A stretch of DNA of 64,000 nucleotides from Streptomyces profundus. Lineage in GTDB: Bacteria > Actinomycetota > Actinomycetes > Streptomycetales > Streptomycetaceae. Below are positions 1-64,000 of the stretch, piece by piece. The stretch's first letter is position 1. Each line of letters opens with the position of its first letter. The translations under genes were made by a program, and so were the position numbers. A model generated the notes under the pieces. That model saw only the letters and a program-made list of their open reading frames with translations, did not search any database and was not told the DNA's origin. Location of the stretch: NCBI RefSeq assembly GCF_020740535.1, contig NZ_CP082362.1, positions 4,834,501 to 4,898,500 on the forward strand, read 5' to 3'.

Positions 1-1
1 C

Positions 2-265
2 CTGGGCCGGTCCGAATGGGAAGCCTGTTGGGCCGATCTGGTCAGCCTGATGCGGGAGGGCGTCCGGCTGGGCCGGATCGACACCGTCCGCCCCGAACAC
101 ACCCCCGAGGCGATGGGGCGCCCGCCCAGGGTGGACGACCACGGCGGCGAGGTCTATGTCTACCGCAGGGCCGGTCAGAGCTGTCTGGTCTGCGAGGGAC
201 CGGTGGCGACCGCACCCCTCGCCGCCAGAAATCTCTTCTGGTGTCCACGCTGTCAGCGCCGCTGA
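2..265 (+). CDS. Fpg/Nei-family DNA glycosylase, C-terminal part (5' end outside window)
   Basis: The reading frame is open from the first bases and ends at a TGA at 263-265, so only the last 87 residues are present. They end in a four-cysteine zinc finger of the spacing C-X2-C-X16-C-X2-C (CLVC near the start, CPRC near the end), which is the signature of formamidopyrimidine/endonuclease VIII glycosylases. Such enzymes excise oxidised bases in base-excision repair. The catalytic N-terminus and helix-two-turn-helix lie upstream and cannot be checked, so Fpg and Nei-type members cannot be told apart. Confidence 0.85.
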   Translation: MGRSEWEACWADLVSLMREGVRLGRIDTVRPEHTPEAMGRPPRVDDHGGEVYVYRRAGQSCLVCEGPVATAPLAARNLFWCPRCQRR

Positions 266-334
266 GACTGCCGGATGTCGGTGCGGGCCCGTATCCTCGG
301 GCTTCATCAGGTGACTGGGGGTGGAATGTTGGGG

Positions 335-1567
335 TTAGAAGCCGTGCGGCAACCAGGGCGCCAGATGATGGCCGAAGGCCGTCGAGGCCGACGCCAGCGC
401 TCCCGCGCGCTCCTCGCTGACCAGCCCGGCCGTCGCCAGCCCGGCCAACGAGCTGTCGCCCAGGTAGGCGGTGCTCAACGCCCGCACATCCAGGGTCAGT
501 TCGGCGGCGTCCCCGGTGCGCTCGCAGACCGCCCCGCTCGCGCCGCCGCTCAGCCGCCACCGGCCCGCGTTCCAGGGACAGAAGTCGTCCTTCACATCGA
601 GCACCACGTCCACCTCGGTCGCGTAGCGGCGCGCCGCCAGCGCGCCGCCCACCTCGACCGTCCGCAGATGGAGCCGGTCCCGCACCTGGAGCGAACAGCT
701 GCGGACATCGTTCACCAGATGCTGGAAGGGGTCGTCCACCGGACGGCCCGTCAGGTGCACCCAGGACATCAGGTCCAGGCCCAGCAGGTAGCGCAGCAGC
801 GCGGCGTAGGCGGCCGGATCGACCGCGTCCAGATCCCGGACGAGCACCTGCCCCACCGGCACGGTCTGGTCCCAGAGCGGCTTGCTCGCGTAGCGGGCGT
901 AGCCGAGCAGCTCCCCGTCCCGCTCGGCCAGCACACAGCGCCGCTCGGAGGCGCCGCCGCGCTCCCGCTCCGGATCCAGCAGCGGCAGCCGCTCCCAGCC
1001 GGGGCGCCGCTCCAGCATCCCCGGCCGCCGGCCCAGCAGTTCGGCGTAGAGCGCCTCGCAGCGCTCCAGCGCCTCCCCGGGCGAGACCACGGTCAGCTCG
1101 ATGTCGTCGATGCCCGGCGGGGCGATGGCCAGCTCCACCCGATGGGTGTCGATCCGCGCGGTGAGCGAACGCGCCGCCACGCCGTAGCCGAACCTGCCGT
1201 AGATCGCGGCCTCGGCCGCCGTCAGCAGCGAGAGGGTCTCGCCGCGCTCGTACGCGTCCCGCAGCCCGTCGGCCATCAGCCGGCGCAGCAGCCCGCGCCT
1301 GCGGTGCGTCCCGGCCACGGAGACCATGGTCACCCCGCCGGCGTCGACCACCGCGCCGCCGGGCAGCGAGACGCCCAGGTTGAACGCGCCGAAGGTGCCG
1401 ACCACCCGGCCCCGGTCGAAGGCGCCCACACTCCGGTCGAGATCCGCCAGATCCCGCCAGAGCTTCGCCTCCTCCGGAGCCTCGGGAACACCGCCGAACG
1501 CCCATTCAAGGGCGCCGTACCAGCGCTCCCACTCGTCTTCCTTGATGGTCCGCACCTCGATCGTCAT
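335..1567 (-). CDS. Eis-like GNAT family N-acetyltransferase
   Basis: 410 residues starting at ATG 1567 (MTIEVRTIKEDEW). The N-terminal half has the GNAT acetyl-CoA loop, visible as GTHRRRGLLRRLM after the strand VVDAGGVTMVSVAG. The long second half with a further GNAT-like fold and an SCP2-like C-terminus ending ALASASTAFGHHLAPWLPHGF fits the Eis family (about 400 residues), which acetylates amines, including aminoglycosides in some members. The frame runs upstream to 1732 but that stretch is low-complexity and overlaps the divergent phosphatase gene, so the downstream start is preferred. Substrate is unknown. Confidence 0.88.
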   Translation of the reverse strand: MTIEVRTIKEDEWERWYGALEWAFGGVPEAPEEAKLWRDLADLDRSVGAFDRGRVVGTFGAFNLGVSLPGGAVVDAGGVTMVSVAGTHRRRGLLRRLMADGLRDAYERGETLSLLTAAEAAIYGRFGYGVAARSLTARIDTHRVELAIAPPGIDDIELTVVSPGEALERCEALYAELLGRRPGMLERRPGWERLPLLDPERERGGASERRCVLAERDGELLGYARYASKPLWDQTVPVGQVLVRDLDAVDPAAYAALLRYLLGLDLMSWVHLTGRPVDDPFQHLVNDVRSCSLQVRDRLHLRTVEVGGALAARRYATEVDVVLDVKDDFCPWNAGRWRLSGGASGAVCERTGDAAELTLDVRALSTAYLGDSSLAGLATAGLVSEERAGALASASTAFGHHLAPWLPHGF

Positions 1568-1725
1568 GCGGACATACCTACCAAGGATCACCCTCCCGGG
1601 CGATTCGATTTCCCCACTTCCACGCGGTCGGGGGGCCGCGCCCACCGGCGCCGCGAGGGCGCACGCATGTCCGAGCATCCCAGGGGTTCGACGTGCGGCT
1701 GACCCGGTGGATAAGGTCCCAAACC

Positions 1726-2883
1726 ATGACACGCCCCAGCGTGCCCGCCCCTCCCAAGGAGAGCCTGCGGGCGCGGAGCCGCAAGGTCCTCCACCGCGCG
1801 CGCGTCGGGCTGCGCCGATCCGCCGTCGACTACTTCAGGGGCGGCGGTTCGGACTGGATCGCCTTCACGGCCCTGATGCTCTCCATCCCCATGCTCGCCT
1901 TCGGCACCGCGACCTGGCCGGAGTGGTGCCCGCCCGAGGCGCTGCTGCTGCCGCTGGTCGCCGCCGGGCTGCTGCTGCGCCCCGCCAGCCTGCTGGGGCT
2001 CTACGCCGCCGCGGCCACCGCGCTGGTGCTGGAGACGGCGCTGATCGACGCGGAGCGCTCGGCTCCCGACCCGGTCACGCCCGGAACGATTCTGCTGGTC
2101 GCCGCCGTGGCGCTGATCGGCCTGCTGATCGCGCAGTTCCGCAGCCGGGTCGGCGTGCCCTGGCGGCGCGGCCACACCATGCTCTTCGACCTGCGGGAGC
2201 GCATCAGCGCACAGAGCGCCCTGCCCGGCCTGCCCGCGGGCTGGCACCACGAGATGTCGCTGCGTCCGGCCGGCGGACAGTCCTTCTCCGGGGACTTCGT
2301 GGTCGCCGCCCGCACCGGGCCCGAACGCCGCACGCTGGAGGTGGTGCTGACGGATGTCTCCGGCAAGGGCATGGACGCCGCCTCCCGTTCGCTGCTGCTC
2401 TCCGGCGCCTTCGGCGGCCTGCTCGGCTCGCTGCCGCCGCACGGCTTCCTGCCCGCCGCCAACGGCTATCTGCTGCGGCAGAACTGGCAGGAGGGGTTCG
2501 CCACCTCCGTCCATCTGGTGCTCGACCTGGACACCGGCGACTACGAGCTGCTCTCAGCGGGGCACCCGCCCGCCCTCCAGCTGAACGCGGGCACCGGGCG
2601 GTGGCGGGAGACCACAGCCGAGGGCCCGCTGCTCGGCGTCTACGACGGCGCCGAGTTCCATCCCGCCAAGGGCACGCTGCGCCGCGGCGATGTGCTGATG
2701 CTCTTCACCGACGGCCTGGTCGAGCGGCCCGACCAGGACCTCTCCGAGGGCCTCGACCGGCTGACCGGCGCCGCGGACCGCTATGTGGCCACCGGCTTCC
2801 GCAACACCGCCTGGCATCTGATCGAGGCCGTCGCCAAGGACGTCAACGACGATCGCGCGCTGGTCCTGATCTGTCGGGAGTAG
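1726..2883 (+). CDS. PP2C-type (RsbU/SpoIIE) serine phosphatase with membrane-spanning N-terminus
   Basis: 385 residues. Residues about 40-150 contain three or four hydrophobic segments (for example ALMLSIPMLAFG, LLLPLVAAGLLL, ILLVAAVALIGLLIA). The C-terminal two thirds is a SpoIIE/RsbU phosphatase domain with the metal-binding GDF (SGDFVVAA), DVSGKGMDAA, AGHPPALQL and FTDGLVERP motifs. Members dephosphorylate anti-anti-sigma factors and so free sigma factors in partner-switching systems; no anti-sigma partner lies nearby. ATG 1726 is chosen over 1693 because it is preceded by a GGTGGATAAGG stretch. Confidence 0.9.
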   Translation: MTRPSVPAPPKESLRARSRKVLHRARVGLRRSAVDYFRGGGSDWIAFTALMLSIPMLAFGTATWPEWCPPEALLLPLVAAGLLLRPASLLGLYAAAATALVLETALIDAERSAPDPVTPGTILLVAAVALIGLLIAQFRSRVGVPWRRGHTMLFDLRERISAQSALPGLPAGWHHEMSLRPAGGQSFSGDFVVAARTGPERRTLEVVLTDVSGKGMDAASRSLLLSGAFGGLLGSLPPHGFLPAANGYLLRQNWQEGFATSVHLVLDLDTGDYELLSAGHPPALQLNAGTGRWRETTAEGPLLGVYDGAEFHPAKGTLRRGDVLMLFTDGLVERPDQDLSEGLDRLTGAADRYVATGFRNTAWHLIEAVAKDVNDDRALVLICRE

Positions 2884-3116
2884 CCGCCCGCCCGTCGGGT
2901 CGGCGCGCGTTCCGGCCAGCTGCCGTCAGCTCCACTCCTCGGCGGTCACCCACCCACAGGGCTGATCACTCGGCGGAGCGTAATGCGCACGTTCCGTGTC
3001 GCCGGCGGTGAGCTGCGCGGATGGCCGGGGTCCGGGCTCCCGTCCTGGGCCGAACGGCCCTGGGCGCCGGCCCCGGCCGGATGCGACGCGCCCGTCGGTG
3101 GCCTTGGCTCATGATC

Positions 3117-3932
3117 ATGAGCGATGTCAGAGCCCCCGAGGAATCCGAAGAACCCGAGAAACCCGACGCGCCTTATGCGTCCGAGACAACCGCTGGCACC
3201 GGGGGCCTTCCCGGTCGCGGCCGACGCGCGGGCGCCCGGCTGGCCCGGCGGGTGTCGGCGCCCCTGACGGCCTTCCGAGGCCGCCGCCTCCTGGCGCGGC
3301 GGGCCGCCGGCTGCACCGCCCTCGGCGCGCTGGCGATAGCGGGGCCCTGGGCGGTCTCGGCCATCGGCCACGAGGACCGGCCGGACCAACGGGTGGGCGA
3401 GATCGAGCAGTTCCTCGGCGGCGTGGGGGACAACGCGGCCGGGGGCGCGCTCGGCCCCTACTTCGGCGGCCTCACGGAGGGGGACGAGAGCCGCGCCCCG
3501 TGGTACTGGCAGCCCCTCGCCGCCGACGAGTGGGCGATGCCGGTCAGCGGCTATCCGATCTCCGCCGCCTACGGGCAGCCGGGCAGCTGGGCCGCCGGCT
3601 ATCACACGGGCGTGGACTTCGCCCTGCCCGTCGGCACCGCGATCCACTCCGTGGGGCCCGGCACGGTGGCCGAGACCACCTACCACCAGGACTACGGCGC
3701 CATGGTGCTGGTCGCCCTGGACGACGGCCACTTCGCCCTCTTCGCCCACCTCTCCCACATCGCCGTCGAGCCGGGCGCGCGGGTCACGGCGGAGAGCTGG
3801 CTCGGGGACTCCGGCAACACGGGCCGCAGCACGGGACCGCACCTGCACTTCGAGATCAGGGCCGACCGGAACTACGGCAGCGATGTCGATCCGCTCAGCT
3901 ATCTCGCCGGGCACGGCGTGGCGGTGCGCTGA
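3117..3932 (+). CDS. Membrane-anchored M23-family metallopeptidase (LytM-like)
   Basis: About 271 residues. A short acidic N-terminus is followed by a basic patch and one transmembrane segment (ALGALAIAGPWAVSAIG). The C-terminal half is a peptidase M23 domain with the zinc ligands in HTGVDFALPVGT (HxxxD) and HLHFE (HxH), so the enzyme is predicted to be active on peptidoglycan cross-bridges outside the membrane. An in-frame ATG at 3021 preceded by GGTGAG is an alternative start that would add 32 basic residues; ATG 3111 is a second. The start is therefore uncertain while the domain call is firm. Confidence 0.88.
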   Translation: MSDVRAPEESEEPEKPDAPYASETTAGTGGLPGRGRRAGARLARRVSAPLTAFRGRRLLARRAAGCTALGALAIAGPWAVSAIGHEDRPDQRVGEIEQFLGGVGDNAAGGALGPYFGGLTEGDESRAPWYWQPLAADEWAMPVSGYPISAAYGQPGSWAAGYHTGVDFALPVGTAIHSVGPGTVAETTYHQDYGAMVLVALDDGHFALFAHLSHIAVEPGARVTAESWLGDSGNTGRSTGPHLHFEIRADRNYGSDVDPLSYLAGHGVAVR

Positions 3933-3977
3933 GCGGCGCCCGGTGGCCCGCCGCGCGGGCGGGCCACCGGGCGTCCG

Positions 3978-5183
3978 TCAACCCGCCTTGACCGGCCTGC
4001 GGTTGCCCGAGGGGCCCTCGGGGTTGCCGCGCGGCGTCGCGCCGGCCTCCCCGCGCTCGTCGCCCTCCCGCCGGCTGGACCCGCCGTCGCCACGGAACGC
4101 CCAGTTCAGGGAGGGTTCCACCAGGCAGCGGAAGACCCGGCGGACCGGCGCGGTGCAGAGCAGGGTGACCACCAGGGCGCCGAGCGCGGTGACCACCACA
4201 CGTCCGCCCGGGGTGTGCACCCAGGCGGCGTCGTACCACTCCCACCAGCGCGACGCCTTCACCACGAAGCCGTGCAGCAGGTAGCCGTAGATCGTGCCCG
4301 CGCCCAGCGCGGTGTACCAGCGTCTGTGCCGGGGCACCCAGGACAGGAACGCGACGCTGAGCACCAGGCCGCAGCCGAAGAGCGCCAGGCTCATCACCAC
4401 GCCGATCCACCACTCGAAGCCCATCTCCTGGGCGCTCGAACTGCGGTAGAACCACGACGCGTCCATCCGGGGGACCGCCCAGTAGGCGGTGGCCAGCGCG
4501 CAGAGGAAGACGGGCAGCGCGGCCAGCCGCACCTCGCGGCGGCGCGCCAGCTCGAAGTGCTCGGGGCGCAGCCGCATGCCCAGCACGAAGAACGGCAGGA
4601 ACTGTAGGACGCGTTGGATGTTGAGGTCGTCGCCGAGCGAGGGCGCGAAGCTGGCCAGCGCGGCGATCGCCAGGGCGATCGGCATCGGCCAGCGCACGAC
4701 GTTCCACAGGGGGGCCGTCAACCGCCAGACGAAGAGCGCGATCAGGAACCAGGTGAGGTAGTAGGGGTCCAGGAGGGCGAAGGGGTAGTCCGGGCTGTCG
4801 GTGCCCCAGCGCACGAAGAGCACATAGGCGACTCCGAAGATCAGATAGGGCACCAGCACCCCGCTGACCAGTCGCTTCAACTGGTGCGGCCGGGCCGTGA
4901 AGTTCCGCGAGAAGTAGCCGGCGATCATGATGAAGGCCGGCATGTGGAACGCGTAGACGAACATGTACAGCGCCGCCGCCGTGCGGGAGTCCTCCCGCAG
5001 CGGGGTCCACGCGTGGCCGATCGCGACCAGGACGATGGCCAGGTACTTGGCGTTGTCGAAGAAGGGGTCGCGCGAGGTGGCCCGGGCCTGACCGTCCGTG
5101 ACTGTCGGTGGGGGGACGGCCTTCGTCGCCCGGACCTCGGGCAAGGGGGCTCGTTGGTTACGGACGTGCAACATTGTTCGCAC
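3978..5183 (-). CDS. Acyltransferase-3 family integral membrane protein
   Basis: 401 residues with about ten hydrophobic helices. It opens with the family motif DNAKYLAIVLVAIGHAW and continues with FHMPAFIMIAGYFSRNF, both typical of acyltransferase family 3 (O-acetylases of sugars, cell-wall polymers or secondary metabolites). The hydrophilic C-terminal tail (GGSSRREGDERGEAG) is probably cytoplasmic. GTG 5183 or ATG 5174 may be the start; neither has a convincing ribosome-binding site. It is convergent with the M23 gene, leaving only 45 bp between stops. Substrate cannot be inferred. Confidence 0.88.
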   Translation of the reverse strand: MRTMLHVRNQRAPLPEVRATKAVPPPTVTDGQARATSRDPFFDNAKYLAIVLVAIGHAWTPLREDSRTAAALYMFVYAFHMPAFIMIAGYFSRNFTARPHQLKRLVSGVLVPYLIFGVAYVLFVRWGTDSPDYPFALLDPYYLTWFLIALFVWRLTAPLWNVVRWPMPIALAIAALASFAPSLGDDLNIQRVLQFLPFFVLGMRLRPEHFELARRREVRLAALPVFLCALATAYWAVPRMDASWFYRSSSAQEMGFEWWIGVVMSLALFGCGLVLSVAFLSWVPRHRRWYTALGAGTIYGYLLHGFVVKASRWWEWYDAAWVHTPGGRVVVTALGALVVTLLCTAPVRRVFRCLVEPSLNWAFRGDGGSSRREGDERGEAGATPRGNPEGPSGNRRPVKAG

Positions 5184-5657
5184 GATAGCGCTTCTTCAGG
5201 TGATCCGTACATTCGCCCGGCGGAGTGCGGGAATCTTCAAGGAGATTCTTGTGATGAAACGAGAATCTCTGGTGAGTGACATCGGACACGCGTCGGAAAT
5301 CAGGTGATTTGAGAAGGGTAAATCCAGACTAAAGGGTGTGTATCGGATCGGGTCGCCAGCCCTCGGTGATCCGCGCGGTGTGGGAGGAATGGCCTTCGTC
5401 GGCCCGTTGATCAAGGGCTTCCGAACGTCCGCGCGGCGCGCTGGAATTGTCGGCGACCCAGAGGCGCGGTGGCTAACGGACAGATAACGGACGAAGTGGC
5501 GTCCGATCTCCCCGGAGCGCCGTCCGACGGGTCCTACGGAGGGTCATCCGCCTCCCTTGGCCCGGCAGTTGATGGCACGATGGTGCCTGCGGGGGTGCGG
5601 CGGCCGTGGTCAAGCCCCTGACGGAGCAGTGGCGACCTTCCGAAGGTGTGATCAGTT
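5184..5657. other. Intergenic region without a confident gene
   Basis: This 474-bp gap separates the acyltransferase from the small membrane protein. It contains a perfect 8-bp inverted repeat (GAGATTCT at 5242-5249, AGAATCTC at 5262-5269) and, overlapping it, a 17-codon frame (5254-5307) preceded by AAGGAG. No larger gene or RNA is recognisable. Base composition is lower in GC than the flanks around 5215-5340. Confidence 0.5.
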
Positions 5658-5870
5658 GTGGTTATCTCGTTCTCTCTGGCCCTGCTGTTCGGCGTGATCA
5701 TGTTCTTCATGATCCGAAGCGGGGCGGTCAAGTGGGGGCCCGCCATCGTGGCGATCCTCTTCGGCTTCTCCCTGGCCTCCACCGGCGCCGCCGACCCCAT
5801 AAACGACTTCCTTCAGTCCGTCACCGACGGGGTCAACGAGGTGGACGACTCCATCAACAGCGCGCCCTGA
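5658..5870 (+). CDS. Small membrane protein, unknown function
   Basis: 70 residues from GTG 5658, with GAAGGTG about nine bases upstream. Two hydrophobic segments are visible (SFSLALLFGVIMFFMI and GPAIVAILFGFSLAST), followed by a short acidic tail (DDSINSAP). Small two-helix proteins of this type occur upstream of the tRNA/tig region in streptomycetes. It is monocistronic: a hairpin follows its stop, and the next gene is a tRNA on the other strand. No function can be assigned. Confidence 0.75.
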   Translation: MVISFSLALLFGVIMFFMIRSGAVKWGPAIVAILFGFSLASTGAADPINDFLQSVTDGVNEVDDSINSAP

Positions 5871-5902
5871 CCGCCCGCCCCGGAGTCGCGCCCACGACTG
5901 CG

Positions 5903-5929
5903 GGCCCGGTCCCCCGAGGGGGCCGGGCC
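5903..5929. terminator. GC-rich hairpin terminator after the small membrane protein
   Basis: Stem arms GGCCCGG (5903-5909) and CCGGGCC (5923-5929) enclose a second stem CCCCC/GGGGG with a two-base loop. It lies between the plus-strand small gene and the minus-strand tRNA-Gly, so it can serve both strands. There is no U-tract, as is usual in streptomycetes. Confidence 0.6.
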
Positions 5930-5991
5930 GGGCCGCTTGGCGGCGTGCGGTGCTGGGGGCGGAGGAACGCGGGAGAACGCGGGAAAAAGAG

Positions 5992-6062
5992 AGCGGGCGA
6001 CGGGAATCGAACCCGCGTAGCTGGTTTGGAAGACCAGGGCTCTACCATTGAGCTACGCCCGC
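5992..6062 (-). tRNA. tRNA-Gly (anticodon UCC)
   Basis: Read on the minus strand from 6062 the sequence folds as a 71-nt cloverleaf. The acceptor stem is GCGGGCG (6062-6056) paired with CGCCCGC, the D arm contains AGCTCAATGGTAGAGC, the anticodon stem-loop is CTGGT-CTTCCAA-ACCAG giving anticodon TCC, and the T arm is CGGGTTCGATTCCCG. The discriminator base is U and CCA is not encoded. 71 nt is the usual length for tRNA-Gly. Confidence 0.96.
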
Positions 6063-6232
6063 ACGCGCCGAGAGCGGCATCGCGCCTCGGAGACGCTGAG
6101 CATCGTACCAGCGCCCAACCGCCCGCCCCGCCAGGCGACATCGACCGCCACGCGGTCGGCGGGCGCGCCGTGGGCCCGAGGATCGGCCCGCTCCCGCGCC
6201 CTGTACGCTACGTACCGCGTCGTGAACCACGA

Positions 6233-6309
6233 CGGGGTGTGGCGCAGCTTGGTAGCGCGTCCGCTTTGGGAGCGGAAGGTCGTCGGTTCGAATCCGGCCA
6301 CCCCGACCA
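6233..6309 (+). tRNA. tRNA-Pro (anticodon UGG) with encoded CCA
   Basis: Cloverleaf with acceptor stem CGGGGTG/CACCCCG, D arm GCGCAGCTTGGTAGCGC, anticodon stem-loop TCCGC-TTTGGGA-GCGGA giving anticodon TGG, and T arm GTCGGTTCGAATCCGGC. Discriminator A at 6306 is followed by encoded CCA at 6307-6309. The gene lies about 100 bp upstream of tig, the arrangement commonly seen in Streptomyces chromosomes. Confidence 0.96.
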
Positions 6310-6409
6310 CGTACGATGACTTGCCTGTGCGCCTGTGGTGTGTCCGCAAGACGGGGCGCTTCAGTCGTTTCGCCAGATCTCTCGATTGTCAGCCCCAAGG
6401 AGACCGACC

Positions 6410-7864
6410 GTGAAGAGCGCCGTGGAGACCCTGAACCCCACCCGGGTTCGGCTCACTGTCGAGGTGCCCTTCGAGGAGCTCAAGCCCAGCCTCGACGCGG
6501 CGTACCGGAAGATCAACCAGCAGGTCCAGGTGCCGGGCTTCCGTAAGGGAAAGATCCCGGCCCGGATCATCGACCAGCGCTTCGGACGTGGTGCGGTCCT
6601 TGAGGAAGCGGTCAACGAGGCGCTGCCCAAGTTCTACACGGACGCGGTCAACGAGGGCGAGCTGAACCCGCTGGGTCAGCCGGATGTCGACATCACCGAG
6701 CTGAAGGACAACGAGACGTTGACCTTCACCGCCGAGGTGGACATCCGCCCCGAGCTGGAGATCCCCGACTACTCCGGCATCGAGGTCACCGTCGACGCCG
6801 TCGAGGTCTCCGACGAGGATCTGGAGAAGGCGGTCGACCAGCTGCGCGACCGCTTCGCCACCACCACCGTGGTCGAGCGCGAGGCCGCCGACGGCGATGT
6901 CGTCAAGATCGACCTTGAGGCCCGGGTGGACGGCGAGGTCCTGGACGACGGGGTGGCCTCCGGCGTCAACTACACGATCGGCTCGGGCCAGATGCTCGAA
7001 GGTCTGGACGAGGCCGTCACCGGCCTCGCGGCCGGCGGCACCGCCACCTTCACCAGCGAGCTGCGCGGCGGCTCGGGCGCCGGCCAGGAGGCCGAGGTCA
7101 CGGTCTCCGTCGAGTCCGTCTCCGCCCGTGAACTGCCCGAGCTGGACGACGACTTCGCCCAGCTGGCCAGCGAGTTCGACACGCTGGAGGAGCTGCGCGA
7201 CGACAGCCGCAGGCGGCTCACCGAGGAGCGCACCTACCAGCAGGCGACCGAGGCCCAGGAGAAGGTGCTGGACGCGCTCCTTGAGCTGGTCGAGGTCCCG
7301 CTGCCGGAGAAGCTGCTGGCCGAGGAGATCAAGACCCGCAAGCACAACCTGGAGCACCACCAGCTGCCCCAGCTCGGCATGGACCTGGAGGCGTACCTCA
7401 AGCTCCAGGAGAAGACCGCCGAGGAGTTCGACGACGAGCTGCGGGAGCAGGCCGAGAAGGGCATCCGCACCCAGTTCGTGCTGGACGAGATCGCCAGGCG
7501 CGACAACCTCAACGTGAGCCAGGAGGAGCTGACCGAGCACCTGGTGCGCCGGGCCCAGTCCTCGGGGATGAGCCCGGACCAGTTCGCCAAGGCGGTCGTC
7601 GAGGGCAACCAGGTCCCGATGCTGGTCGGCGAGGTCACCAGGGGCAAGGCGCTGGCCGCCGTCGTCGAGCGGTCCACGGTCAAGGACAGCAACGGCGAGC
7701 TGGTCGAGCTGGACGACGACGCCGAGGAGCCCGCCGTGGAGAACGACGCGGCCCAGGTCGGGGGCGCGGTGGCGGAGTCGACGGACGAGGTGGCCGAGGC
7801 CGTCGAGGCCAACGAGGCTGCCACGGCCGGCGAGACGAAGGACGAGAAGCCCAACGACGCGTGA
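6410..7864 (+). CDS. tig: Trigger factor, ribosome-associated chaperone and prolyl isomerase
   Basis: 484 residues from GTG 6410, with AAGGAGA at 6397-6403. The ribosome-docking signature GFRKGKIP is at residues 43-50. A PPIase (FKBP-like) domain follows around residues 150-240 ([14 protein letters not shown] to FTSEL) and a long helical C-terminal domain after it. The protein shields nascent chains at the ribosomal exit tunnel. The last 55 residues are an acidic Ala/Glu-rich tail ([12 protein letters not shown]...), an extension seen in actinobacterial homologues. A strong hairpin follows the stop, so tig is separable from the clp genes. Confidence 0.97.
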
Positions 7865-7885
7865 GCCGGCGCGAGTAGCGACTTC

Positions 7886-7920
7886 GACGGGGCCGGACGC
7901 CCACCGCGTCCGGCCCCGTC
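7886..7920 (+). terminator. Rho-independent-type hairpin downstream of tig
   Basis: A perfect 15-bp stem (7886-7900 with 7906-7920; arms GACGGGGCCGGACGC and its complement) with a 5-nt loop CCACC begins 21 bp after the tig stop. It separates tig from the clpP1 promoter region. Confidence 0.75.
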
Positions 7921-7943
7921 CGCTACCCGGGGTGAGGGTGACC

Positions 7944-7960
7944 CTGCGCTCACAGCGAAC
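7944..7960. promoter_or_regulatory. Probable ClgR operator upstream of clpP1
   Basis: CTGCGC-TCACA-GCGAAC: the right half (GCGAAC, 7955-7960) matches the ClgR half-site exactly and the left half shares CGC, with the expected 5-bp spacer. ClgR is the known activator of clpP1P2 in Streptomyces and other actinobacteria. The site lies 120 bp upstream of the clpP1 start, consistent with activation. The call rests on the motif and its position. Confidence 0.55.
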
Positions 7961-8080
7961 AGTTCCCTGGTCGGGATGGGTCTGTCCGAGCCGCGCGTTA
8001 GGGTCCGTAGAAACAAGCCAGATGTCGAGTGACGGCCAGGCGCACAGGCTTAGGCCGTCCAGGAATGAGCAGGTGGATAC

Positions 8081-8695
8081 GTGACGCTCTTGATGCCCTC
8101 CGCCGCAGCGGAGCCGACAAGCGGTGGCCTCGGCGATCAGGTCTACAACCGGCTGCTCGACGAGCGCATCATCTTCCTGGGTCAGCCGGTGGACGATGAC
8201 ATCGCGAACCGGATCACGGCGCAGCTGCTGCTGCTCGCCGCCGATCCGGACAAGGACATCTATCTCTACATCAACAGCCCCGGCGGCTCGATCTCGGCCG
8301 GCATGGCGATCTACGACACCATGCAGTACGTCAAGAACGACGTGGTCACCATCGCGATGGGCCTGGCGGCCTCGATGGGGCAGTTCCTGCTGACGGCAGG
8401 CGCGGCCGGCAAGCGCTACGCGCTGCCCAACGCCGAGGTGCTGATCCACCAGCCGTCGGCCGGCCTGGCCGGTTCGGCGTCGGACATCAAGATCCATGCC
8501 GAGCAGCTGCTCCGCACCAAGCGCAAGATGGCCAAGCTGTCGGCGGAGCACTCCGGTGTCTCCTTCGACCAGTGGGAGCGGGACGCGGACCGGGACCGTT
8601 GGTTCACCGCCGAGGAGGCGCGCGACTACGGCCTGCTGGACCGGGTCATCACCAGCGCGGCGGACATCTCGGGCGGCGGTGGCACGGGCGCCTGA
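8081..8695 (+). CDS. clpP1: ATP-dependent Clp protease proteolytic subunit 1
   Basis: 204 residues from GTG 8081; ATG 8093 is an internal alternative. The serine protease triad is in place: Ser98 in GLAASMGQF and His123 in LIHQPSAG, with the Asp in the [18 protein letters not shown] block. [12 protein letters not shown] forms the oxyanion region. Actinobacterial ClpP1 and ClpP2 form a mixed tetradecamer that degrades substrates delivered by ClpX or ClpC. clpP2 follows after 103 bp in the same direction. Confidence 0.97.
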
Positions 8696-8798
8696 GCCCC
8701 CGGGGGCCCTCGCCGGCCCCCGGCGTCCCCAGGATCGCCCAGCCCCGAAGCTCGCCAGCCCGCTCGCAAGCCATAGACCCAAGGCGGTACACACCCCG

Positions 8799-9449
8799 AT
8801 GAACAAGTTTCCTGGCTCCGGCCTCTACGATCGTCTGCCGGCCGAGTCCCGCTATGTGATTCCGCGCTTCGTCGAGCGCACCTCGCAGGGCGTGCGCGAG
8901 TACGACCCGTACGCGAAGCTCTTCGAGGAGGGCGTGATCTTCCTCGGCGTGCAGATCGACGACGCCTCGGCCAACGACGTGATGGCCCAGCTGCTCTGCC
9001 TGGAGTCCATGGACCCCGATCGGGACATCCAGATCTACATCAACAGCCCCGGTGGATCGTTCACCGCGCTGACCGCCATCTACGACACGATGGTCTTCGT
9101 CAAACCCGACATCCAGACCGTCTGCATGGGCCAGGCCGCCTCGGCCGCCGCCGTGCTGCTGGCGGCCGGCACCCCGGGCAAGCGCATGGCGCTGCCGAAC
9201 TCGCGGGTGCTGATCCACCAGCCGTACTCGGAGACCGGGCGTGGCCAGGTGTCCGACCTGGAGATCGCGGCCCGCGAGGTGCAGCGGATGCGCACCCAGC
9301 TGGAGGAGATGCTGGCCAAGCACTCCACCAGGCCGATCGAGGAGGTCCGCGACGACATCGAGCGCGACAAGATCCTCACCGCGGCCGAGGCCGTGGACTA
9401 CGGCCTGATCGACCAGATCATCACCACCCGCACCTCCACGGCCGACTAG
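8799..9449 (+). CDS. clpP2: ATP-dependent Clp protease proteolytic subunit 2
   Basis: 216 residues from ATG 8799. Catalytic Ser115 lies in GQAASAAAV and His140 in [21 protein letters not shown] is the oxyanion motif. The N-terminal extension ([23 protein letters not shown], trimmed on maturation in homologues) distinguishes it from ClpP1. It is co-oriented with clpP1, 103 bp apart, and probably cotranscribed. A large hairpin after the stop separates it from clpX. Confidence 0.97.
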
Positions 9450-9504
9450 GCCGCTCATCGGTACCTGTGCCGGATCACACATTCGGCGCGATAAACGGCT
9501 CCAT

Positions 9505-9550
9505 CCCCTTTGACGGGAAGGCCCCGCCGAGGGGGATTCCCGTCAAGGGG
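9505..9550 (+). terminator. Large hairpin between clpP2 and clpX
   Basis: CCCCTTTGACGGGAA (9505-9519) pairs with TTCCCGTCAAGGGG (9537-9550) with one bulged T; the intervening bases can form a smaller GGCCCC/GGGG stem. It lies 55 bp after the clpP2 stop and probably ends that transcript, leaving about 90 bp for a clpX promoter. Confidence 0.65.
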
Positions 9551-9642
9551 GACCATTCAACCGGGCCGACGAGGTACCGTCGTCTTCAGTAAGCACTCGG
9601 CACCGTCGCCCCGGCGGTGCGCAGTCGAAGGGGAAGCACCTC

Positions 9643-10938
9643 GTGGCACGCATCGGTGATGGCGGCGATCTGCTCAAGTGCTCGTTCTGCGGCAAGAGTC
9701 AGAAACAGGTGAAGAAGCTCATCGCGGGCCCGGGGGTCTATATCTGCGATGAGTGCATTGATCTCTGCAACGAGATCATTGAGGAGGAGCTGGCGGACTC
9801 GCCGGACTCCGACCTGGGAGAGCTGCCCAAGCCGCGGGAGATCTACGACTTCCTGGAAAGCTATGTGGTCGGCCAGGAAGACGCCAAGAAGGCGCTTTCG
9901 GTCGCCGTCTACAACCACTACAAGCGGGTTCGGGCGAGCGACTCCCACCACTCGCGGGACGAGGAGATCGAGCTCTCCAAGTCCAACATCCTGCTGCTCG
10001 GCCCCACCGGCTCAGGCAAGACCCTGCTCGCCCAGACGCTGGCCAGGATGCTCAACGTCCCCTTCGCCATCACCGACGCCACCGCGCTCACGGAGGCCGG
10101 CTATGTGGGCGAGGACGTCGAGAACATCCTGCTCAAGCTGATCCAGGCGGCCGACTACGACATCAAGAAGGCCGAGCAGGGGATCATCTACATCGACGAG
10201 ATCGACAAGGTCGCCCGCAAGAGCGAGAACCCGTCGATCACCCGCGATGTCTCCGGTGAGGGTGTCCAGCAGGCGCTCCTGAAGATCCTGGAGGGCACCA
10301 CGGCCGCGGTGCCGCCGCAGGGCGGGCGCAAGCACCCGCACCAGGAGTTCCTCCAGATCGACACCTCCAACGTGCTCTTCATCGTCGGCGGCGCCTTCGC
10401 CGGGCTCGACGACATCATCCGGGCCCGCTCGGGTGCCAGGGGCATCGGCTTCGGCGCCGACATCCGCTCGAAGCGGGATCGGGGCAGCGCCGAGCTGCTC
10501 ACCGACGCGCTCCCCGAGGATCTGGTCAAGTACGGCATGATCCCCGAGTTCATCGGCCGGCTCCCCGTGATCACCTCGGTCCACAACCTGGACCGCGAGG
10601 CCCTGCTGCGCATCCTGGTCGAGCCCCGCAACGCGCTGATCAAGCAGTACCAGCGGCTCTTCGAGCTGGACGGCGTCGAGCTTGAGTTCGATCTTCCGGC
10701 CCTGGAGGCCATCGCCGACCAGGCCATCCTGCGCGGCACGGGCGCGCGCGGCCTGCGGGCGATCATGGAGGAGGTGCTGATGTCGGTGATGTACGAGGTG
10801 CCGTCGCGGCAGGACGTCGGCCAGGTCCTGATCACGGAGGACGTCGTCAAGTCCAACGTCAACCCGACGCTGGTGCCCCGCTCGCGGCTGGCCAAGCAGC
10901 GGGACGCCTCGGTGCCGCCGCAGGAGAAGACGGCCTGA
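9643..10938 (+). CDS. clpX: ATP-dependent Clp protease ATP-binding subunit ClpX
   Basis: 431 residues from GTG 9643, with GAAGGGGAAG upstream. The N-terminal zinc-binding domain has Cys13, Cys16, Cys35 and Cys38. The AAA+ module has Walker A GPTGSGKT (120-127), the pore loop GYVGED, and Walker [12 protein letters not shown]-terminal small domain with the sensor-2 region [11 protein letters not shown] follows. ClpX unfolds substrates and feeds them to ClpP1P2. It has its own transcription unit here, ended by the palindrome at 10955-10996. Confidence 0.98.
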
Positions 10939-10954
10939 GCGCCGCCCCACAGCA

Positions 10955-10996
10955 CTGAGGCGGGCCCGGGACCAGCTGGTCCCGGGCCCGCCTCAG
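10955..10996. terminator. 42-bp perfect palindrome, bidirectional terminator
   Basis: Bases 10955-10996 are a perfect inverted repeat with no mismatch (centre ACCAGCTGGT; outer arms CTGAGGCGGGCCC and complement). It starts 17 bp after the clpX stop and ends 51 bp before the stop of the convergent membrane-protein gene, so it can terminate both transcripts. Confidence 0.8.
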
Positions 10997-11047
10997 GTCG
11001 TTCTCCGCTCGTTCGGGGGAGTGACGCCCCTTACGGGATGTCGCCGC

Positions 11048-12229
11048 CTACGGGATGACGTCCTCGTCGGCCGGGGCCTCGTCGGCGTTCCCGCCGCCGC
11101 CCCCGGCCTCGACCAGGGAGGCGTTGCGCAGCTGCGCGGTGTGCGCGGCGGCGTCCTCCAGCGACATCTCCAGCGTGCCGGAGCCGGTCTGCTTCTGGAT
11201 GATGGTGAGGCCGGCGGTGCTGTAGTCAGCCCAGACGCACACCGGGACCGGCACCATCTCGTTGGTGAACATGTCCAGGCTCTCGCCCTGCTGGCACTTC
11301 ATGACGGCACCGTCGAGGCCGTCCGGGTTCATGCTCTCCGGCTCGCCGTGGAGCGTCATGTCCGAGCTGGTGGTCGCCTCCTCGGCGCCGAAGGCCAGGA
11401 AGGCGTCGACGCTGGCCTCCGGGTTCTCGATCTCGCCCCACAGGCCCATCGTCAACATGGTGTGGACCTCGGAGCTGCCCAGCTCCGCCGGGTCCTCCAG
11501 CTGGCTGGCGTCGATGAGGCTGATGCCCGCCAGGTACATGGCGCTGGCGCCCTCGGCGTCGGCGAGGCCGACCTCGGCCAGCTCCTCCTGGGTGAAGTTG
11601 TCCTCGCTGCTCTGGACCGGGTCGGCCAGGTTGTAGTCGCCGAAGCTGTCGGGCAGCTCCAGCACATAGCGCGAGTCGGGGTCGGTGCCCGCGCTGCTGC
11701 CGCCTCCGCCGCCTCCGTTGTCATCGTCGTCGCCCGACAGCAGGAAGAAGCCGAGCCCGCCGACGATCGCGAGCGACACCACCGTGGCGATCACGATCAC
11801 CAGGGTCTTGTTGCCGCCACCGCCACCGGACGGCTGCGGCTGGCCGTAGGGGGGCTGCTGACCGGGGAACTGCCCGGGGGGCTGCTGGCCGGGGAACTGA
11901 CCGGGCGCTCCCGGGGGCTGCTGGCCGGGGAACTGGCCCGGCTGTCCGGGCTGGCCCGGGTACTGCCCGGGCTGGGGCGCCGGCGGGGGCTGCTGCCCGT
12001 AGGGCCCCGGCTGCTGCTGCGGCTGGCCGTAGGGGCCCGGCTGCCCCGGCGCACCGGGCTGCTGCGGATATCCGTACCCGGGCCCACCGGGGGCGCCGCC
12101 CTGCGCGTACGGGTTGGGGCCGCCGGGCGGTGTGCCCTGCGGCGGTGGCGCCCCGTACGGGCCGGGCTGCCCGGGCTGCGGGCCCTGCGGGGGCTGCTGC
12201 CCGTACGGACCCGGCTGGTTCTGACTCAT
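11048..12229 (-). CDS. Pro/Gln/Gly-rich single-pass membrane protein with extracellular domain
   Basis: 393 residues from ATG 12229, with GAGGGGAAG upstream. Residues 1-140 are an extreme low-complexity repeat of [10 protein letters not shown] / QFPGQQPP units. One transmembrane helix follows ([23 protein letters not shown]), then a Gly/Ser linker and a soluble C-terminal domain of about 200 residues containing one cysteine pair ([15 protein letters not shown]). Streptomycetes carry many such proteins with disordered cytoplasmic N-termini; no enzyme motif is visible. It is convergent with clpX and divergent from valS. Function unknown. Confidence 0.85.
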
Positions 12230-12418
12230 ACTGCTTCCCCTCAAGAGCCCTGCGTCGTCTGCGTAACGCACATCCTGTCGGATGAGATGGCTTCCTGTAC
12301 ATCCGCCCCCATTGCCCTTACCGCACCTTCCACGGCCCGCTTCGGGATGATCTCCGGCCCCGGCCAAGGCCGTTGGGGCCGCCGGGAAACCTCGGCGCGG
12401 ACTGTCGGTGCGGGGTCC

Positions 12419-12431
12419 TAGACTGAGCGCC
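12419..12431 (+). promoter_or_regulatory. -10 element of a probable leaderless valS promoter
   Basis: TAGACT at 12419-12424 ends seven bases before the GTG start at 12432, and no ribosome-binding site is present. The distance is what is expected if transcription starts at the G of the start codon. The same hexamer and the same seven-base spacing precede folC. Confidence 0.6.
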
Positions 12432-15065
12432 GTGACCGACATGACCCAGCGGCCCGCCAACGGGCCCCGCAGCGCCGCCCCCTCAGATCTGCCGACTCAG
12501 TACACGCCGGCCGACGTAGAGGGCAGGCTCTATGAGCGGTGGGTAGAACGCGGTTACTTCGAGGCGGACGCCAAGAGCGCCCGGGAGCCGTACACGATCG
12601 TCATCCCGCCGCCCAACGTCACCGGCAGCCTGCACCTCGGGCACGCCTTCGAACACACGCTGATCGACGCGCTCACCCGCCGCAAGCGGATGCAGGGCTT
12701 CGAGACCCTCTGGCAGCCCGGCATGGACCACGCGGGCATCGCCACGCAGAACCGCGTCGAGCGCGAGCTGGCCAAGGAGGGCGTCTCCCGGCACGATCTC
12801 GGCCGGGAGGCGTTCATCGAGCGCGTCTGGCAGTGGAAGGCCGAGTCCGGCGGCACGATCTCCGGCCAGATGCGCCGGCTCGGTGACGGCGTCGCCTGGT
12901 CCCGCGAGCGCTTCACGATGGACGAGGGCCTCTCCCGGTCCGTGAACACCATCTTCAAGCGCCTCTACGACGACGGCCTGATCTACCGCGCCGAGCGCAT
13001 CATCAACTGGTGCCCCCGCTGTGTCAGCGCCATCTCCGACATCGAGGTCGAATACCAGGACGACGCCGGCGAGTTGGTGTCCATCCGCTACGGCGACGGC
13101 GAGGACTCGCTGGTCGTCGCCACCACCAGGGCCGAGACGATGCTGGGCGACACCGCCGTCGCCGTCCATCCGGACGACGAGCGCTACCGCCATCTGGTCG
13201 GCCGCGAGATCAAGCTGCCGCTGACCGACCGCGCCATCCCGGTCGTCGCCGACGCCCATGTCGATCCCGAGTTCGGCACGGGCGCCGTCAAGGTCACCCC
13301 CGCGCACGACCCCAACGACTTCGAGATCGGCCTGCGGCACGGCCTGCCGCAGATCACGGTGATGGACGAGCAGGCCAGGATCACCGCGCACGGCCCCTTC
13401 CTCGGGCTCGACCGCCTTGAGGCGCGGGCCGCCGTGGTCGGCGCGCTGCGCGCCGAGGGGCGGATCGTCGCCGAGAAGCGCCCCTATGTGCACTCCGTCG
13501 GCCACTGCTCGCGCTGTCAGACGACGGTCGAGCCCCGGCTGTCCATGCAGTGGTGGGTCAAGGTGGCCCCGCTCGCCCAGGCCGCGGGGGACGCGGTCCG
13601 CGACGGCCGGGTCGCCATCCACCCCAAGGAGATGTCCACCCGCTACTTCGAGTGGGTGGACAACCTCCACGACTGGTGCATCTCCCGCCAGCTGTGGTGG
13701 GGGCACCGCATCCCCGTCTGGTACGGCCCCGACGACGAGATCCGCTGCCTCGGCCCGGACGAGGAGCCGCCCAGCGGCCCCGGCTGGCGCCAGGAGACGG
13801 ACGTGCTGGACACCTGGTTCTCCTCCGGGCTCTGGCCGTTCTCCACGCTGGGCTGGCCCGAGCGGACGGAGAGCGTCGCGAAGTTCTATCCGAACTCCGT
13901 GCTCGTCACCGGCTACGACATCCTCTTCTTCTGGGTCGCCCGGATGATGATGTTCGGCCTCTACGCGATGGACGGCGTCCCCCCGTTCCGCACCATCGCC
14001 CTGCACGGCATGGTGCGTGACCAGTTCGGCAAGAAGATGTCCAAGTCCTTTGGGAACGCGGTCGATCCGCTGGACTGGATGGACGCCTATGGTTCGGACG
14101 CCGTCCGTTTCACCCTCGCCAGAGGCGCCAACCCGGGCGTCGACGTGCCGATCGGCGAGGACTGGGTCCAGGCGTCGAGGAACTTCGCCAACAAGATCTG
14201 GAACGCCACCCGCTTCGCGCTGCTCAACGGCGCCACGGTGGCCGGCCCGCTGCCGGCGGCCGACGAGCTGTCCGCCACCGACCGCTGGGTGCTCTCCCGG
14301 CTGAACGCGGTGGTCGCCCAGGTCGACGCCCACTACGACGACTACCAGTTCGCCAAGCTCAGCGACGCCCTCTTCCACTTCGCCTGGGACGAGGTCTTCG
14401 ACTGGTACGTCGAGCTGTCCAAGACCACGTTCGCCGCCGGCGGCCGGCCGGCCGAGGTCTCCCGGCGGGTGCTGGGCGAGGTCCTGGACGTCACGCTCCG
14501 GCTGCTGCACCCGCTGATCCCGTTCGTCACCGAGGAGCTGTGGACCACGCTCACCGGCGGCGAGTCCGTGGTGGTCGCCGACTGGCCGGTCGACTCCGGT
14601 TTCCGCGCCGCCGACGCCGAGCGGGAGATCGACACCGTCCGTCAACTGGTCACCGAGGTCCGCAGGTTCCGCGCCGACCAGGGGCTCCAGCCGGGGCAGC
14701 GGGTGCCGGCCACGCTGGCCCTCGCCGACACCCCCCTCGCGGCCCACGAGCCGGCGATCAGGTCCCTGCTGCGCCTGGAGCCGGCCGGCGACTCCTTCGC
14801 CGCCACGGCCACCCTGCCGGTGGCCGGCGTCGAGGTGGCGCTCGACCTCTCCGGCGCGATCGACTTCGCCGCCGAGCGCAAGCGCCTCTCCAAGGACCTG
14901 GCCGCCGCGGAGAAGGAGCTGGCCCAGACGACCGCCAAGCTGGGCAACGAGGCGTTCCTGGCCAAGGCGCCCGAGCAGGTGGTCGGCAAGATCCGGGGCC
15001 GCCGGCAGGCCGCCGAGGAGGACATCGCCCGCATCGCGGCCCAGTTGGCCAAGCTCCCCGAATAG
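12432..15065 (+). CDS. valS: Valyl-tRNA synthetase
   Basis: 877 residues from GTG 12432 (ATG 12441 alternative). Class I synthetase signatures are clear: HIGH-type HLGHAFEH early in the protein and KKMSKSFGN in the catalytic core, with the editing (CP1) domain between them and an anticodon-binding domain after it. The C-terminal coiled coil ([21 protein letters not shown]) is the ValRS tRNA-binding arm. Length is normal for ValRS. The protein charges tRNA-Val and edits threonine. Confidence 0.98.
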
Positions 15066-15081
15066 CCGGGCGCGCGTGGCC

Positions 15082-15110
15082 GGCCCCCCGTCCCCCAGGG
15101 CCGGGGGGCC
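15082..15110 (+). terminator. GC hairpin between valS and folC
   Basis: GGCCCCCCG (15082-15090) pairs with CGGGGGGCC (15102-15110) across an 11-nt loop, beginning 17 bp after the valS stop. It overlaps the expected -35 region of the folC promoter. Confidence 0.55.
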
Positions 15111-15124
15111 ACCGCCCCGTTCAG

Positions 15125-15137
15125 TAGACTCGCCACC
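15125..15137 (+). promoter_or_regulatory. -10 element of a probable leaderless folC promoter
   Basis: TAGACT at 15125-15130 followed by seven bases and the GTG start at 15138; no ribosome-binding site. No good -35 hexamer is visible in the GC-rich upstream hairpin. Confidence 0.55.
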
Positions 15138-16727
15138 GTGAGTGACGCAGAGCCCGACCGTGGCCAGGAGCCGGACGACTTCCCGGCCTTCCCGCTGAGC
15201 GGCGCTGAGGCGGAGGCGAAGGCCGACGCGGAAGCGAACGCCGAGAGCGGGGAGTTCGACGAGATCGCCGCCGCCGAGCGGGACCGCGATCCCGATCTCG
15301 CGGTGATCGAGGCGGGCAGTCGCACCCTGCGGGCGCTGGCCGGGCCGCCCGGCGGCGATCTGCCCACCCGCCCCGACGACCCGGAGCTCGACCGCGCGCT
15401 CGCCGAGGTCGAGGCCGAGCTGCTCGCGCGCTGGCCGGAGACCAAGCTCGACCCGTCAACCGCCCGGATGACCGCCCTGATGGACGTGCTGGGGGAGCCC
15501 CAGCGCGGCTACCCGGCGATCCACATCACCGGGACCAACGGCAAGACCACCACCGCCCGTATGATCGAGGCGCTGCTCGGCGGCTTCGACCTGCGCACCG
15601 GCCGCTACAGCAGCCCGCATGTGCAGTCCATCACCGAGCGGATCAGCGTGGACGGCGCCCCCCTCTCCGCCGAGCGCTTCGTCGAGGCATACCAGGACAT
15701 CAAGCCCTATCTCGATCTGGTGGACGCCGCCCAGGAGCACCGGCTGTCCTTCTTCGAGGTGCTGACCGGCATGGCCTACGCGGCCTTCGCCGACGCCCCG
15801 GCGGACGTCGCCGTGGTCGAGGTGGGCATGGGCGGCAGCTGGGACGCCACCAATGTGATCGACGGATCGGTAGCCGTGATCACCCCGATCAGCCTGGACC
15901 ACACCGCGCGCCTGGGGGACACCCCCGAGCAGATCGCGGTGGAGAAGGCCGGGATCATCAAGCCGGGCGCCCGGGTGATCCTCGCCCAGCAGCAGATCGA
16001 CGCGGCCTCCGTGATCCTGCGCCGCGCCGTCGCGGCGGACGCCACCGTGGCCAGGGAGGGCATGGAGTTCGGGGTGCTCTCCCGCGAGGTCGCCGTCGGC
16101 GGCCAGCTATTGACGCTCCGCGGCCTCGGCGGCGAGTACCCCGAGGTCTTCCTGCCGCTGCACGGTGCGCACATGGCGCACAACGCCGCGGTCGCGCTGG
16201 CCGCCGTGGAGGCGTTCTTCGGCGTGGGCGACGGGCGGCCGGCGGCGCCGCTGGACCAGGAGGTGGTGCGGGCCGCGTTCGCCGCCGTCAGCTCCCCGGG
16301 ACGGCTGGAGGCGGTGCGCACCAGCCCCACCGTGCTGCTGGACGCCGCGCACAACCCGGGCGGCGCGCTGGCCACGGCGGACGCGGTCACCGAGGCGTTC
16401 GGTTTCAGCCGGCTGATCGGCGTGGTGGGGGCCACCGAGGGCAAGGACGTGCGGGGGCTGCTTGAAGCCTTCGAGCCGATCTTCACCGAGGTGGTGGTGA
16501 CCAGGAACGCCACCCAGCGTGCCCTGGACGTCGACGCGTTGGCGGCGCTGGCCGTGGAGGTGTTCGGCGAGGAGCGGGTGCAGGTCGAGCCCCGCCTCGA
16601 CGAGGCGATCGAGGCGGCCATCGGGCTGGCCGAGGAGGAACACGAGTACGCCGCCGCCGGCGTCCTGATCACCGGTTCGGTGATCACGGTCGGCGAGGCC
16701 AGGCTGCTGTTGAAGGGCGGACGTTGA
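15138..16727 (+). CDS. folC: Bifunctional dihydrofolate/folylpolyglutamate synthase
   Basis: 529 residues. The Mur-ligase-type P-loop HITGTNGKTTTARM lies near residue 133, followed by SPHVQSITERI, the strand VAVVEVGMGGSWDATNV, and the C-terminal domain with LLDAAHNPGG. It adds glutamate to dihydropteroate and to folates. The protein is longer than bacterial FolC (about 430 residues) because of an acidic Ala/Glu-rich N-terminal extension of about 90 residues. The TGA stop overlaps the next start by one base, so the DUF4233 gene is translationally coupled. Confidence 0.96.
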   Translation: MSDAEPDRGQEPDDFPAFPLSGAEAEAKADAEANAESGEFDEIAAAERDRDPDLAVIEAGSRTLRALAGPPGGDLPTRPDDPELDRALAEVEAELLARWPETKLDPSTARMTALMDVLGEPQRGYPAIHITGTNGKTTTARMIEALLGGFDLRTGRYSSPHVQSITERISVDGAPLSAERFVEAYQDIKPYLDLVDAAQEHRLSFFEVLTGMAYAAFADAPADVAVVEVGMGGSWDATNVIDGSVAVITPISLDHTARLGDTPEQIAVEKAGIIKPGARVILAQQQIDAASVILRRAVAADATVAREGMEFGVLSREVAVGGQLLTLRGLGGEYPEVFLPLHGAHMAHNAAVALAAVEAFFGVGDGRPAAPLDQEVVRAAFAAVSSPGRLEAVRTSPTVLLDAAHNPGGALATADAVTEAFGFSRLIGVVGATEGKDVRGLLEAFEPIFTEVVVTRNATQRALDVDALAALAVEVFGEERVQVEPRLDEAIEAAIGLAEEEHEYAAAGVLITGSVITVGEARLLLKGGR

Positions 16728-17068
16728 TGCGCACGCTGTGTGCCAGCACGCTGGTGGGCGAGTTCCTGGTGATCGGCCTGGCCGGCCTGGTGGCGGACCG
16801 GACGTCGGCCGCCTCGACGGGCACCGTCTGGTGGGTCTGCGGCGTCGCCATGGCGCTCTCCCTGCTGTTGTGCGGGCTCGCCGGCCGGCCGCTGGGGGTG
16901 TGGCTCGGCTGGGCGCTCCAGGTGGGCCTGATCGCCGCCGGTCTCGTGCTGCCGGCGATGTACGTGCTGGGGCTCGCCTTCGGCGGCCTGTGGTGGGCCT
17001 CCGTCCACTTCGGCGCGAAGATCGACGCGTTCCGCGCGAGCCAGGCGACGGCGACGCCCGCCGGCTGA
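16727..17068 (+). CDS. DUF4233 family membrane protein
   Basis: 113 residues from ATG 16727, which shares its A with the folC stop codon. Four hydrophobic helices are visible (EFLVIGLAGLVAD, WWVCGVAMALSLLLCGLAG, GWALQVGLIAAGLVLPAMYVLGLAFGGLWW). The family is restricted to actinobacteria and regularly sits between folC and ndk; its function is not known. Confidence 0.88.
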   Translation: MRTLCASTLVGEFLVIGLAGLVADRTSAASTGTVWWVCGVAMALSLLLCGLAGRPLGVWLGWALQVGLIAAGLVLPAMYVLGLAFGGLWWASVHFGAKIDAFRASQATATPAG

Positions 17069-17190
17069 CAGGGCCCGCCGCCGCCCCGGCCCGGACAGCC
17101 CGGTACTCTTAGGCGCCCCCGCGCCGACGGCGCGGCCCGGCCGGCGCATGCCCGTCGCGCATTCCCACTCTCCTCCCAGGAGCCGCCCCC

Positions 17191-17610
17191 ATGAGCCAGC
17201 GCACTCTTGTCCTTCTCAAGCCGGACGCGGTCAGCCGGGGGCTGATCGGCGAGATCGTCGGCCGAGTGGAACGCAAGGCCGGCTGGCGGATCACCGCACT
17301 TGAGCTGCGGACCCTGGACCGGACGACGCTGGAGACGCACTACGCGGAGCACGAGGGCCGTCCGTTCTACGCCCCGCTGCTTGAGTTCATGGCCTCAGGA
17401 CCGAGCGTCGCGATGATCGTCGAGGGCGAGCGGGTCATCGAGGGCCTGCGCACCCTGGCGGGCCCGACCGACCCGATCGCGGCGCCCCCCGGCTCCATCA
17501 GGGGCGATCTCGGCACGGTGGTGCGGGAGAACCTGATCCACGCCTCCGACTCGGAGGAGTCGGCGGACCGCGAGGTGAAGATCTTCTTCCCCGACTACCC
17601 CAGGGGCTGA
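17191..17610 (+). CDS. ndk: Nucleoside diphosphate kinase
   Basis: 139 residues from ATG 17191, with CCCAGGAG upstream. The phospho-accepting histidine is His117 in ENLIHASDS, and the N-terminus carries LVLLKPDAVSRGLIGEI. It transfers phosphate from ATP to other (deoxy)nucleoside diphosphates. Length is typical. It is the last gene before the mre cluster, and a 339-bp gap follows. Confidence 0.97.
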   Translation: MSQRTLVLLKPDAVSRGLIGEIVGRVERKAGWRITALELRTLDRTTLETHYAEHEGRPFYAPLLEFMASGPSVAMIVEGERVIEGLRTLAGPTDPIAAPPGSIRGDLGTVVRENLIHASDSEESADREVKIFFPDYPRG

Positions 17611-17949
17611 GGCGCGCCCTCCTCGGTGACCGGCCGTCAGCGTGCCGAGCGGGTTGGACCGCTCCGGCCACGCCCGGCCCGGCGGAATGCGATGCTCCGC
17701 CTCGGTGGGTATGGTCGGTGCGGGGAACCCTTCACCCGAACGCGACGTCACCATGATGGAGGGTGGGGCTGGTTCCGCCGACAATGGCGAAAGCGGCGCT
17801 CCGGCGCTCCGTGTTAGACCGGCCGTGGATACGATGGCGATGCCGCGCCTCTTCTCCCTTCGGCGGGAGAGGCCTCGACGCGCAGCCCACCGCACCCTCC
17901 GCCGACCTCCCCGCACATTACGCACAGCTGGAAGGCCAGATGCATCCCT
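17611..17949 (+). other. mreB upstream region (promoter and leader)
   Basis: This 339-bp gap holds the ECF-type promoter at 17724-17749 and, downstream of it, about 190 bp that would be an untranslated leader for mreB. Frames in this stretch have no family resemblance and poor codon use, so no gene is called. Confidence 0.6.
17724..17749 (+). promoter_or_regulatory. ECF-sigma (SigE-like) promoter for the mre cluster
   Basis: GGAAC (17724-17728), a 17-bp spacer, and CGTC (17746-17749) match the extended AAC / CGT pattern of ECF sigma promoters. In Streptomyces, SigE controls cell-envelope genes, and a SigE input into mreB is plausible. Transcription would start near 17757. The assignment to a particular sigma factor is inference. 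Confidence 0.5.
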
Positions 17950-18981
17950 ATGGCGAACAATATGTCGTTCATCGGTCGTGACATGGCAGTGGACCTCGGG
18001 ACGGCCAACACGCTGGTGTACGTCAGGGGTCGAGGGATTGTCCTCAACGAGCCGTCCGTCGTCGCGATCAACACCAACACGGGGGGCATTCTCGCCGTCG
18101 GTGCCGAGGCGAAGAAGATGATCGGCCGGACCCCAGGCAACATCGTGGCCGTTCGTCCTCTCAAGGACGGCGTGATCGCCGACTTCGAGATCACCGAGCG
18201 GATGCTGCGGTACTTCATTCTGAAAATCCACCGACGGCGCTATCTGGCCCGACCGCGGGTGGTCGTCTGTGTGCCTTCCGGAATCACCGGAGTGGAGCGC
18301 AGGGCCGTCATCGAGGCGTCGACGCAGGCCGGCGCGCGGCAGGTGCACATCATCGAGGAGCCGATGGCGGCGGCGATCGGCTCGGGTCTGCCGGTCCACG
18401 AGGCCACCGGAAACATGGTCGTCGACATCGGTGGCGGCACCACGGAGGTGGCCGTGATCTCCCTGGGCGGCATCGTCACCGCCCAGTCGATCCGGGTGGC
18501 GGGCGACGAGTTGGACAACGCGATCATCCAGCACATCAAGAAGGAGTACAGCCTCCTGCTGGGCGAGCGCACCGCCGAGACCATCAAGCTCACCATCGGC
18601 TCCGCCTACGAGCTGGACCAGGACGAGCACACCGAGATCCGGGGCCGTGACCTGGTCAGCGGCCTCCCCAAGACCGTGGTGATCTCCTCGGCCGAGGTGC
18701 GCAAGGCCATGGAGGAGCCGGTCAACGCGATCGTCGACGCGGTCAAGACGACGCTCGACAAGTGCCCGCCCGAGCTCTCGGGCGATGTGATGGACCGGGG
18801 CATCGTGCTGACGGGCGGCGGCGCCCTGCTGCGCGGCCTGGACGAGCGGCTCCGCCAGGAGACGGGCATGCCCATCCATATCGCCGAGGACCCGCTGGAC
18901 TCCGTGGCGCTCGGCTCGGGCAAGTGCGTGGAGGAGTTCGAGGCGCTCCAGCAGGTGCTCGACGCCCAACCCCGGCGCTAG
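17950..18981 (+). CDS. mreB: Rod-shape/sporulation cytoskeletal protein MreB
   Basis: 343 residues from ATG 17950 (ATG 17962, [20 protein letters not shown], is an alternative). The actin-fold signatures are present: phosphate-1 [11 protein letters not shown], phosphate-2 [18 protein letters not shown], and adenosine motif [14 protein letters not shown]. In Streptomyces MreB polymerises under the membrane and directs spore-wall synthesis rather than hyphal elongation. It heads the mreBCD-PBP2-RodA cluster. Confidence 0.97.
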
Positions 18982-19087
18982 CCGGGGCGGCATCCGCCGG
19001 ACAAGCGGAACGTCGGCCGGGAACGTCCGGTTAGCCGGGCAGACCCGGGATTATGTGGACTGATCCAGAAAGGCACGGCCGCCGCAC

Positions 19088-20155
19088 GTGAGGGACACCC
19101 GAGAGAGCCGGCTGCTTCTCGTACTGCTGGTATCCATCGCTTTCGCGCTGATCACCATGGATATCAGGGGTGGCGACAATTCCCCGCTCAACGCCCCAAG
19201 GGAGGCGGCGGCGTCCTTTTTCGGCCCGGTGGAGGAAGGCGTCGCCGGGGCCGTCGATCCGGTCGCGAATGCGATCGCCGCGGTCCGTGAATCCGGTGAT
19301 CGACACGACCGCATCAGCGAACTCGAACGGGAAAACGCCGAACTGCGCCAGGAGTTGGGCAGCGAGACGCACCGCGATTCGCGGATAGAACAACTCGACG
19401 AGCTGCTGCGCACCGCGGGCGCCGGACGCTACGGCATCGTCGGCGCCCAGGTGATCGCCGTCGGCGCCGGCCAGGGCTTCTCGTGGACGGTGACCATCGA
19501 CGCGGGCAGCGAGGACGGCATCGCCAAGGACATGACGGTGCTCAACGGCGACGGTCTTGTCGGCCGCGTCACCACCGTGGCCAGGGGCACCTCCACCGTG
19601 GTGCTCGCCAACGACCCGGGGTTCACCGTGGGCACCCGCCTTGAGGACAGCGAGGAGCTGGGCTTCGCCACCGGTCGCGGCGACAACACCCTCGACGTCC
19701 AACTGCTCAACCAGCGCGCCGAGGTCAGCGAGGGCGACCGGATGGTCACCTTCGGCTCGGCCGACAACAAGCCCTTCGTGCCCGGTGTTCCGGTGGGCGA
19801 GGTGGTCGGCGTGGAGCGGTCGAACGGCGATCTCACGCGGACGGTGCAGGTCCGGCCGTATGTCTCCTTCACCCAACTCGACCTGGTGGGCGTGGTGGTC
19901 GAGCCGCCCAGGGACAACCCGAGGGACTCGGTGCTGCCGCCGCTCCCCGAGGACCTTGAGCAGCGCTCGGCGCCCGACGAGGCCGACGCCGACGAGGGCG
20001 CCGCCCCCGAGGAGCGCGAGGGGGACCAGGGCGCGGTGGACGACTTCCCCGAGCCGGACGGTCTCGCCCCGCCGGACGAAGGCGAGGACCCAGACTACGA
20101 GTTCGGCGCCCAGGCTCCCGGCCGCACCCGGGACGAACCAGCGACCAGGAGCTGA
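19088..20155 (+). CDS. mreC: Rod shape-determining protein MreC
   Basis: 355 residues from GTG 19088. One N-terminal transmembrane segment (LLLVLLVSIAFALI), then a coiled coil (ISELERENAELRQELGSETH) and the beta-rich periplasmic MreC core (IVGAQVIAVGAGQGFSWTVTIDAG to TQLDLVGVVVEPP). The last 80 residues are an acidic Asp/Glu/Pro tail outside the conserved domain. MreC links MreB to PBP2 and other wall synthases. It is three bases upstream of mreD. Confidence 0.95.
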   Translation: MRDTRESRLLLVLLVSIAFALITMDIRGGDNSPLNAPREAAASFFGPVEEGVAGAVDPVANAIAAVRESGDRHDRISELERENAELRQELGSETHRDSRIEQLDELLRTAGAGRYGIVGAQVIAVGAGQGFSWTVTIDAGSEDGIAKDMTVLNGDGLVGRVTTVARGTSTVVLANDPGFTVGTRLEDSEELGFATGRGDNTLDVQLLNQRAEVSEGDRMVTFGSADNKPFVPGVPVGEVVGVERSNGDLTRTVQVRPYVSFTQLDLVGVVVEPPRDNPRDSVLPPLPEDLEQRSAPDEADADEGAAPEEREGDQGAVDDFPEPDGLAPPDEGEDPDYEFGAQAPGRTRDEPATRS

Positions 20156-20158
20156 CCC

Positions 20159-20860
20159 ATGCGCCTCTACCGCACGCTGCTGTCCGTGGTGCTGGTCTTC
20201 GTCGCCCTGATGACGCAGGTGACCATGCTGGCGCGGCTCGGGCTGCCGGGCGCCGTGCCCGATCTGCTGCTGCTGACCGTGCTGGGCCTGGCCCTCGTCT
20301 ACGGCCACACCGGCGGCGCGCTGGTCGGCTTCGCCGCCGGCCTGCTCGCCGATCTGGCGCCGCCGGCCGACCACGCGGTCGGCCGTTACGCCCTGGTGCT
20401 GTGCGTCATCGGCTACGCGGCCGGGCTGACCAAGCCGGAGAACGGCCAACACCGGTCGGCCACCGTGCCGATGCTGGTGGTCGCCGGCGGCGCGCTCACC
20501 TCCACGCTGCTCTACGCCGGGGTCGGCGCCCTGGTCGGCGACACGGCCGCGCGCGATGTGGGCCTCTCCAGCCTGCTGCTCACCGCGACCCTCTACGACC
20601 TGCTGCTGGCCCCGTTCGTCGTGCCGCTGATCATGGCCGCGGCGCGGCGGACCGAGGGCGATCCACTCTCCGGGGACGGCTCGGGTGGTGGCTCGGACAA
20701 CCCGATCAGCTGGCTGGGCGGCGCCGGCACGGGGCTGCGGCCCAGGGCGCCGAGACGCAGCCGCTACGGCAAGGCGGCCGGCGTCGGCCAGCGTTCCCCC
20801 CTGCTCAGCCGTTCCGCCCGCAACCGCGCGGGCCGCATCAAGGGAGTCAAGCGGCTGTGA
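20159..20860 (+). CDS. mreD: Rod shape-determining protein MreD
   Basis: 233 residues from ATG 20159. Five hydrophobic helices fill residues 1-160, including the typical GFAAGLLADLAPP segment. A basic tail of about 65 residues (RPRAPRRSRYGK ... NRAGRIKGVKRL) is longer than in rod-shaped bacteria. The stop codon overlaps the PBP2 start (GTGA), indicating translational coupling. Confidence 0.94.
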   Translation: MRLYRTLLSVVLVFVALMTQVTMLARLGLPGAVPDLLLLTVLGLALVYGHTGGALVGFAAGLLADLAPPADHAVGRYALVLCVIGYAAGLTKPENGQHRSATVPMLVVAGGALTSTLLYAGVGALVGDTAARDVGLSSLLLTATLYDLLLAPFVVPLIMAAARRTEGDPLSGDGSGGGSDNPISWLGGAGTGLRPRAPRRSRYGKAAGVGQRSPLLSRSARNRAGRIKGVKRL

Positions 20861-23235
20861 CCAACATTCCCGAGACCGGCCGGACCTCGCGGATCACCAT
20901 CCGGCTTGTCGTCATCCAGATACTGGTCTTCTCGCTGCTGCTCACCCTCGGCGGGCGGCTGTGGTATCTACAGATCCGACAGGGTGACGAGTTCGCGGCC
21001 GAGGCGGCGGGGAACCACGTCCAGCAGGTGGTGCAGCCGGCGGTGCGCGGCTCCATCGTGGACGCGCGCGGCGTGCCGATCGCCGACAACGAGACCCGTC
21101 TGGTGGTCTCCGTCGACCGCACCGAGCTGTCCAAGCTGCCCGACGACGGGGCGGATGTGCTCGGGCATCTCGCGGAGCTGTTGGAGCTGAGCGAGGAGGA
21201 GGTCGCCAACCGGGTCCGGCTCTGCGACGCGGAGACCCCGCAGCCCTGCTGGAACGGTTCTCCCTATCAGCCGATCCCCATCACCGACGAGGCCACCACG
21301 GAGCAGACGCTCCAGATCCGGGAGCGCTCCGAGGAGTTCCCCGGGATCAGCGCCGAGCCGACGGCCGTGCGCCGCTACCCGGCGCCGGCCGACTCCAGGA
21401 GCGCGCAGGTCCTCGGCTATCTCTCGCCGGTCACCGACGAGGAGGTCGCCGACTCCGAGGACACCGACTCGCCGCTGCTGCGATCCGACCAGATCGGCCG
21501 GTCAGGTCTTGAGCGCACCTACGACAGCTATCTGCGCGGCGAATCGGGCGTCACCCGCTACGAGGTGGACAAGTTCGGTCGTGTGTTGGGCGAGGCGGAG
21601 AACGATCCCGCGCTGGCGGGGGCCAACGTGGTCACCAGCCTGGACACCCGGCTACAGGCCGTGGTCGAGCGGGAGTTGCTGGGCGCAATGGAGCGCGCGC
21701 AGAACACCCACGACGACATCACCGGCCGCGACTACGAGGCGGACTCGGGCGCGGCCGTCGTCCTGGAGAACGCCACGGGGCGCGTCGTCGCGATGGCCTC
21801 GGCGCCCGACTACGACCCCAACGTGTGGGTCGGCGGCATCTCCAGCGACGAGTACGCCCGGCTGACCGGCGAGGACGCCAACGACCCGCTGATCAACCGC
21901 GCCATCCAGGGCCAGGGCCCGCCCGGGTCCACGTTCAAGGTCGTCACCTCGGCCGGCGCCGTCAACGCGGGCTACGACTTCCACGACCAGTACAACTGCT
22001 CCTCGTCCTACGACATCGGCGGGCAGACGTTCCGGAACTTCGAGACCACCTCCTACGGCATGATCAACCTCGGTCAGGCCATCGAGGTCTCCTGCAACAC
22101 CGTCTTCTACGGGATCGCCCACCGCGAGTGGCAGCGGGAGGGCGGCAACAACCCGGTGGACGACCCGAGCGACCACCTCTTCGAGGCCGCGCACGGCTTC
22201 GGCCTCGGCACCCAGACCGGCATCGACCTGCCCAACGAGGTCCCCGGGCGCATCCCCGACCGGCAGTGGAAGTACGACTACTGGGAGGCCAACCAGGAGA
22301 ACTGGTGCGAGATCGCCGAGTCCGACCGCGACGACTACCCGGCCAGGATCGCCCGCGAGAACTGCACCGAGGGCATGAAGATGCGCGCCGGTGACATGCT
22401 CAACTTCTCCATCGGCCAGGGCGATGTGCTGGTCACCCCGCTCCAGTTGGCCACCGTCTACGCGGCGCTCGGCAACGGCGGCACCCTCTACCAGCCGTCC
22501 GTGGGCCGGGCGGTGGTCGCCCCCGACGGGCAGGTGATCGAGGAGTTCGAGCCGCAGGTGACCGGCGAACTCCCGGTGGACGACGAGACCATCGGCGATC
22601 TGCGGGACGCCACCGAGCGCGTGATCACGAGCGGCAGCGCGGCGTGGAAGTTCGGCGGCTGGCCGCAGAACGAGATCACCCTGCGCGCCAAGACCGGCAC
22701 CGCCGAGGGCGCGGGCGACCAGCAGACCTCCTCCTGGCTGGCCACCTACACCGACGACTTCACCGTCGTGATGACCATCTCCCAGGCCGGCACGGGTTCC
22801 GGCGCCTCGGGTGACGCCGTGCGGAGCATCTGGGAGTCGATCTACGGCGTCCAGGGCGGCGGCGTCAACGAGGACGCGGCGCTGCTGCCCGAGCCGATCG
22901 CCGAACTGCCGGAGATCGACGAGACCGGCGCCATCGTGCCCGCCCCGCTGGACGACGAAGCCGAAGACGGCGCGGACGGCGCCGAGGACGGCTCCGACGG
23001 CTCCGACGGTTCTGACGGCTCCGAGGGCTCCGAGGGCGACGTCGGTGACGGCCTCGAACTCGATCCTGGCACCGGGCAGGAGCAGCCGGACGGCGCCGAG
23101 CAGTTCGTGCCCAACGCCGCCGCCGCGCTGCCGGACGGCTCCCAGGTGCTCCACCGTCCACCGTTCCCCGAGCCGGCCCAGCCGCCCGGCGAACCGCCGG
23201 GCCGGGAGAACCAGCCGTGGCGAGAAGGCGAGTGA
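20857..23235 (+). CDS. Penicillin-binding protein 2, class B transpeptidase of the mre cluster
   Basis: 792 residues from GTG 20857, which overlaps the mreD stop by four bases. A transmembrane anchor (LVVIQILVFSLLLTLGG) is followed by the dimerisation domain and the transpeptidase domain, with Ser358-X2-Lys361 (STFK), Ser412-Cys-Asn414 and Lys613-Thr-Gly. It cross-links peptidoglycan at MreB-directed sites and partners with the SEDS protein downstream. The C-terminus is an acidic Gly/Ser/Asp repeat (GSDGSDGSDGSEG) and a Pro-rich tail of about 120 residues beyond the catalytic domain. Confidence 0.95.
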   Translation: MTNIPETGRTSRITIRLVVIQILVFSLLLTLGGRLWYLQIRQGDEFAAEAAGNHVQQVVQPAVRGSIVDARGVPIADNETRLVVSVDRTELSKLPDDGADVLGHLAELLELSEEEVANRVRLCDAETPQPCWNGSPYQPIPITDEATTEQTLQIRERSEEFPGISAEPTAVRRYPAPADSRSAQVLGYLSPVTDEEVADSEDTDSPLLRSDQIGRSGLERTYDSYLRGESGVTRYEVDKFGRVLGEAENDPALAGANVVTSLDTRLQAVVERELLGAMERAQNTHDDITGRDYEADSGAAVVLENATGRVVAMASAPDYDPNVWVGGISSDEYARLTGEDANDPLINRAIQGQGPPGSTFKVVTSAGAVNAGYDFHDQYNCSSSYDIGGQTFRNFETTSYGMINLGQAIEVSCNTVFYGIAHREWQREGGNNPVDDPSDHLFEAAHGFGLGTQTGIDLPNEVPGRIPDRQWKYDYWEANQENWCEIAESDRDDYPARIARENCTEGMKMRAGDMLNFSIGQGDVLVTPLQLATVYAALGNGGTLYQPSVGRAVVAPDGQVIEEFEPQVTGELPVDDETIGDLRDATERVITSGSAAWKFGGWPQNEITLRAKTGTAEGAGDQQTSSWLATYTDDFTVVMTISQAGTGSGASGDAVRSIWESIYGVQGGGVNEDAALLPEPIAELPEIDETGAIVPAPLDDEAEDGADGAEDGSDGSDGSDGSEGSEGDVGDGLELDPGTGQEQPDGAEQFVPNAAAALPDGSQVLHRPPFPEPAQPPGEPPGRENQPWREGE

Positions 23236-23245
23236 GGTCCAGCCG

Positions 23246-24436
23246 TTGAGCATCCACCGTCTCACCGTCGACCGGCTGGCCCCGGATCGCGGCACCTGGC
23301 GACGGCTGACCGCGCGGGACTCCGTCCTGCGCCGCGTGGACTGGGTCCTGCTGCTGGCGGCGCTCGCGCTGTCCGTGCTCGGCATCCTGTTGATCTGGTC
23401 GGCGACCAGGAACCGCACCGAGATCAACGGGGGCGATCCGCACTTCTTCCTGGTCAGGCAGGGCATCAACCTGGCGCTCGGGCTGACGCTGGCCGCCGGC
23501 GTGATGTGGCTGGGCCATCACCGACTCAGGTCGGCCGTCCCGCTGTTCTTCGCGCTGTCCATGGGCTTCATGCTGCTGGTGTTCACGCCGCTGGGCACGG
23601 AGATCAACGGGCAGCGGGCCTGGCTCTCCATCGCCGGCTACACCCTGCAACCCGGCGAGTTCGCCAAGGTCGCGATCATCCTCGGGATGGCGGTGATACT
23701 GGCCGACCAGGTCGACGCCGGGGACCGCGAGTTCCCCAGCCGCCGGGCGGTGCTCCAGGCGCTGGCCCTGGCCGCGGCCCCGCTCTGTGTCGTCGTGATC
23801 GACGACATGGGCATGGCCATGGTGATCAGCGTGATCGTGCTCGGGATACTGCTGGCCTCGGGGGCCTCCCTGAAGTGGTCGATCGGGCTGATCCTCGCCG
23901 GGGTCGCCGCGGCGCTGACGATCTGGACGCTCGGGGTGCTGGACGACTACCAGATCGACCGGTTCGCCGCGTTCGCCGACCCGTCCAGGGATCCGTCGGG
24001 CGTCGGCTACAACACCAACCAGGCCAGGATCACGATCGGTTCGGGCGGCCTGGAGGGCAAGGGCCTCTTCCAGGGCACCCAGACCACCGGGCAGTTCGTC
24101 CCCGAGCAGCACACGGACTTCATCTTCACCGTGGCCGGCGAGGAGCTGGGCTTCATCGGCGCCGGCGGGATCATCGTCCTGATCGGCGTCGTGCTCTGGC
24201 GGGCGCTGCGCATCGCCAGGGGCAGCACGGAGCTCTATGGCACGATCATCGCGGCCGGCATCGTCGCGTGGTTCGCGTTCCAGTGCTTCGAGAACATCGG
24301 GATGGCGCTGGGCATCATGCCGGTCGCCGGGGTGCCGTTGCCGTTCCTCTCCTATGGCGGCACCGCCATGTTCGCGGTGTGGATCGCCATAGGGCTGTTG
24401 CAGTCGGTGCGGATGAAGCGTCCGCTGTCCGCCTGA
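23246..24436 (+). CDS. rodA: RodA/FtsW/SpoVE (SEDS) peptidoglycan glycosyltransferase
   Basis: 396 residues from TTG 23246, with GTGAGG eight bases upstream; the start lies 10 bp after the PBP2 stop. Ten hydrophobic helices are visible, with the SEDS signatures GQRAWLSIAGYTLQPGEFAK, the extracellular loop ending in QHTDFIFTVAGEELGF, and GVPLPFLSYGGTAM. It polymerises lipid II together with the class B PBP encoded upstream. Confidence 0.95.
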   Translation: MSIHRLTVDRLAPDRGTWRRLTARDSVLRRVDWVLLLAALALSVLGILLIWSATRNRTEINGGDPHFFLVRQGINLALGLTLAAGVMWLGHHRLRSAVPLFFALSMGFMLLVFTPLGTEINGQRAWLSIAGYTLQPGEFAKVAIILGMAVILADQVDAGDREFPSRRAVLQALALAAAPLCVVVIDDMGMAMVISVIVLGILLASGASLKWSIGLILAGVAAALTIWTLGVLDDYQIDRFAAFADPSRDPSGVGYNTNQARITIGSGGLEGKGLFQGTQTTGQFVPEQHTDFIFTVAGEELGFIGAGGIIVLIGVVLWRALRIARGSTELYGTIIAAGIVAWFAFQCFENIGMALGIMPVAGVPLPFLSYGGTAMFAVWIAIGLLQSVRMKRPLSA

Positions 24437-24554
24437 GCGCGCGTTCGCGGTGCGCTGGGGCCGGCGGCGGCGGGGCTGTGCTCCGGCGGCCGGTACGCTG
24501 AGGGGTCCAGCCTTCGTCATCGGTCATCCGTCATCGTCGCGAAAGACGTCAGCC

Positions 24555-26477
24555 ATGCCCATCGAGTCGGTCTTCCCTCGCCTGGAGGCCCTCCTCCCGC
24601 ACGTCCAGAAGCCGATCCAGTACGTCGGCGGTGAGCTGAACTCCACCGTCAAGGACTGGGACGCGTGTGATGTCCGCTGGGCGTTGATGTACCCGGACGC
24701 CTACGAGGTCGGGCTGCCCAACCAGGGCGTGATGATCCTCTACGAGGTGCTCAACGAGCGCCCCGAGGTGCTGGCCGAGCGCACCTACAGCGTCTGGCCC
24801 GACCTGGAGAAGCTGATGCGGGAGCACGACGTCCCGCAGTTCACCGTGGACGCGCACCGGCCGGTGGGGGCGTTCGACCTGCTGGGCGTCTCCTTCTCCA
24901 CGGAGTTGGGGTACACCAACCTGCTGACCGCGCTGGATCTGGCGGGCATCCCGCTGTCCGCCGCGGACCGCACCGAGGACCACCCGGTGGTGGTCGCGGG
25001 CGGGCACGCGGCGTTCAACCCGGAGCCGATCGCCGAGTTCATCGACTGCGCGGTGATCGGCGACGGCGAGCAGGCCGTGCTGACGATGAGCGATATCGTC
25101 CGCGACTGGAAGCGGGAGGGCCGCCCCGGCGGCCGGGAGGAGCTGCTGATGCGGCTCGCCCGCACCGGCGGCGTCTACGTTCCGGCCTTCTACGACGTGG
25201 AGTACCTCCCGGACGGCCGCATCTCCCGCGTGGTGCCCAACCGTTCGGGCGTGCCGTGGCGGGTGTCCAAGCACACCGTGATGGACCTCGACGAGTGGCC
25301 CTACCCGAAGCAGCCGCTGGTGCCGCTGGCCGAGACGGTGCACGAGCGGATGTCCGTGGAGATCTTCCGGGGCTGCACCCGGGGCTGCCGCTTCTGCCAG
25401 GCGGGCATGATCACGCGGCCGGTGCGGGAACGTTCGATCACCGGCATCGGCGAAATGGTCGACAAGGGGCTCAAGGCGACTGGTTTCGAAGAAGTCGGGC
25501 TGCTGTCGCTCTCCTCGGCCGACCACAGCGAGATCGCCGATGTGGCGGGCGGGCTCGCCGACCGATACGAGAAGGACAAGATCGGTCTCTCCCTGCCCTC
25601 GACCCGGGTGGACGCGTTCAACATCGATCTGGCCAACGAGCTGACCCGCAACGGTCGCCGTTCCGGGCTGACCTTCGCGCCCGAGGGCGGCAGCGAGCGC
25701 ATCCGCAAGGTCATCAACAAGATGGTCTCCGAGGACGACCTGATCCGCACCGTCGCCACCGCCTACGGCAACGGCTGGCGCCAGGTGAAGCTCTACTTCA
25801 TGTGCGGGCTGCCGACCGAGACCGACGAGGACGTGCTGGAGATCGCCAGCATGGCGACCCGGGTGATCGCCAAGGGCCGCGAGGTGTCCGGCTCCAACGA
25901 CATCCGCTGCACCGTCTCCATCGGCGGCTTCGTACCCAAACCGCACACCCCGTTCCAGTGGGCGCCCCAGCTCTCCGCGGAGGAGACGGACGCCCGCCTC
26001 GGCAAGCTGCGCGACGCCATCCGCGAGGACAAGCGCTACGGCCGCTCCATCGGCTTCCGCTACCACGACGGCAAGCCAGGCGTCGTCGAAGGTCTCCTCT
26101 CCCGAGGCGACCGCCGCGTCGGCTCCGTCATCCGCGCCGTCTGGGAGGCCGGTGGCCGCTTCGACGGCTGGCGCGAGTTCTTCTCCTACGACCAGTGGAT
26201 GACCGCCGCCGTCCCCGCCCTCGCCACCTTCGGCGTCGACGTCGACTGGTACACCACCAGGGAGCGCACCTACGAGGAGGTCCTCCCCTGGGACCACCTC
26301 GACTCGGGCCTCGACAAGGACTGGCTCTGGGAGGACTGGCAGGACGCCCTCGACGAAACCGAGGTCGAGGACTGCCGCTGGACCCCCTGCTTCGACTGCG
26401 GCGTCTGCCCGCAAATGGACACATCCATCCAAATCGGCCCAACTGGGAAGAAGCTGCTGCCACTTCAGGTGCTGTGA
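24555..26477 (+). CDS. TIGR03960-type B12-binding radical SAM protein
   Basis: 640 residues from ATG 24555. An N-terminal cobalamin-binding-like domain (ALMYPDAYEVGLPNQGVMILY) precedes the radical SAM cluster motif in FRGCTRGCRFCQAGM (CX3CX2C). A C-terminal CFDCGVC probably binds a second cluster. The exact reaction of this family is not established. In streptomycetes the gene is normally followed at once by the TIGR03936 (DUF2344) gene and an RNase E gene; here the conserved order ends with it. Confidence 0.92.
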   Translation: MPIESVFPRLEALLPHVQKPIQYVGGELNSTVKDWDACDVRWALMYPDAYEVGLPNQGVMILYEVLNERPEVLAERTYSVWPDLEKLMREHDVPQFTVDAHRPVGAFDLLGVSFSTELGYTNLLTALDLAGIPLSAADRTEDHPVVVAGGHAAFNPEPIAEFIDCAVIGDGEQAVLTMSDIVRDWKREGRPGGREELLMRLARTGGVYVPAFYDVEYLPDGRISRVVPNRSGVPWRVSKHTVMDLDEWPYPKQPLVPLAETVHERMSVEIFRGCTRGCRFCQAGMITRPVRERSITGIGEMVDKGLKATGFEEVGLLSLSSADHSEIADVAGGLADRYEKDKIGLSLPSTRVDAFNIDLANELTRNGRRSGLTFAPEGGSERIRKVINKMVSEDDLIRTVATAYGNGWRQVKLYFMCGLPTETDEDVLEIASMATRVIAKGREVSGSNDIRCTVSIGGFVPKPHTPFQWAPQLSAEETDARLGKLRDAIREDKRYGRSIGFRYHDGKPGVVEGLLSRGDRRVGSVIRAVWEAGGRFDGWREFFSYDQWMTAAVPALATFGVDVDWYTTRERTYEEVLPWDHLDSGLDKDWLWEDWQDALDETEVEDCRWTPCFDCGVCPQMDTSIQIGPTGKKLLPLQVL

Positions 26478-26563
26478 GTCTCTGACCTGCGGGAACCCTG
26501 ACGAGGATCCTCCGGCTTCTGGCGGGGCTGCCTGAGGCCGAACGGGGCTGCTCGCTTGGCTCG

Positions 26564-26596
26564 GTGCCGGCCGTCGTGCTGAGCGTCGGCCGGCAC
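26564..26596 (+). terminator. Hairpin downstream of the radical SAM gene
   Basis: A perfect 10-bp stem, GTGCCGGCCG (26564-26573) with CGGCCGGCAC (26587-26596), closes a 13-nt loop and is followed by a pyrimidine-rich run. It starts 86 bp after the radical SAM stop. Confidence 0.6.
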
Positions 26597-26862
26597 CTTC
26601 CTCGTCCCCTTCCCGGCCGTTGCCGTCGCCCCGGCGGCAGCCGGAGGTTGAGAGCGTGGTGGAGTGGGTTTAGGGGTCTGCCTGTGCATGCGCCGGTTCA
26701 TATCCGGTCAGGGGTTTCCGTGGATTTTCCGCTGGTACGACAACGCTGCCAGGAGCGCCCTCTTGGGACGGTTGCTCGCGGATTTCAGCAACACTCCGGG
26801 CTCGGCGACACAACCCACGGAACGCTGCAAAGCTCCGGTTCCTCGCCTCTCCGAGATCTGCG

Positions 26863-26957
26863 GTCCTCATCGCCCCTACGAGGGGTCGCAACGGGTGACC
26901 CGGTACCTGGGCCCCCATGAGTTGGTGGCGTCCTCATCGTCCTTATGAGGGGTTAAC
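26863..26957 (+). CRISPR. Minimal CRISPR array: two repeats, one spacer, no cas genes
   Basis: Repeat 1 is 30 bp (26863-26892): it begins GTCCTCATCG, has an inner stem CCCCT-ACG-AGGGG, and ends GTCGCAAC, a form known from actinobacterial CRISPR loci. A 37-nt spacer (26893-26929) follows. Repeat 2 (26930-26957) keeps the first ten bases and GAGGGGT but has three C-to-T changes and a decayed 3' end. Decay of the last repeat is the usual trailer-end pattern and sets the orientation as plus. No cas gene occurs in the window, so this is an orphan or relic array. Confidence 0.7.
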
Positions 26958-27023
26958 CGGCCTGGGGGACGTGATGCGCGGGCGGGTTTTTCCTTCGGCC
27001 CACGTCCTGAGGCGACTTGTCAG

Positions 27024-27713
27024 TCATTTCGCCAGTCGGAACAACAGGGTCAGAAGGACAAGGGCGCACATGGGCCCGTGCTCGTCGAGGGTGTCCTCAC
27101 TGACACGCCAGCCGATCATGTCGCGCACCAGAATCTTTTCTGAGCCGATCCTCAGGGAGTGGCGCCCAACGTGGTATACGGTCAGGCCGGAGGCGTCGTG
27201 TACTTGGACCTCCACCTTCTCCCCTTTGCGGAGAATCCTGAGGTCCCGACTCACTCCGCCGGGCGGAATCCACACGCCCGCGAGGGGCTCTTTCCTTAGT
27301 CGGTGTCCCATGGGTCCGGGGGCCCTCGGAAGCTGGGGGACAATCACCACCTCCCTCCCTTCCGTGTCGCGCAGCGTGCCGCGAAGGCTCTCTACTCGGC
27401 TCGCGATCTCCAACTCGTACTGACGGTCGCCCAACTGGAGTCGCCGGTGATCGTTCTCAGTCCCGCTGCCCCGTGTCCGGGCGATGCGGACATCTGCCAT
27501 GCCGGTAGCGGTGGCCCGCGCCCGTAGTGCCTGACTGGCGCGCCAGAAGCCGATCGCTCCGATCCACAGCCCCAGAACGATGCAGATCAACGCACCCCAC
27601 GCATATACGGCCAGAACGTCGTCCGCGTAGATGCCGTAGGCGAGCACGAACGCGTAGAAGAACGCAGCCCACCCGCCTCCTGAACGTAGGGCAGTCCGTG
27701 TCCGCAGACTCAT
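27024..27713 (-). CDS. Two-helix membrane protein of unknown function (paralogue of the protein at 41853-42524)
   Basis: 229 residues from ATG 27713 (a frame extension reaches 27746). Two transmembrane helices (WAAFFYAFVLAYGIYA, VYAWGALICIVLGLWIGAIGFW) are followed by a soluble C-terminal region of about 150 residues. Its end, LRIGSEKILVRDMIGWRV ... CALVLLTLL, matches the end of the minus-strand protein at 41853-42524 (IRLGDRSLTVRDTLGWRV ... CALALLTGL), so the two are paralogues with the same layout. The start of the gene overlaps the stop of the next minus-strand gene by four bases. No catalytic motif is visible. Confidence 0.72.
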   Translation of the reverse strand: MSLRTRTALRSGGGWAAFFYAFVLAYGIYADDVLAVYAWGALICIVLGLWIGAIGFWRASQALRARATATGMADVRIARTRGSGTENDHRRLQLGDRQYELEIASRVESLRGTLRDTEGREVVIVPQLPRAPGPMGHRLRKEPLAGVWIPPGGVSRDLRILRKGEKVEVQVHDASGLTVYHVGRHSLRIGSEKILVRDMIGWRVSEDTLDEHGPMCALVLLTLLFRLAK

Positions 27714-28465
27714 TCTTGATGCCTCCTGGCCTGAAGCCAATTCCATACGTACTTCGCGGGCCGCTCACCGAACTTGTGCACAAACCATGACTGGAAGCCA
27801 GCACCCGGTATCGAAGTCAGTGCCCACTCCAGAGTCTTGAGCGGGGTCACCTGTTCATTGGTTGCCAGGGCCATGCTCGAGTGCGCTCCAGCGCCGACAA
27901 CTGCCCCAGCGGCAATTCCTGCCATGACCACGCAACCGAGTCCAGCTGATGCTCCACATGCCGCCACGGCTGCGCTAGCGGCAACAAAAGAGACGCCGAC
28001 CCCAAGAGCCTGGTGCCCAACTGTACGCAGAAGTCCCTCGTTGCGCCCAAGCCACCCCGCGACCGGCTCCTTCACGCTCTCGTTGAGCCAGTCCATGCCG
28101 CGTCCCACGGTGGCGTCGGCGACGCCGTGCCAGTTGCCAGCCAGCAGGCTGGTCATGAAATCGGCGCGCTTTTCCTGTTGGGCTCGCTGGGCGGTGGCCT
28201 GGGCGCGTTTCTCCGCCTTTTGCTGGGTGATGCGGGCGTCTTGCGCTCGGGCGGTCTGTTGTTGGGCGGTGCCGACGCAGCCGGGGTCTCGGGCACAGAC
28301 GTACTGGACGCGTTGCTTCTGTTGGATGTAGCGGGGGGCGGGGGTGCCGCCGAGGGAGCGGGTGATTTTCTCCGGAGGCCAAGAAGTTCTTCCCCGCGCT
28401 GAAGGAGGAGCTGAACGTCGCGTTCCCCGAGCACGGCGGCGTCTGCGAACACCTCGCCTCGCCAC
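27710..28465 (-). CDS. Membrane-associated C-terminal fragment, possibly from a polymorphic toxin/RHS-like protein
   Basis: 251 residues as an open frame, but the first 30 residues are Arg/Ser-rich and unlike the rest, suggesting that the authentic N-terminus has been lost near 28375. The recognisable part has a Cys pair (YVCARDPGCVG), a Gln/Ala-rich helical stretch (AQQQTARAQDARITQQKAEKRAQ), and a central hydrophobic segment (VGVSFVAASAAVAACGASAGLGCVVMAGIAAGAVVGAGA) ending in a basic tail. This layout resembles the C-terminal part of large secreted polymorphic-toxin proteins. It overlaps the following minus-strand gene by four bases. Assignment is tentative. Confidence 0.45.
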   Translation of the reverse strand: MARRGVRRRRRARGTRRSAPPSARGRTSWPPEKITRSLGGTPAPRYIQQKQRVQYVCARDPGCVGTAQQQTARAQDARITQQKAEKRAQATAQRAQQEKRADFMTSLLAGNWHGVADATVGRGMDWLNESVKEPVAGWLGRNEGLLRTVGHQALGVGVSFVAASAAVAACGASAGLGCVVMAGIAAGAVVGAGAHSSMALATNEQVTPLKTLEWALTSIPGAGFQSWFVHKFGERPAKYVWNWLQARRHQE

Positions 28466-28587
28466 CTGCTACCGGCCACCCCCACCAGGCCGTCGCCCAC
28501 GCCCGGTGCTGGAACGCGACCTTTGACCGAGCAGTGCTCGGGACAGAGCGGGGCAAGAGGAACCCTGCCTTGATCAAAGCGGAGTGA
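28366..28587 (+). pseudogene. Orphan coding remnant, unidentified
   Basis: An open plus-strand frame without a start codon reads FSPEAKKFFPALKEELN and then EHGGVCEHLASPP, RCWNATFDRAVLGTERGK, ending in TGA at 28585-28587. Composition looks coding, but the frame opens abruptly at a stop at 28363 and overlaps the decayed 5' end of the minus-strand fragment. I cannot name the family; it may be the 3' end of a gene broken by the rearrangement that truncated its neighbour. Confidence 0.3.
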
Positions 28588-28588
28588 T

Positions 28589-29253
28589 GGGGAGGCACGC
28601 GAGGTCGGTCACTAATCGGTCCTGTGGTTAGGCGGGGGACCGTGAAGGTCTCCCAACTGGTCGGCGTACAGCTGCGTGGCAGCCACGGCCTTCTTGTCCA
28701 GGCAGGTGAGCTGCATCGCGTGTTTGACTGCGCCGCGGACCAGGAGTTGGTCGTCCAGGTCCTGTTCCAGCTTGCGGATCCGCAGCGTCACCGTGCCCGG
28801 ATCGAGGTCCGCGTCGCGGGGGAACGCCGTCAGGGTGGCCTTGCGCAGCGCCGTATTGACCGCATCATCCCTGGGAGCGGTTGCAACCGCTCCTGCCCAA
28901 CGCCTGTCGCACAACTTCCGCTGGGCACCTTGAGTGAGGGGTGCAAGGCCGCCCACGGCTCAGCAGCGTCTGCGAGCAGTCGTTCCGTGTCGTTCTTTCG
29001 TTGCGGCAGACCAGCGTTGACCAGCGGAGTGTTATGGGGTGGATACCCAGTGGCACAGTTGATCGACTCGCTGGTAATACTGGGTGATACCTCTCCGGTG
29101 CATGCACGTCACTTTGTGTGGTGGCCTCTTTGGGGTGCCCGCACACACGGTTGGGGTGCGGGAGTTGGGCTACTGACTGTCATCGACGAGTCACGAGGGG
29201 GGCCAAGTGGTGGGTGTCGTGTTGTTCGAGTGCTGCGGGCAGGGGGGTATCGG
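28589..29253. other. Gene-poor region upstream of the WXG100-like operon
   Basis: Apart from the HTH-like fragment on the minus strand (28612-28956) I see no gene in this 665-bp stretch. It is lower in GC than the core region (runs such as 29080-29130) and presumably holds the promoter of the operon beginning at 29254. Confidence 0.5.
28612..28956 (-). pseudogene. Fragment of a LysR-like helix-turn-helix protein
   Basis: The 114-residue frame contains DPGTVTLRIRKLEQDLDDQLLVRG followed by AMQLTCLDKKAVAATQLYADQL. This resembles the recognition helix and wing of LysR-type DNA-binding domains (TVTxRIRxLExxLgxxLLxR). The first 30 residues are not conserved-looking, there is no effector-binding domain, and the gene stops after about 60 recognisable residues. 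It may be a small stand-alone HTH protein or the remnant of one. Confidence 0.35.
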
Positions 29254-30453
29254 ATGAACCTTTTCCCGTCGGTGCCGGTGGAACCAGATGCCGAGCAGGC
29301 TGGCCAGTACCCGGCGTTGGGCTTCGTGCCCTGTCCGGGGCGACAGGGGGCCATTGACCATGTGGCCGAGCAGGTTAGAGGTACTACCACCGCGCTGGGC
29401 GATATCGTCGCGTTGCTGCGTGGGACCGGGCAGGGGCAGTGGCGTGGCCGGTCGGCTGAGGCGTTCCGGGAGCGGTTCGATGACGATTTCAAGCCCAAGG
29501 TCGAGCAGGTCCATGAGTCGTTCCTGACGGCTGCCCAGGCGTTGGAGGAGTGGGCTGAGTTCGTTCCGGGGCAGCAGCGGGTGGCTCGCTCCCTGGAGGG
29601 GCAGGCCCAGCGCATCCAGACCTCCCTGGACGCGCTGCCGCCCGCGCCAAGTTGGAACGAGCTTCTCGGCCGCGAGGATGACGAAGCGGACGAGGAAGAG
29701 GCCGAACGGGCCGCGCAGGAGCGGATGCAACTGCTCCAGGAGCGTCAACAGTTGCAGGACCAACTGGCCGAGGTACGCGAGCAGGCAGAGCGGTTGCGCG
29801 AGGGTTTCATCGAGCATGGGGACGATATCGCCGATCGCATCGCCCGGGCCATGGCGATGGCCCCGAACGAGCCGGGCTTCTTCTCCCGGCTGGGCAGCGC
29901 CCTGATCGATGCGGCCACTGAGATAATTGAGGCGGTCGGCGAGATTGCCAGCGCCGTCGGAGAGTGGATCATCGAGCACGCGGAGATGATTGCCACCATC
30001 GGCGATGTGCTGTCATTCCTCAGCACTGTGGCCGCCTGGGGTGCGCTGGTGCTGACCTTCACCGGGCCGATCGGCTGGCTGGGTGCCGCCGGACTGTCCG
30101 CCGTTGCCACGGGATTGGCGGTAGGGGCGCTGACCTTCCACGGGGTAGCCGCACTGGGCGGGGCGGATGTCCCGCTGCGGTCGTTCGGGCAGGACATCCT
30201 GGGCTCGATTCCGGTGATCGGCGCCTTCGGACGCACTGCCTATGCCCTGGCCAGGACCCCTACCGCGAAACTGCTGGGCCATCTCGGCACCCTGGACAGC
30301 ACGCTCGGGCTGATCGAGGACCCCTCGGTCGTCGAGAATTTCGTGCCGCCCCAACCCATCGAATGGGGAGAACATTTCCGTGGTGGAGCGCTGCTCGGTG
30401 GCTTCGATACCGCCTGGCGTCGTCGGATCCCGGAAGAAGCAGCCGTGCGTTGA
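29254..30453 (+). CDS. WXG100-like N-terminal domain protein with C-terminal hydrophobic region, putative type VII secretion substrate
   Basis: 399 residues from ATG 29254 with a GGGGGG run about seven bases upstream. Residues 30-125 are helical with a WRG turn at 63-65 (GQWRGRSAEAFRERF), the hallmark of WXG100/LXG-type type VII secretion substrates. A coiled coil follows (QERMQLLQERQQLQDQLAEVREQAERL), then a hydrophobic part with several membrane-type helices (TVAAWGALVLTFTGPIGWLGAAGLSAVATGLAVGALTF). No toxin motif is visible at the C-terminus. It heads a co-oriented group that ends with a second WXG-like gene at 32164. Confidence 0.75.
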   Translation: MNLFPSVPVEPDAEQAGQYPALGFVPCPGRQGAIDHVAEQVRGTTTALGDIVALLRGTGQGQWRGRSAEAFRERFDDDFKPKVEQVHESFLTAAQALEEWAEFVPGQQRVARSLEGQAQRIQTSLDALPPAPSWNELLGREDDEADEEEAERAAQERMQLLQERQQLQDQLAEVREQAERLREGFIEHGDDIADRIARAMAMAPNEPGFFSRLGSALIDAATEIIEAVGEIASAVGEWIIEHAEMIATIGDVLSFLSTVAAWGALVLTFTGPIGWLGAAGLSAVATGLAVGALTFHGVAALGGADVPLRSFGQDILGSIPVIGAFGRTAYALARTPTAKLLGHLGTLDSTLGLIEDPSVVENFVPPQPIEWGEHFRGGALLGGFDTAWRRRIPEEAAVR

Positions 30454-30888
30454 CTGGGTCCGATTCATGCCTGTCGACGCCCCCGGCCCTGGTTCGGCGG
30501 CGCCTGGGACATGGAGGTGAAGGTGTGGTTGCCGATGCCTGAAACAGCGCGGGGGGTACGTAGCAGTCGCACGGTGGGCCAGGAAGCGGTGAGGTTCCCC
30601 GAACCGGCGCGGGCGTTGTTGACGATGCCGCTGCTCACATTCGAGGCGGGTTGTCCACCGACGGTGGGGGGTGGGCCGAACCCTATCTCGGGTTGGGCTT
30701 GCTCCATGTGGTGGACGGCCTGGGGGAATGGGGGCGTCTGGTGGCGCTGGGGACCGCTGGCAGGGTGAGTTGGCCAGGTGGAGAGTGCGTTGCCGATTCG
30801 AGGCTGTGAAGGCAACTGAGGTGGCCGATGCGTGGACGGTTCGGTCCGTGCGTCAGCGATGACCGCAAAGGGAATGGAGAATGGGTCG
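30454..30888. other. Intergenic region within the WXG100-like group
   Basis: 435 bp between the large WXG-like gene and the next plus-strand gene. Short frames exist on both strands (30511-30768 plus, 30468-30815 minus) but neither has a family match that I recognise or a convincing ribosome-binding site, and they overlap each other. Confidence 0.45.
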
Positions 30889-31470
30889 GTGGCCGATAAG
30901 GACTATGTTCCGTGCTTCGACGGGGCGGAGCGTGTCGAAGTAGCGCTTTACTCGCACGCTCATCTGGCAATCGCGATCGCCCACGAGATGGGCTACAACC
31001 TCACTGGTTACGGGTCGAGTTGGGGCCGAGGGCCCACCGAGCTGACGTTCACCAGAGACGACAGTGAGGTTGCCCGGCGGCGCGCGGCCTCAGCGCGGTA
31101 CCACTATGGCGTGAACGGTGCCTGGTGGGCGGCGGCGCTGCCGCCGAACGCGCATCCCGGGGCACTCTCGCCACAGGAGGCGGGCAAGGCCAGGCTGAAG
31201 CTCTTCCTGCTCACGCGCCGTTCGCTTCGCGCCACCCGGTTGCGGCTGGCGATCGCCGAGGTGCTGGTGATGGCGGTCACCGGGTACTTCCTCGTCGCCG
31301 CCTGGCCGTTGGCCCTGCTGACCGGTGGCTTCGGCGTCGCGTTGCTGGTTGCGACGCCCCTGACCCAGCGGCGGCGCGGTGCGGCCGAGGTGCGGCACCG
31401 GACCGAGATGGAACGGTTCGAGGCACAGCGTGTGTTCTGGAGCTACGAGGAGAGAGGGGAGGGCAGCTGA
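30889..31470 (+). CDS. Two-helix membrane protein of the WXG100-like group, unknown function
   Basis: 193 residues from GTG 30889, chosen because GGAGA (30876-30880) lies eight bases upstream; ATG 30859 and 30874 are in-frame alternatives without spacing-compatible sites. The N-terminal 110 residues are soluble. Two adjacent transmembrane helices follow (LAIAEVLVMAVTGYFLVAAWPLALLTGGFGVALLVA), then a basic cytoplasmic tail. The stop overlaps the start of the next gene (TGATG). Confidence 0.72.
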   Translation: MADKDYVPCFDGAERVEVALYSHAHLAIAIAHEMGYNLTGYGSSWGRGPTELTFTRDDSEVARRRAASARYHYGVNGAWWAAALPPNAHPGALSPQEAGKARLKLFLLTRRSLRATRLRLAIAEVLVMAVTGYFLVAAWPLALLTGGFGVALLVATPLTQRRRGAAEVRHRTEMERFEAQRVFWSYEERGEGS

Positions 31471-32105
31471 TGTTCGCGACTTTCGATACGCCCGAGTGGT
31501 TCGTCCAACTGCCCGTCGGAATGAGCCCGGAGGAGACTTACGCCTTCGCCGCCGAGCGGGTGCGGGCCTTCGCCGGCGGCGACGTCGAGCGCGAGCGGGC
31601 GTTTCTCACCGAAGTGCGGGGCTGTTCGCTGGCGTTGGAGCGGGCTGGGGTTGTCTACGCGGGGGCGGTGATGGGGTATCTGGAGGATGAGCTGTCGCTG
31701 GCGGTACTCACCGTTGCCGTTCAGGAGTTTGACTACGGTCCTGATGCCCGGGTCGCGGCTGAGGGCACCTTGCAGTCTCTGGTGGCGTCGCGTGGCCCGC
31801 TGTGGTCCGGCAATGTGTACCCGCTGCCCTGCGATCGGCCAGCCGCCGTGGTGACCGGGCCCCGGGTGTTCCGGCTGCGCGACATGGAGCCGTCCGATGT
31901 GCCCTTTGCGGAACTTCAGGCGCACGTCCCGGTTCCGGAGGGCACGAGCGCCGAGCGGCGGATGCTCACAGTCACCTTCAGCACGCCCGTGGCCAAGCAC
32001 TGGGAACGGTATATGCCATTGCTGGTACAGCTGTTGCGCAGCCTCACTTTCTCCGAGACGGAGAACTCCGCGGCAGCCCAGGCATCGTTGACAGCCTTCG
32101 GCTGA
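31470..32105 (+). CDS. Hypothetical protein of the WXG100-like group
   Basis: 211 residues from ATG 31470, coupled by one-base overlap to the preceding gene. The protein is soluble, mixed alpha/beta, with no signal peptide or transmembrane helix. The fragments YLEDELSLAVLTVAVQEF and TVTFSTPVAKHWERYMPLLVQLLRSLTF suggest an EspG-like or lipoprotein-type alpha/beta fold, but I do not recognise the family. Its position between a membrane protein and a WXG-like gene suggests a chaperone or accessory role. Confidence 0.72.
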   Translation: MFATFDTPEWFVQLPVGMSPEETYAFAAERVRAFAGGDVERERAFLTEVRGCSLALERAGVVYAGAVMGYLEDELSLAVLTVAVQEFDYGPDARVAAEGTLQSLVASRGPLWSGNVYPLPCDRPAAVVTGPRVFRLRDMEPSDVPFAELQAHVPVPEGTSAERRMLTVTFSTPVAKHWERYMPLLVQLLRSLTFSETENSAAAQASLTAFG

Positions 32106-32163
32106 CTCGGTCCCTCCCCACCCGGGCACTGGACCACCTACCGAATCCCGAGAGGCAGTACCC

Positions 32164-32457
32164 ATGAGCGGCAGCGATCTATATCTGGACTACGAGATGT
32201 TGAGCACCAACCGCGACAACATCCGCAGTATCGCTCAGCTGTTGGAACAGCCCTGCCGGGCGATGGCTGACGTCAACGGTTCTGACATGGGCGTGGATCG
32301 GCTGGAGCAGCGGATGGATGATTTCGGCGACGAATGGGAGTACGGCATCGGAAAGTTGGCCGAGTTCTCCGACGCGGCGGCCACATGCCTCGATGAGGTG
32401 CTGATCGCGTTCCGCGACATCGACGAGGCGCTGGCCAGCACCTTCGATGAGAGCTGA
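32164..32457 (+). CDS. WXG100-like small helical protein
   Basis: 97 residues from ATG 32164. Two amphipathic helices flank the turn FGDEWEYG, with W followed by E-Y-G in place of the canonical WxG and a preceding aromatic/Gly pair. Length and predicted helical hairpin fit the WXG100 family of type VII-secreted dimeric proteins. The C-terminus FRDIDEALASTFDES resembles the YxxxD/E-type export signal region in position, though the tyrosine is absent. It closes the four-gene group. Confidence 0.7.
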   Translation: MSGSDLYLDYEMLSTNRDNIRSIAQLLEQPCRAMADVNGSDMGVDRLEQRMDDFGDEWEYGIGKLAEFSDAAATCLDEVLIAFRDIDEALASTFDES

Positions 32458-32751
32458 GCCCGCCCGCCTCGGCACCCACGTGATGCCGCCCCAAGGGAAC
32501 CGGTGCGGCGCCCCGCCCGCGAAGATCCAAACGACGTGCCCCAGACCCAAGCTGGTGGAGGTTATTCAGGTGGCTGGATGGTTTGGTCTTGCTACGTTCG
32601 GCCCGGTCCGGGGCTCGGTGTCGTTCGGCGACATCGCGTGCACCGGGGAGCCGGTTCCCGCGCCGCCGCGGTACTGGTGCTCGCCCCCGTGGGAGCCGGG
32701 GGTTCTGGTCGGACGGGGGAGGTCGTCGCCGTCTGATCGCGCGTCACGTGA

Positions 32752-33597
32752 TCAGTGGCAGTGGCAGTGACCGGGCTCGGTCGACGGGCCGGTGTCGCTG
32801 GTGCCCAGGTCATCGGAGTGGTCGGCGTCGACGCGCGGCCACTGTGCGGTGGGACGGCCGCCCGGCCACTCCCGCAGTGGCGGCCAGTCGGGAGCCCCGC
32901 CCAGGGTCCGCGTGGCCTGCCCGAGGCGTGGCCAGCCTGCCGGTGAGTCCTCCCAGTCCTCCTGACGCCCGAACACCGTGAGATCCATGAGCGCGTAGCT
33001 GTAGTCCACCGCCTCGGCCCCGCGACGCTTGGTCCAGTACGTCTCGAAGACACGGTCCCCGTCGCGCAGGTAGCACACCAGGTGGAACAGACCGAGCTCC
33101 CGGCCGACGAGAAGCGACGGGAGTGAGGGCTGGGCGGAGTACCACGGCATCGCCCAGCCCATGAAGGCGCGGTAGCGCAGGCTCTCCTCGTACGACGTCT
33201 GCGCGTCCCCGAAGCCGTAGGCCGTGTTCCGCCCCTGACAGAACACGGCGAAGGTGATGTCGCGGGAGTGTAGATAGGCCAGCTCGCCCACGTGGCTCAT
33301 CACCCAGGTGCAGCCCTCGCACTGCTCGGCGGCTGGCCGGCCTGGCCACCACATGAAGTAGTAGGCGATCATCTGACGTCGCCCCTCGAACGCGTCCAGG
33401 AGCGTCACGGGGCCGTCCGGCCCCAGCAACGGGCTGTCCGCGGCCACCTCGACCATCGGGAGCCTGCGGCGCGCCGCGGCGATCGCGTCGCCTTCGTGGG
33501 TGTGGGCCTTCTCCCTCGCCCGCAGTCCCTCCAACCGCTGCTCGAAGGCCGCGCGGTCGACGATCGGCGGTTGCGTCTTGCTCGAGTTCTCGGACAT
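32752..33597 (-). CDS. DUF899 family thioredoxin-like protein
   Basis: 281 residues from ATG 33597, with AGGAG six bases upstream. The DUF899 features are clear: REKAHTHEGDAIAAARRRLPMVEV near the N-terminus, LLDAFEGRRQMIAYYFMW, and the redox-type EQCEGCTW motif in a thioredoxin-like fold. The C-terminus ends GHCHCH, a short metal-binding-like tail that is not part of the family core. Proteins of this family are poorly characterised. It is transcribed alone. Confidence 0.87.
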   Translation of the reverse strand: MSENSSKTQPPIVDRAAFEQRLEGLRAREKAHTHEGDAIAAARRRLPMVEVAADSPLLGPDGPVTLLDAFEGRRQMIAYYFMWWPGRPAAEQCEGCTWVMSHVGELAYLHSRDITFAVFCQGRNTAYGFGDAQTSYEESLRYRAFMGWAMPWYSAQPSLPSLLVGRELGLFHLVCYLRDGDRVFETYWTKRRGAEAVDYSYALMDLTVFGRQEDWEDSPAGWPRLGQATRTLGGAPDWPPLREWPGGRPTAQWPRVDADHSDDLGTSDTGPSTEPGHCHCH

Positions 33598-34114
33598 CGG
33601 CGGCTCCTGGGATCGCTTCGTTGCGACGGGGGGTTGCGACTGCCGGCCACTCATCGGCAACGTAGTCGCCGGTCGCGATCGCCGTCACGCGCGATCCGAC
33701 CTGTCGCTATCGTCTCCGAATATGCCAGCGAATTCCGGATGGGCTGGCTGACCAGCGCTTTCTGGCCCCGCTGTTGGGGTGGCGCGAGGTTCGAGAAGCC
33801 GAAACTCGTCGTGGGTGTGGTTGGCAGGTCCGCATTTTCCCTGGTCCGTCGGTCCGGGGCGGTCCGATCGTCGTCGAGTGTGGGCCTCGGTCGCTTCCGC
33901 GTCCTGGCGACGCGTGGCGCCAGCCCGGCCTCCGCCCGGCGGCGACGGGGCGGGGTTGACGCCTCCCGCGCGCCCCATGGTGGTGTCTGCCCGTGTGCCG
34001 CGCTCCTGTCCTGTCACATGTCGGGGTGCCGCGGTGTCTTACTGCTGAGACGAACACACCATCCAGCGAGCGGGGGGCTCGGTGGATGTTCCTACGGCTT
34101 CTCGGGAGTACTCC
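33598..34114. other. Intergenic region without a recognisable gene
   Basis: 517 bp between the DUF899 gene and the secreted peptide, transcribed away from each other, so both promoters should lie here. Frames on both strands are random-looking in composition and no repeat or RNA structure stands out. Confidence 0.45.
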
Positions 34115-34255
34115 ATGACACGCACGAAGAAGTTCATCGCGGCGCTCTGCCTCGCCCTCGGCCTCGTGGGCGCCGTCGCCGCTCCTGCCCTGGCCGACAA
34201 GCAGAGGCCCGTCCCCGGCGCCGACGTCGTCACGTTCGGCAACACCAAGCCGTGA
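34115..34255 (+). CDS. Short secreted peptide (46 residues)
   Basis: ATG 34115 follows GGGAG with six bases between. The product begins with a basic n-region (MTRTKKF), a hydrophobic core (IAALCLALGLVGAVAAP) and an ALA-D cleavage site, leaving a mature peptide of about 19 residues that starts DKQRPVPGADVVTF and ends NTKP. Such short exported peptides are easily missed. No family is recognisable, and there is no nearby transporter or modifying enzyme. Function unknown. Confidence 0.6.
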   Translation: MTRTKKFIAALCLALGLVGAVAAPALADKQRPVPGADVVTFGNTKP

Positions 34256-34517
34256 TCCAAGGGCCGCGATCGTTCCGGCCGGCCAAGCCAGGGGGCCGGC
34301 AGGCGCCGTCTCCTCGGCTCGGCCGGTACCGGCTCGGTGGCGATGTCGCGGTTCAGCCCGAGGACGGCGGCGCGATCTCCGCCGGGGACTACGCCCTCGG
34401 GCTCGTCGACCTGATCGAGAAGCGTGACCGCCACAGGGCACGGGGCGACCTCGGCCACCGAGCCGTTCCTGGGGAGGCGGCGAGGCGGTGGTCACCCGTG
34501 GTGCGAGGTCGATGCGC

Positions 34518-35513
34518 CTACGCGCGCGGGCGCATCCTGGAGTGCGGCAACGGCGGGGCCGGCAGGGGCGGTAGTTGACCGGGTGGGAACTCGCCGAACA
34601 GGGCGGGTTTGTCGGCGTCGATCGGATCGGCGGGTTCGAAGCCGAGCTCGGCCTGGTAGCGGCGCCGGTACTCGACGATCTCGTCGTGACCGCGTCCGAC
34701 GAAGTTCCACCACATCACGATCTGTTCCCCCAGCGGGACGCCGCCCAGCAGGATGACGCGGGCCTCCGCGTCGCCCGCGGTGATGACCAGCGTCTCGGAA
34801 CCGGGCGGGACGTAGGCGAGGGACCGATGGTCGACGACGGCCGAGTTCACCGTCACCTCGCCTCGTTCGGCGAGCACGGCGTGCTCGAAGTCGGTGCGCG
34901 TGGTCAGCCGAGCCGACGAGCCGGGGCGCAGTACGAGTTCGGCGCCGAGCAGGTCAGGTGTCCGCGTGTCGACCGGGGAGACCGAGCCGAGGAGCTCGCC
35001 GATGAACACGCGCGCCGTGACGCCGGGAAGCGTCACCGGCTCCGGGACGTAGTGCGTGAACGCGTTCTCGCTGAAACGTGTCTCGTCCGGCAGCGCGTAC
35101 CAGAGCTGCACGCCGTGCGGGGCGCTCGACCCGGGGGCGCTGATCTCCTGGTGGGTGATGCCACGGCCCGCGATCATCAGGTTGAGCTCGCCGGGCACCA
35201 CCGAGGCCGCGTTGCCGCCGGAGTCGAGGTGCTCGACGTGCCCGGCGAACAGCCAGGACACCGTCGCGAGACCGGTGTGCGGATGGCGCGGCACCTCCAT
35301 CCCGTCGCTCTCCGCGACGTCGTCCGGGCCGAAGTGGTCCAGGAAGCACCACGAGCCCACCAGCGATCTCCGCCGCTGCGGGAGGGTCCGCCGCACCGTC
35401 ATCGCCCGCACGCCGCCGAGCGGCACCAGGCGCGGCGTGAGGACCTCCACCGCCGTGCACGGCTGCCCCTGCTCCAGGACCTCCGGATGAGGGCGCGTCT
35501 CCAGGTTGGTCAT
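34518..35513 (-). CDS. Pirin family protein
   Basis: 331 residues from ATG 35513. The N-terminal cupin has the pirin signature HPHTGLATVSWLFAGHVEHLDS with the metal-binding histidines and GITHQEI, and a second C-terminal cupin follows (GHDEIVEYRRRYQAELGF at the end). Pirins bind iron and some act as quercetinases or redox sensors. The gene is the last of a seven-gene minus-strand operon and its start overlaps the stop of the CMD-family gene by four bases. Confidence 0.92.
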   Translation of the reverse strand: MTNLETRPHPEVLEQGQPCTAVEVLTPRLVPLGGVRAMTVRRTLPQRRRSLVGSWCFLDHFGPDDVAESDGMEVPRHPHTGLATVSWLFAGHVEHLDSGGNAASVVPGELNLMIAGRGITHQEISAPGSSAPHGVQLWYALPDETRFSENAFTHYVPEPVTLPGVTARVFIGELLGSVSPVDTRTPDLLGAELVLRPGSSARLTTRTDFEHAVLAERGEVTVNSAVVDHRSLAYVPPGSETLVITAGDAEARVILLGGVPLGEQIVMWWNFVGRGHDEIVEYRRRYQAELGFEPADPIDADKPALFGEFPPGQLPPLPAPPLPHSRMRPRA

Positions 35514-35983
35514 CGAACGATCTTCCCTTCCGCGTCGCGGGGACGCACCGGATGTCCGCTGAGTATCGAGATGCGGTTGAAGGCGTTGATGGTGACCGCC
35601 ACCCACTCGGCCGCGACGAACGCCTCCTCGCCGAGAACCGAGCGCGCGCCGAAGAGATCGGCGTCCGACTCCTCGGTGGTGGGGAGCGACGTGGCGGCTT
35701 CGGCCACCGCGAGCACCGCCCGCTGCCGATCGTCGAACAGCGGGCTCTCCCGCCAGGCCGGCAGCAGGTCCAGCTTCTGCTGCGCTATCCCGGCCTTCCT
35801 CGCCTCGCGCGCGTGCAGATCCATGCAGAAGGCGCACGCGTTGAGCTGCGACGCGCGCAGCTTGATGAACTCGACCTCCTGCGAGGAGAGTCCGCGCCCC
35901 AGCGCCGCCTCGCGGATCGCCGACGAGAACGCTCCCGCGGCCTGCCACGCCTCGGGCATGACCTTGTCCAAAAACGGACGCAT
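35510..35983 (-). CDS. Carboxymuconolactone decarboxylase/AhpD-like protein
   Basis: 157 residues from ATG 35983. The redox motif NACAFCMDLHAREARKAG (CxxC followed by His) defines the AhpD-like branch of the CMD family, which reduces peroxiredoxins or acts as a peroxidase. It overlaps the pirin gene by four bases (ATGA), so the two are translationally coupled; the pairing suggests an oxidative-stress role. Confidence 0.9.
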   Translation of the reverse strand: MRPFLDKVMPEAWQAAGAFSSAIREAALGRGLSSQEVEFIKLRASQLNACAFCMDLHAREARKAGIAQQKLDLLPAWRESPLFDDRQRAVLAVAEAATSLPTTEESDADLFGARSVLGEEAFVAAEWVAVTINAFNRISILSGHPVRPRDAEGKIVR

Positions 35984-36064
35984 CGTTTTTCCTCTTCCGC
36001 TGCGGCGGTGCCTGTTCTGTCTTCCGCTCTCAGGTGTACCTGGTTCGCCAGGGACGGCGGGCCC

Positions 36065-38301
<2,237 letters not shown>

Positions 38302-38401
38302 GCGTTTCTCCTGTTACCGGTTGTGCTCCTTGGCGGAGCGTGCTTTCCGACGCCTGCCGGAGCCGTGGCGAACCATCACGCGACGCGCGGGAGACCGGGT
38401 C

Positions 38402-38788
38402 TCAGCCCTGGGTGGCGCGCTTGACCAGGGCGATGTCGGACGGGGTCGCCCGGCGGAACACGCCGCCGTTCGCGACGAAATCGTCGCCATGCCTCTTCAG
38501 ATGGCGGGCGAACAGCGGGCAGACGGGCACGACGGTGAGGTTTCTCGCCGCGCTGTCCTTGAGCGCCTCACGCACCAGGAGCCCGGCGAGACCACGTCCA
38601 CCGAATTCCTCGTCCACCTCGGTGTGGAAGAATATCCGCTCCTCGCCTACGTCGGGGGAATCGACGAACTGGGCTCTGCCGACGGGTGATCCTTCGCTGA
38701 GATGCACGGTGTAGGAATGCGTCGGGCCGGTGAGGTCCAGCCTGACCGTCACGGGTGCGCCGCTGTTGTCGATCAGTCCCTGACTCAT
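38402..38788 (-). CDS. GNAT family N-acetyltransferase (YjdJ/Acetyltransf_CG type)
   Basis: 128 residues from ATG 38788. The motif HTEVDEEFGGRGLAGLLVREAL is the acetyl-CoA-binding loop and CPLFARHLKRH the characteristic C-terminal strand-helix of the small YjdJ-like group. Substrates of this group are unknown. It lies 100 bp upstream of the glutaminase gene in the same operon. Confidence 0.88.
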   Translation of the reverse strand: MSQGLIDNSGAPVTVRLDLTGPTHSYTVHLSEGSPVGRAQFVDSPDVGEERIFFHTEVDEEFGGRGLAGLLVREALKDSAARNLTVVPVCPLFARHLKRHGDDFVANGGVFRRATPSDIALVKRATQG

Positions 38789-38846
38789 CGGGCTTTTCCT
38801 TTCGTAGGAGCTGTCACGAGAGGGTGTCACGGGCGAAAGAAGGTGT

Positions 38847-39518
38847 TCACGGGCGTTCGACGGGATCGGCCGGGGCGGGGAGTTCGGTGAGCGCGCGAAG
38901 CCGGTCGATGTCGACGTTGGCTCCGAACGCGGGGGTTCCGGGCTCCAACCGGGCGCCCGCCGCGAGGTCGCCGATCACGAGCGGGTCGAATCCGAGCGCG
39001 TCGACCAGCTCCGAGACGACGGCGAGATCCCCGGGCGAGTCACCGGCGATCGCGATCGCCCTGCGCCCGGGGCGGCCGGCGGGACGAGCCCCGTCCTCCA
39101 GGTCGTGGTAGCCCATGTGGTTGAGGGCTTTCACGACGCGGGCGCCCGTCAGGAACCGCTGCACGGCTTCGCTCGACGTGCTGTCGGGCGGGAGGATCAG
39201 GTCACGGGGGCCGTCGACCTCCCACCAGTGGTTCATCGCGTCGACGACCAGCTTGCCCACCAGCTTCGGCAACGGCAGGTCGCGGTGTCTGCCGAGCGGG
39301 AGGGCGAGGATCGCCACGTCGGCGGCCTCCGCGGCCCTGGCCGGCCACACGGCGGTCGCCCCGGGGGTGAGCACCTCGGTGGTCAGCGCGATCTTCGCGG
39401 GGTCGCCCGATCCGGAGATCAGGACGCGATGGCCGGCGGCGACGGCCAGGCGGGCCAGGACGGTGCCCACCTTGCCGGCGCCCAGGACCCCGATCGTGGT
39501 GACGGGGCTGGTCGTCAT
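38847..39518 (-). CDS. NADPH-dependent F420 reductase-like NAD(P)-binding protein
   Basis: 223 residues from ATG 39518. The Rossmann motif [23 protein letters not shown] opens the protein, and [19 protein letters not shown] and [26 protein letters not shown] match the F420:NADPH oxidoreductase family. It may supply reduced F420 to, or exchange hydride with, the LLM-type oxidoreductase whose gene overlaps it by four bases. Use of F420 is inference from the family. Confidence 0.88.
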
Positions 39519-40627
39519 GACGCTCCCGCCGTGGCCGGCTGTTCCGCGAGCAGCTCGCGGACCCGGGGGATGACCTGGGTGCCGTACAACTCGACCGAAC
39601 GCAGCCGCGCGGAGGCCGAAACGGTGCCGGCGGCGGAGTAGATCATGTCGAACCGGCCCGCGTCCAGCACCCGGATCGCGCGGGCGATCTTGGCCGCGAC
39701 CGTCTCGACCGAACCGACGTACAGCGAGCCGCGCTCCACCTCGGTGTCGAACTCCGAGCGGGTGATCGGCGGCCAGCCGCGCAGCGCGCCGATCCGGTCG
39801 CGGATCTCCCGGTATCCGGGGTAGAACAGCTCCTTGGCCTCCTCATCGGTCGGGGCGACGAAGCCGGGCGAGTGCAGCCCGACCGGTCGCGCCGTGGTGC
39901 CACTCGCCTGGCTCGCGCGCCGGTACAGATCCACATAGGGGGCGAACCGGTCGGGGGCGCCGCCGATGACGGCGAGCATGAGCCGGAACCCGTAGTGCGC
40001 GGTGCGGATCACGGACTGTGGCGAACCGCCCACTCCGACCCAGGTGTTGAGGCGTCCCGACTCGGTCTTCGGGTACACGTCCGCGCCATGCAGGGCGGCG
40101 CGGGTGGTGCCTTCCCAGGTCACCGGCTTCTCGTCCAGGAGCTGATGGAACAGGTCGATCTTCTCGTCGAACAGCACCTCGTAGTCCTTGAGGTCGTAGC
40201 CGAACAGCGGGAACGACTCGGTGAACGAACCACGTCCGAGGATCACCTCGGCACGACCGCTGGAGAGCGCGTCGACCGTGGCGAACCGCTGGAACACCCG
40301 CACGGGGTCGTCCGAGGACAGCACGGTCACGCCGGAGGCGAGCCGGATGCGCTTCGTGGCGGTCGCGATGCCCGCCAGCACCGTCTCCGGGCTGGAGATC
40401 GCGTACTCGGGCCGGTGGTGCTCGCCCAGCGCGACCACGTCGATGCCGATCTCATCGGCCAGGACCGCCTCGGCCACCGCGGCGCGGATCGCCCGCGCGT
40501 GCGAGAGGATCTCGCCCCGGTCGTCGCGAGGCAGGTCGCCGAAGCTGTCGATACCGAACTCGACCTGCGAGGCGTCCGTCCCGTGCGAGTCCCGCGACGT
40601 GCTCTCCTGCGGGGCGTTCATCGACAT
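39515..40627 (-). CDS. LLM class flavin-dependent (or F420-dependent) oxidoreductase
   Basis: 370 residues from ATG 40627, with GGAG six bases upstream. A luciferase-like TIM barrel is indicated by [51 protein letters not shown] and [14 protein letters not shown]. It heads the seven-gene operon; an inverted repeat just upstream is probably the operator. Substrate unknown. Confidence 0.9.
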
Positions 40628-40641
40628 CACCTTCTCCCATC

Positions 40642-40659
40642 TAGTTGACACATCAATCG
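40642..40659 (-). promoter_or_regulatory. MarR-like inverted repeat upstream of the LLM operon
   Basis: The sequence TAGTTGA-CACA-TCAATCG contains a GTTGA/TCAAT dyad typical of MarR/HxlR-type operators and lies 15 bp upstream of the start at 40627. A partly overlapping GACAC/GTGTC dyad is also present. No regulator gene of this type is in the window. A related dyad, TGGTTGA (41159-41165) and TCAACCA (41201-41207), lies upstream of the neighbouring oxidoreductase fragment. Confidence 0.4.
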
Positions 40660-41364
40660 TGTCGGGTATTCCTGTGTGCCGACCGGCTCGGAAACGGGGC
40701 GTGCGCCGGGCGCACGCCGTGCGCCGAGGGGTGGCGTGTCCGCGTGCGTGCCACGGCCCGGGTCGGAACGTCACGTCGGCGCGACCGTCGTGGTCACCGT
40801 CCCCGGCTGTGACCTCGGAGGCGTCGCCGCCGCGAGCTCGTCCGCGGGGTGACCCCACGGGCGCGTGCCCTCGCCGTCGGCCGGGGCGCGCGCTCAGGCG
40901 GGGCGGGGCGCGAGCGTGCCTCTCGGATCGTGCCGCCCGTGCCGCCCGTGCGCCTCGTGGTCGGCGCCGACGGGGCCGCCAGGGGTCCAGGTGGGCGGCG
41001 GAACGTCGACGACACGCAGCACGTCGGTACCGCCGTACTCGGAGAACCGCACTGCGAGGGACATCCGCTCAACTCCTGGTTCCTCTGGCGCGCTTACGGG
41101 TGGGACGGGTCGGCCAGCCGTGCTCAGCGGGCTGACCGCCTGGCGGCCCCGCGCCATGTGGTTGATGCGTCACCTAGATTAGGCGCCGGTCCTTGAATCG
41201 TCAACCAACTGCCCCCGGAGTGCGCCGGCGGACGCGGCCCGAAGGACCGATCGGGCAGCGCGCCGCTGCCGACGATCGCGGCCTGGAGCCGATCGACGGT
41301 GCGGGGTGGGGTGTGACGGCCGTCCGTCACGGGGGACGGGAACCGTGCGGACGAACGACGCGCC
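40660..41364. other. Intergenic region with an oxidoreductase remnant
   Basis: About 700 bp between the LLM operon and the next gene. The only recognisable coding sequence is the N-terminal quinone-oxidoreductase fragment at 40894-41064. The dyad TGGTTGA...TCAACCA lies at 41159-41207. The remaining GC-rich frames have no family resemblance. Confidence 0.5.
40894..41064 (-). pseudogene. N-terminal fragment of a zinc-type (MDR) NADP-dependent oxidoreductase
   Basis: From ATG 41064, with GGAG eight bases upstream, the frame reads MSLAVRFSEYGGTDVLRVV and then DVPPPTWTPGGPVG, the typical start of MDR-family quinone oxidoreductases. After about 30 residues the sequence becomes unrelated His/Gly/Arg-rich and stops at residue 56. 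The GroES-like and Rossmann domains are missing, so this is a remnant of a gene that once belonged to the same stress cluster. Confidence 0.5.
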
Positions 41365-41799
41365 CTAGGTGTTCTGTCCCGGTGTCAGGGCCGTGAGCAG
41401 GCGGGGCAGTTCGGTCGGCATCACGGCGAGGAGCACCTCGCCCTGGGGGGACGCGCACACGACGACTCTGGAGCCGCCGTTGATCCTTATGGCCTCGCGC
41501 ATCGTGGGCGAGCGCACCCCGACCTGCCGCAGCCCCGCCGGAAGTGCTGTCCCCGCGCCTGCCTTGGTGCGCGGTTCCCAGGCCATCGTGGTGGGACCGA
41601 TCAGCATCCGCCCACGGAGCCACCGCTTTCCTCGTGAGGGATGCCTGAGCAGGCAGGCGAACGTGATCGCGTCGCCGTGAGCGGCCCCGGCGGCACGCCG
41701 CTTCGCCTTGCGGCGGAACAACCACGCCGTCAGCCCGGCGGCGACGCAGGCAACCACGAGTTCGATCACGGAGGAATTCAAGCAGGACACACCCCCCAT
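41365..41799 (-). CDS. Small single-pass membrane protein, DUF2550-like
   Basis: 144 residues from ATG 41799 (GTG starts further in are possible). One transmembrane helix (VIELVVACVAAGLTAWLF) is followed by a basic linker and a compact beta-rich domain (ITFACLLRHPSRGKRWLRGRM ... VVVCASPQGEVLLAVMPTELPRLLTAL). The pattern of strands and the end VVVCA...LLAVMPTELPRLL resemble DUF2550 proteins. Function unknown. It is followed upstream on the same strand by another small membrane protein. Confidence 0.65.
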   Translation of the reverse strand: MGGVSCLNSSVIELVVACVAAGLTAWLFRRKAKRRAAGAAHGDAITFACLLRHPSRGKRWLRGRMLIGPTTMAWEPRTKAGAGTALPAGLRQVGVRSPTMREAIRINGGSRVVVCASPQGEVLLAVMPTELPRLLTALTPGQNT

Positions 41800-41852
41800 G
41801 CCCACCCCGCCGCTCCCGACGGCCGTCCCGAGGCGGCGAGTTGGGGCGGGGG

Positions 41853-42524
41853 TCAGAGGGCGTCGGGGAGTCCGGTCAGCAGGGCCAGGGCGCAGATGGT
41901 GGCCTCCTCGTCGGTCAGGCCGAGGGGGACGCGCCAGCCCAGGGTGTCGCGGACGGTCAGGGAGCGGTCGCCGAGGCGGATGGCGTGGCGCGTGACCTGG
42001 TAGAGGGGGCCGCGCCCGCGACGGACGGTGATCTCGCGGCCGTGCAGCCAGACGGCGAGCGGCTGCCGGGTGTCGCCGTCCAGGTACTCGCCGGCCTTGC
42101 TCTGCTTCTCCAACTGGTGTCGCAGCACGCCGGGTTCCTTGAGCCACCGCGGCAGCTGGACGCGCTCCGTCCCGTCCGGTCCGGTGAGCGTCGCGGTCAG
42201 CCGCTCCATCCGGGGCCGCAGGCTCAGGGTGAACTCCGCACCGGCCAGGTCCGCGCCGCGTCTCCAGATGAGGCCCAGCTTCCGCCACCGACCGATCTCC
42301 ACCGGCCGCAGCTCCGGCTCCTTGGCCCGTAGGCGCTGGTCACGGCGTGATCTGACGTAGTGCCTGACCCCGACCCACATCCCGAACGGCAGGACCGCGG
42401 CGAACCACAGCAGGCTGAACTTCCACAACTGGGGCCCGATCGCGCCGATCGCCCCCAGCGGCAGCGTGATCAGGCCGACGAACCGAGCACCCTGCCACAC
42501 TGCCGCACGCCACATCGTGTCCAC
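41853..42524 (-). CDS. Two-helix membrane protein of unknown function (paralogue of the protein at 27024-27713)
   Basis: 223 residues from ATG 42524 (ATG 42515 alternative). Two hydrophobic segments (VGLITLPLGAIGAIG, LLWFAAVLPFGMWVGV) precede a soluble region that ends IRLGDRSLTVRDTLGWRV followed by EEATICALALLTGL. The same ending and the same overall layout occur in the minus-strand protein at 27024-27713. The shared C-terminal module suggests a lineage-specific family in the accessory region. No function can be given. Confidence 0.75.
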   Translation of the reverse strand: MDTMWRAAVWQGARFVGLITLPLGAIGAIGPQLWKFSLLWFAAVLPFGMWVGVRHYVRSRRDQRLRAKEPELRPVEIGRWRKLGLIWRRGADLAGAEFTLSLRPRMERLTATLTGPDGTERVQLPRWLKEPGVLRHQLEKQSKAGEYLDGDTRQPLAVWLHGREITVRRGRGPLYQVTRHAIRLGDRSLTVRDTLGWRVPLGLTDEEATICALALLTGLPDAL

Positions 42525-42591
42525 CCCTTCGTCCGTCCCCGCGCTCGCCGGTCGGCGGCGACGGCTCCGGGGACGGCTCCGGGGTCGTCGG

Positions 42592-43479
42592 CTACTTCCA
42601 CGCCGTTCGGTGGCCGGTGCGGCGGAGGTGTCGCGCGGCGCGGATCAGCATGCCGTGGCGGGGGGCCAGGGTCCAGGCCAGGAGGAAGAAGCCGGTGGCC
42701 ACCAGCACGATGGTGCCGCCGGTCGGGAGGTCGGCGCTCCAGGAGAGGTAGAGGCCGACCAGGGCCGAGACGGCGCCGATCAGCGGGGACAGCAGCATCA
42801 TCACGCCGAGCCGGTCCGTCAGCAGCCGCGCGGTGGCGGCCGGGGTGACCAGCAGGGCCAGGACCAGGATGTTGCCGATGGTCTGCACGGAGATGACCAC
42901 CGCGATCGAGACCATCACATAGAGCGCCAGGTCCAGGGCGAAGACCGGCAGGCCCAACGCGCGGGCCGACTCGCGGTCGAGGGTGACGGCCACGAACTCC
43001 TTGTGGAACAGGAAGGTCAGGACCAGCAGCGCCGCCGTGGAGACGGCCACCACCACCAGGTCCTCGTCGGGGATGCCGGTGATCGAGCCGAAGAGGAACT
43101 GCTGGAGCGAGCCCGAGTAGCCGGGGGAGCGGCTGATGATCACGATGCCGAGGGCGAAGGCCGCGACGAAGAAGACGCCGATCACGCTGTCCTCGCGCAG
43201 CCGCCGGTTCTGCGAGAACACCGCGACGGCGACGGCGGTGAGCACCCCGGCCACCGCGCCGCCCAGCACCAGGTTGCCCTGGATCACGAACGCCACCGCG
43301 AGCCCGGGGAAGACGGCGTGCGCGACGGCGTCGCCGATGAACGCCATTCCGCGCAGCACCACATAGCAGCCGATGATCCCGCAGACCGCCGACGAGAGCA
43401 GCGCGACAAAGAGCGCCTTGGGGAGGAAGGAGAGCGCGGGATTGACCAGGTCGGCGACGAACTCCTGTGGAGTCAGCAT
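42592..43479 (-). CDS. Anchored-repeat-type metal ABC transporter, permease
   Basis: 295 residues from ATG 43479, overlapping the ATPase stop by one base. About eight hydrophobic helices and the ZnuB/MntB-type signatures YVVLRGMAFIGDAVAHAVFPGLA and SVQTIGNILVLALLVTPAATA place it in the ABC-3 permease family. Together with the next two proteins it forms a zinc or manganese importer. Confidence 0.92.
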   Translation of the reverse strand: MLTPQEFVADLVNPALSFLPKALFVALLSSAVCGIIGCYVVLRGMAFIGDAVAHAVFPGLAVAFVIQGNLVLGGAVAGVLTAVAVAVFSQNRRLREDSVIGVFFVAAFALGIVIISRSPGYSGSLQQFLFGSITGIPDEDLVVVAVSTAALLVLTFLFHKEFVAVTLDRESARALGLPVFALDLALYVMVSIAVVISVQTIGNILVLALLVTPAATARLLTDRLGVMMLLSPLIGAVSALVGLYLSWSADLPTGGTIVLVATGFFLLAWTLAPRHGMLIRAARHLRRTGHRTAWK

Positions 43480-44222
43480 CAGTTGACCCCCAGCGCGGCA
43501 AGAAGCGGGCTGCCGGCGCGGATGCCGAAGGCCGTCCGCCACAGCTCCGCGTCGGTGAGCGCCTCGGGCGCGCCGGTGGCCACCACCGTCCGGTTGACCA
43601 GGCAGAGCCGGCCGCAGGTGTGCATGGCGGCGGCCAGGTCGTGGGTGGTCATCAGCACCGCCTTCCCCTCCCGGCTCAGCTCGGCGAAGAGATCGGTCAG
43701 CAGCTCCTGCGTCGGCATGTCGAGCCCGGTGAACGGCTCGTCCAGCAGCAGCACGCTCGGCCGCAGCGCCAACGCGCGGGCGACCAGGACGCGTTGGCGC
43801 TGACCGCCGGAGAGCTGGCCCACCGGGCGGTCGGCCAGCGCCGTCATGCCGACCCGGGCCAGCGCCTCGCCCGCCGCGCGGTAGTCGTCCACCCCCGGGC
43901 GGCGCACCCAGCCGACGCGGCGTACCCGGCCGGAGAGCACCGTGTCGGCGACATCGATGGGGAAGTCCCAGGCGAACTCGTGGCGTTGGGGCACATAGCC
44001 GACGCGCTGGCGGACCCGGGCGATCGGCGCGCCGTCGACCAGCACGGTGCCGGAGGCGGGGCGGACCAGGCCGAGCACCGAGCGCAGCAGGGTGGTCTTG
44101 CCGGCGCCGTTGGGGCCGATCAGCCCCATGAAGTCGCCCCTCTCCACGGTGAGTTCGATATCGCGCAGCACCAGCCGCCCGCCGAGGACCACGTTCAGGC
44201 CGCGCACCGACACGGCCGTCAT
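43479..44222 (-). CDS. Anchored-repeat-type metal ABC transporter, ATP-binding protein
   Basis: 247 residues from ATG 44222. Walker A GPNGAGKTTLL, the signature LSGGQRQRVL, Walker B VLLLDEPFTGLD and the H-loop TTHDL are all present, with the Q-loop in YVPQRHEFAWDFP, which is typical of the ZnuC/MntA group. Its start overlaps the stop of the upstream repeat-protein gene by four bases. Confidence 0.94.
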   Translation of the reverse strand: MTAVSVRGLNVVLGGRLVLRDIELTVERGDFMGLIGPNGAGKTTLLRSVLGLVRPASGTVLVDGAPIARVRQRVGYVPQRHEFAWDFPIDVADTVLSGRVRRVGWVRRPGVDDYRAAGEALARVGMTALADRPVGQLSGGQRQRVLVARALALRPSVLLLDEPFTGLDMPTQELLTDLFAELSREGKAVLMTTHDLAAAMHTCGRLCLVNRTVVATGAPEALTDAELWRTAFGIRAGSPLLAALGVN

Positions 44223-45184
44223 GACGCGTCCCCGTCCGATGCGGCGGCGAGCCGCCTGGCCCGCCGGCCGCGCGCGGTGACGGTGAGCAGGGCGCCCAGC
44301 AGGGCCACGGCCACCGCCCCGACGGCGAGCAGGACCACCGGCAGCGAGGAGGTCGCGGTCTCGTCCTGTTCCTCGTCCGGCTCGGGTTCCGCCGGGGCCG
44401 GCGTCGGCTCCGGCTCGTCGACGGTGGTGGCGAACGCCTCGGCCACGTCCGTCGTCTCGCCGACGGCGAAGCGCAGCGGTGCGCGGTCGGCGACGGTCTC
44501 CCCGGTGATCAGATCGGCCGACACCTCGAAGTCCAGGACGTAGACGCCGGGTTGGGTGAAGACCCAGTTGGCGTGGGTGTGGGTGTTGAGGTCCACCCAC
44601 AGCTCCTGGGGCCCCGGCTCGTCGCCGTCCCAGAGCACCTCGGGGGCGCCGAGGTCGCCGTTCTGGAGGAAGACCGCGAGGTGTCCCGGGCCCTCGACGC
44701 CGTGCATCGTCAGCGTCACCCCCCGGTTGACCCGGGCCATGACCTCCGGGTCCTGGGTGTTCCAGCCCAGCCAGACCACCTCGGGGGCCTGGGTCTGGGG
44801 GATGACATGGAGGTCGCTGCCAGGCTCGGCGTCCAGGAAGGCGAACCGCGGGTCGTCGGGCGCCTGTTGGACCGCCGCGTCGACGACTCTCGTCACCACG
44901 TCGGTCAACGCCCGCCACACCGGGGGCGACTGGGAGTCGTCCCGGCCCTGGATGCGCCACTCGCCGTCGACGAACCGTGGGCCGATGTCCACATGGCCGA
45001 TGTCGAGCACCGCCTCGCCGGTGACGTTCTCCTCCTCGGGGGCGACGGTCTGGCCCAGGTCGCCCTCCTCGTCGGCGTGCACGGCCGGCGCCGTCAGGGC
45101 GACGAGGAGGCCGGCGGCGAGCAGGGCCGCCGGCAGCGTGCGTCGGTGGCGGAACGCGCCCGGCGGCGCGAGGAGTTGAGGCAT
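44219..45184 (-). CDS. Transporter-associated surface repeat protein with C-terminal membrane anchor
   Basis: 321 residues from ATG 45184, with AAGGAA upstream. A signal peptide (LPAALLAAGLLVALTAPAVHA) is followed by one complete actinobacterial wall repeat (from VLDIGHVDIG through FLDAEPGSDLHVIPQTQAPEVVWLGW to HTHANWVFTQPGVYVLDF), an acidic Pro/Glu linker, a transmembrane helix (SLPVVLLAVGAVAVALLGALLTV) and a basic tail. There is no LPxTG-type motif, so it is membrane-anchored. It lies inside the ABC operon and may pass metal to the receptor; this role is inference. Confidence 0.88.
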   Translation of the reverse strand: MPQLLAPPGAFRHRRTLPAALLAAGLLVALTAPAVHADEEGDLGQTVAPEEENVTGEAVLDIGHVDIGPRFVDGEWRIQGRDDSQSPPVWRALTDVVTRVVDAAVQQAPDDPRFAFLDAEPGSDLHVIPQTQAPEVVWLGWNTQDPEVMARVNRGVTLTMHGVEGPGHLAVFLQNGDLGAPEVLWDGDEPGPQELWVDLNTHTHANWVFTQPGVYVLDFEVSADLITGETVADRAPLRFAVGETTDVAEAFATTVDEPEPTPAPAEPEPDEEQDETATSSLPVVLLAVGAVAVALLGALLTVTARGRRARRLAAASDGDAS

Positions 45185-45222
45185 CTTCGGTTCCTTGCTG
45201 GGGGGAGGTGTGGAGGAGAGGT

Positions 45223-46797
45223 TCAGCCGAGGCAGTCGCGCAGGGAGTCGGCGTTGGCGCGCATCATCGCGACATAGCTGGTGACGTTCTCGTCGAAGGC
45301 GTCGCCGTAGATCACGCACACCTCCACGCCGCGCTCCTCGGCGATCTGGACGAGGGTGCTGGAGCGGCTGCGGAGGTTGGGCTCCAGGAAGACGGCCGGC
45401 ACGGCGAGGTTGTCGATGGTCTCGCCCAGCCGTCGGCGTTCCACCAGGCTGGGCTCGGTCGCCGGGTTGGGTGTGACGAAGCCGGCGATGTCCAGGCCGT
45501 AGGCCGCGCCCAGATAGCCGAACGCGTCGTGGGTGGTGACCAGTTGGCGCCGCGAGGGTGGGATCTCCGCGACGGTGTCGGTCACCTGGGCGTCGAGCTC
45601 CTCCAACTCCCGCAGGTAGTCGGCGGCGTTGGCGCGGTACTCGGCGGCGTGCCCGGGGTCGATCTCGATCAGGGTGTCCCTGATGATCTTGACATAGGCC
45701 ATCGCGTTGCGGACGTTCTGCCACAGATGGGGGTCGATCTCGCCGTGCACATGGCGGCCCAGGACGGCCTGGGGCAACTGGTGGATCTCGTCGCCGGCCC
45801 GGCCCAGCACGCGGAACCTGGGGTCTCCCGGCACCTCGGTGAGCGCCTTGTTGGGCACCTCGACCACCGTCCGGGCGGGGGAGTGGGCCTCGTGACGGGC
45901 GCCGCCGCCCTCGGCGTCGGCGAGGAGGGACAGCCCCTCGGGTCCGTCCAGATCGACGGTGACATCGGCGTGCCCCTCGTCGAGCACGGTCGCCCCGGCC
46001 ATGCCGGGGACCGCGTGTGGGTCGACGCCGACCGCGAAGGTGATCGTGGACTCGCCCACCGGCAGCGGCCGGCTGCCCTGGGTGGGCACCACCTCGGCCG
46101 CCAGATCCAGCCGGTAGACGCCCGGTTCGGTGAACGCCCAGCTCATATGGGTGTGGGCGTCCGGCGGGAGGAGGACGGTGTCGTGTTCGTAGCCGTCGCC
46201 GGGGTCGAAGCCGTCCGACGAGTCGAAGTAGACCGCCGGCTCGCCGAAGGTCTCCGTCAGATAGCCGACCAGCTCGCCGGGGCCTTCGAGCCCGGTGGCC
46301 TTCAGCCGCACCTCGGACGAGCGGGTGGCCCCCAGCTCCTCGCCCGTTCCCCGCACGCGCAGACCCAGCCAGATCGTGTCCAGGTTGACGTTCTCCACCA
46401 GCGGGATGATCTCGGCCGCGTACCGCACCGCCCGTTCGGCGAGCGAGATGTTGGGAACGTCGTCCGGAAGGTTGGCGTCCAGCGCGCGGATCAGGTTCTG
46501 CTCCTCCAGCATCAGGTAGTTGCTGAACGCGGCGTCGGCGTAGACGATGTCGCGCACGTCCCGCAGGGTGGGTTCGTGCGCGTGCGGGTCGCCGCCCTCG
46601 GGGACCAGCGACTCGACGTCGACCAGCTCACCGCCGACGTGCCGGGCCAGGTCGGCCAGGATGCCCGTGGTGGTGACGACGCTGAGCCGACCGTCGTCCG
46701 GCGGGGTGGTCAACCCCCCGCAGCCGCCGACCGTCAGGGCCAGTGCGACGGCCAGTGCGGCGCTTCCGAGGGCCATGGGCCGGCTGACTCTCTCCAT
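45223..46797 (-). CDS. Anchored-repeat-type metal-binding lipoprotein (ZnuA-like) with an inserted repeat domain
   Basis: 524 residues from ATG 46797 (ATG 46803 alternative). A lipobox Cys26 (LTVGGC) marks a lipoprotein. The ZnuA-like N-lobe (VVTTTGILADLARHVGGELV, HAHEP at 72-76) and C-lobe (HLWQNV near 357, TTHDAFGY near 421, GDAFDE near 499) supply the expected metal ligands. Between them, residues about 138-347 are a wall-repeat domain whose second half (WLGLRV ... HTHMSWAFTEPGVYRLDL) comes before its first half (VLDEGHADV ... DPRFRVLGRAGDEIHQLPQ). The family is normally about 300 residues. Confidence 0.9.
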   Translation of the reverse strand: MERVSRPMALGSAALAVALALTVGGCGGLTTPPDDGRLSVVTTTGILADLARHVGGELVDVESLVPEGGDPHAHEPTLRDVRDIVYADAAFSNYLMLEEQNLIRALDANLPDDVPNISLAERAVRYAAEIIPLVENVNLDTIWLGLRVRGTGEELGATRSSEVRLKATGLEGPGELVGYLTETFGEPAVYFDSSDGFDPGDGYEHDTVLLPPDAHTHMSWAFTEPGVYRLDLAAEVVPTQGSRPLPVGESTITFAVGVDPHAVPGMAGATVLDEGHADVTVDLDGPEGLSLLADAEGGGARHEAHSPARTVVEVPNKALTEVPGDPRFRVLGRAGDEIHQLPQAVLGRHVHGEIDPHLWQNVRNAMAYVKIIRDTLIEIDPGHAAEYRANAADYLRELEELDAQVTDTVAEIPPSRRQLVTTHDAFGYLGAAYGLDIAGFVTPNPATEPSLVERRRLGETIDNLAVPAVFLEPNLRSRSSTLVQIAEERGVEVCVIYGDAFDENVTSYVAMMRANADSLRDCLG

Positions 46798-46893
46798 GAG
46801 CATCCCTGAACATCCCTGTCTTTCCAGCGGTGTCGGGCCGACGGCGCCCGTGCGAAGGGGCGCCGTCGGCCCGGTCTCGGGCGTGGGCCGGTC

Positions 46894-48897
46894 TCAGGCG
46901 TGGGACGTCCGCTGCCTTCGGGCGATCAGGAACACGCCGGCGCCGGCGGCCAGCAGGGTGGCGCTGAGGCCCACCACGAGCAGGGGCGGGAAGCCGCTGC
47001 CGGTGCTGGCCAGGTTGCCGCCCCCGCCGCCCGACTGGTCGGCGGGGAGGGCGCAGTCCTCGCCGTCGGCGGTCTTGCCGACCGTCACCGTCCGGGTGGT
47101 GCCGCCCTGGGGCCGCTGGCCGCTGGGCGCGTCCCCGACGGCGAAGGTGTAGGTCGCCGAGTCGCTGGTGATGGCCGCACCGTTGGCCGGGTTGGTGGCC
47201 GTCGCCCGGGCGGTGAGCGTGTAGGTGCCGGCCTCGGTGAACGTCCACTGGGCGTGGGTGTGCGCCGGCGTTGCCTCCCGCAGGGTGCCGGGCAGCTCGT
47301 AGCCGCCCTCCTCCAACAGCGAGACGACGCCGCCGAAGGTGTTGGTGGTGTAGAGGAAGACGTCGCCGGGGCCCGCCACCGAGCTGATGTCGATCTCCAC
47401 GTCGGTGTAGCCGCTGCCGGCGGTGCCGTTGGTGTCCCAGCCGGGCCAGACCAGGTTCGGGTCCTGGGTCAGCGGCAGCAGATAGCCGGCCGGCGAGCCC
47501 GGGTACGCCTCGGGGATGTCCTCGGTGAGCGCGTCGGGCTTGACGTGCAGCGCCACGTCCTCTGGGGCGTGCGTCACATGGCTGCCGGTCACGTCCTCCT
47601 TGAGGTTGAGGACCAGGTCGTCGCCCTCGGCCACCACGTTGAACGCGTCGATATGCCCGTGGTCGAGCACCAGCAGGTCGCGCGGCTCGGCCGGGACGTC
47701 GCGGTCCTCCTCGACCGGGAAGCACCGCGGCTCGTCGTGGACGGTGCCTCCTGCGGGGCCTCCGCCGGTGCCGCCGCTGTCCGAACCGCCGGTGTCCCCG
47801 GTGCCGCCGGTGCTGTCCGAACCGCCGTCGGTGCCGTCGTCGGAGCCGCCGCCGCTGGTGCCGCCGTCGCTGCCGCCGCCACCGTTGGTGCCGCCCGAAC
47901 TCCCGTCGGTGCCGCCGGAGTCGCCGTCCGAGCCGCCCGCGTGGCCGTCGTCGTGGTCGTCGACGCGGATGGTCACCGGCTCGGAGGTGGCGACCACCTC
48001 GTGGTCCTCGTCCAGCAGTTCGGCCCGCAGCTGCTGGCCGTCCACCTCGGCGGTGCCCGCGTACCGGTCGCCGGCGCCGCCCTCGGCGGCCTCCCAGTCG
48101 GCGGCGGCGGAGTCCCTGCTGTACCAGTGGTAGTGGTCGAGATCGGTCGTGGCGTCGGGGACGGCCGTCAACTCGACCGCGTCACCGGTGTGGTAGTGGT
48201 CCGACAGCCCCTCGATCGACAGGCCGGTCGGTGCCGGGTCGGGTTCCTCCGCCTCGCCGACCGAGAAGCTGTAGTCGGCCGGCGCGCTGGTGAGCACGGA
48301 ACCGGTGGCGGGGTTGGTCGCGGTCGCCCGCGCGGTGAGGGTGTAGCTGCCCGGCTCGCTGAACGTCCACTGGGCGTGGGTGTGCGCCGGGGTCGCCTCC
48401 CGCAGGGTGCCGGGCAGCTGGTAGCCGCCGTCCGCCAACAGGGAGGTGACGGTGCCGAAACCGGTCAGCGTGTAGAGGAAGACGTCGCCGGGGCCCGCCA
48501 CCGAGCTGATGTCGATCTCCACGTCGGTGTAGCCGCTGCCGGCGGTGCCGTTGGTGTCCCAGCCGGGCCAGATCAGGTTCTGGTCCTGGGTCAGTGGCAG
48601 CACGTATCCGGCCGGCGAGCCCGGGTACGCCTCGGGGATGCCGTCGATCCAGGCGTCCTCCTTGACGTGCAGCAGCACGTCCTCGGGGGCGTGGCGGACA
48701 TGTGAGCCGGTCACGTCCTCCTTGAGGTCCAACACCAGCTCGCCTCCCTCGACGGAGACGTTGAAGGCGTCGATATGCCCGTGGTCCAGCACCAGCGGAT
48801 CGGCCGCGTGCGCGGTGCCCATGGCGCCGGCCACCACGGCCGAGGCCACGAGGCCCGCCATGGCGTGCCGCCATCCGGGGCGTATTCGGGTGTCCAT
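46894..48897 (-). CDS. Wall-anchored protein with two actinobacterial surface repeats and LASTG sorting signal
   Basis: 667 residues from ATG 48897. A signal peptide (residues 1-32) is followed by repeat 1 (LVLDHGHIDAFNV to YSFSVG), an Ig-like stretch (LSIEGLSDHYHTGDAVEL to EPVTIRV), a 75-residue Gly/Ser/Asp linker, repeat 2 (nearly identical to repeat 1, again beginning LVLDHGHIDAFNV and containing HTHAQWTFTEAGTYTL), and LASTG, a hydrophobic helix and a basic end (ARRQRTSHA). LAxTG is the class E sortase motif. A Zur-like box lies 84 bp upstream, and the ABC genes follow, so it is likely the first gene of the operon. Confidence 0.9.
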   Translation of the reverse strand: MDTRIRPGWRHAMAGLVASAVVAGAMGTAHAADPLVLDHGHIDAFNVSVEGGELVLDLKEDVTGSHVRHAPEDVLLHVKEDAWIDGIPEAYPGSPAGYVLPLTQDQNLIWPGWDTNGTAGSGYTDVEIDISSVAGPGDVFLYTLTGFGTVTSLLADGGYQLPGTLREATPAHTHAQWTFSEPGSYTLTARATATNPATGSVLTSAPADYSFSVGEAEEPDPAPTGLSIEGLSDHYHTGDAVELTAVPDATTDLDHYHWYSRDSAAADWEAAEGGAGDRYAGTAEVDGQQLRAELLDEDHEVVATSEPVTIRVDDHDDGHAGGSDGDSGGTDGSSGGTNGGGGSDGGTSGGGSDDGTDGGSDSTGGTGDTGGSDSGGTGGGPAGGTVHDEPRCFPVEEDRDVPAEPRDLLVLDHGHIDAFNVVAEGDDLVLNLKEDVTGSHVTHAPEDVALHVKPDALTEDIPEAYPGSPAGYLLPLTQDPNLVWPGWDTNGTAGSGYTDVEIDISSVAGPGDVFLYTTNTFGGVVSLLEEGGYELPGTLREATPAHTHAQWTFTEAGTYTLTARATATNPANGAAITSDSATYTFAVGDAPSGQRPQGGTTRTVTVGKTADGEDCALPADQSGGGGGNLASTGSGFPPLLVVGLSATLLAAGAGVFLIARRQRTSHA

Positions 48898-49247
48898 GTG
48901 GTGAGTTGCTCCCTCTGCTGTTGTCGGCGCCGCCGATGTCGGACCGGCCGCATCCCTCCGACGGTGCGAAGCGTACGAAATGAAAATCGTTTTCATCAAG
49001 GGGTGTCGGGTGTGCTCCCGGACGGACGTCGGCGGGCGGACCGGCTTCTCGGTGGCGGGCCGTGCGCCTCAAGTGGGTTTGACGGTGGGGGAGTTGTGGG
49101 GACCGTCAGACGCCGGGCCGGGTGGAGGGCCGGTGTGGGGCCGCGCCCATCGGTGTGACGCACGGCACGCCTGCGGCGCTGCCGCCGCTGCCCGGTGGTG
49201 GTTGCGGTGTGTGTGGGTTCGGCTGCTGCCCGCGGCGCTGTCGCCGC
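48898..49247. other. Intergenic region with Zur-like box
   Basis: 350 bp between the two wall-protein genes. The palindrome at 48980-48996 is the only recognisable element; the stretch 49000-49240 contains no convincing gene. Confidence 0.55.
48980..48996 (-). promoter_or_regulatory. Zur-like box upstream of the anchored-repeat ABC operon
   Basis: ATGAAAATCGTTTTCAT is a 17-bp palindrome with one mismatched pair. The core TGAAAATCGTTTTCA matches 13 of 15 positions of the Streptomyces Zur consensus (TGAAAATGATTTTCA). It lies 84 bp upstream of the start at 48897, so zinc-dependent repression of the operon is predicted. Confidence 0.75.
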
Positions 49248-50474
49248 TCATTCGGTCGTCGTCCGGTGGCGGTTCGGTCGAGTGGCCCGCAGGAGGGCGA
49301 GTCCGGCCGCTGCGGCCAGCAGGGCGCCGACGCCGAGGGGGACGAAGTCCCCGCCGGTTGCGGCGAGTTCGCCCGTCGCGCCGCGCCCACCGCTGCTGCC
49401 CGCTGCCGCGCTGCCGGCCGTTGCGCTGCCGGCTGTCGCGCCACTGCCTGTCGCGCCACTGCCCGCTGTCGTGTCGCCACTCGTCGCGCTGCCGACCGTC
49501 CCGCCGTCACTGCCGCCGCCCGTCCCGGCGCTGCCGGCCGTCGCGCCGCCCGCTGTCGCGCCGCCGGCCGTCGCGCTGCCGCCCGTCCCGCCGCCGTCAC
49601 TGCCGCCGGCTGTCCCGCCGCCGCCCGTCGCGCCGCCGGCTGTCCCGCCGCCGCCCGCTGTCGCGTCGCCGTCGCCGTCGTCATCGTCGCCGTCGCCGCT
49701 GCCGCCGCCCGTGTCGCCCGGCTCCACCGGCGGAGCCACCGGCGGAGCCTCCGGTGTGGGGAGTTCGACGTGGTCCGGGTCCGTGTCGCCGACGACGGCG
49801 GTCAGTGTGCCCGTGTCATGGACCCGTTCGCCCGTCGGCAGGGTGGTGCTCAGCTCCAGGCGGAGGCGGTAGACGCCCTCCTCGGTGAAGAACCACAGCG
49901 GGTGGGCGTGCACGCCGGGGCGCAGCTCCACGGCGCCCGGTTCGGCGCGGGTGCCGTCGATGTCGATGCCGACCACGCTGCCCAGCTCCGGATGGTCGCG
50001 CCACTGGCCGAGGAAGAACCCGTCGGGCCCCGTCACCTCGGTGAAGGTCGCGGTGATCGGCGAGTTGACGGCGTCGGTCGGGATCTCCTCCGTGCTCCAG
50101 CCCGGCCACAGCAGCCCCGGCGCGTAGGTGACGCTGTGGTCGACCCAGAGGGTGTCCCCCGGCTCTCCCAGCTCCTCCGGCACCCGCCCGGCCGCCGAGG
50201 CGGGTATCTCCCACGCGTGCCGGGCGTCGAAGTGCAGGATGACGTCGTCGGGTTCGCGCCAGACCGACTGTCCGGGGACCGTGCCGTCCTTGACCTGGAA
50301 CGTCAGCTCCGCGCCGTCGAGCCGGGCCGCGAGATCCAGATGGCCGCCGTCGAGCACCGCCCGTTCCCGGTCGGGCCCCTCCTCGGCGGCGGCGGACGCG
50401 GGCGCCAACAGCAGCCCGACGGCCGCCATGGCGCCGATCCACGGCGCCCGCTGCCGCCGCCCGTGTCGTGACAT
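49248..50474 (-). CDS. Wall-anchored surface repeat protein with LAATG sorting signal and Ala/Gly/Thr-repeat stalk
   Basis: 408 residues from ATG 50474, with GAGGAG seven bases upstream. A signal peptide is followed by one wall repeat (VLDGGHLDLAARLD to HAHPLWFFTEEGVYRLRL), then a stalk of about 150 residues built from short GGSDGG, TAGGA and GSATAG units, then ELAATGGDF, a hydrophobic helix (LGVGALLAAAAGLALL) and a basic end. LAATG is a sortase E-type signal. A weaker Zur-like box lies 41 bp upstream. The stalk is encoded by a GC-rich imperfect repeat. Confidence 0.88.
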   Translation of the reverse strand: MSRHGRRQRAPWIGAMAAVGLLLAPASAAAEEGPDRERAVLDGGHLDLAARLDGAELTFQVKDGTVPGQSVWREPDDVILHFDARHAWEIPASAAGRVPEELGEPGDTLWVDHSVTYAPGLLWPGWSTEEIPTDAVNSPITATFTEVTGPDGFFLGQWRDHPELGSVVGIDIDGTRAEPGAVELRPGVHAHPLWFFTEEGVYRLRLELSTTLPTGERVHDTGTLTAVVGDTDPDHVELPTPEAPPVAPPVEPGDTGGGSGDGDDDDGDGDATAGGGGTAGGATGGGGTAGGSDGGGTGGSATAGGATAGGATAGSAGTGGGSDGGTVGSATSGDTTAGSGATGSGATAGSATAGSAAAGSSGGRGATGELAATGGDFVPLGVGALLAAAAGLALLRATRPNRHRTTTE

Positions 50475-50514
50475 GCCCACACTCCTCAGGGTCGATGAAC
50501 GCCATCACCGTAGT

Positions 50515-50529
50515 TGGTGATGATTTCCA
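50515..50529 (-). promoter_or_regulatory. Weaker Zur-like box upstream of the LAATG protein gene
   Basis: TGGTGATGATTTCCA matches 11 of 15 consensus positions (the ATGATTT core is intact) and lies 41 bp upstream of ATG 50474. The arms are only partly palindromic, so the site may be weak or non-functional. Confidence 0.45.
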
Positions 50530-50608
50530 TGTCCATATCGACGGGAAACCTCAAGTGACGGTCTCCGTCTGTGACATGGCGCACCGGAACACTGCTTGCC
50601 ACGTCCAG

Positions 50609-50625
50609 ATGAAAATGATTATCGT
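50609..50625 (+). promoter_or_regulatory. Zur-like box upstream of the secreted repeat protein gene
   Basis: ATGAAAATGATTATCGT contains TGAAAATGATTATCG, 13 of 15 matches to the Streptomyces Zur consensus. It lies 47 bp upstream of the GTG at 50672 in the region between two divergent genes, so it could control both. Confidence 0.75.
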
Positions 50626-50671
50626 CTTGGCGTCGGTCTCCCTGTGACTCCTCACCAAGCGAGGTTCAACC

Positions 50672-51322
50672 GTGCGTAACGCCCGTAGGTCTCTCACCGT
50701 CGCCGGCGGTATCGCCGCCGCCCTCTCCTGCGCTTCCCTGGCCACCGCGTCGGCCGCCGCCCCCGTGGTCATCTCCACCGGCCATGTGGACGTCGTGGGC
50801 GTGGAGTTGGCGGACGGCGCCTTCCATGTGCATGTTCACGACGAGGACAGCGGCGTGGCGTACGAGCCCGCCGACGTCGTCCTTCAGGCGCTGCCCGGCG
50901 CCGCCTACACCGTCCCGAGCGATCCCTGCTACGGCTTCCTCGGCGCGGCCGGCGACACCGTTCACCGGCTGCCGCAGACCCAGAACCCGGATCTGCTCTG
51001 GGCCGGCCTCTCCGCCCATATCGACGCCGGCGTGCTGGCGGGCGACACCTTCACCCTCTCCCTGGAGAGCGTGACGGGGCCCGGCGACCTCAGCGTCTAC
51101 CAGGACGGCCTGTGCGCCGCCGACTCCCGCTTCTTCGACAGCGGCGACGGCATCGACGCGGCGGACTCCACCGAACTGAACGCGCACAGCCACGTCCACG
51201 CCAACTGGGCCTTCACCGAGCCCGGTGACTACACCGTCGCGTTCACCGTCAGCGGCACCCTCGTCGACGGGACGGCCGTTCCGCCGGTGACCGAGGAGTA
51301 CACCTTCAGCGTCGCCGAGTAG
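50672..51322 (+). CDS. Secreted surface-repeat protein, free form
   Basis: 216 residues from GTG 50672, with GAGG seven bases upstream. A signal peptide (GGIAAALSCASLATASAAA) is followed by one complete wall repeat: VVISTGHVDVVGVEL, FLGAAGDTVHRLPQTQNPDLLWAGL, and HVHANWAFTEPGDYTVAF. The repeat contains a Cys pair (DPCYGF and DGLCAAD) that could form a disulfide, and unusually many His (FHVHVHDED, AHSHVHAN). There is no anchor, so it is a soluble exported protein. It is divergent from the ABC cluster; its 3' end overlaps that of the convergent ATPase gene by 17 bp. Confidence 0.88.
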   Translation: MRNARRSLTVAGGIAAALSCASLATASAAAPVVISTGHVDVVGVELADGAFHVHVHDEDSGVAYEPADVVLQALPGAAYTVPSDPCYGFLGAAGDTVHRLPQTQNPDLLWAGLSAHIDAGVLAGDTFTLSLESVTGPGDLSVYQDGLCAADSRFFDSGDGIDAADSTELNAHSHVHANWAFTEPGDYTVAFTVSGTLVDGTAVPPVTEEYTFSVAE

Positions 51323-53366
51323 GCGCGCCCTCCGGCGCCGCACCCGCCGCCGTGGAACGAGGCCGGCGAGGGGAGCGCGCGCGACGCGCGCTCCCCTCCT
51401 CGGCCGCCACACCTCGCGGCGCGGGGAGTGGGGCGCGGAGCGGGAGGTGGGTGCGGCGGCCGGCGCGGATGCCGTTGGCGATGACCAGGACCTCGGCCAG
51501 CTCGTGGGCGGCCACGACGGCGGTCAGGCCCAGGGTGCCGGTCGCGGCCAGGGGGACGAGCGCGACGAGGATGGCGCCGGAGAGCAGCAGGTTCTGGGTG
51601 AGGATCCGGCGGGCGGCGCGGGTGTGGGCGATGGCGTCGGGCAGCCGTCGCAGGTCCTCGCCCATCAGCGCGACGTCGGCGGCCTCGATGGCGACATCGC
51701 TGCCCATGGCGCCCATCGCCACGCCCGCGTGGGCGGTGGCCAGCGCCGGGGCGTCGTTGATGCCGTCGCCGGCCATGGCCACCGGCCCCTGGGCGGTGGA
51801 CAGTTCGCTGACGACGCGCGCCTTGTCCGCGGGGAGCAGCTCGGCGTGGACGTCGCCGATGCCGGCGCCCGCGGCGATCGCGTGGGCGGTGCGGGCGTTG
51901 TCGCCGGTGAGCATCGCCAGGCGCATGCCCTGCTTCTTCAGGGTGGTGACCGCTTCGGCGGCCTCGGGGCGGATCTCGTCGCGGACGGCTATGGCGCCGA
52001 TGAGTTCCGCGTCCAGCTCGACGAGGACGACGGTCGAGCCGGCGTCCTGGAGCCGGTCGACCTCGGCGGCCAGCGGTCCTGGGGAGACAAAGCCCGGCTT
52101 GCCCAGCCGGGCGGGGCGCCCCAGAGCCGTGCCGCGCAGCCCCAGGCCGGGGACGGCCTCGACCTCGACGGCCGGCGTCCCCGGTGGGGCGGCGGCCAGG
52201 ACGGCCGCGGCCAGGGGGTGCTCGCTGCGGGCCTCCAACGCGGCGGCCACCCTGAGCACATGCGCTGGCTCTCGCCCGGGGGCGGCCACGGTGTCGACGA
52301 CGGTCGGCTCGTTGCGGGTGAGGGTGCCCGTCTTGTCGAGGGCGACGACCCGGACCTGGCCGAGCCGCTCCACCGCTGCGCCGCCCTTGATCAGGACGCC
52401 GGCCCTGGAGGCGGCGCCGATCGCGGCGACCACCGCGATGGGCACGGAGAGCGCGAACGCGCAGGGCGCGGCGGCCACCAGCACGACCAGGGCCCGTTCG
52501 ATCCACACGTCGGGGTCGCCCAGCAGGCTGCCCAGGCCGGCCACCAGCGCGGCCAGCACCAGCACCCCCGGCACCAGCGGGCGGGCGAAGCGCTCCGCCA
52601 GGCGCTGGCTGGTGCCCTTGCGCGCCTGCGCCTGGTGCACGGTGTGGACCAGGCGCGCCAGGGAGTTGTCCTCGGCGGTGGCGGTGACGGAGATCTCCAG
52701 CGCCCCGGCGCCATTGACCGCGCCGGCGAACACCTCGGCGCCCGGACCCACTTCGACGGGCGCCGACTCGCCGGTGACCACGGAGAGATCCAGCGCGCCA
52801 TGGCCGGCCAGAACCAGTCCGTCGGTGGCGATCCGCTCGCCGGGGCGCACCAACAGGACGTCGCCGATGCGGAGTTCATCGGGGGCGACCTCGGCTTCGG
52901 CGCCGTCGCGCAGGACGCGCGCGGTGGGCGGGACCAGGTCGAGCAGGGCGCGCAGCCCCCGCCGGGTGCGGGCCAGGGCGTAGCCCTCCAGGGCCTCGGC
53001 TATGGAGAACAGGAACGCGAGCATCGCGGCCTCGCCCAACTCGCCCAACGCCACGGCCCCGGCGGCGGCGATGGACATCAGCAGGCCCACGCCCAACCGC
53101 CCGCGCAGCAGGGCCCGTAGGGCGCCGGGCACGAAGGTGCCGGCGCCGACCAGCAGCGCGGCCAGCAGCAGGCCGGTGGACCAGGCGCCGGACGCCGGCC
53201 AGGAGGCTCCCAGCAGCAGACCGGAGACGGCCGCCGCGCGCAGCGTGGCCCCGCCGGCCAGCCGGGCCACCGGCGCCCGCGTTCCAACCGTTCCAGCTGT
53301 TCCAGCTGTTCCACCCGTGCCGTCGGCCGCGTCCGTTCCGTCCGTCGCGCAGCAGGCGTCAGCCAT
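51306..53366 (-). CDS. P1B-type heavy-metal translocating ATPase
   Basis: 686 residues from ATG 53366, which overlaps the upstream regulator gene by eight bases. TGE (198-200), DKTGT (344-348) and MAGDGINDAPAL are intact. The membrane metal site reads Ala300-Pro-Cys302, so the first Cys of the usual CPC is missing. There is no N-terminal CxxC ferredoxin-like domain, only ACC at residues 4-6. Coupling to a CmtR-like sensor suggests Cd/Pb/Zn efflux. The last 50 residues are an atypical Arg/Ala-rich extension that runs through a strong hairpin. Confidence 0.92.
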   Translation of the reverse strand: MADACCATDGTDAADGTGGTAGTAGTVGTRAPVARLAGGATLRAAAVSGLLLGASWPASGAWSTGLLLAALLVGAGTFVPGALRALLRGRLGVGLLMSIAAAGAVALGELGEAAMLAFLFSIAEALEGYALARTRRGLRALLDLVPPTARVLRDGAEAEVAPDELRIGDVLLVRPGERIATDGLVLAGHGALDLSVVTGESAPVEVGPGAEVFAGAVNGAGALEISVTATAEDNSLARLVHTVHQAQARKGTSQRLAERFARPLVPGVLVLAALVAGLGSLLGDPDVWIERALVVLVAAAPCAFALSVPIAVVAAIGAASRAGVLIKGGAAVERLGQVRVVALDKTGTLTRNEPTVVDTVAAPGREPAHVLRVAAALEARSEHPLAAAVLAAAPPGTPAVEVEAVPGLGLRGTALGRPARLGKPGFVSPGPLAAEVDRLQDAGSTVVLVELDAELIGAIAVRDEIRPEAAEAVTTLKKQGMRLAMLTGDNARTAHAIAAGAGIGDVHAELLPADKARVVSELSTAQGPVAMAGDGINDAPALATAHAGVAMGAMGSDVAIEAADVALMGEDLRRLPDAIAHTRAARRILTQNLLLSGAILVALVPLAATGTLGLTAVVAAHELAEVLVIANGIRAGRRTHLPLRAPLPAPRGVAAEEGSARRARSPRRPRSTAAGAAPEGAPTRRR
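51369..51399 (+). terminator. Perfect 14-bp hairpin, probable terminator for the secreted repeat gene
   Basis: GAGGGGAGCGCGCG (51369-51382) and its exact complement (51386-51399) close a three-base loop, 46 bp after the stop of the plus-strand gene at 51322. It lies inside the 3' coding sequence of the minus-strand ATPase, and can act on either strand. Confidence 0.65.
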
Positions 53367-53751
53367 GGCCGGGCCGCTCGTCGGCGTGGGCGTAGTCGTC
53401 GGGGCCGCACGGTTCGCCGGACGCGTCCTGGTGGTCGACCAGCAGCACCAGGGCGGCCAGCTCGGCCAGCGCGTGCGCCAACTTGGGGTCGGCCAGCTCG
53501 TACCGCACCCGCCGCCCCACCGGAACGCCTCGGACCAGGCCGCAACCGCGCAGGCACGACAGGTGGTTGGAGACGTTCCCCCGCGTCATCCCCAGCCGGT
53601 CCGCCAGATCCGACGGATAGGCGGGCTCCGCCAACAACGCCAGCAACAGCCGCCGCCGGCTCTCGTCCGCCAACGCGGTCCCGACCCGGGCCAGAGCCGC
53701 CGCGTCCACGACCACGCCAGGGCCGCCCTCGGAGATGCTCACCATGGCCAC
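53359..53751 (-). CDS. CmtR-like ArsR/SmtB-family metal-sensing repressor
   Basis: 130 residues from ATG 53751. The winged helix contains LGMTRGNVSNHLSCLRGCGLV, which matches the mycobacterial Cd/Pb sensor CmtR closely, including the Cys pair (here Cys66 and Cys70). A third cysteine (Cys115 in GEPCGPDD) corresponds to the C-terminal ligand of CmtR. Metal binding should release it from DNA and derepress the efflux ATPase, which it overlaps by eight bases. The C-terminal His residues (YAHADERPGHG) might add to binding. Confidence 0.9.
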   Translation of the reverse strand: MAMVSISEGGPGVVVDAAALARVGTALADESRRRLLLALLAEPAYPSDLADRLGMTRGNVSNHLSCLRGCGLVRGVPVGRRVRYELADPKLAHALAELAALVLLVDHQDASGEPCGPDDYAHADERPGHG

Positions 53752-53767
53752 GACGATACAGTGGGTG

Positions 53768-53777
53768 CTGAATTCAG
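53768..53777 (-). promoter_or_regulatory. Inverted repeat upstream of the CmtR-like gene
   Basis: CTGAATTCAG, a perfect 10-bp palindrome, lies 17 bp upstream of the start at 53751 and is followed by a further CTGAAC half-site at 53784-53789. The position fits an ArsR-family operator. Confidence 0.5.
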
Positions 53778-53796
53778 TAAAGACTGAACCCGGGTC

Positions 53797-54756
53797 TCAT
53801 CTGCCCCTGGCGGGCACCCTCGCGTGGCGTCCACGGCTTCTTCTCGGGTGCTGCCTGCGGTGGGCGATCAGGAGCACCCCGGCGACGACGAGGAAGCCGA
53901 GGAGGATCAGCCCGAGCCGCTCCGGGACCGCCTCGGTCGGCGCGTAGAGCGTGCGGTCGTGTTCGTCGCCCTGCCAGGGCCAGAGCGCGCGGAGCGCACC
54001 GGCCATGACGCCGGTGAGGACGACCAGGGTCATGTGGTGGTGGTGCTGGAGCAGCCAGCGCAGCGACTTCACGGCGATGGCGAGACCCACGAGCATGCCG
54101 AGCCCGAAGATGGCGACATAGCCCACGTCCCGGTTGTTGAGGGCGTCGACCGTGGGCTCGTACATGCCGAGCGCCAGCAGCAGGAACGAGCCGGAGAGCC
54201 CGGGCATGATCAGCGCGGTGACGGCGATCGCCCCGGCGCCCGCCACGATCAGGGAGTTGTCGGCGGAAGCCGCGACCGAGAGCGACGTCAGCCAGAACGC
54301 GAGCGCGGCGAAGACCAGCGCCAGGCCGTAGTGGGCGGCGGTCCAGCGCTGTCCCGAACCGCTGTAGGGGATCCACAGGGACGCCAGGACAAGACCGAAG
54401 AAGAGGGCGTAGGCGTGTCCCGTGTGATCGGTGACCAGCGGGGCCAGCAGTCGGGCGCTGAGCAGCAGCCCGAGCACCATGCCGATCGCCAGCGGGGCGA
54501 TCATGCGCCAGTCGACGCGCCGCGTCTCCTGGATGGTGCGGTCCCTGCCCTGGCCGGTGAGCAGCGCCCGTACGGCGGCGGCCAGTTGGCTCGCCGCGCC
54601 GATGAGCCGCTCGAAGACGCCGATGATCAGCGCGACCGTCCCGCCGCTGATGCCGGGCAACGCCTCGGCGACGCCGATCAGTGAGCCGCGGAAGGCGTTG
54701 AAGGCGCGGCCTTCGGCGGGTCTGGGTTCCGACAGGGCGTGCGAGAGCACGGGCAT
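53797..54756 (-). CDS. DUF368 family protein, putative polyprenyl-phosphate transporter (PopT type)
   Basis: 319 residues with eight to nine hydrophobic helices. The paired re-entrant motifs GVAEALPGISGGTVALIIG and VTALIMPGLSGSFLLLALGMY define DUF368. Members have been shown to recycle undecaprenyl phosphate across the membrane for wall synthesis. The His-rich loop LLQHHHHMTL is inside a cytoplasmic or extracellular loop and is not a family motif. It is divergent from the kinase gene at 55018. Confidence 0.9.
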   Translation of the reverse strand: MPVLSHALSEPRPAEGRAFNAFRGSLIGVAEALPGISGGTVALIIGVFERLIGAASQLAAAVRALLTGQGRDRTIQETRRVDWRMIAPLAIGMVLGLLLSARLLAPLVTDHTGHAYALFFGLVLASLWIPYSGSGQRWTAAHYGLALVFAALAFWLTSLSVAASADNSLIVAGAGAIAVTALIMPGLSGSFLLLALGMYEPTVDALNNRDVGYVAIFGLGMLVGLAIAVKSLRWLLQHHHHMTLVVLTGVMAGALRALWPWQGDEHDRTLYAPTEAVPERLGLILLGFLVVAGVLLIAHRRQHPRRSRGRHARVPARGR

Positions 54757-55017
54757 GGTCTCCGCTCAGACGGGGGGCAGGGAAAGAGCCACACGCGGGG
54801 AGTCCCGGGCGGCTGGGCGCTTTCATCCTATGCATCGCGCGGGGTGCGTCTCCGGGAGCGGTTTCCTCGTCCGGCCGAGTCCGGCCGATATCCCCGCCGC
54901 CCTGGGGTGCCCATTTCTCGAACACATAGGATGATTTCCTCAACAGGGGCGTCGGAGGTGGACGTTCGTGCGGGTGGTAGTCGTACCGGGTGGGGCGCAA
55001 CGGGAGCGGGGCGGGTC

Positions 55018-57312
55018 GTGCTTCGGGAGTTGAGGGTGGGCACGCCGGCCGGCGTCGGCCCCTATCGGCTGCTCGCGCTGCTCGGCGCCGGCGGCATGGG
55101 CGAGGTGTATCTCGGCACGCGGGACGGGGAGTTGGCCGCCGTCAAGACCGTCCGGCGGGAGCTCGCCGTCGACGGCGAGTTCCGCGTCCGGTTCCGTCGG
55201 GAGGTCGCCGCGGCCCGAGCGGTGCGGCATCCCCGGGTGGCCCAGGTCCTGGGCGGGGACGCGGAGGCGGCCCAGCCGTGGTTGGCGACGGAGTATGTGC
55301 CGGGGCCCACGCTCCAGGAGGCGGTGGCGCGGGGTGGCCCGCTGCCGGTGCCGGTGGTGCGGCGGCTCGGCGTGGATCTGGCGCGGGCGTTGGCGGCGGT
55401 GCACGGCGCCGGGTTGGTGCACCGGGATGTGAAGCCGGGCAATGTGCTGCTGGCCGCCGAGGGGCCGAGGCTGATCGACTTCGGCATCGCCAGGGCGACG
55501 GACGCCAGCACGCTCACTGCCACCGGGAAGATGATCGGCTCACCCGGCTTCATGTCCCCCGAGCATGTCGCCGGCGGGCGGCAGGTCAGGGCGGCCTCCG
55601 ACGTGTTCTGTCTGGGCGCGGTGCTCTGCTTCGCCGCCACCGGCACCGGACCGTTCGGTGAGGCGCCGCTCGCCGTGCTGCTCTACCGGATCGCGGAGGG
55701 CGAGGCGGACCTCTCGGCGGTGCCGGACGAACTCCGCGCGACGCTGACCGCCGCTCTCCACCCCGATCCGGCCCGACGTCCGGGACTCGCCGAGCTGGTC
55801 GCCGCGTTCGACGGGGCCCAGGGCGCCGAATGGCCGCCCCCCGTGGGGGAGTTGATCGCCGGCCAGGAGGCCGAGGTGCGCCGGCTGACCGCCCGTCCGC
55901 CGATGCCCTCGCTGCCGCCGGCCGCGCCCGGCACCGCCGTGACCACCCGGCTCGGCGACGCCGCCCGCGCCGGCCGCCGCCGACGCGGGTGGCGCGCCGG
56001 CCTGTTGCTGGCCGGCGTCGGCCTGGCCGTCGGCCTCACCGCGCTGTGGTGGCCACGCGGCGGGGACGAGCCGAACGACCCCCCGCCGCCGGACCCCGGC
56101 ACCGCGGCGGAACTGCCGCCGGCCGAACGGGTCACCGTGGACGCCCTGGGCGGTCCCGACCGTGGCCGGACCTTCCCCGCGCATGCCCTGGACCGCCCCG
56201 AGGAGTGGCGGGAGTGGGCGGGCGCCTTCGCCGGCGCCCCCGAGCACTGCGCGCTCGGCAGCTCGCTGCTGGTCTGCCGGCTCGCCGACGGCACCCTCCA
56301 GGCACTGGCGGTCGCGGACGGCAGCCCGCTGTGGCAGGTCGCACCCGCCGACGGCACCGCGCCGGACGCGCTGGGCCCGCCCGCGCTCGGCGGCTCGCTG
56401 GTGCTGTCGGTCGAGGGCGACCGCCTGGTGGCGCGGAACACCGCGACGGGCGAGCCGTACTGGGCGAGCGAGCTGCCCGGCGACCGCCCCGAGGCCGGCG
56501 GCCACCCGCTCACCGCCGACGGCACCGTCTTCCTCGGCGTGACCGGGGACGAGGGGGTGACCATCGTGGCCCACGCGCTCGCGGACGGGGCCGAGCTGTG
56601 GCGGCGGCCCGCCGGCGGGCCGCACCAGGACGGCGAGGGCCAGCCCGTTCCCGCCGTCCAGGCGTACGGCGGGGGAGCGCTCTTCGCCAACGACGCCGAC
56701 GGGGTGTTCTCCCTGGACGGCGCGACCGGCGAGGAACGGGCGCGGAACTCCACCGGGGCGCCCTACTGCGCGGACGGCCGGCTGATGAGCGGCTATCTGG
56801 CCTGCCGCTACCCGGCGGACCACGAACTGGCCGGCGGCTTCCACCGGTTCGCCGCCAACCAGGGGCTGGCCCCGCTGTTCGACACGGAGGACTTCACCGT
56901 CGACACGGCGTTCGCGCCGGCCGGCGCCGGATGGGCGGACCGCGCGGCCGGGACGCCGGAGACCGTGCACGCCTTCACCGACACCACCCTGCTCAGCCTG
57001 CGCGGCGCCGCGGGCGAGGAGGAGCTGCTGCTGCGCCGGGTCGGCTCCCAGGACGAGGAGCCGACCCGGTACTGGCCGATGCCGGACACGGCGGACGGTG
57101 AGACGGTCACCCCGCCCGTCCAGGTGGGGAGTTGGGCGGTCTTCGCGGCCGGCGACACCCTCTACGCCTATGACGCCGACGACCCACGGGAGCGGGCGCT
57201 GCCCCTGCCCGCCACCGGGGACGGCGACGATCCGCCGCGGCTGCTGGCCATGGGCGGCCTCGTCTGCCTGGTGTGGGCGGACGGCACGGCGGTCTCGGTG
57301 GAGATCCCATGA
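55018..57312 (+). CDS. Membrane Ser/Thr protein kinase with PQQ-like extracellular domain (first of tandem pair)
   Basis: 764 residues from GTG 55018, chosen because it aligns exactly with the start of the second kinase (ATG 54931 is an alternative). The kinase domain has the glycine loop LLGAGGMGEVY, VAIK-type Lys in AAVKTV, HRDVKPGNVLL, DFGIA and SPE. A transmembrane helix (GLLLAGVGLAVGLTALWW) separates it from an extracellular beta-propeller-like domain with PQQ-type repeats (DGSPLWQV, TGEPYWAS, DGAELWRR). Such Hanks kinases sense envelope signals. The next kinase gene starts 43 bp downstream. Confidence 0.92.
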   Translation: MLRELRVGTPAGVGPYRLLALLGAGGMGEVYLGTRDGELAAVKTVRRELAVDGEFRVRFRREVAAARAVRHPRVAQVLGGDAEAAQPWLATEYVPGPTLQEAVARGGPLPVPVVRRLGVDLARALAAVHGAGLVHRDVKPGNVLLAAEGPRLIDFGIARATDASTLTATGKMIGSPGFMSPEHVAGGRQVRAASDVFCLGAVLCFAATGTGPFGEAPLAVLLYRIAEGEADLSAVPDELRATLTAALHPDPARRPGLAELVAAFDGAQGAEWPPPVGELIAGQEAEVRRLTARPPMPSLPPAAPGTAVTTRLGDAARAGRRRRGWRAGLLLAGVGLAVGLTALWWPRGGDEPNDPPPPDPGTAAELPPAERVTVDALGGPDRGRTFPAHALDRPEEWREWAGAFAGAPEHCALGSSLLVCRLADGTLQALAVADGSPLWQVAPADGTAPDALGPPALGGSLVLSVEGDRLVARNTATGEPYWASELPGDRPEAGGHPLTADGTVFLGVTGDEGVTIVAHALADGAELWRRPAGGPHQDGEGQPVPAVQAYGGGALFANDADGVFSLDGATGEERARNSTGAPYCADGRLMSGYLACRYPADHELAGGFHRFAANQGLAPLFDTEDFTVDTAFAPAGAGWADRAAGTPETVHAFTDTTLLSLRGAAGEEELLLRRVGSQDEEPTRYWPMPDTADGETVTPPVQVGSWAVFAAGDTLYAYDADDPRERALPLPATGDGDDPPRLLAMGGLVCLVWADGTAVSVEIP

Positions 57313-57355
57313 CGTCCCGGTGGTACGGAGCGAGCGAACCCGTAGGAGCGAGCGC

Positions 57356-59653
57356 ATGATGGAAGCACTGACCCCCGAGGACCCGGCGTGGGTCGGTCCC
57401 TACCAGCTGCTGTCCCGACTCGGCGCCGGCGGCATGGGCGAGGTCTACCTGGCGCGCCGCGACGCCGCGGGCCCCGGCGGGGAGTTGGCCGCCGTCAAGA
57501 CCATGCTGCCCGAACTGGGCGCCGACCACGGCTTCCGGACGCGCTTCCGCCGGGAGACCGCGGCGGCCCGCGCGGTCAACAGCCCCTACACCACAGCGCT
57601 GTTGGACGCGGACCCGGACGCCGATCCGCCGTGGTTGGCGACGGAGTATGTGCCGGGGCCCACGCTCCACGCGGCGGTGGCGCGGGGCGGCCCGCTGCCG
57701 GTGCCGGTGGTGCGGCGGCTCGGCGTGGATCTGGCGCGGGCGTTGGCGGCGGTGCACGGCGCCGGGTTGGTGCACCGGGATGTGAAGCCGGGCAATGTGC
57801 TGCTGGCCGCCGAGGGGCCGAGGCTGATCGACTTCGGCATCGCCAGGGCCGCCGATGCCACCGCCCTCACCGCCACCGGCATGCTGGTCGGCTCACCCGG
57901 CTTCATGTCCCCCGAGCAGGTCAGGGCGGACACCGCGCCGGCCGCCCCCTCCGACGTCTTCTGCCTCGGCGCGGTACTCTGCTTCGCCGCGACGGGCCGC
58001 AGCCCCTTCCACGACGAGGAGACCGCCGCCGTCCTGCTGCGGATCAGCCGCGCCCAGGCCGAACTCTCCGGCGTCCCCGAGGAGTTGCGCGAGCTCCTGG
58101 CCGCCACGCTGCGCGCCGACCCCGCCGACCGCCCCGACACCGCCGAGCTCATCGACCGGCTGACGGACGCCCCCGCGAGCGCCGCCTTCCCCTGGCCGGC
58201 CCCGGTCCTCGACGTGATCCAGCGGCACGCCGCCGAGCTGGCCCGGGTGTTGGCCGAGGCGCCGGAGCCACCGTCCGCACAGAACACCGTGGCCGCACCG
58301 CCCACCCCGCCCGCGTCCGGCGCCGCGACCGCGCCGCCGGCCGGGCGACGTCGCTCCCGGGCGCCCCTGCTGGCCGTCGCCGGCGCCGTGGTGGCCGCCG
58401 TCGGTGGGCTCCTCGCCGGCGCCCTGCTCTTCGGCGACTCGGGGGACGACGACGACCCGGCGCCGCCGAGCGAATCCACCGACACCGCCGGCGCGGAGAC
58501 CGAGGAGCCGGTGGAGGCGGCGCTCCCGAGGTCGGCGGAGTTCCTCCGTTCCACCATGGTGCCGCACCCCAGCACGGGGGAGGCACAGCCCTGGATCGGC
58601 CTGCCTTCGCCCACCGACCCCGAGCTGGCGCCCGACGGCTGGGCGCCCTGGTGGAGCGAGCTGGGCGACATGCCGGAAAGCTGTTCCGTCAGCACCGAGT
58701 TGATCTCCTGCGTGGTGCCCGTCGGCACCGGCACCGGCACCGAACTGCGGGTGCTGAACGCCGCGAACGGCCTGGACATCACCCGCCGCGAATGGCGCTC
58801 CACCTCCCTCGCCCCGGCGGTGAGCGGCGGCCTGATCTACCTCCCGGACGGCAGCGACCTGGTGCAGGTGGTCGCGGCCGACGACACGGCCCAGGCGGTG
58901 CTGGCCGGCCCCTCCGGCTACGACCCGGTCCGCACCGTCGTCGACGACGGCACCGTCTACGTCAGCTACTTCGGCGACGCCGGCCTGGGCACCTCCCACA
59001 GCATGATGTTCCGCGCCTTCGGCGAGGCGGACGGCGAGCTGCTCTGGGAACGGGAGATCACCGGCGCCTTCCCGCAGACCATGCGGCTGGCCGGCGGCAA
59101 ACTGTTCATCGACGCCGACGCCCAGGCCAGCCCCGTGCTGGACGCGGCCACCGGCGAACCGCTGGACGAGGCCACCGGGGTCTGCTCGCTGTGGCAGCTG
59201 GCCGACGAGTGGGTCTCCTGCGCTGCGGGCGGAACCCAACCGGCCGGCGCCCACGCCTGGGACGCATCCACCTGGCAGCGCCTCGACCTGCCGCCCGCCA
59301 CCCGCCCCCTCTCCACCGAGCACGGGATCGGCCTGACCCTCACGGACTCCGACGCGGTGGCCGTGGGGCTGCGGACCGGCGTCGAACAGTGGACGGCACC
59401 GGGGGAGGACTTCTACTACCGCAGCGAACTGGTCGCGGCCGGGGACGTGTTGCTCGCCTCGGGCCTCGGCCAGGTGGACGTCTACCGGCTCTCCGACGGC
59501 GCGCTCCTCGACCCGCCGACCCTGCCGGAAGGCTGGCCGGGCTCGGTCCGGGGCGGCACCGCCCACGACCCCCTCCCCGTCGCGCACGGGGGCGTGCTGC
59601 ACCTCTTCTACCAGAACGGCTCCGTCGTCAGCACCGAACTCCCCACGGAGTGA
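57356..59653 (+). CDS. Membrane Ser/Thr protein kinase with PQQ-like extracellular domain (second of tandem pair)
   Basis: 765 residues from ATG 57356, with AGGAG eight bases upstream. Architecture is the same as the first copy: kinase (LGAGGMGEVYLARR, HRDVKPGNVLL, DFGIA), one transmembrane helix (APLLAVAGAVVAAVGGLLAGALLF), an acidic Thr/Glu linker and an extracellular domain of about 270 residues. The kinase core is nearly identical to copy 1 over 218 bp while the sensor domains have diverged strongly, consistent with duplication and different ligands. Confidence 0.92.
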   Translation: MMEALTPEDPAWVGPYQLLSRLGAGGMGEVYLARRDAAGPGGELAAVKTMLPELGADHGFRTRFRRETAAARAVNSPYTTALLDADPDADPPWLATEYVPGPTLHAAVARGGPLPVPVVRRLGVDLARALAAVHGAGLVHRDVKPGNVLLAAEGPRLIDFGIARAADATALTATGMLVGSPGFMSPEQVRADTAPAAPSDVFCLGAVLCFAATGRSPFHDEETAAVLLRISRAQAELSGVPEELRELLAATLRADPADRPDTAELIDRLTDAPASAAFPWPAPVLDVIQRHAAELARVLAEAPEPPSAQNTVAAPPTPPASGAATAPPAGRRRSRAPLLAVAGAVVAAVGGLLAGALLFGDSGDDDDPAPPSESTDTAGAETEEPVEAALPRSAEFLRSTMVPHPSTGEAQPWIGLPSPTDPELAPDGWAPWWSELGDMPESCSVSTELISCVVPVGTGTGTELRVLNAANGLDITRREWRSTSLAPAVSGGLIYLPDGSDLVQVVAADDTAQAVLAGPSGYDPVRTVVDDGTVYVSYFGDAGLGTSHSMMFRAFGEADGELLWEREITGAFPQTMRLAGGKLFIDADAQASPVLDAATGEPLDEATGVCSLWQLADEWVSCAAGGTQPAGAHAWDASTWQRLDLPPATRPLSTEHGIGLTLTDSDAVAVGLRTGVEQWTAPGEDFYYRSELVAAGDVLLASGLGQVDVYRLSDGALLDPPTLPEGWPGSVRGGTAHDPLPVAHGGVLHLFYQNGSVVSTELPTE

Positions 59654-59675
59654 CGCCCGTTCGCCCGTCCTGGGC

Positions 59676-60467
59676 TCACCGCTGCTCGCGCGTGAGGCCG
59701 CTGCCGTCGGCGTTCATCGAGTAGCGCCACCGCGCCGCGCCTGGGAAGCTGAAATGGACCTGGACGGGCCCGGTCCTGGGCTCGTCGCCCCGGGTGCGCC
59801 GGACATAGATCTCGATGGCCCCGGTCGGCTCCTCCCCGGTCTCGGCGACGAACTCCGCCCTCGCCCGGTTCCACGCGGGGAGGATCTGGTCCCACGCCAC
59901 CTCGTCCAGGGAGAACTGCTCGTCCGCCGACGTCGGATGGATGGCGTCGTTGCCCCGGCCCGCTTCGGTCAGGTCGCCGTCCTGGTAGCCCCAGACCCGC
60001 ACCAGGAGCTCGCCGGGTTCGATCGGCATCCGCGCCCACACCATCGACCGGTTGAGCGTCACCTCGACGACCTGCCGGTGCCCGGCGCGTTCACTGAACG
60101 CCGCCAACGCGGCCTCCAACGCCTCCGGTTCGCGCATGTCGAAGCTGGGCTCGTTGTCCCCGATCGCCTGGACGCGATCCCCGATCGCCTCCCGGGCGGG
60201 ATAGACGGCGACCGTCACGCCCAACACCAGCACGAGCACATAGCCGACGACCCCGGCACGGCCGGGCCCACCCGCCTCCGGGACATCCCGCGCCGGGCGC
60301 GCCACCACCCGAACGACGATCCAGACCGCCACCAGCGCCATCCCCACCAGGGCCGGCCGGTGGTCAACTCCCGTACCACCGCCGAGCTGCGCGACCATGC
60401 CACCGATGACCAGCCCGACACCGAGGACGACGACGGCTGTCCACAGCGCACGAAGGAAACGGTTCAT
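59676..60467 (-). CDS. Membrane-anchored hypothetical protein
   Basis: 263 residues from ATG 60467. Three hydrophobic segments at the N-terminus (LWTAVVVLGVGLVIGGMVA, ALVGMALVAVWIVVRVVA, GVVGYVLVLVLGVTVAVY) are followed by a soluble domain of about 165 residues (DNEPSFDMREPEALEAALAAF to the C-terminus). No catalytic motif is seen. It is convergent with the second kinase gene, 22 bp apart, which could reflect a functional link with no direct evidence. Confidence 0.75.
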   Translation of the reverse strand: MNRFLRALWTAVVVLGVGLVIGGMVAQLGGGTGVDHRPALVGMALVAVWIVVRVVARPARDVPEAGGPGRAGVVGYVLVLVLGVTVAVYPAREAIGDRVQAIGDNEPSFDMREPEALEAALAAFSERAGHRQVVEVTLNRSMVWARMPIEPGELLVRVWGYQDGDLTEAGRGNDAIHPTSADEQFSLDEVAWDQILPAWNRARAEFVAETGEEPTGAIEIYVRRTRGDEPRTGPVQVHFSFPGAARWRYSMNADGSGLTREQR

Positions 60468-60564
60468 GCCGGTATGTTGCCGCAACGTTCCCCCTACCGG
60501 TCACGGAATCCGCCGACGCGGCACGACTCCCGCGACGAACACGCCCGGAGGGCACGCCGCGTGG

Positions 60565-60879
60565 TCAGACCGGTTCCGCCCCGTGGGCGGCGGCGATGGC
60601 GTCGATCCGCTCGGCGAGGTCGAAGTCGGCGGCGGTGAGCCGATGCCCGGCATCGTGCGTGGTGATGGCGAACCTGACCCGGTCCCACCGCAGATCGATA
60701 TCCGCGTGGTGCCCGATCAACCGCTCGATGTCGGCGACATGCACGATCAACGCGACGCCCCCGTGGTACCGGATACCGAACGAGCGGGTGATCATCTCCC
60801 CCTCCCGTCGCCACCCCACCAGCGACTCCAACCGAGACCGAACCTCCGCCTCGGAGAGCACCACAGGTGTCTGCGTCAT
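60565..60879 (-). CDS. 4a-hydroxytetrahydrobiopterin dehydratase (PCD/DCoH)
   Basis: 104 residues from ATG 60879, with GGGAG six bases upstream. The active-site histidines are in IGHHADIDLRWDRVRFAITTHDAGHRLTAADF, the PCD signature (the HH, the W and the second H are conserved). It regenerates dihydrobiopterin in aromatic amino acid hydroxylation; in actinomycetes it may have a broader pterin role. Length is typical. Confidence 0.93.
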   Translation of the reverse strand: MTQTPVVLSEAEVRSRLESLVGWRREGEMITRSFGIRYHGGVALIVHVADIERLIGHHADIDLRWDRVRFAITTHDAGHRLTAADFDLAERIDAIAAAHGAEPV

Positions 60880-60960
60880 CTCAGCTCCCTTCCACCACAG
60901 GCGCCAACACTTCGTCGAGGGCGCGGCCTTCCCACGCGGTCATCGTGCTGTGGCGGGGCG

Positions 60961-61485
60961 TCATGGGCTGGGGAGGGCGTTCAGGCCGATGTGCCAGGGG
61001 AATGCCGTGCCGTCTCCGCGCTTGGGTGGGTGCGGCTCCCCGGGGGCGAAGACGACGTCAACACCCTGGTCCCGCAGGGTCTCCACGGCTCGGGCGACGG
61101 CCGGCTGTGCGCCGAGTGCCGTGGACCAGAAGGGCATCACCGCCACCGGCACCCCGAGGTGCACTCCTTCGGCGGGCAGCCCGAGCGCCACCGTGTCCGT
61201 GATCCCCGCGCCCCACTTACAGACGCTGGTGGTGGTCAGCGGCGCCACCAGCATCGCGTCCGCCTTCGGCAACGCGTCCCGCTCATGCGGCAGTTTGTAC
61301 CGGTGCCGCACCGCGTGCCCCGTCAGCTCGGCCAGCTCCCCGAGCCGAGGCTCCCACCAACGCGCGGCGGACGGCGTCAGGATCAGGCACACGTCCCAGC
61401 CCGCAGACTGTGCCGCACGGACTCCATCATCAATGTGCCTGGCTGGCCCAGCGGCACATGCGATGAGATACAGCACCTTGGTCAT
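60961..61485 (-). CDS. Flavoprotein of the HFCD/phosphopantothenoylcysteine decarboxylase-like family
   Basis: 174 residues from ATG 61485. The Rossmann-like fold opens with KVLYLIACAAGPARHIDDGVRAAQ; ALPKADAMLVAPLTTTSVCKWGAGITDTVALGL is the FMN/cofactor-binding helix region of this family. The substrate-clamp motif PXMNxxMW of true decarboxylases is replaced by VMPFWSTALG, so the reaction is uncertain. Similar genes commonly neighbour XRE regulators in streptomycetes, as here. Confidence 0.85.
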   Translation of the reverse strand: MTKVLYLIACAAGPARHIDDGVRAAQSAGWDVCLILTPSAARWWEPRLGELAELTGHAVRHRYKLPHERDALPKADAMLVAPLTTTSVCKWGAGITDTVALGLPAEGVHLGVPVAVMPFWSTALGAQPAVARAVETLRDQGVDVVFAPGEPHPPKRGDGTAFPWHIGLNALPSP

Positions 61486-61820
61486 GCGCGGATTCCACAC
61501 CGCTCGGCCAGCCCACGCAAGCCGGCGCCGGGCGACCCACACCAACGGGTGCGGCGCGGCCGATCGACGTTCGGGACGTGGCCATCTTCGCACTCGACCA
61601 GCTCCGACACCCCCGCTCGCGCCTTCAACGTGGCCGCGCCACTGGGCCGGGGCATCACCCCCGCCGCGCCCAACACGGCCTGCCGCCCGAGAAGGAAGCC
61701 GCGATTCTCAACGCGTCCGGAGCACCCGGGGCCCGCTCCGGACTGATGAGGGGCGCCCGTGCCGATCGAGCTCCGGGGCGAACTCCGGTTGCGGCGACAT
61801 GAGGCCCTTGAGCGCGAGGT
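61486..61820. other. Intergenic region with a possible decayed epimerase fragment
   Basis: 335 bp with no intact gene. Plus-strand positions 61561-61660 encode two pieces that resemble the C-terminal part of an extended SDR/NAD-dependent epimerase (see that entry); the rest shows nothing. Confidence 0.45.
61558..61662 (+). pseudogene. Frameshifted fragment of an NAD-dependent epimerase (extended SDR)
   Basis: One frame reads PIDVRDVAIFALDQLRH and a second, one base on at the C-run near 61611, reads PARAFNVAAPLGRG. Joined, they match the extended-SDR pattern (IDVRDhAxFhLDxL...GxFNVxxP) found near the C-terminus of these enzymes. No catalytic YxxxK region is present, so it is a remnant, if real. 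Confidence 0.35.
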
Positions 61821-62297
61821 TCAGTCCCGGGTCGCCCCTTCGGGCCAGAGCACGGTGACGGGGACGGCGTTGCGCTCCGCGTGGGCCACGACGTCGGCGG
61901 TCCCGCCGTACCCCCGGGCCGGCTCGCCGTCCCAGACCGCGATGAGGGCGTCCACCAGCCCGACCAGGATCTCGCTGCCGACCATGTGCGCCTGCGAGTC
62001 GGAGTCCGCGAGACCCGTCCGATGTACCTCGGTCGCGGCGGTCAACAGCCCGTCATACTCGGCGTGATGCCACATCGGCAGCCCCTCCCGATAGGCAGCG
62101 GCCGGGATGACCACCTCGATCCGCCCGCCCCGGTCAAGGACCGCCCGAGCGAACCAGGCGTCCGGCCCGTCCGCGATACACGAGACGCCGGTCAGCTCAT
62201 CGGGGGCGAACCGCGCCAGTTCCACGGCCAACGCCTCCCGCACCCGGGACGCGACATCCCGGGGCAGCCCTCGATGGCCGGTAATGCCTACGCGCAT
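61821..62297 (-). CDS. SLOG-like nucleotide-binding domain protein
   Basis: 158 residues from ATG 62297, preceded by GAGG. It starts MRVGITGHRGLP and has a Rossmann-like layout with ADGPDAWFARAVLDRGG, then VVIPAAAYREG and LIAVWDGEPARGYGGTADVVAHAE. These are features of the SLOG/DprA-like superfamily (GxTGHR and GGTAD loop), which sense nucleotides. It lies nine bases downstream of the XRE gene and is probably cotranscribed. Confidence 0.8.
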   Translation of the reverse strand: MRVGITGHRGLPRDVASRVREALAVELARFAPDELTGVSCIADGPDAWFARAVLDRGGRIEVVIPAAAYREGLPMWHHAEYDGLLTAATEVHRTGLADSDSQAHMVGSEILVGLVDALIAVWDGEPARGYGGTADVVAHAERNAVPVTVLWPEGATRD

Positions 62298-62306
62298 GAG
62301 ATGTCC

Positions 62307-63542
62307 TCACAGATAGATGCCGTGCAGCCGATCGTCGAACTCCCGGACGACGCGTGGCGGCGTGGTAGGTGTGTAGGCCCGGCGCAACGCTCGGGCGCGG
62401 TCGATGATTCGGCCGGAACGGTAGTGGAGCCCTGTATCCAGAGCACTGCGGGCGATCGTGAACGCGCCATCGATACGGCCGGCAGCCATATGCCCCTGCG
62501 CGATGTCCAGTAGAATAAGCGCGCGTTGTTTCTCATGCCCGGAAGTCAGTACGTCACCCGCCCCCTCCTGAGCCGACGCGACCCACTCCGGCAAGCCGAG
62601 TCGTGCGCCACAGGACAGGCGCGCGGCGGCGACCTTGGCATGGCTGAACGGAAAGACCCAAGGCCATGGTGGCGGCCCCTCGTCGCCCATGCGATCGGCG
62701 GCCTGGTGCGCCATGCGCAACGCCCGGTCGGCCGCCGGGGCGCTCCCGACAGCGGCGTGAGCCAACGCCTCAATAGTCGCCAACCACGCCTGTGCGACGG
62801 GTAGTTCGTCATCGACTTGCCGTCGCGCGGACGCGATCAGGTTCAACGCGCTGGGTCCGTTGCCCATGTGCGCTTCCAACTGGGCCAAGCTACCGATCTG
62901 GTACGCCGACAGGAGGGGATCGGCGGAGCGGCGGGCTGCGGTGACCGAGGTGCCGTACCAGGTCCGGGCCGAACCGAGATCACCCATGTCCCAGGAGAGC
63001 CAGCCGGCGAGGCTCGCGGCTTCGCTACCCGCTGCGGCCAGTTGCCGCCGGTACACGTCGTCCTCGCAGCTCTGGGCGAGGTTCTGCACCAGCTGGAGAT
63101 GGGCCCGCACGGGCTCGATCAACTGACGTGCGGGGGTGGAAGCGTCCAGGCGTCGGTAAGCGGTGGTGGCCAGGCGAAGAGGCGTGGTTGCGTCATCCGA
63201 ATGTCCGCCGGGATTCGCGCTCGCGACTACGGGGGTCGTTGCCGCTGCGGCTGTCGCAGCGAGGAAGGCACGTCGTTCCATAGGTCCAGACGGTTGTACG
63301 TGGTCGGCGAGGCCGACGAGGTGCAGAGGAATCTGTAGGTGCCGGGCAGCCTTGGCCAGCACGGTCATGTCGTACGCCCCGGCTCCTCGCCCCTCCATCC
63401 GCGAGACAGCGGACTGACTGAGTCCGCATGCGACTCCGAATTGACGTTGCGTCAGCCGGGCGTTGATGCGGGCGAGTCGCACCACCCGCCCGTAGTCACC
63501 GCCGCGAGCCGCGGCCTGGATGGCTTTCGTGGACCAGTTCAT
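62307..63542 (-). CDS. XRE-family helix-turn-helix regulator with TPR-like C-terminal domain
   Basis: 411 residues from ATG 63542. An N-terminal XRE domain (LARINARLTQRQFGVACGLSQSAVSRMEG) is followed by a helical TPR-like region of about 320 residues (for example GDLGSARTWYGTSVTAARRSADPLLSAYQIGSLAQLEAHMGN). In between, RRAFLAATAAAATTPVVASANPGG looks like a Tat-type signal although it is internal. Such proteins are abundant in streptomycetes and usually regulate a neighbouring gene. An inverted repeat lies upstream. Confidence 0.9.
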   Translation of the reverse strand: MNWSTKAIQAAARGGDYGRVVRLARINARLTQRQFGVACGLSQSAVSRMEGRGAGAYDMTVLAKAARHLQIPLHLVGLADHVQPSGPMERRAFLAATAAAATTPVVASANPGGHSDDATTPLRLATTAYRRLDASTPARQLIEPVRAHLQLVQNLAQSCEDDVYRRQLAAAGSEAASLAGWLSWDMGDLGSARTWYGTSVTAARRSADPLLSAYQIGSLAQLEAHMGNGPSALNLIASARRQVDDELPVAQAWLATIEALAHAAVGSAPAADRALRMAHQAADRMGDEGPPPWPWVFPFSHAKVAAARLSCGARLGLPEWVASAQEGAGDVLTSGHEKQRALILLDIAQGHMAAGRIDGAFTIARSALDTGLHYRSGRIIDRARALRRAYTPTTPPRVVREFDDRLHGIYL

Positions 63543-63594
63543 AGGTGATTTCCCGTTGCATTGGTATCGCGCGCTGTCCAAAAACAGGCCCTGT

Positions 63595-63613
63595 CTATGC
63601 ATCTGACGCATAG
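63595..63613. promoter_or_regulatory. Inverted repeat in the divergent promoter region of the XRE gene
   Basis: CTATGC (63595-63600) and GCATAG (63608-63613) separated by ATCTGAC form a perfect 6-bp dyad 53 bp upstream of the XRE start, a plausible autoregulatory operator. Confidence 0.4.
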
Positions 63614-63732
63614 GCGAATGCACGGCTCGGGTCAGTGCTGGCCCGGCCAGAGTGCCACGTTGTTCCCTCAGTCCACTACCCGTTGTCGATTTAGGAGGCA
63701 CACATCGTGACACGGGGTGGAAGGCGAGACGT

Positions 63733-63948
63733 ATGGCCAGCAGACGACAGGACGGATTGGTGATCGCCGATATGGCCGAATCACAGGAAGAGAACACCTC
63801 CTCCTCCGAGGCCGACGGGAGCGACGAGCGTCCGTCGTCAGAGGAGGGCCAGGAGACGACCCCGCTCGACCGGTTGCGAGCCCGGCTTCGGGCGAGGAAC
63901 GCGGCGAGCGAGGCCAACTACCGGATCAAGAGTGGGGGGTTGCCGTGA
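63733..63948 (+). CDS. Small acidic protein, unknown function
   Basis: 71 residues from ATG 63733, with GGAAGG about ten bases upstream (ATG 63772 is an alternative). The N-terminal part is acidic and Ser/Glu-rich (AESQEENTSSSEADGSDE), the C-terminal part basic and helical (PLDRLRARLRARNAASEANY). It is divergent from the XRE gene, and its stop overlaps the next gene's GTG (GTGA), so it is the first gene of an operon that continues past the window. Confidence 0.6.
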   Translation: MASRRQDGLVIADMAESQEENTSSSEADGSDERPSSEEGQETTPLDRLRARLRARNAASEANYRIKSGGLP

Positions 63949-64000
63949 CGTTGCGCGGTTGCCACTCGCCGGGACTCAGGCTCGTGCCGGACGACAGCGA
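63945..64000 (+). CDS. Start of a gene truncated by the window edge
   Basis: GTG 63945 overlaps the preceding stop by four bases, and the frame (MTLRGCHSPGLRLVPDD) is open to the end of the window. Too little is present to assign a family. Its tight coupling to the small acidic protein gene indicates cotranscription. Confidence 0.45.
   Translation, partial: MTLRGCHSPGLRLVPDDS

Follow-up and report, generated by a model that had tools for sequence, protein, structure and literature searches.

A circularly permuted surface-protein domain, supported by sequence and predicted structure, in the zinc-type ABC receptor of an anchored-repeat locus of Streptomyces profundus

Why does an ABC-type metal receptor carry, within its own chain, a domain that is otherwise found in the surface proteins encoded next to it, and why do the two halves of this domain appear there in reverse order? 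This question is raised by a locus within the window, i.e., the whole stretch of 64 kb analysed here. A minus-strand run from 48897 to 42592 starts with the gene of a two-domain wall protein and continues with those of the receptor, a ZnuE-like protein, the ATPase and the permease; two further one-domain proteins are encoded by a divergent pair, 49248-50480 (−) and 50672-51322 (+). Receptor, permease and ATPase score above the cut-offs of the NCBIfam 'anchored repeat' ABC system (TIGR03769-TIGR03773). The features are as follows.

42592..43542 (−): permease subunit; TIGR03770, 444.6 bits (cut-off 296.8)
43479..44258 (−): ATPase subunit, tested stretch with the true start inside; TIGR03771, 363.2 bits (cut-off 268.8)
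44219..45184 (−): ZnuE-like protein directly after the receptor, one normal-order domain, hydrophobic C-terminus; NF038134, 4.2e-56
45223..46803 (−): zinc-type ABC receptor, lipoprotein substrate-binding protein (SBP); TIGR03772 'anchored repeat ABC transporter, substrate-binding protein'
46027..46380 (−): C-half of the domain known from the surface proteins, here in first place (residues 142-259, H217/H219); C-half profile, E 6e-17
45769..45987 (−): N-half of the same domain, here in second place (residues 273-345, H278/D280); N-half profile, E 2e-15
46894..48897 (−): surface protein, two normal-order domains, sortase-type C-terminal signal (LASTG); NF038134, two stretches
48981..48995 (no strand): Zur-type palindrome TGAAAATCGTTTTCA, ahead of the minus-strand run of five genes; 0 mismatches to TGAAAATSRTTTTCA, which we take to be the Zur-type consensus
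49248..50480 (−): surface protein, one domain, long Gly/Thr/Ala-rich stalk, LAATG-type C-terminus; NF038134, 7.6e-30
50610..50624 (no strand): another Zur-type box, in the intergenic region of the divergent pair 49248-50480/50672-51322; 2 mismatches
50672..51322 (+): 216-residue secreted single-domain protein; NF038134, 3.8e-45; domain model pLDDT 96.5

The receptor matched TIGR03772 with 764.7 bits (curated cut-off 350.45 bits) over profile positions 1-486 of 486. It has the SBP fold of the cluster A-I metal receptors (ZnuA/AztC). The zinc receptor AztC ranked first among the fold neighbours, with Mn receptors within 1 Z, and second among the NCBIfam families, and the sequence neighbours include the Mn receptors MntA and PsaA. 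The His/His/His/Asp ligand places, which we assume for cluster A-I receptors, were transferred by alignment to H74, H359, H425 and D501. A ZnuA/AztC-type lipoprotein that binds and delivers zinc is a plausible assignment, based on regulatory and family evidence. Between the first two ligand blocks the chain is interrupted by an insert of ~210 residues, a region that belongs to the TIGR03772 profile itself and in which TIGR03769 was detected at residues 216-258 (44.1 bits, cut-off 30.9). The repeat inside the SBP is presumably a feature of TIGR03772, and we take the family notes to describe it as an insert. The insert occupies the place of the His-rich or D-loop of ZnuA/AztC-type receptors. A reading made from the sequence alone had located it there and had expected a His-rich loop; the place agrees, and the corresponding loop contains at least three His in 15 of 28 other SBPs but fewer in the remaining 13.

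All four surface proteins scored above cut-off with NF038134 and TIGR03769, and one of the four, 46894..48897, also with TIGR03773 (261.5 bits, cut-off 190.3). In Pfam, the ZnuA and transporter families were matched at the locus, and no family was above cut-off in any of the four surface proteins. The protein at 46894..48897, which likely starts with the ATG at 48897, reached 16.8 bits with LPXTG_anchor (cut-off 15.9), two other sortase models remaining below their cut-offs. Stalk and C-terminus of 49248..50480 were read off the translation; between domain and anchor the opposite strand also keeps long open reading frames. In the 216-residue protein (50672..51322) no anchor was seen. A heavy-metal P-type ATPase of the Zn/Cd type (51306-53366, −) adjoins the cluster, its gene end overlapping the end of the convergent 216-residue gene by 17 bases, as does an ArsR-family regulator (53359-53751, −) that resembles CmtR below the cut-off of that family.

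The order of the halves was analysed with a domain profile derived from 122 domains in 78 surface ORFs, which were taken from the window and from 26 related clusters with the receptors excluded; 116 near-full-length domains were kept, the profile was split after LPQTQ (columns 74/75), and both halves were searched. The five domain copies in the four surface proteins of the window showed the order N then C, and the receptor showed the reverse, with matches at 142-259 and 273-345 that bear out the half-swap previously suggested at about 141-257 and 271-347. The sequence-only reading had described five proteins of the same order; the N-C order holds, but its five copies are spread over four surface proteins, with the receptor as a further carrier of the domain, and the motif quoted for them fits only loosely in 46894-48897 and 49248-50480, where the FLGxxGDxxHxLPQTQ part differs. 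Consistently, receptor residues 137-258 match NF038134 positions 74-184 (a second NF038134 stretch being counted), and on the TIGR03772 profile the C-half of 44219-45184 falls at positions 102-227 and the N-half of 49248-50480 later, at 230-301.

The swapped order is a general property of the homologous receptors. C-half then N-half was found in 27 of 27 receptors (window and 26 related clusters) and in 80 of 80 from a separate collection of named genomes (the best 80 of 571 loci), which includes Streptomyces, Micromonospora, Jiangella, Leucobacter, Microbacterium, Conexibacter, Bifidobacteriaceae MAGs and others; the 107 receptors represent 101 distinct sequences, some genomes being common to both sets. 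An 81st ORF with a match to the receptor query was set aside because it encodes a giant surface protein. In the 78-ORF set each surface domain runs N then C; a C-half without a recognised N-half was observed at the start of, or as the whole of, five of the 78 ORFs and internally in one more, and adjacent N-halves did not occur in the 375 surface ORFs of both sets. The distance from C- to N-half amounts to 8-22 residues (median 13) in the 107 receptors versus 27-390 in the 375 surface ORFs. Several giant surface proteins (e.g., L161 1618-9270, L174 3960-9929 and L175 5046-9866), in which the C-half profile matches as many as nine times, were also noticed, several of them without a recognisable N-half, their domains being degenerate or diverged. 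In 105 of the 107 loci (27 plus the best 80 of 571) an N-C ORF directly follows the receptor, and in the other two a C-N-C match does.

Profile-profile comparison was performed with 49 receptors (48 of the best 80 of 571 left after thinning, plus the window) and 95 surface domains (90 of the 161 left from 323 after thinning, plus five from the window). Without rotation, the insert matched the surface-domain profile with a score of 148.1 over 94 columns. Upon rotation in steps of five, scores ranged from 118 to 236, and the peak of 236, with 184 of 189 columns aligned, was obtained with a start at residue 263-268, which is the half boundary. Since three column-shuffled inserts yielded 11-18, against 148 for the true and 236 for the re-rotated insert, the match is not due to chance; the two receptor lobes gave 9 and 14. 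The same parts are thus present in rotated order, and after rotation the insert matches the choice_anch_M/TIGR03769 domain end to end. As a second line of evidence, two AlphaFold models were generated separately, one from the receptor alignment (pLDDT 83.1, pTM 0.68; ten-residue means within the insert 82-98, except one of 69) and one from the surface-domain alignment (pLDDT 96.5, pTM 0.91). Each predicted model contains 17 secondary-structure elements, and after rotation 17 of 17 pair one-to-one. Secondary-structure agreement was 85.5% over 186 aligned pairs with 33% identity, compared with a mean of 41.5% and a maximum of 72.6% for cyclic shifts.

Taken together, half order, rotated profile match and the 17 modelled elements argue, at the level of sequence and predicted structure, for the insert being a circularly permuted form of the choice_anch_M/TIGR03769 surface domain, as had been supposed earlier. 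It would represent one domain with new ends, apparently cut between the strand ending in LPQ and the strand starting at a conserved W, its old termini being joined by the linker of 8-22 residues (median 13). A search by sequence found no solved relative of the domain. Low pLDDT (< 50) at residues 133-140 and 347-356, on either side of the insert, suggests that these stretches are probably flexible tethers; residues 97-101 and 445-447 of the SBP body also have low pLDDT. Permutation would bring both domain ends to one loop and may in this way have made the insertion there possible.

The motifs of both halves are strongly conserved. H217, H219, W222, H278 and D280, as well as H351 and H353 at the exit of the insert, are invariant in all 101 distinct receptors; among the presumed ligands, H359, H425 and D501 are each present in 101 and H74 in 100, with one gap. 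Of the 493 surface domains, 449 contain the HxD as well as the HxH motif.

With respect to the metal, the palindrome at 48981..48995 is separated by ~84 bases from 48897, the likely start position. Allowing up to three mismatches, the Zur pattern gave six strand-wise matches at three places in the window, with 0.08 expected. One Zur-like palindrome (12943-12957), with 2 mismatches on one strand and 3 on the other, is situated away from the cluster. Genome-wide, 15 strand-wise matches at nine places had at most two mismatches, and the backward-pattern control had none; further Zur-like boxes are located at G000:C1:214962, 3774897, 5053412/5053434 and 6049216. Among the 107 related loci (27 plus the best 80 of 571; the window represented by 42001-52000 only), 43 carried a Zur box versus none with the backward control; no box was present at the threshold used in 64, some of these loci being incomplete. 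The Zur-type boxes point to zinc as the metal.

The locus resembles ZnuAECB, ZnuFG and CmrA of C. diphtheriae in the order receptor-ZnuE-ATPase-permease, in the HxD/HxH proteins and in control by zinc and Zur, the latter described in the available part of PMC6711530. According to the accessible portion of PMC12445094 (2025), the order of HxD and HxH is reversed in C. diphtheriae ZnuA, with a spacing of 45 residues, ZnuE, ZnuF and ZnuG shift with zinc and their His matter in growth assays, ZnuE with three His changed retained a thermal zinc response at lower overall stability, and a znuA deletion had a weak phenotype only. Words beginning with 'permut' do not occur in the main text of that paper, and its Fig. 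1 legend, as far as available, names models of ZnuE, ZnuF and ZnuG and none of the ZnuA insert. From the TIGR03769 repeat model, which comprises 41 positions, it is not evident that the insert is the complete ~185-residue domain in circularly permuted form. In AztABCD, with AztC as receptor and AztD as chaperone, AztC has a short loop with three His, whereas the receptor studied here has a whole folded domain common to its partner proteins; the AztC loop, at the matching place, is required for zinc uptake from a partner protein (PMC7463823, partial text). The same genome contains an AztABCD-like locus, named as such by eye (L091, G000:C1:7078000-7090000), with a receptor without insert whose loop has seven residues and no His, with two AztD-like ORFs, likewise by eye, and a Zur-type box alongside, so that two zinc-uptake designs coexist. 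A comparison drawn in the available part of PMC12445094 concerns streptococcal Pht and AdcAII, in which repeated zinc motifs on surface proteins are thought to feed the SBP.

We consider it probable that the permuted domain of the partner surface proteins replaces the D- or His-rich loop and that zinc is relayed through HxD/HxH to the receptor site. A role of the insert in metal capture or docking is plausible because of the invariance of HxD/HxH and the precedent of the AztC loop (partial text of PMC7463823), and we infer either zinc relay or docking between the insert and the surface proteins. Under zinc shortage Zur would be released, and the wall-anchored and secreted proteins would collect zinc at their HxD/HxH sites. 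Zinc would then pass, directly or via the ZnuE-like protein, to HxD/HxH of the tethered domain and/or to H351-x-H353 at its exit, and onward to the metal site of the receptor itself (H74, H359, H425, D501), before moving through permease and ATPase. The tethered domain would thus be the partner-facing element of the receptor, taking over zinc from its counterparts in wall and membrane proteins. The zinc response persisting in the ZnuE mutant and the weak znuA phenotype, both from the accessible text of PMC12445094, weaken the relay idea.

A rather unlikely alternative is that the insert is a permuted scaffold for assembly or docking, on the ZnuE-like protein, the surface proteins or the wall, without metal handover and with HxD/HxH in a structural role. 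The three-His ZnuE mutant, still shifted by zinc but less stable, is compatible with such a role, and the low-confidence tethers of the receptor model would suit it. Against it stand the conservation of the four motif residues in every one of the 101 receptors and of both motifs in 449 of the 493 domains, which fits a metal site as well as a structure, and the requirement for the His in growth assays (available part of PMC12445094). A distinctly improbable variant of the relay, taken as a whole, relies on the likeness of donor and receptor: zinc would be passed between matching half-sites, with HxD from one and HxH from the other, and a permuted copy would be used because the permutation opens the domain between two neighbouring strands, so that its halves could open toward the receptor's zinc site or one half could be swapped with an unpermuted surface domain.

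Import of manganese or iron rather than zinc is very improbable: MntA and PsaA are among the sequence neighbours, but Zur-type boxes lie upstream, AztC leads the fold ranking and is second among NCBIfam families (albeit with Mn receptors within 1 Z), and the C. diphtheriae relatives are under Zur control (available part of PMC6711530). It is hardly credible that we are dealing with two separate modules, each shared by chance with the surface proteins, and with no permutation of one fold. Each half does score alone, and some surface ORFs have a C-half without a recognised N-half; nevertheless, both halves occur together in all 107 receptors (27 plus the best 80 of 571) with a linker of 8-22 residues, all 17 elements match one continuous domain in the predicted models, and the strands on either side of the half boundary follow one another within a single fold predicted with high confidence.

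Among 394 genomes of the class, the receptor profile was above cut-off in 27, and the permease profile in exactly these 27, corresponding to 13 of 137 genera. In a tree of re-rotated, thinned inserts and surface domains, the 53 inserts grouped in a single clade, separated from the 167 surface domains; two supports, 1.0 and 0.676, are given for this split because the midpoint root falls on it. The simplest reading of this single clade is one apparent origin of the permuted insert; the tree does not show which half order is older.

The insertion as an established family trait and the reversed motif order in C. diphtheriae ZnuA are already known; our analysis adds evidence, from sequence and predicted models, of a circular permutation of the whole domain at the docking loop in every receptor examined. 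The remark on reversed motif order thereby becomes a testable structural statement, namely that a natural circular permutation embeds a partner domain in the receptor, in the very loop that the related AztC uses to dock its zinc donor. If the relay to the receptor site proves true, it would represent a further wall-to-membrane zinc route in Gram-positive bacteria, used by receptors across numerous genera of actinobacteria, and would illustrate from nature how a domain can become insertable through permutation.
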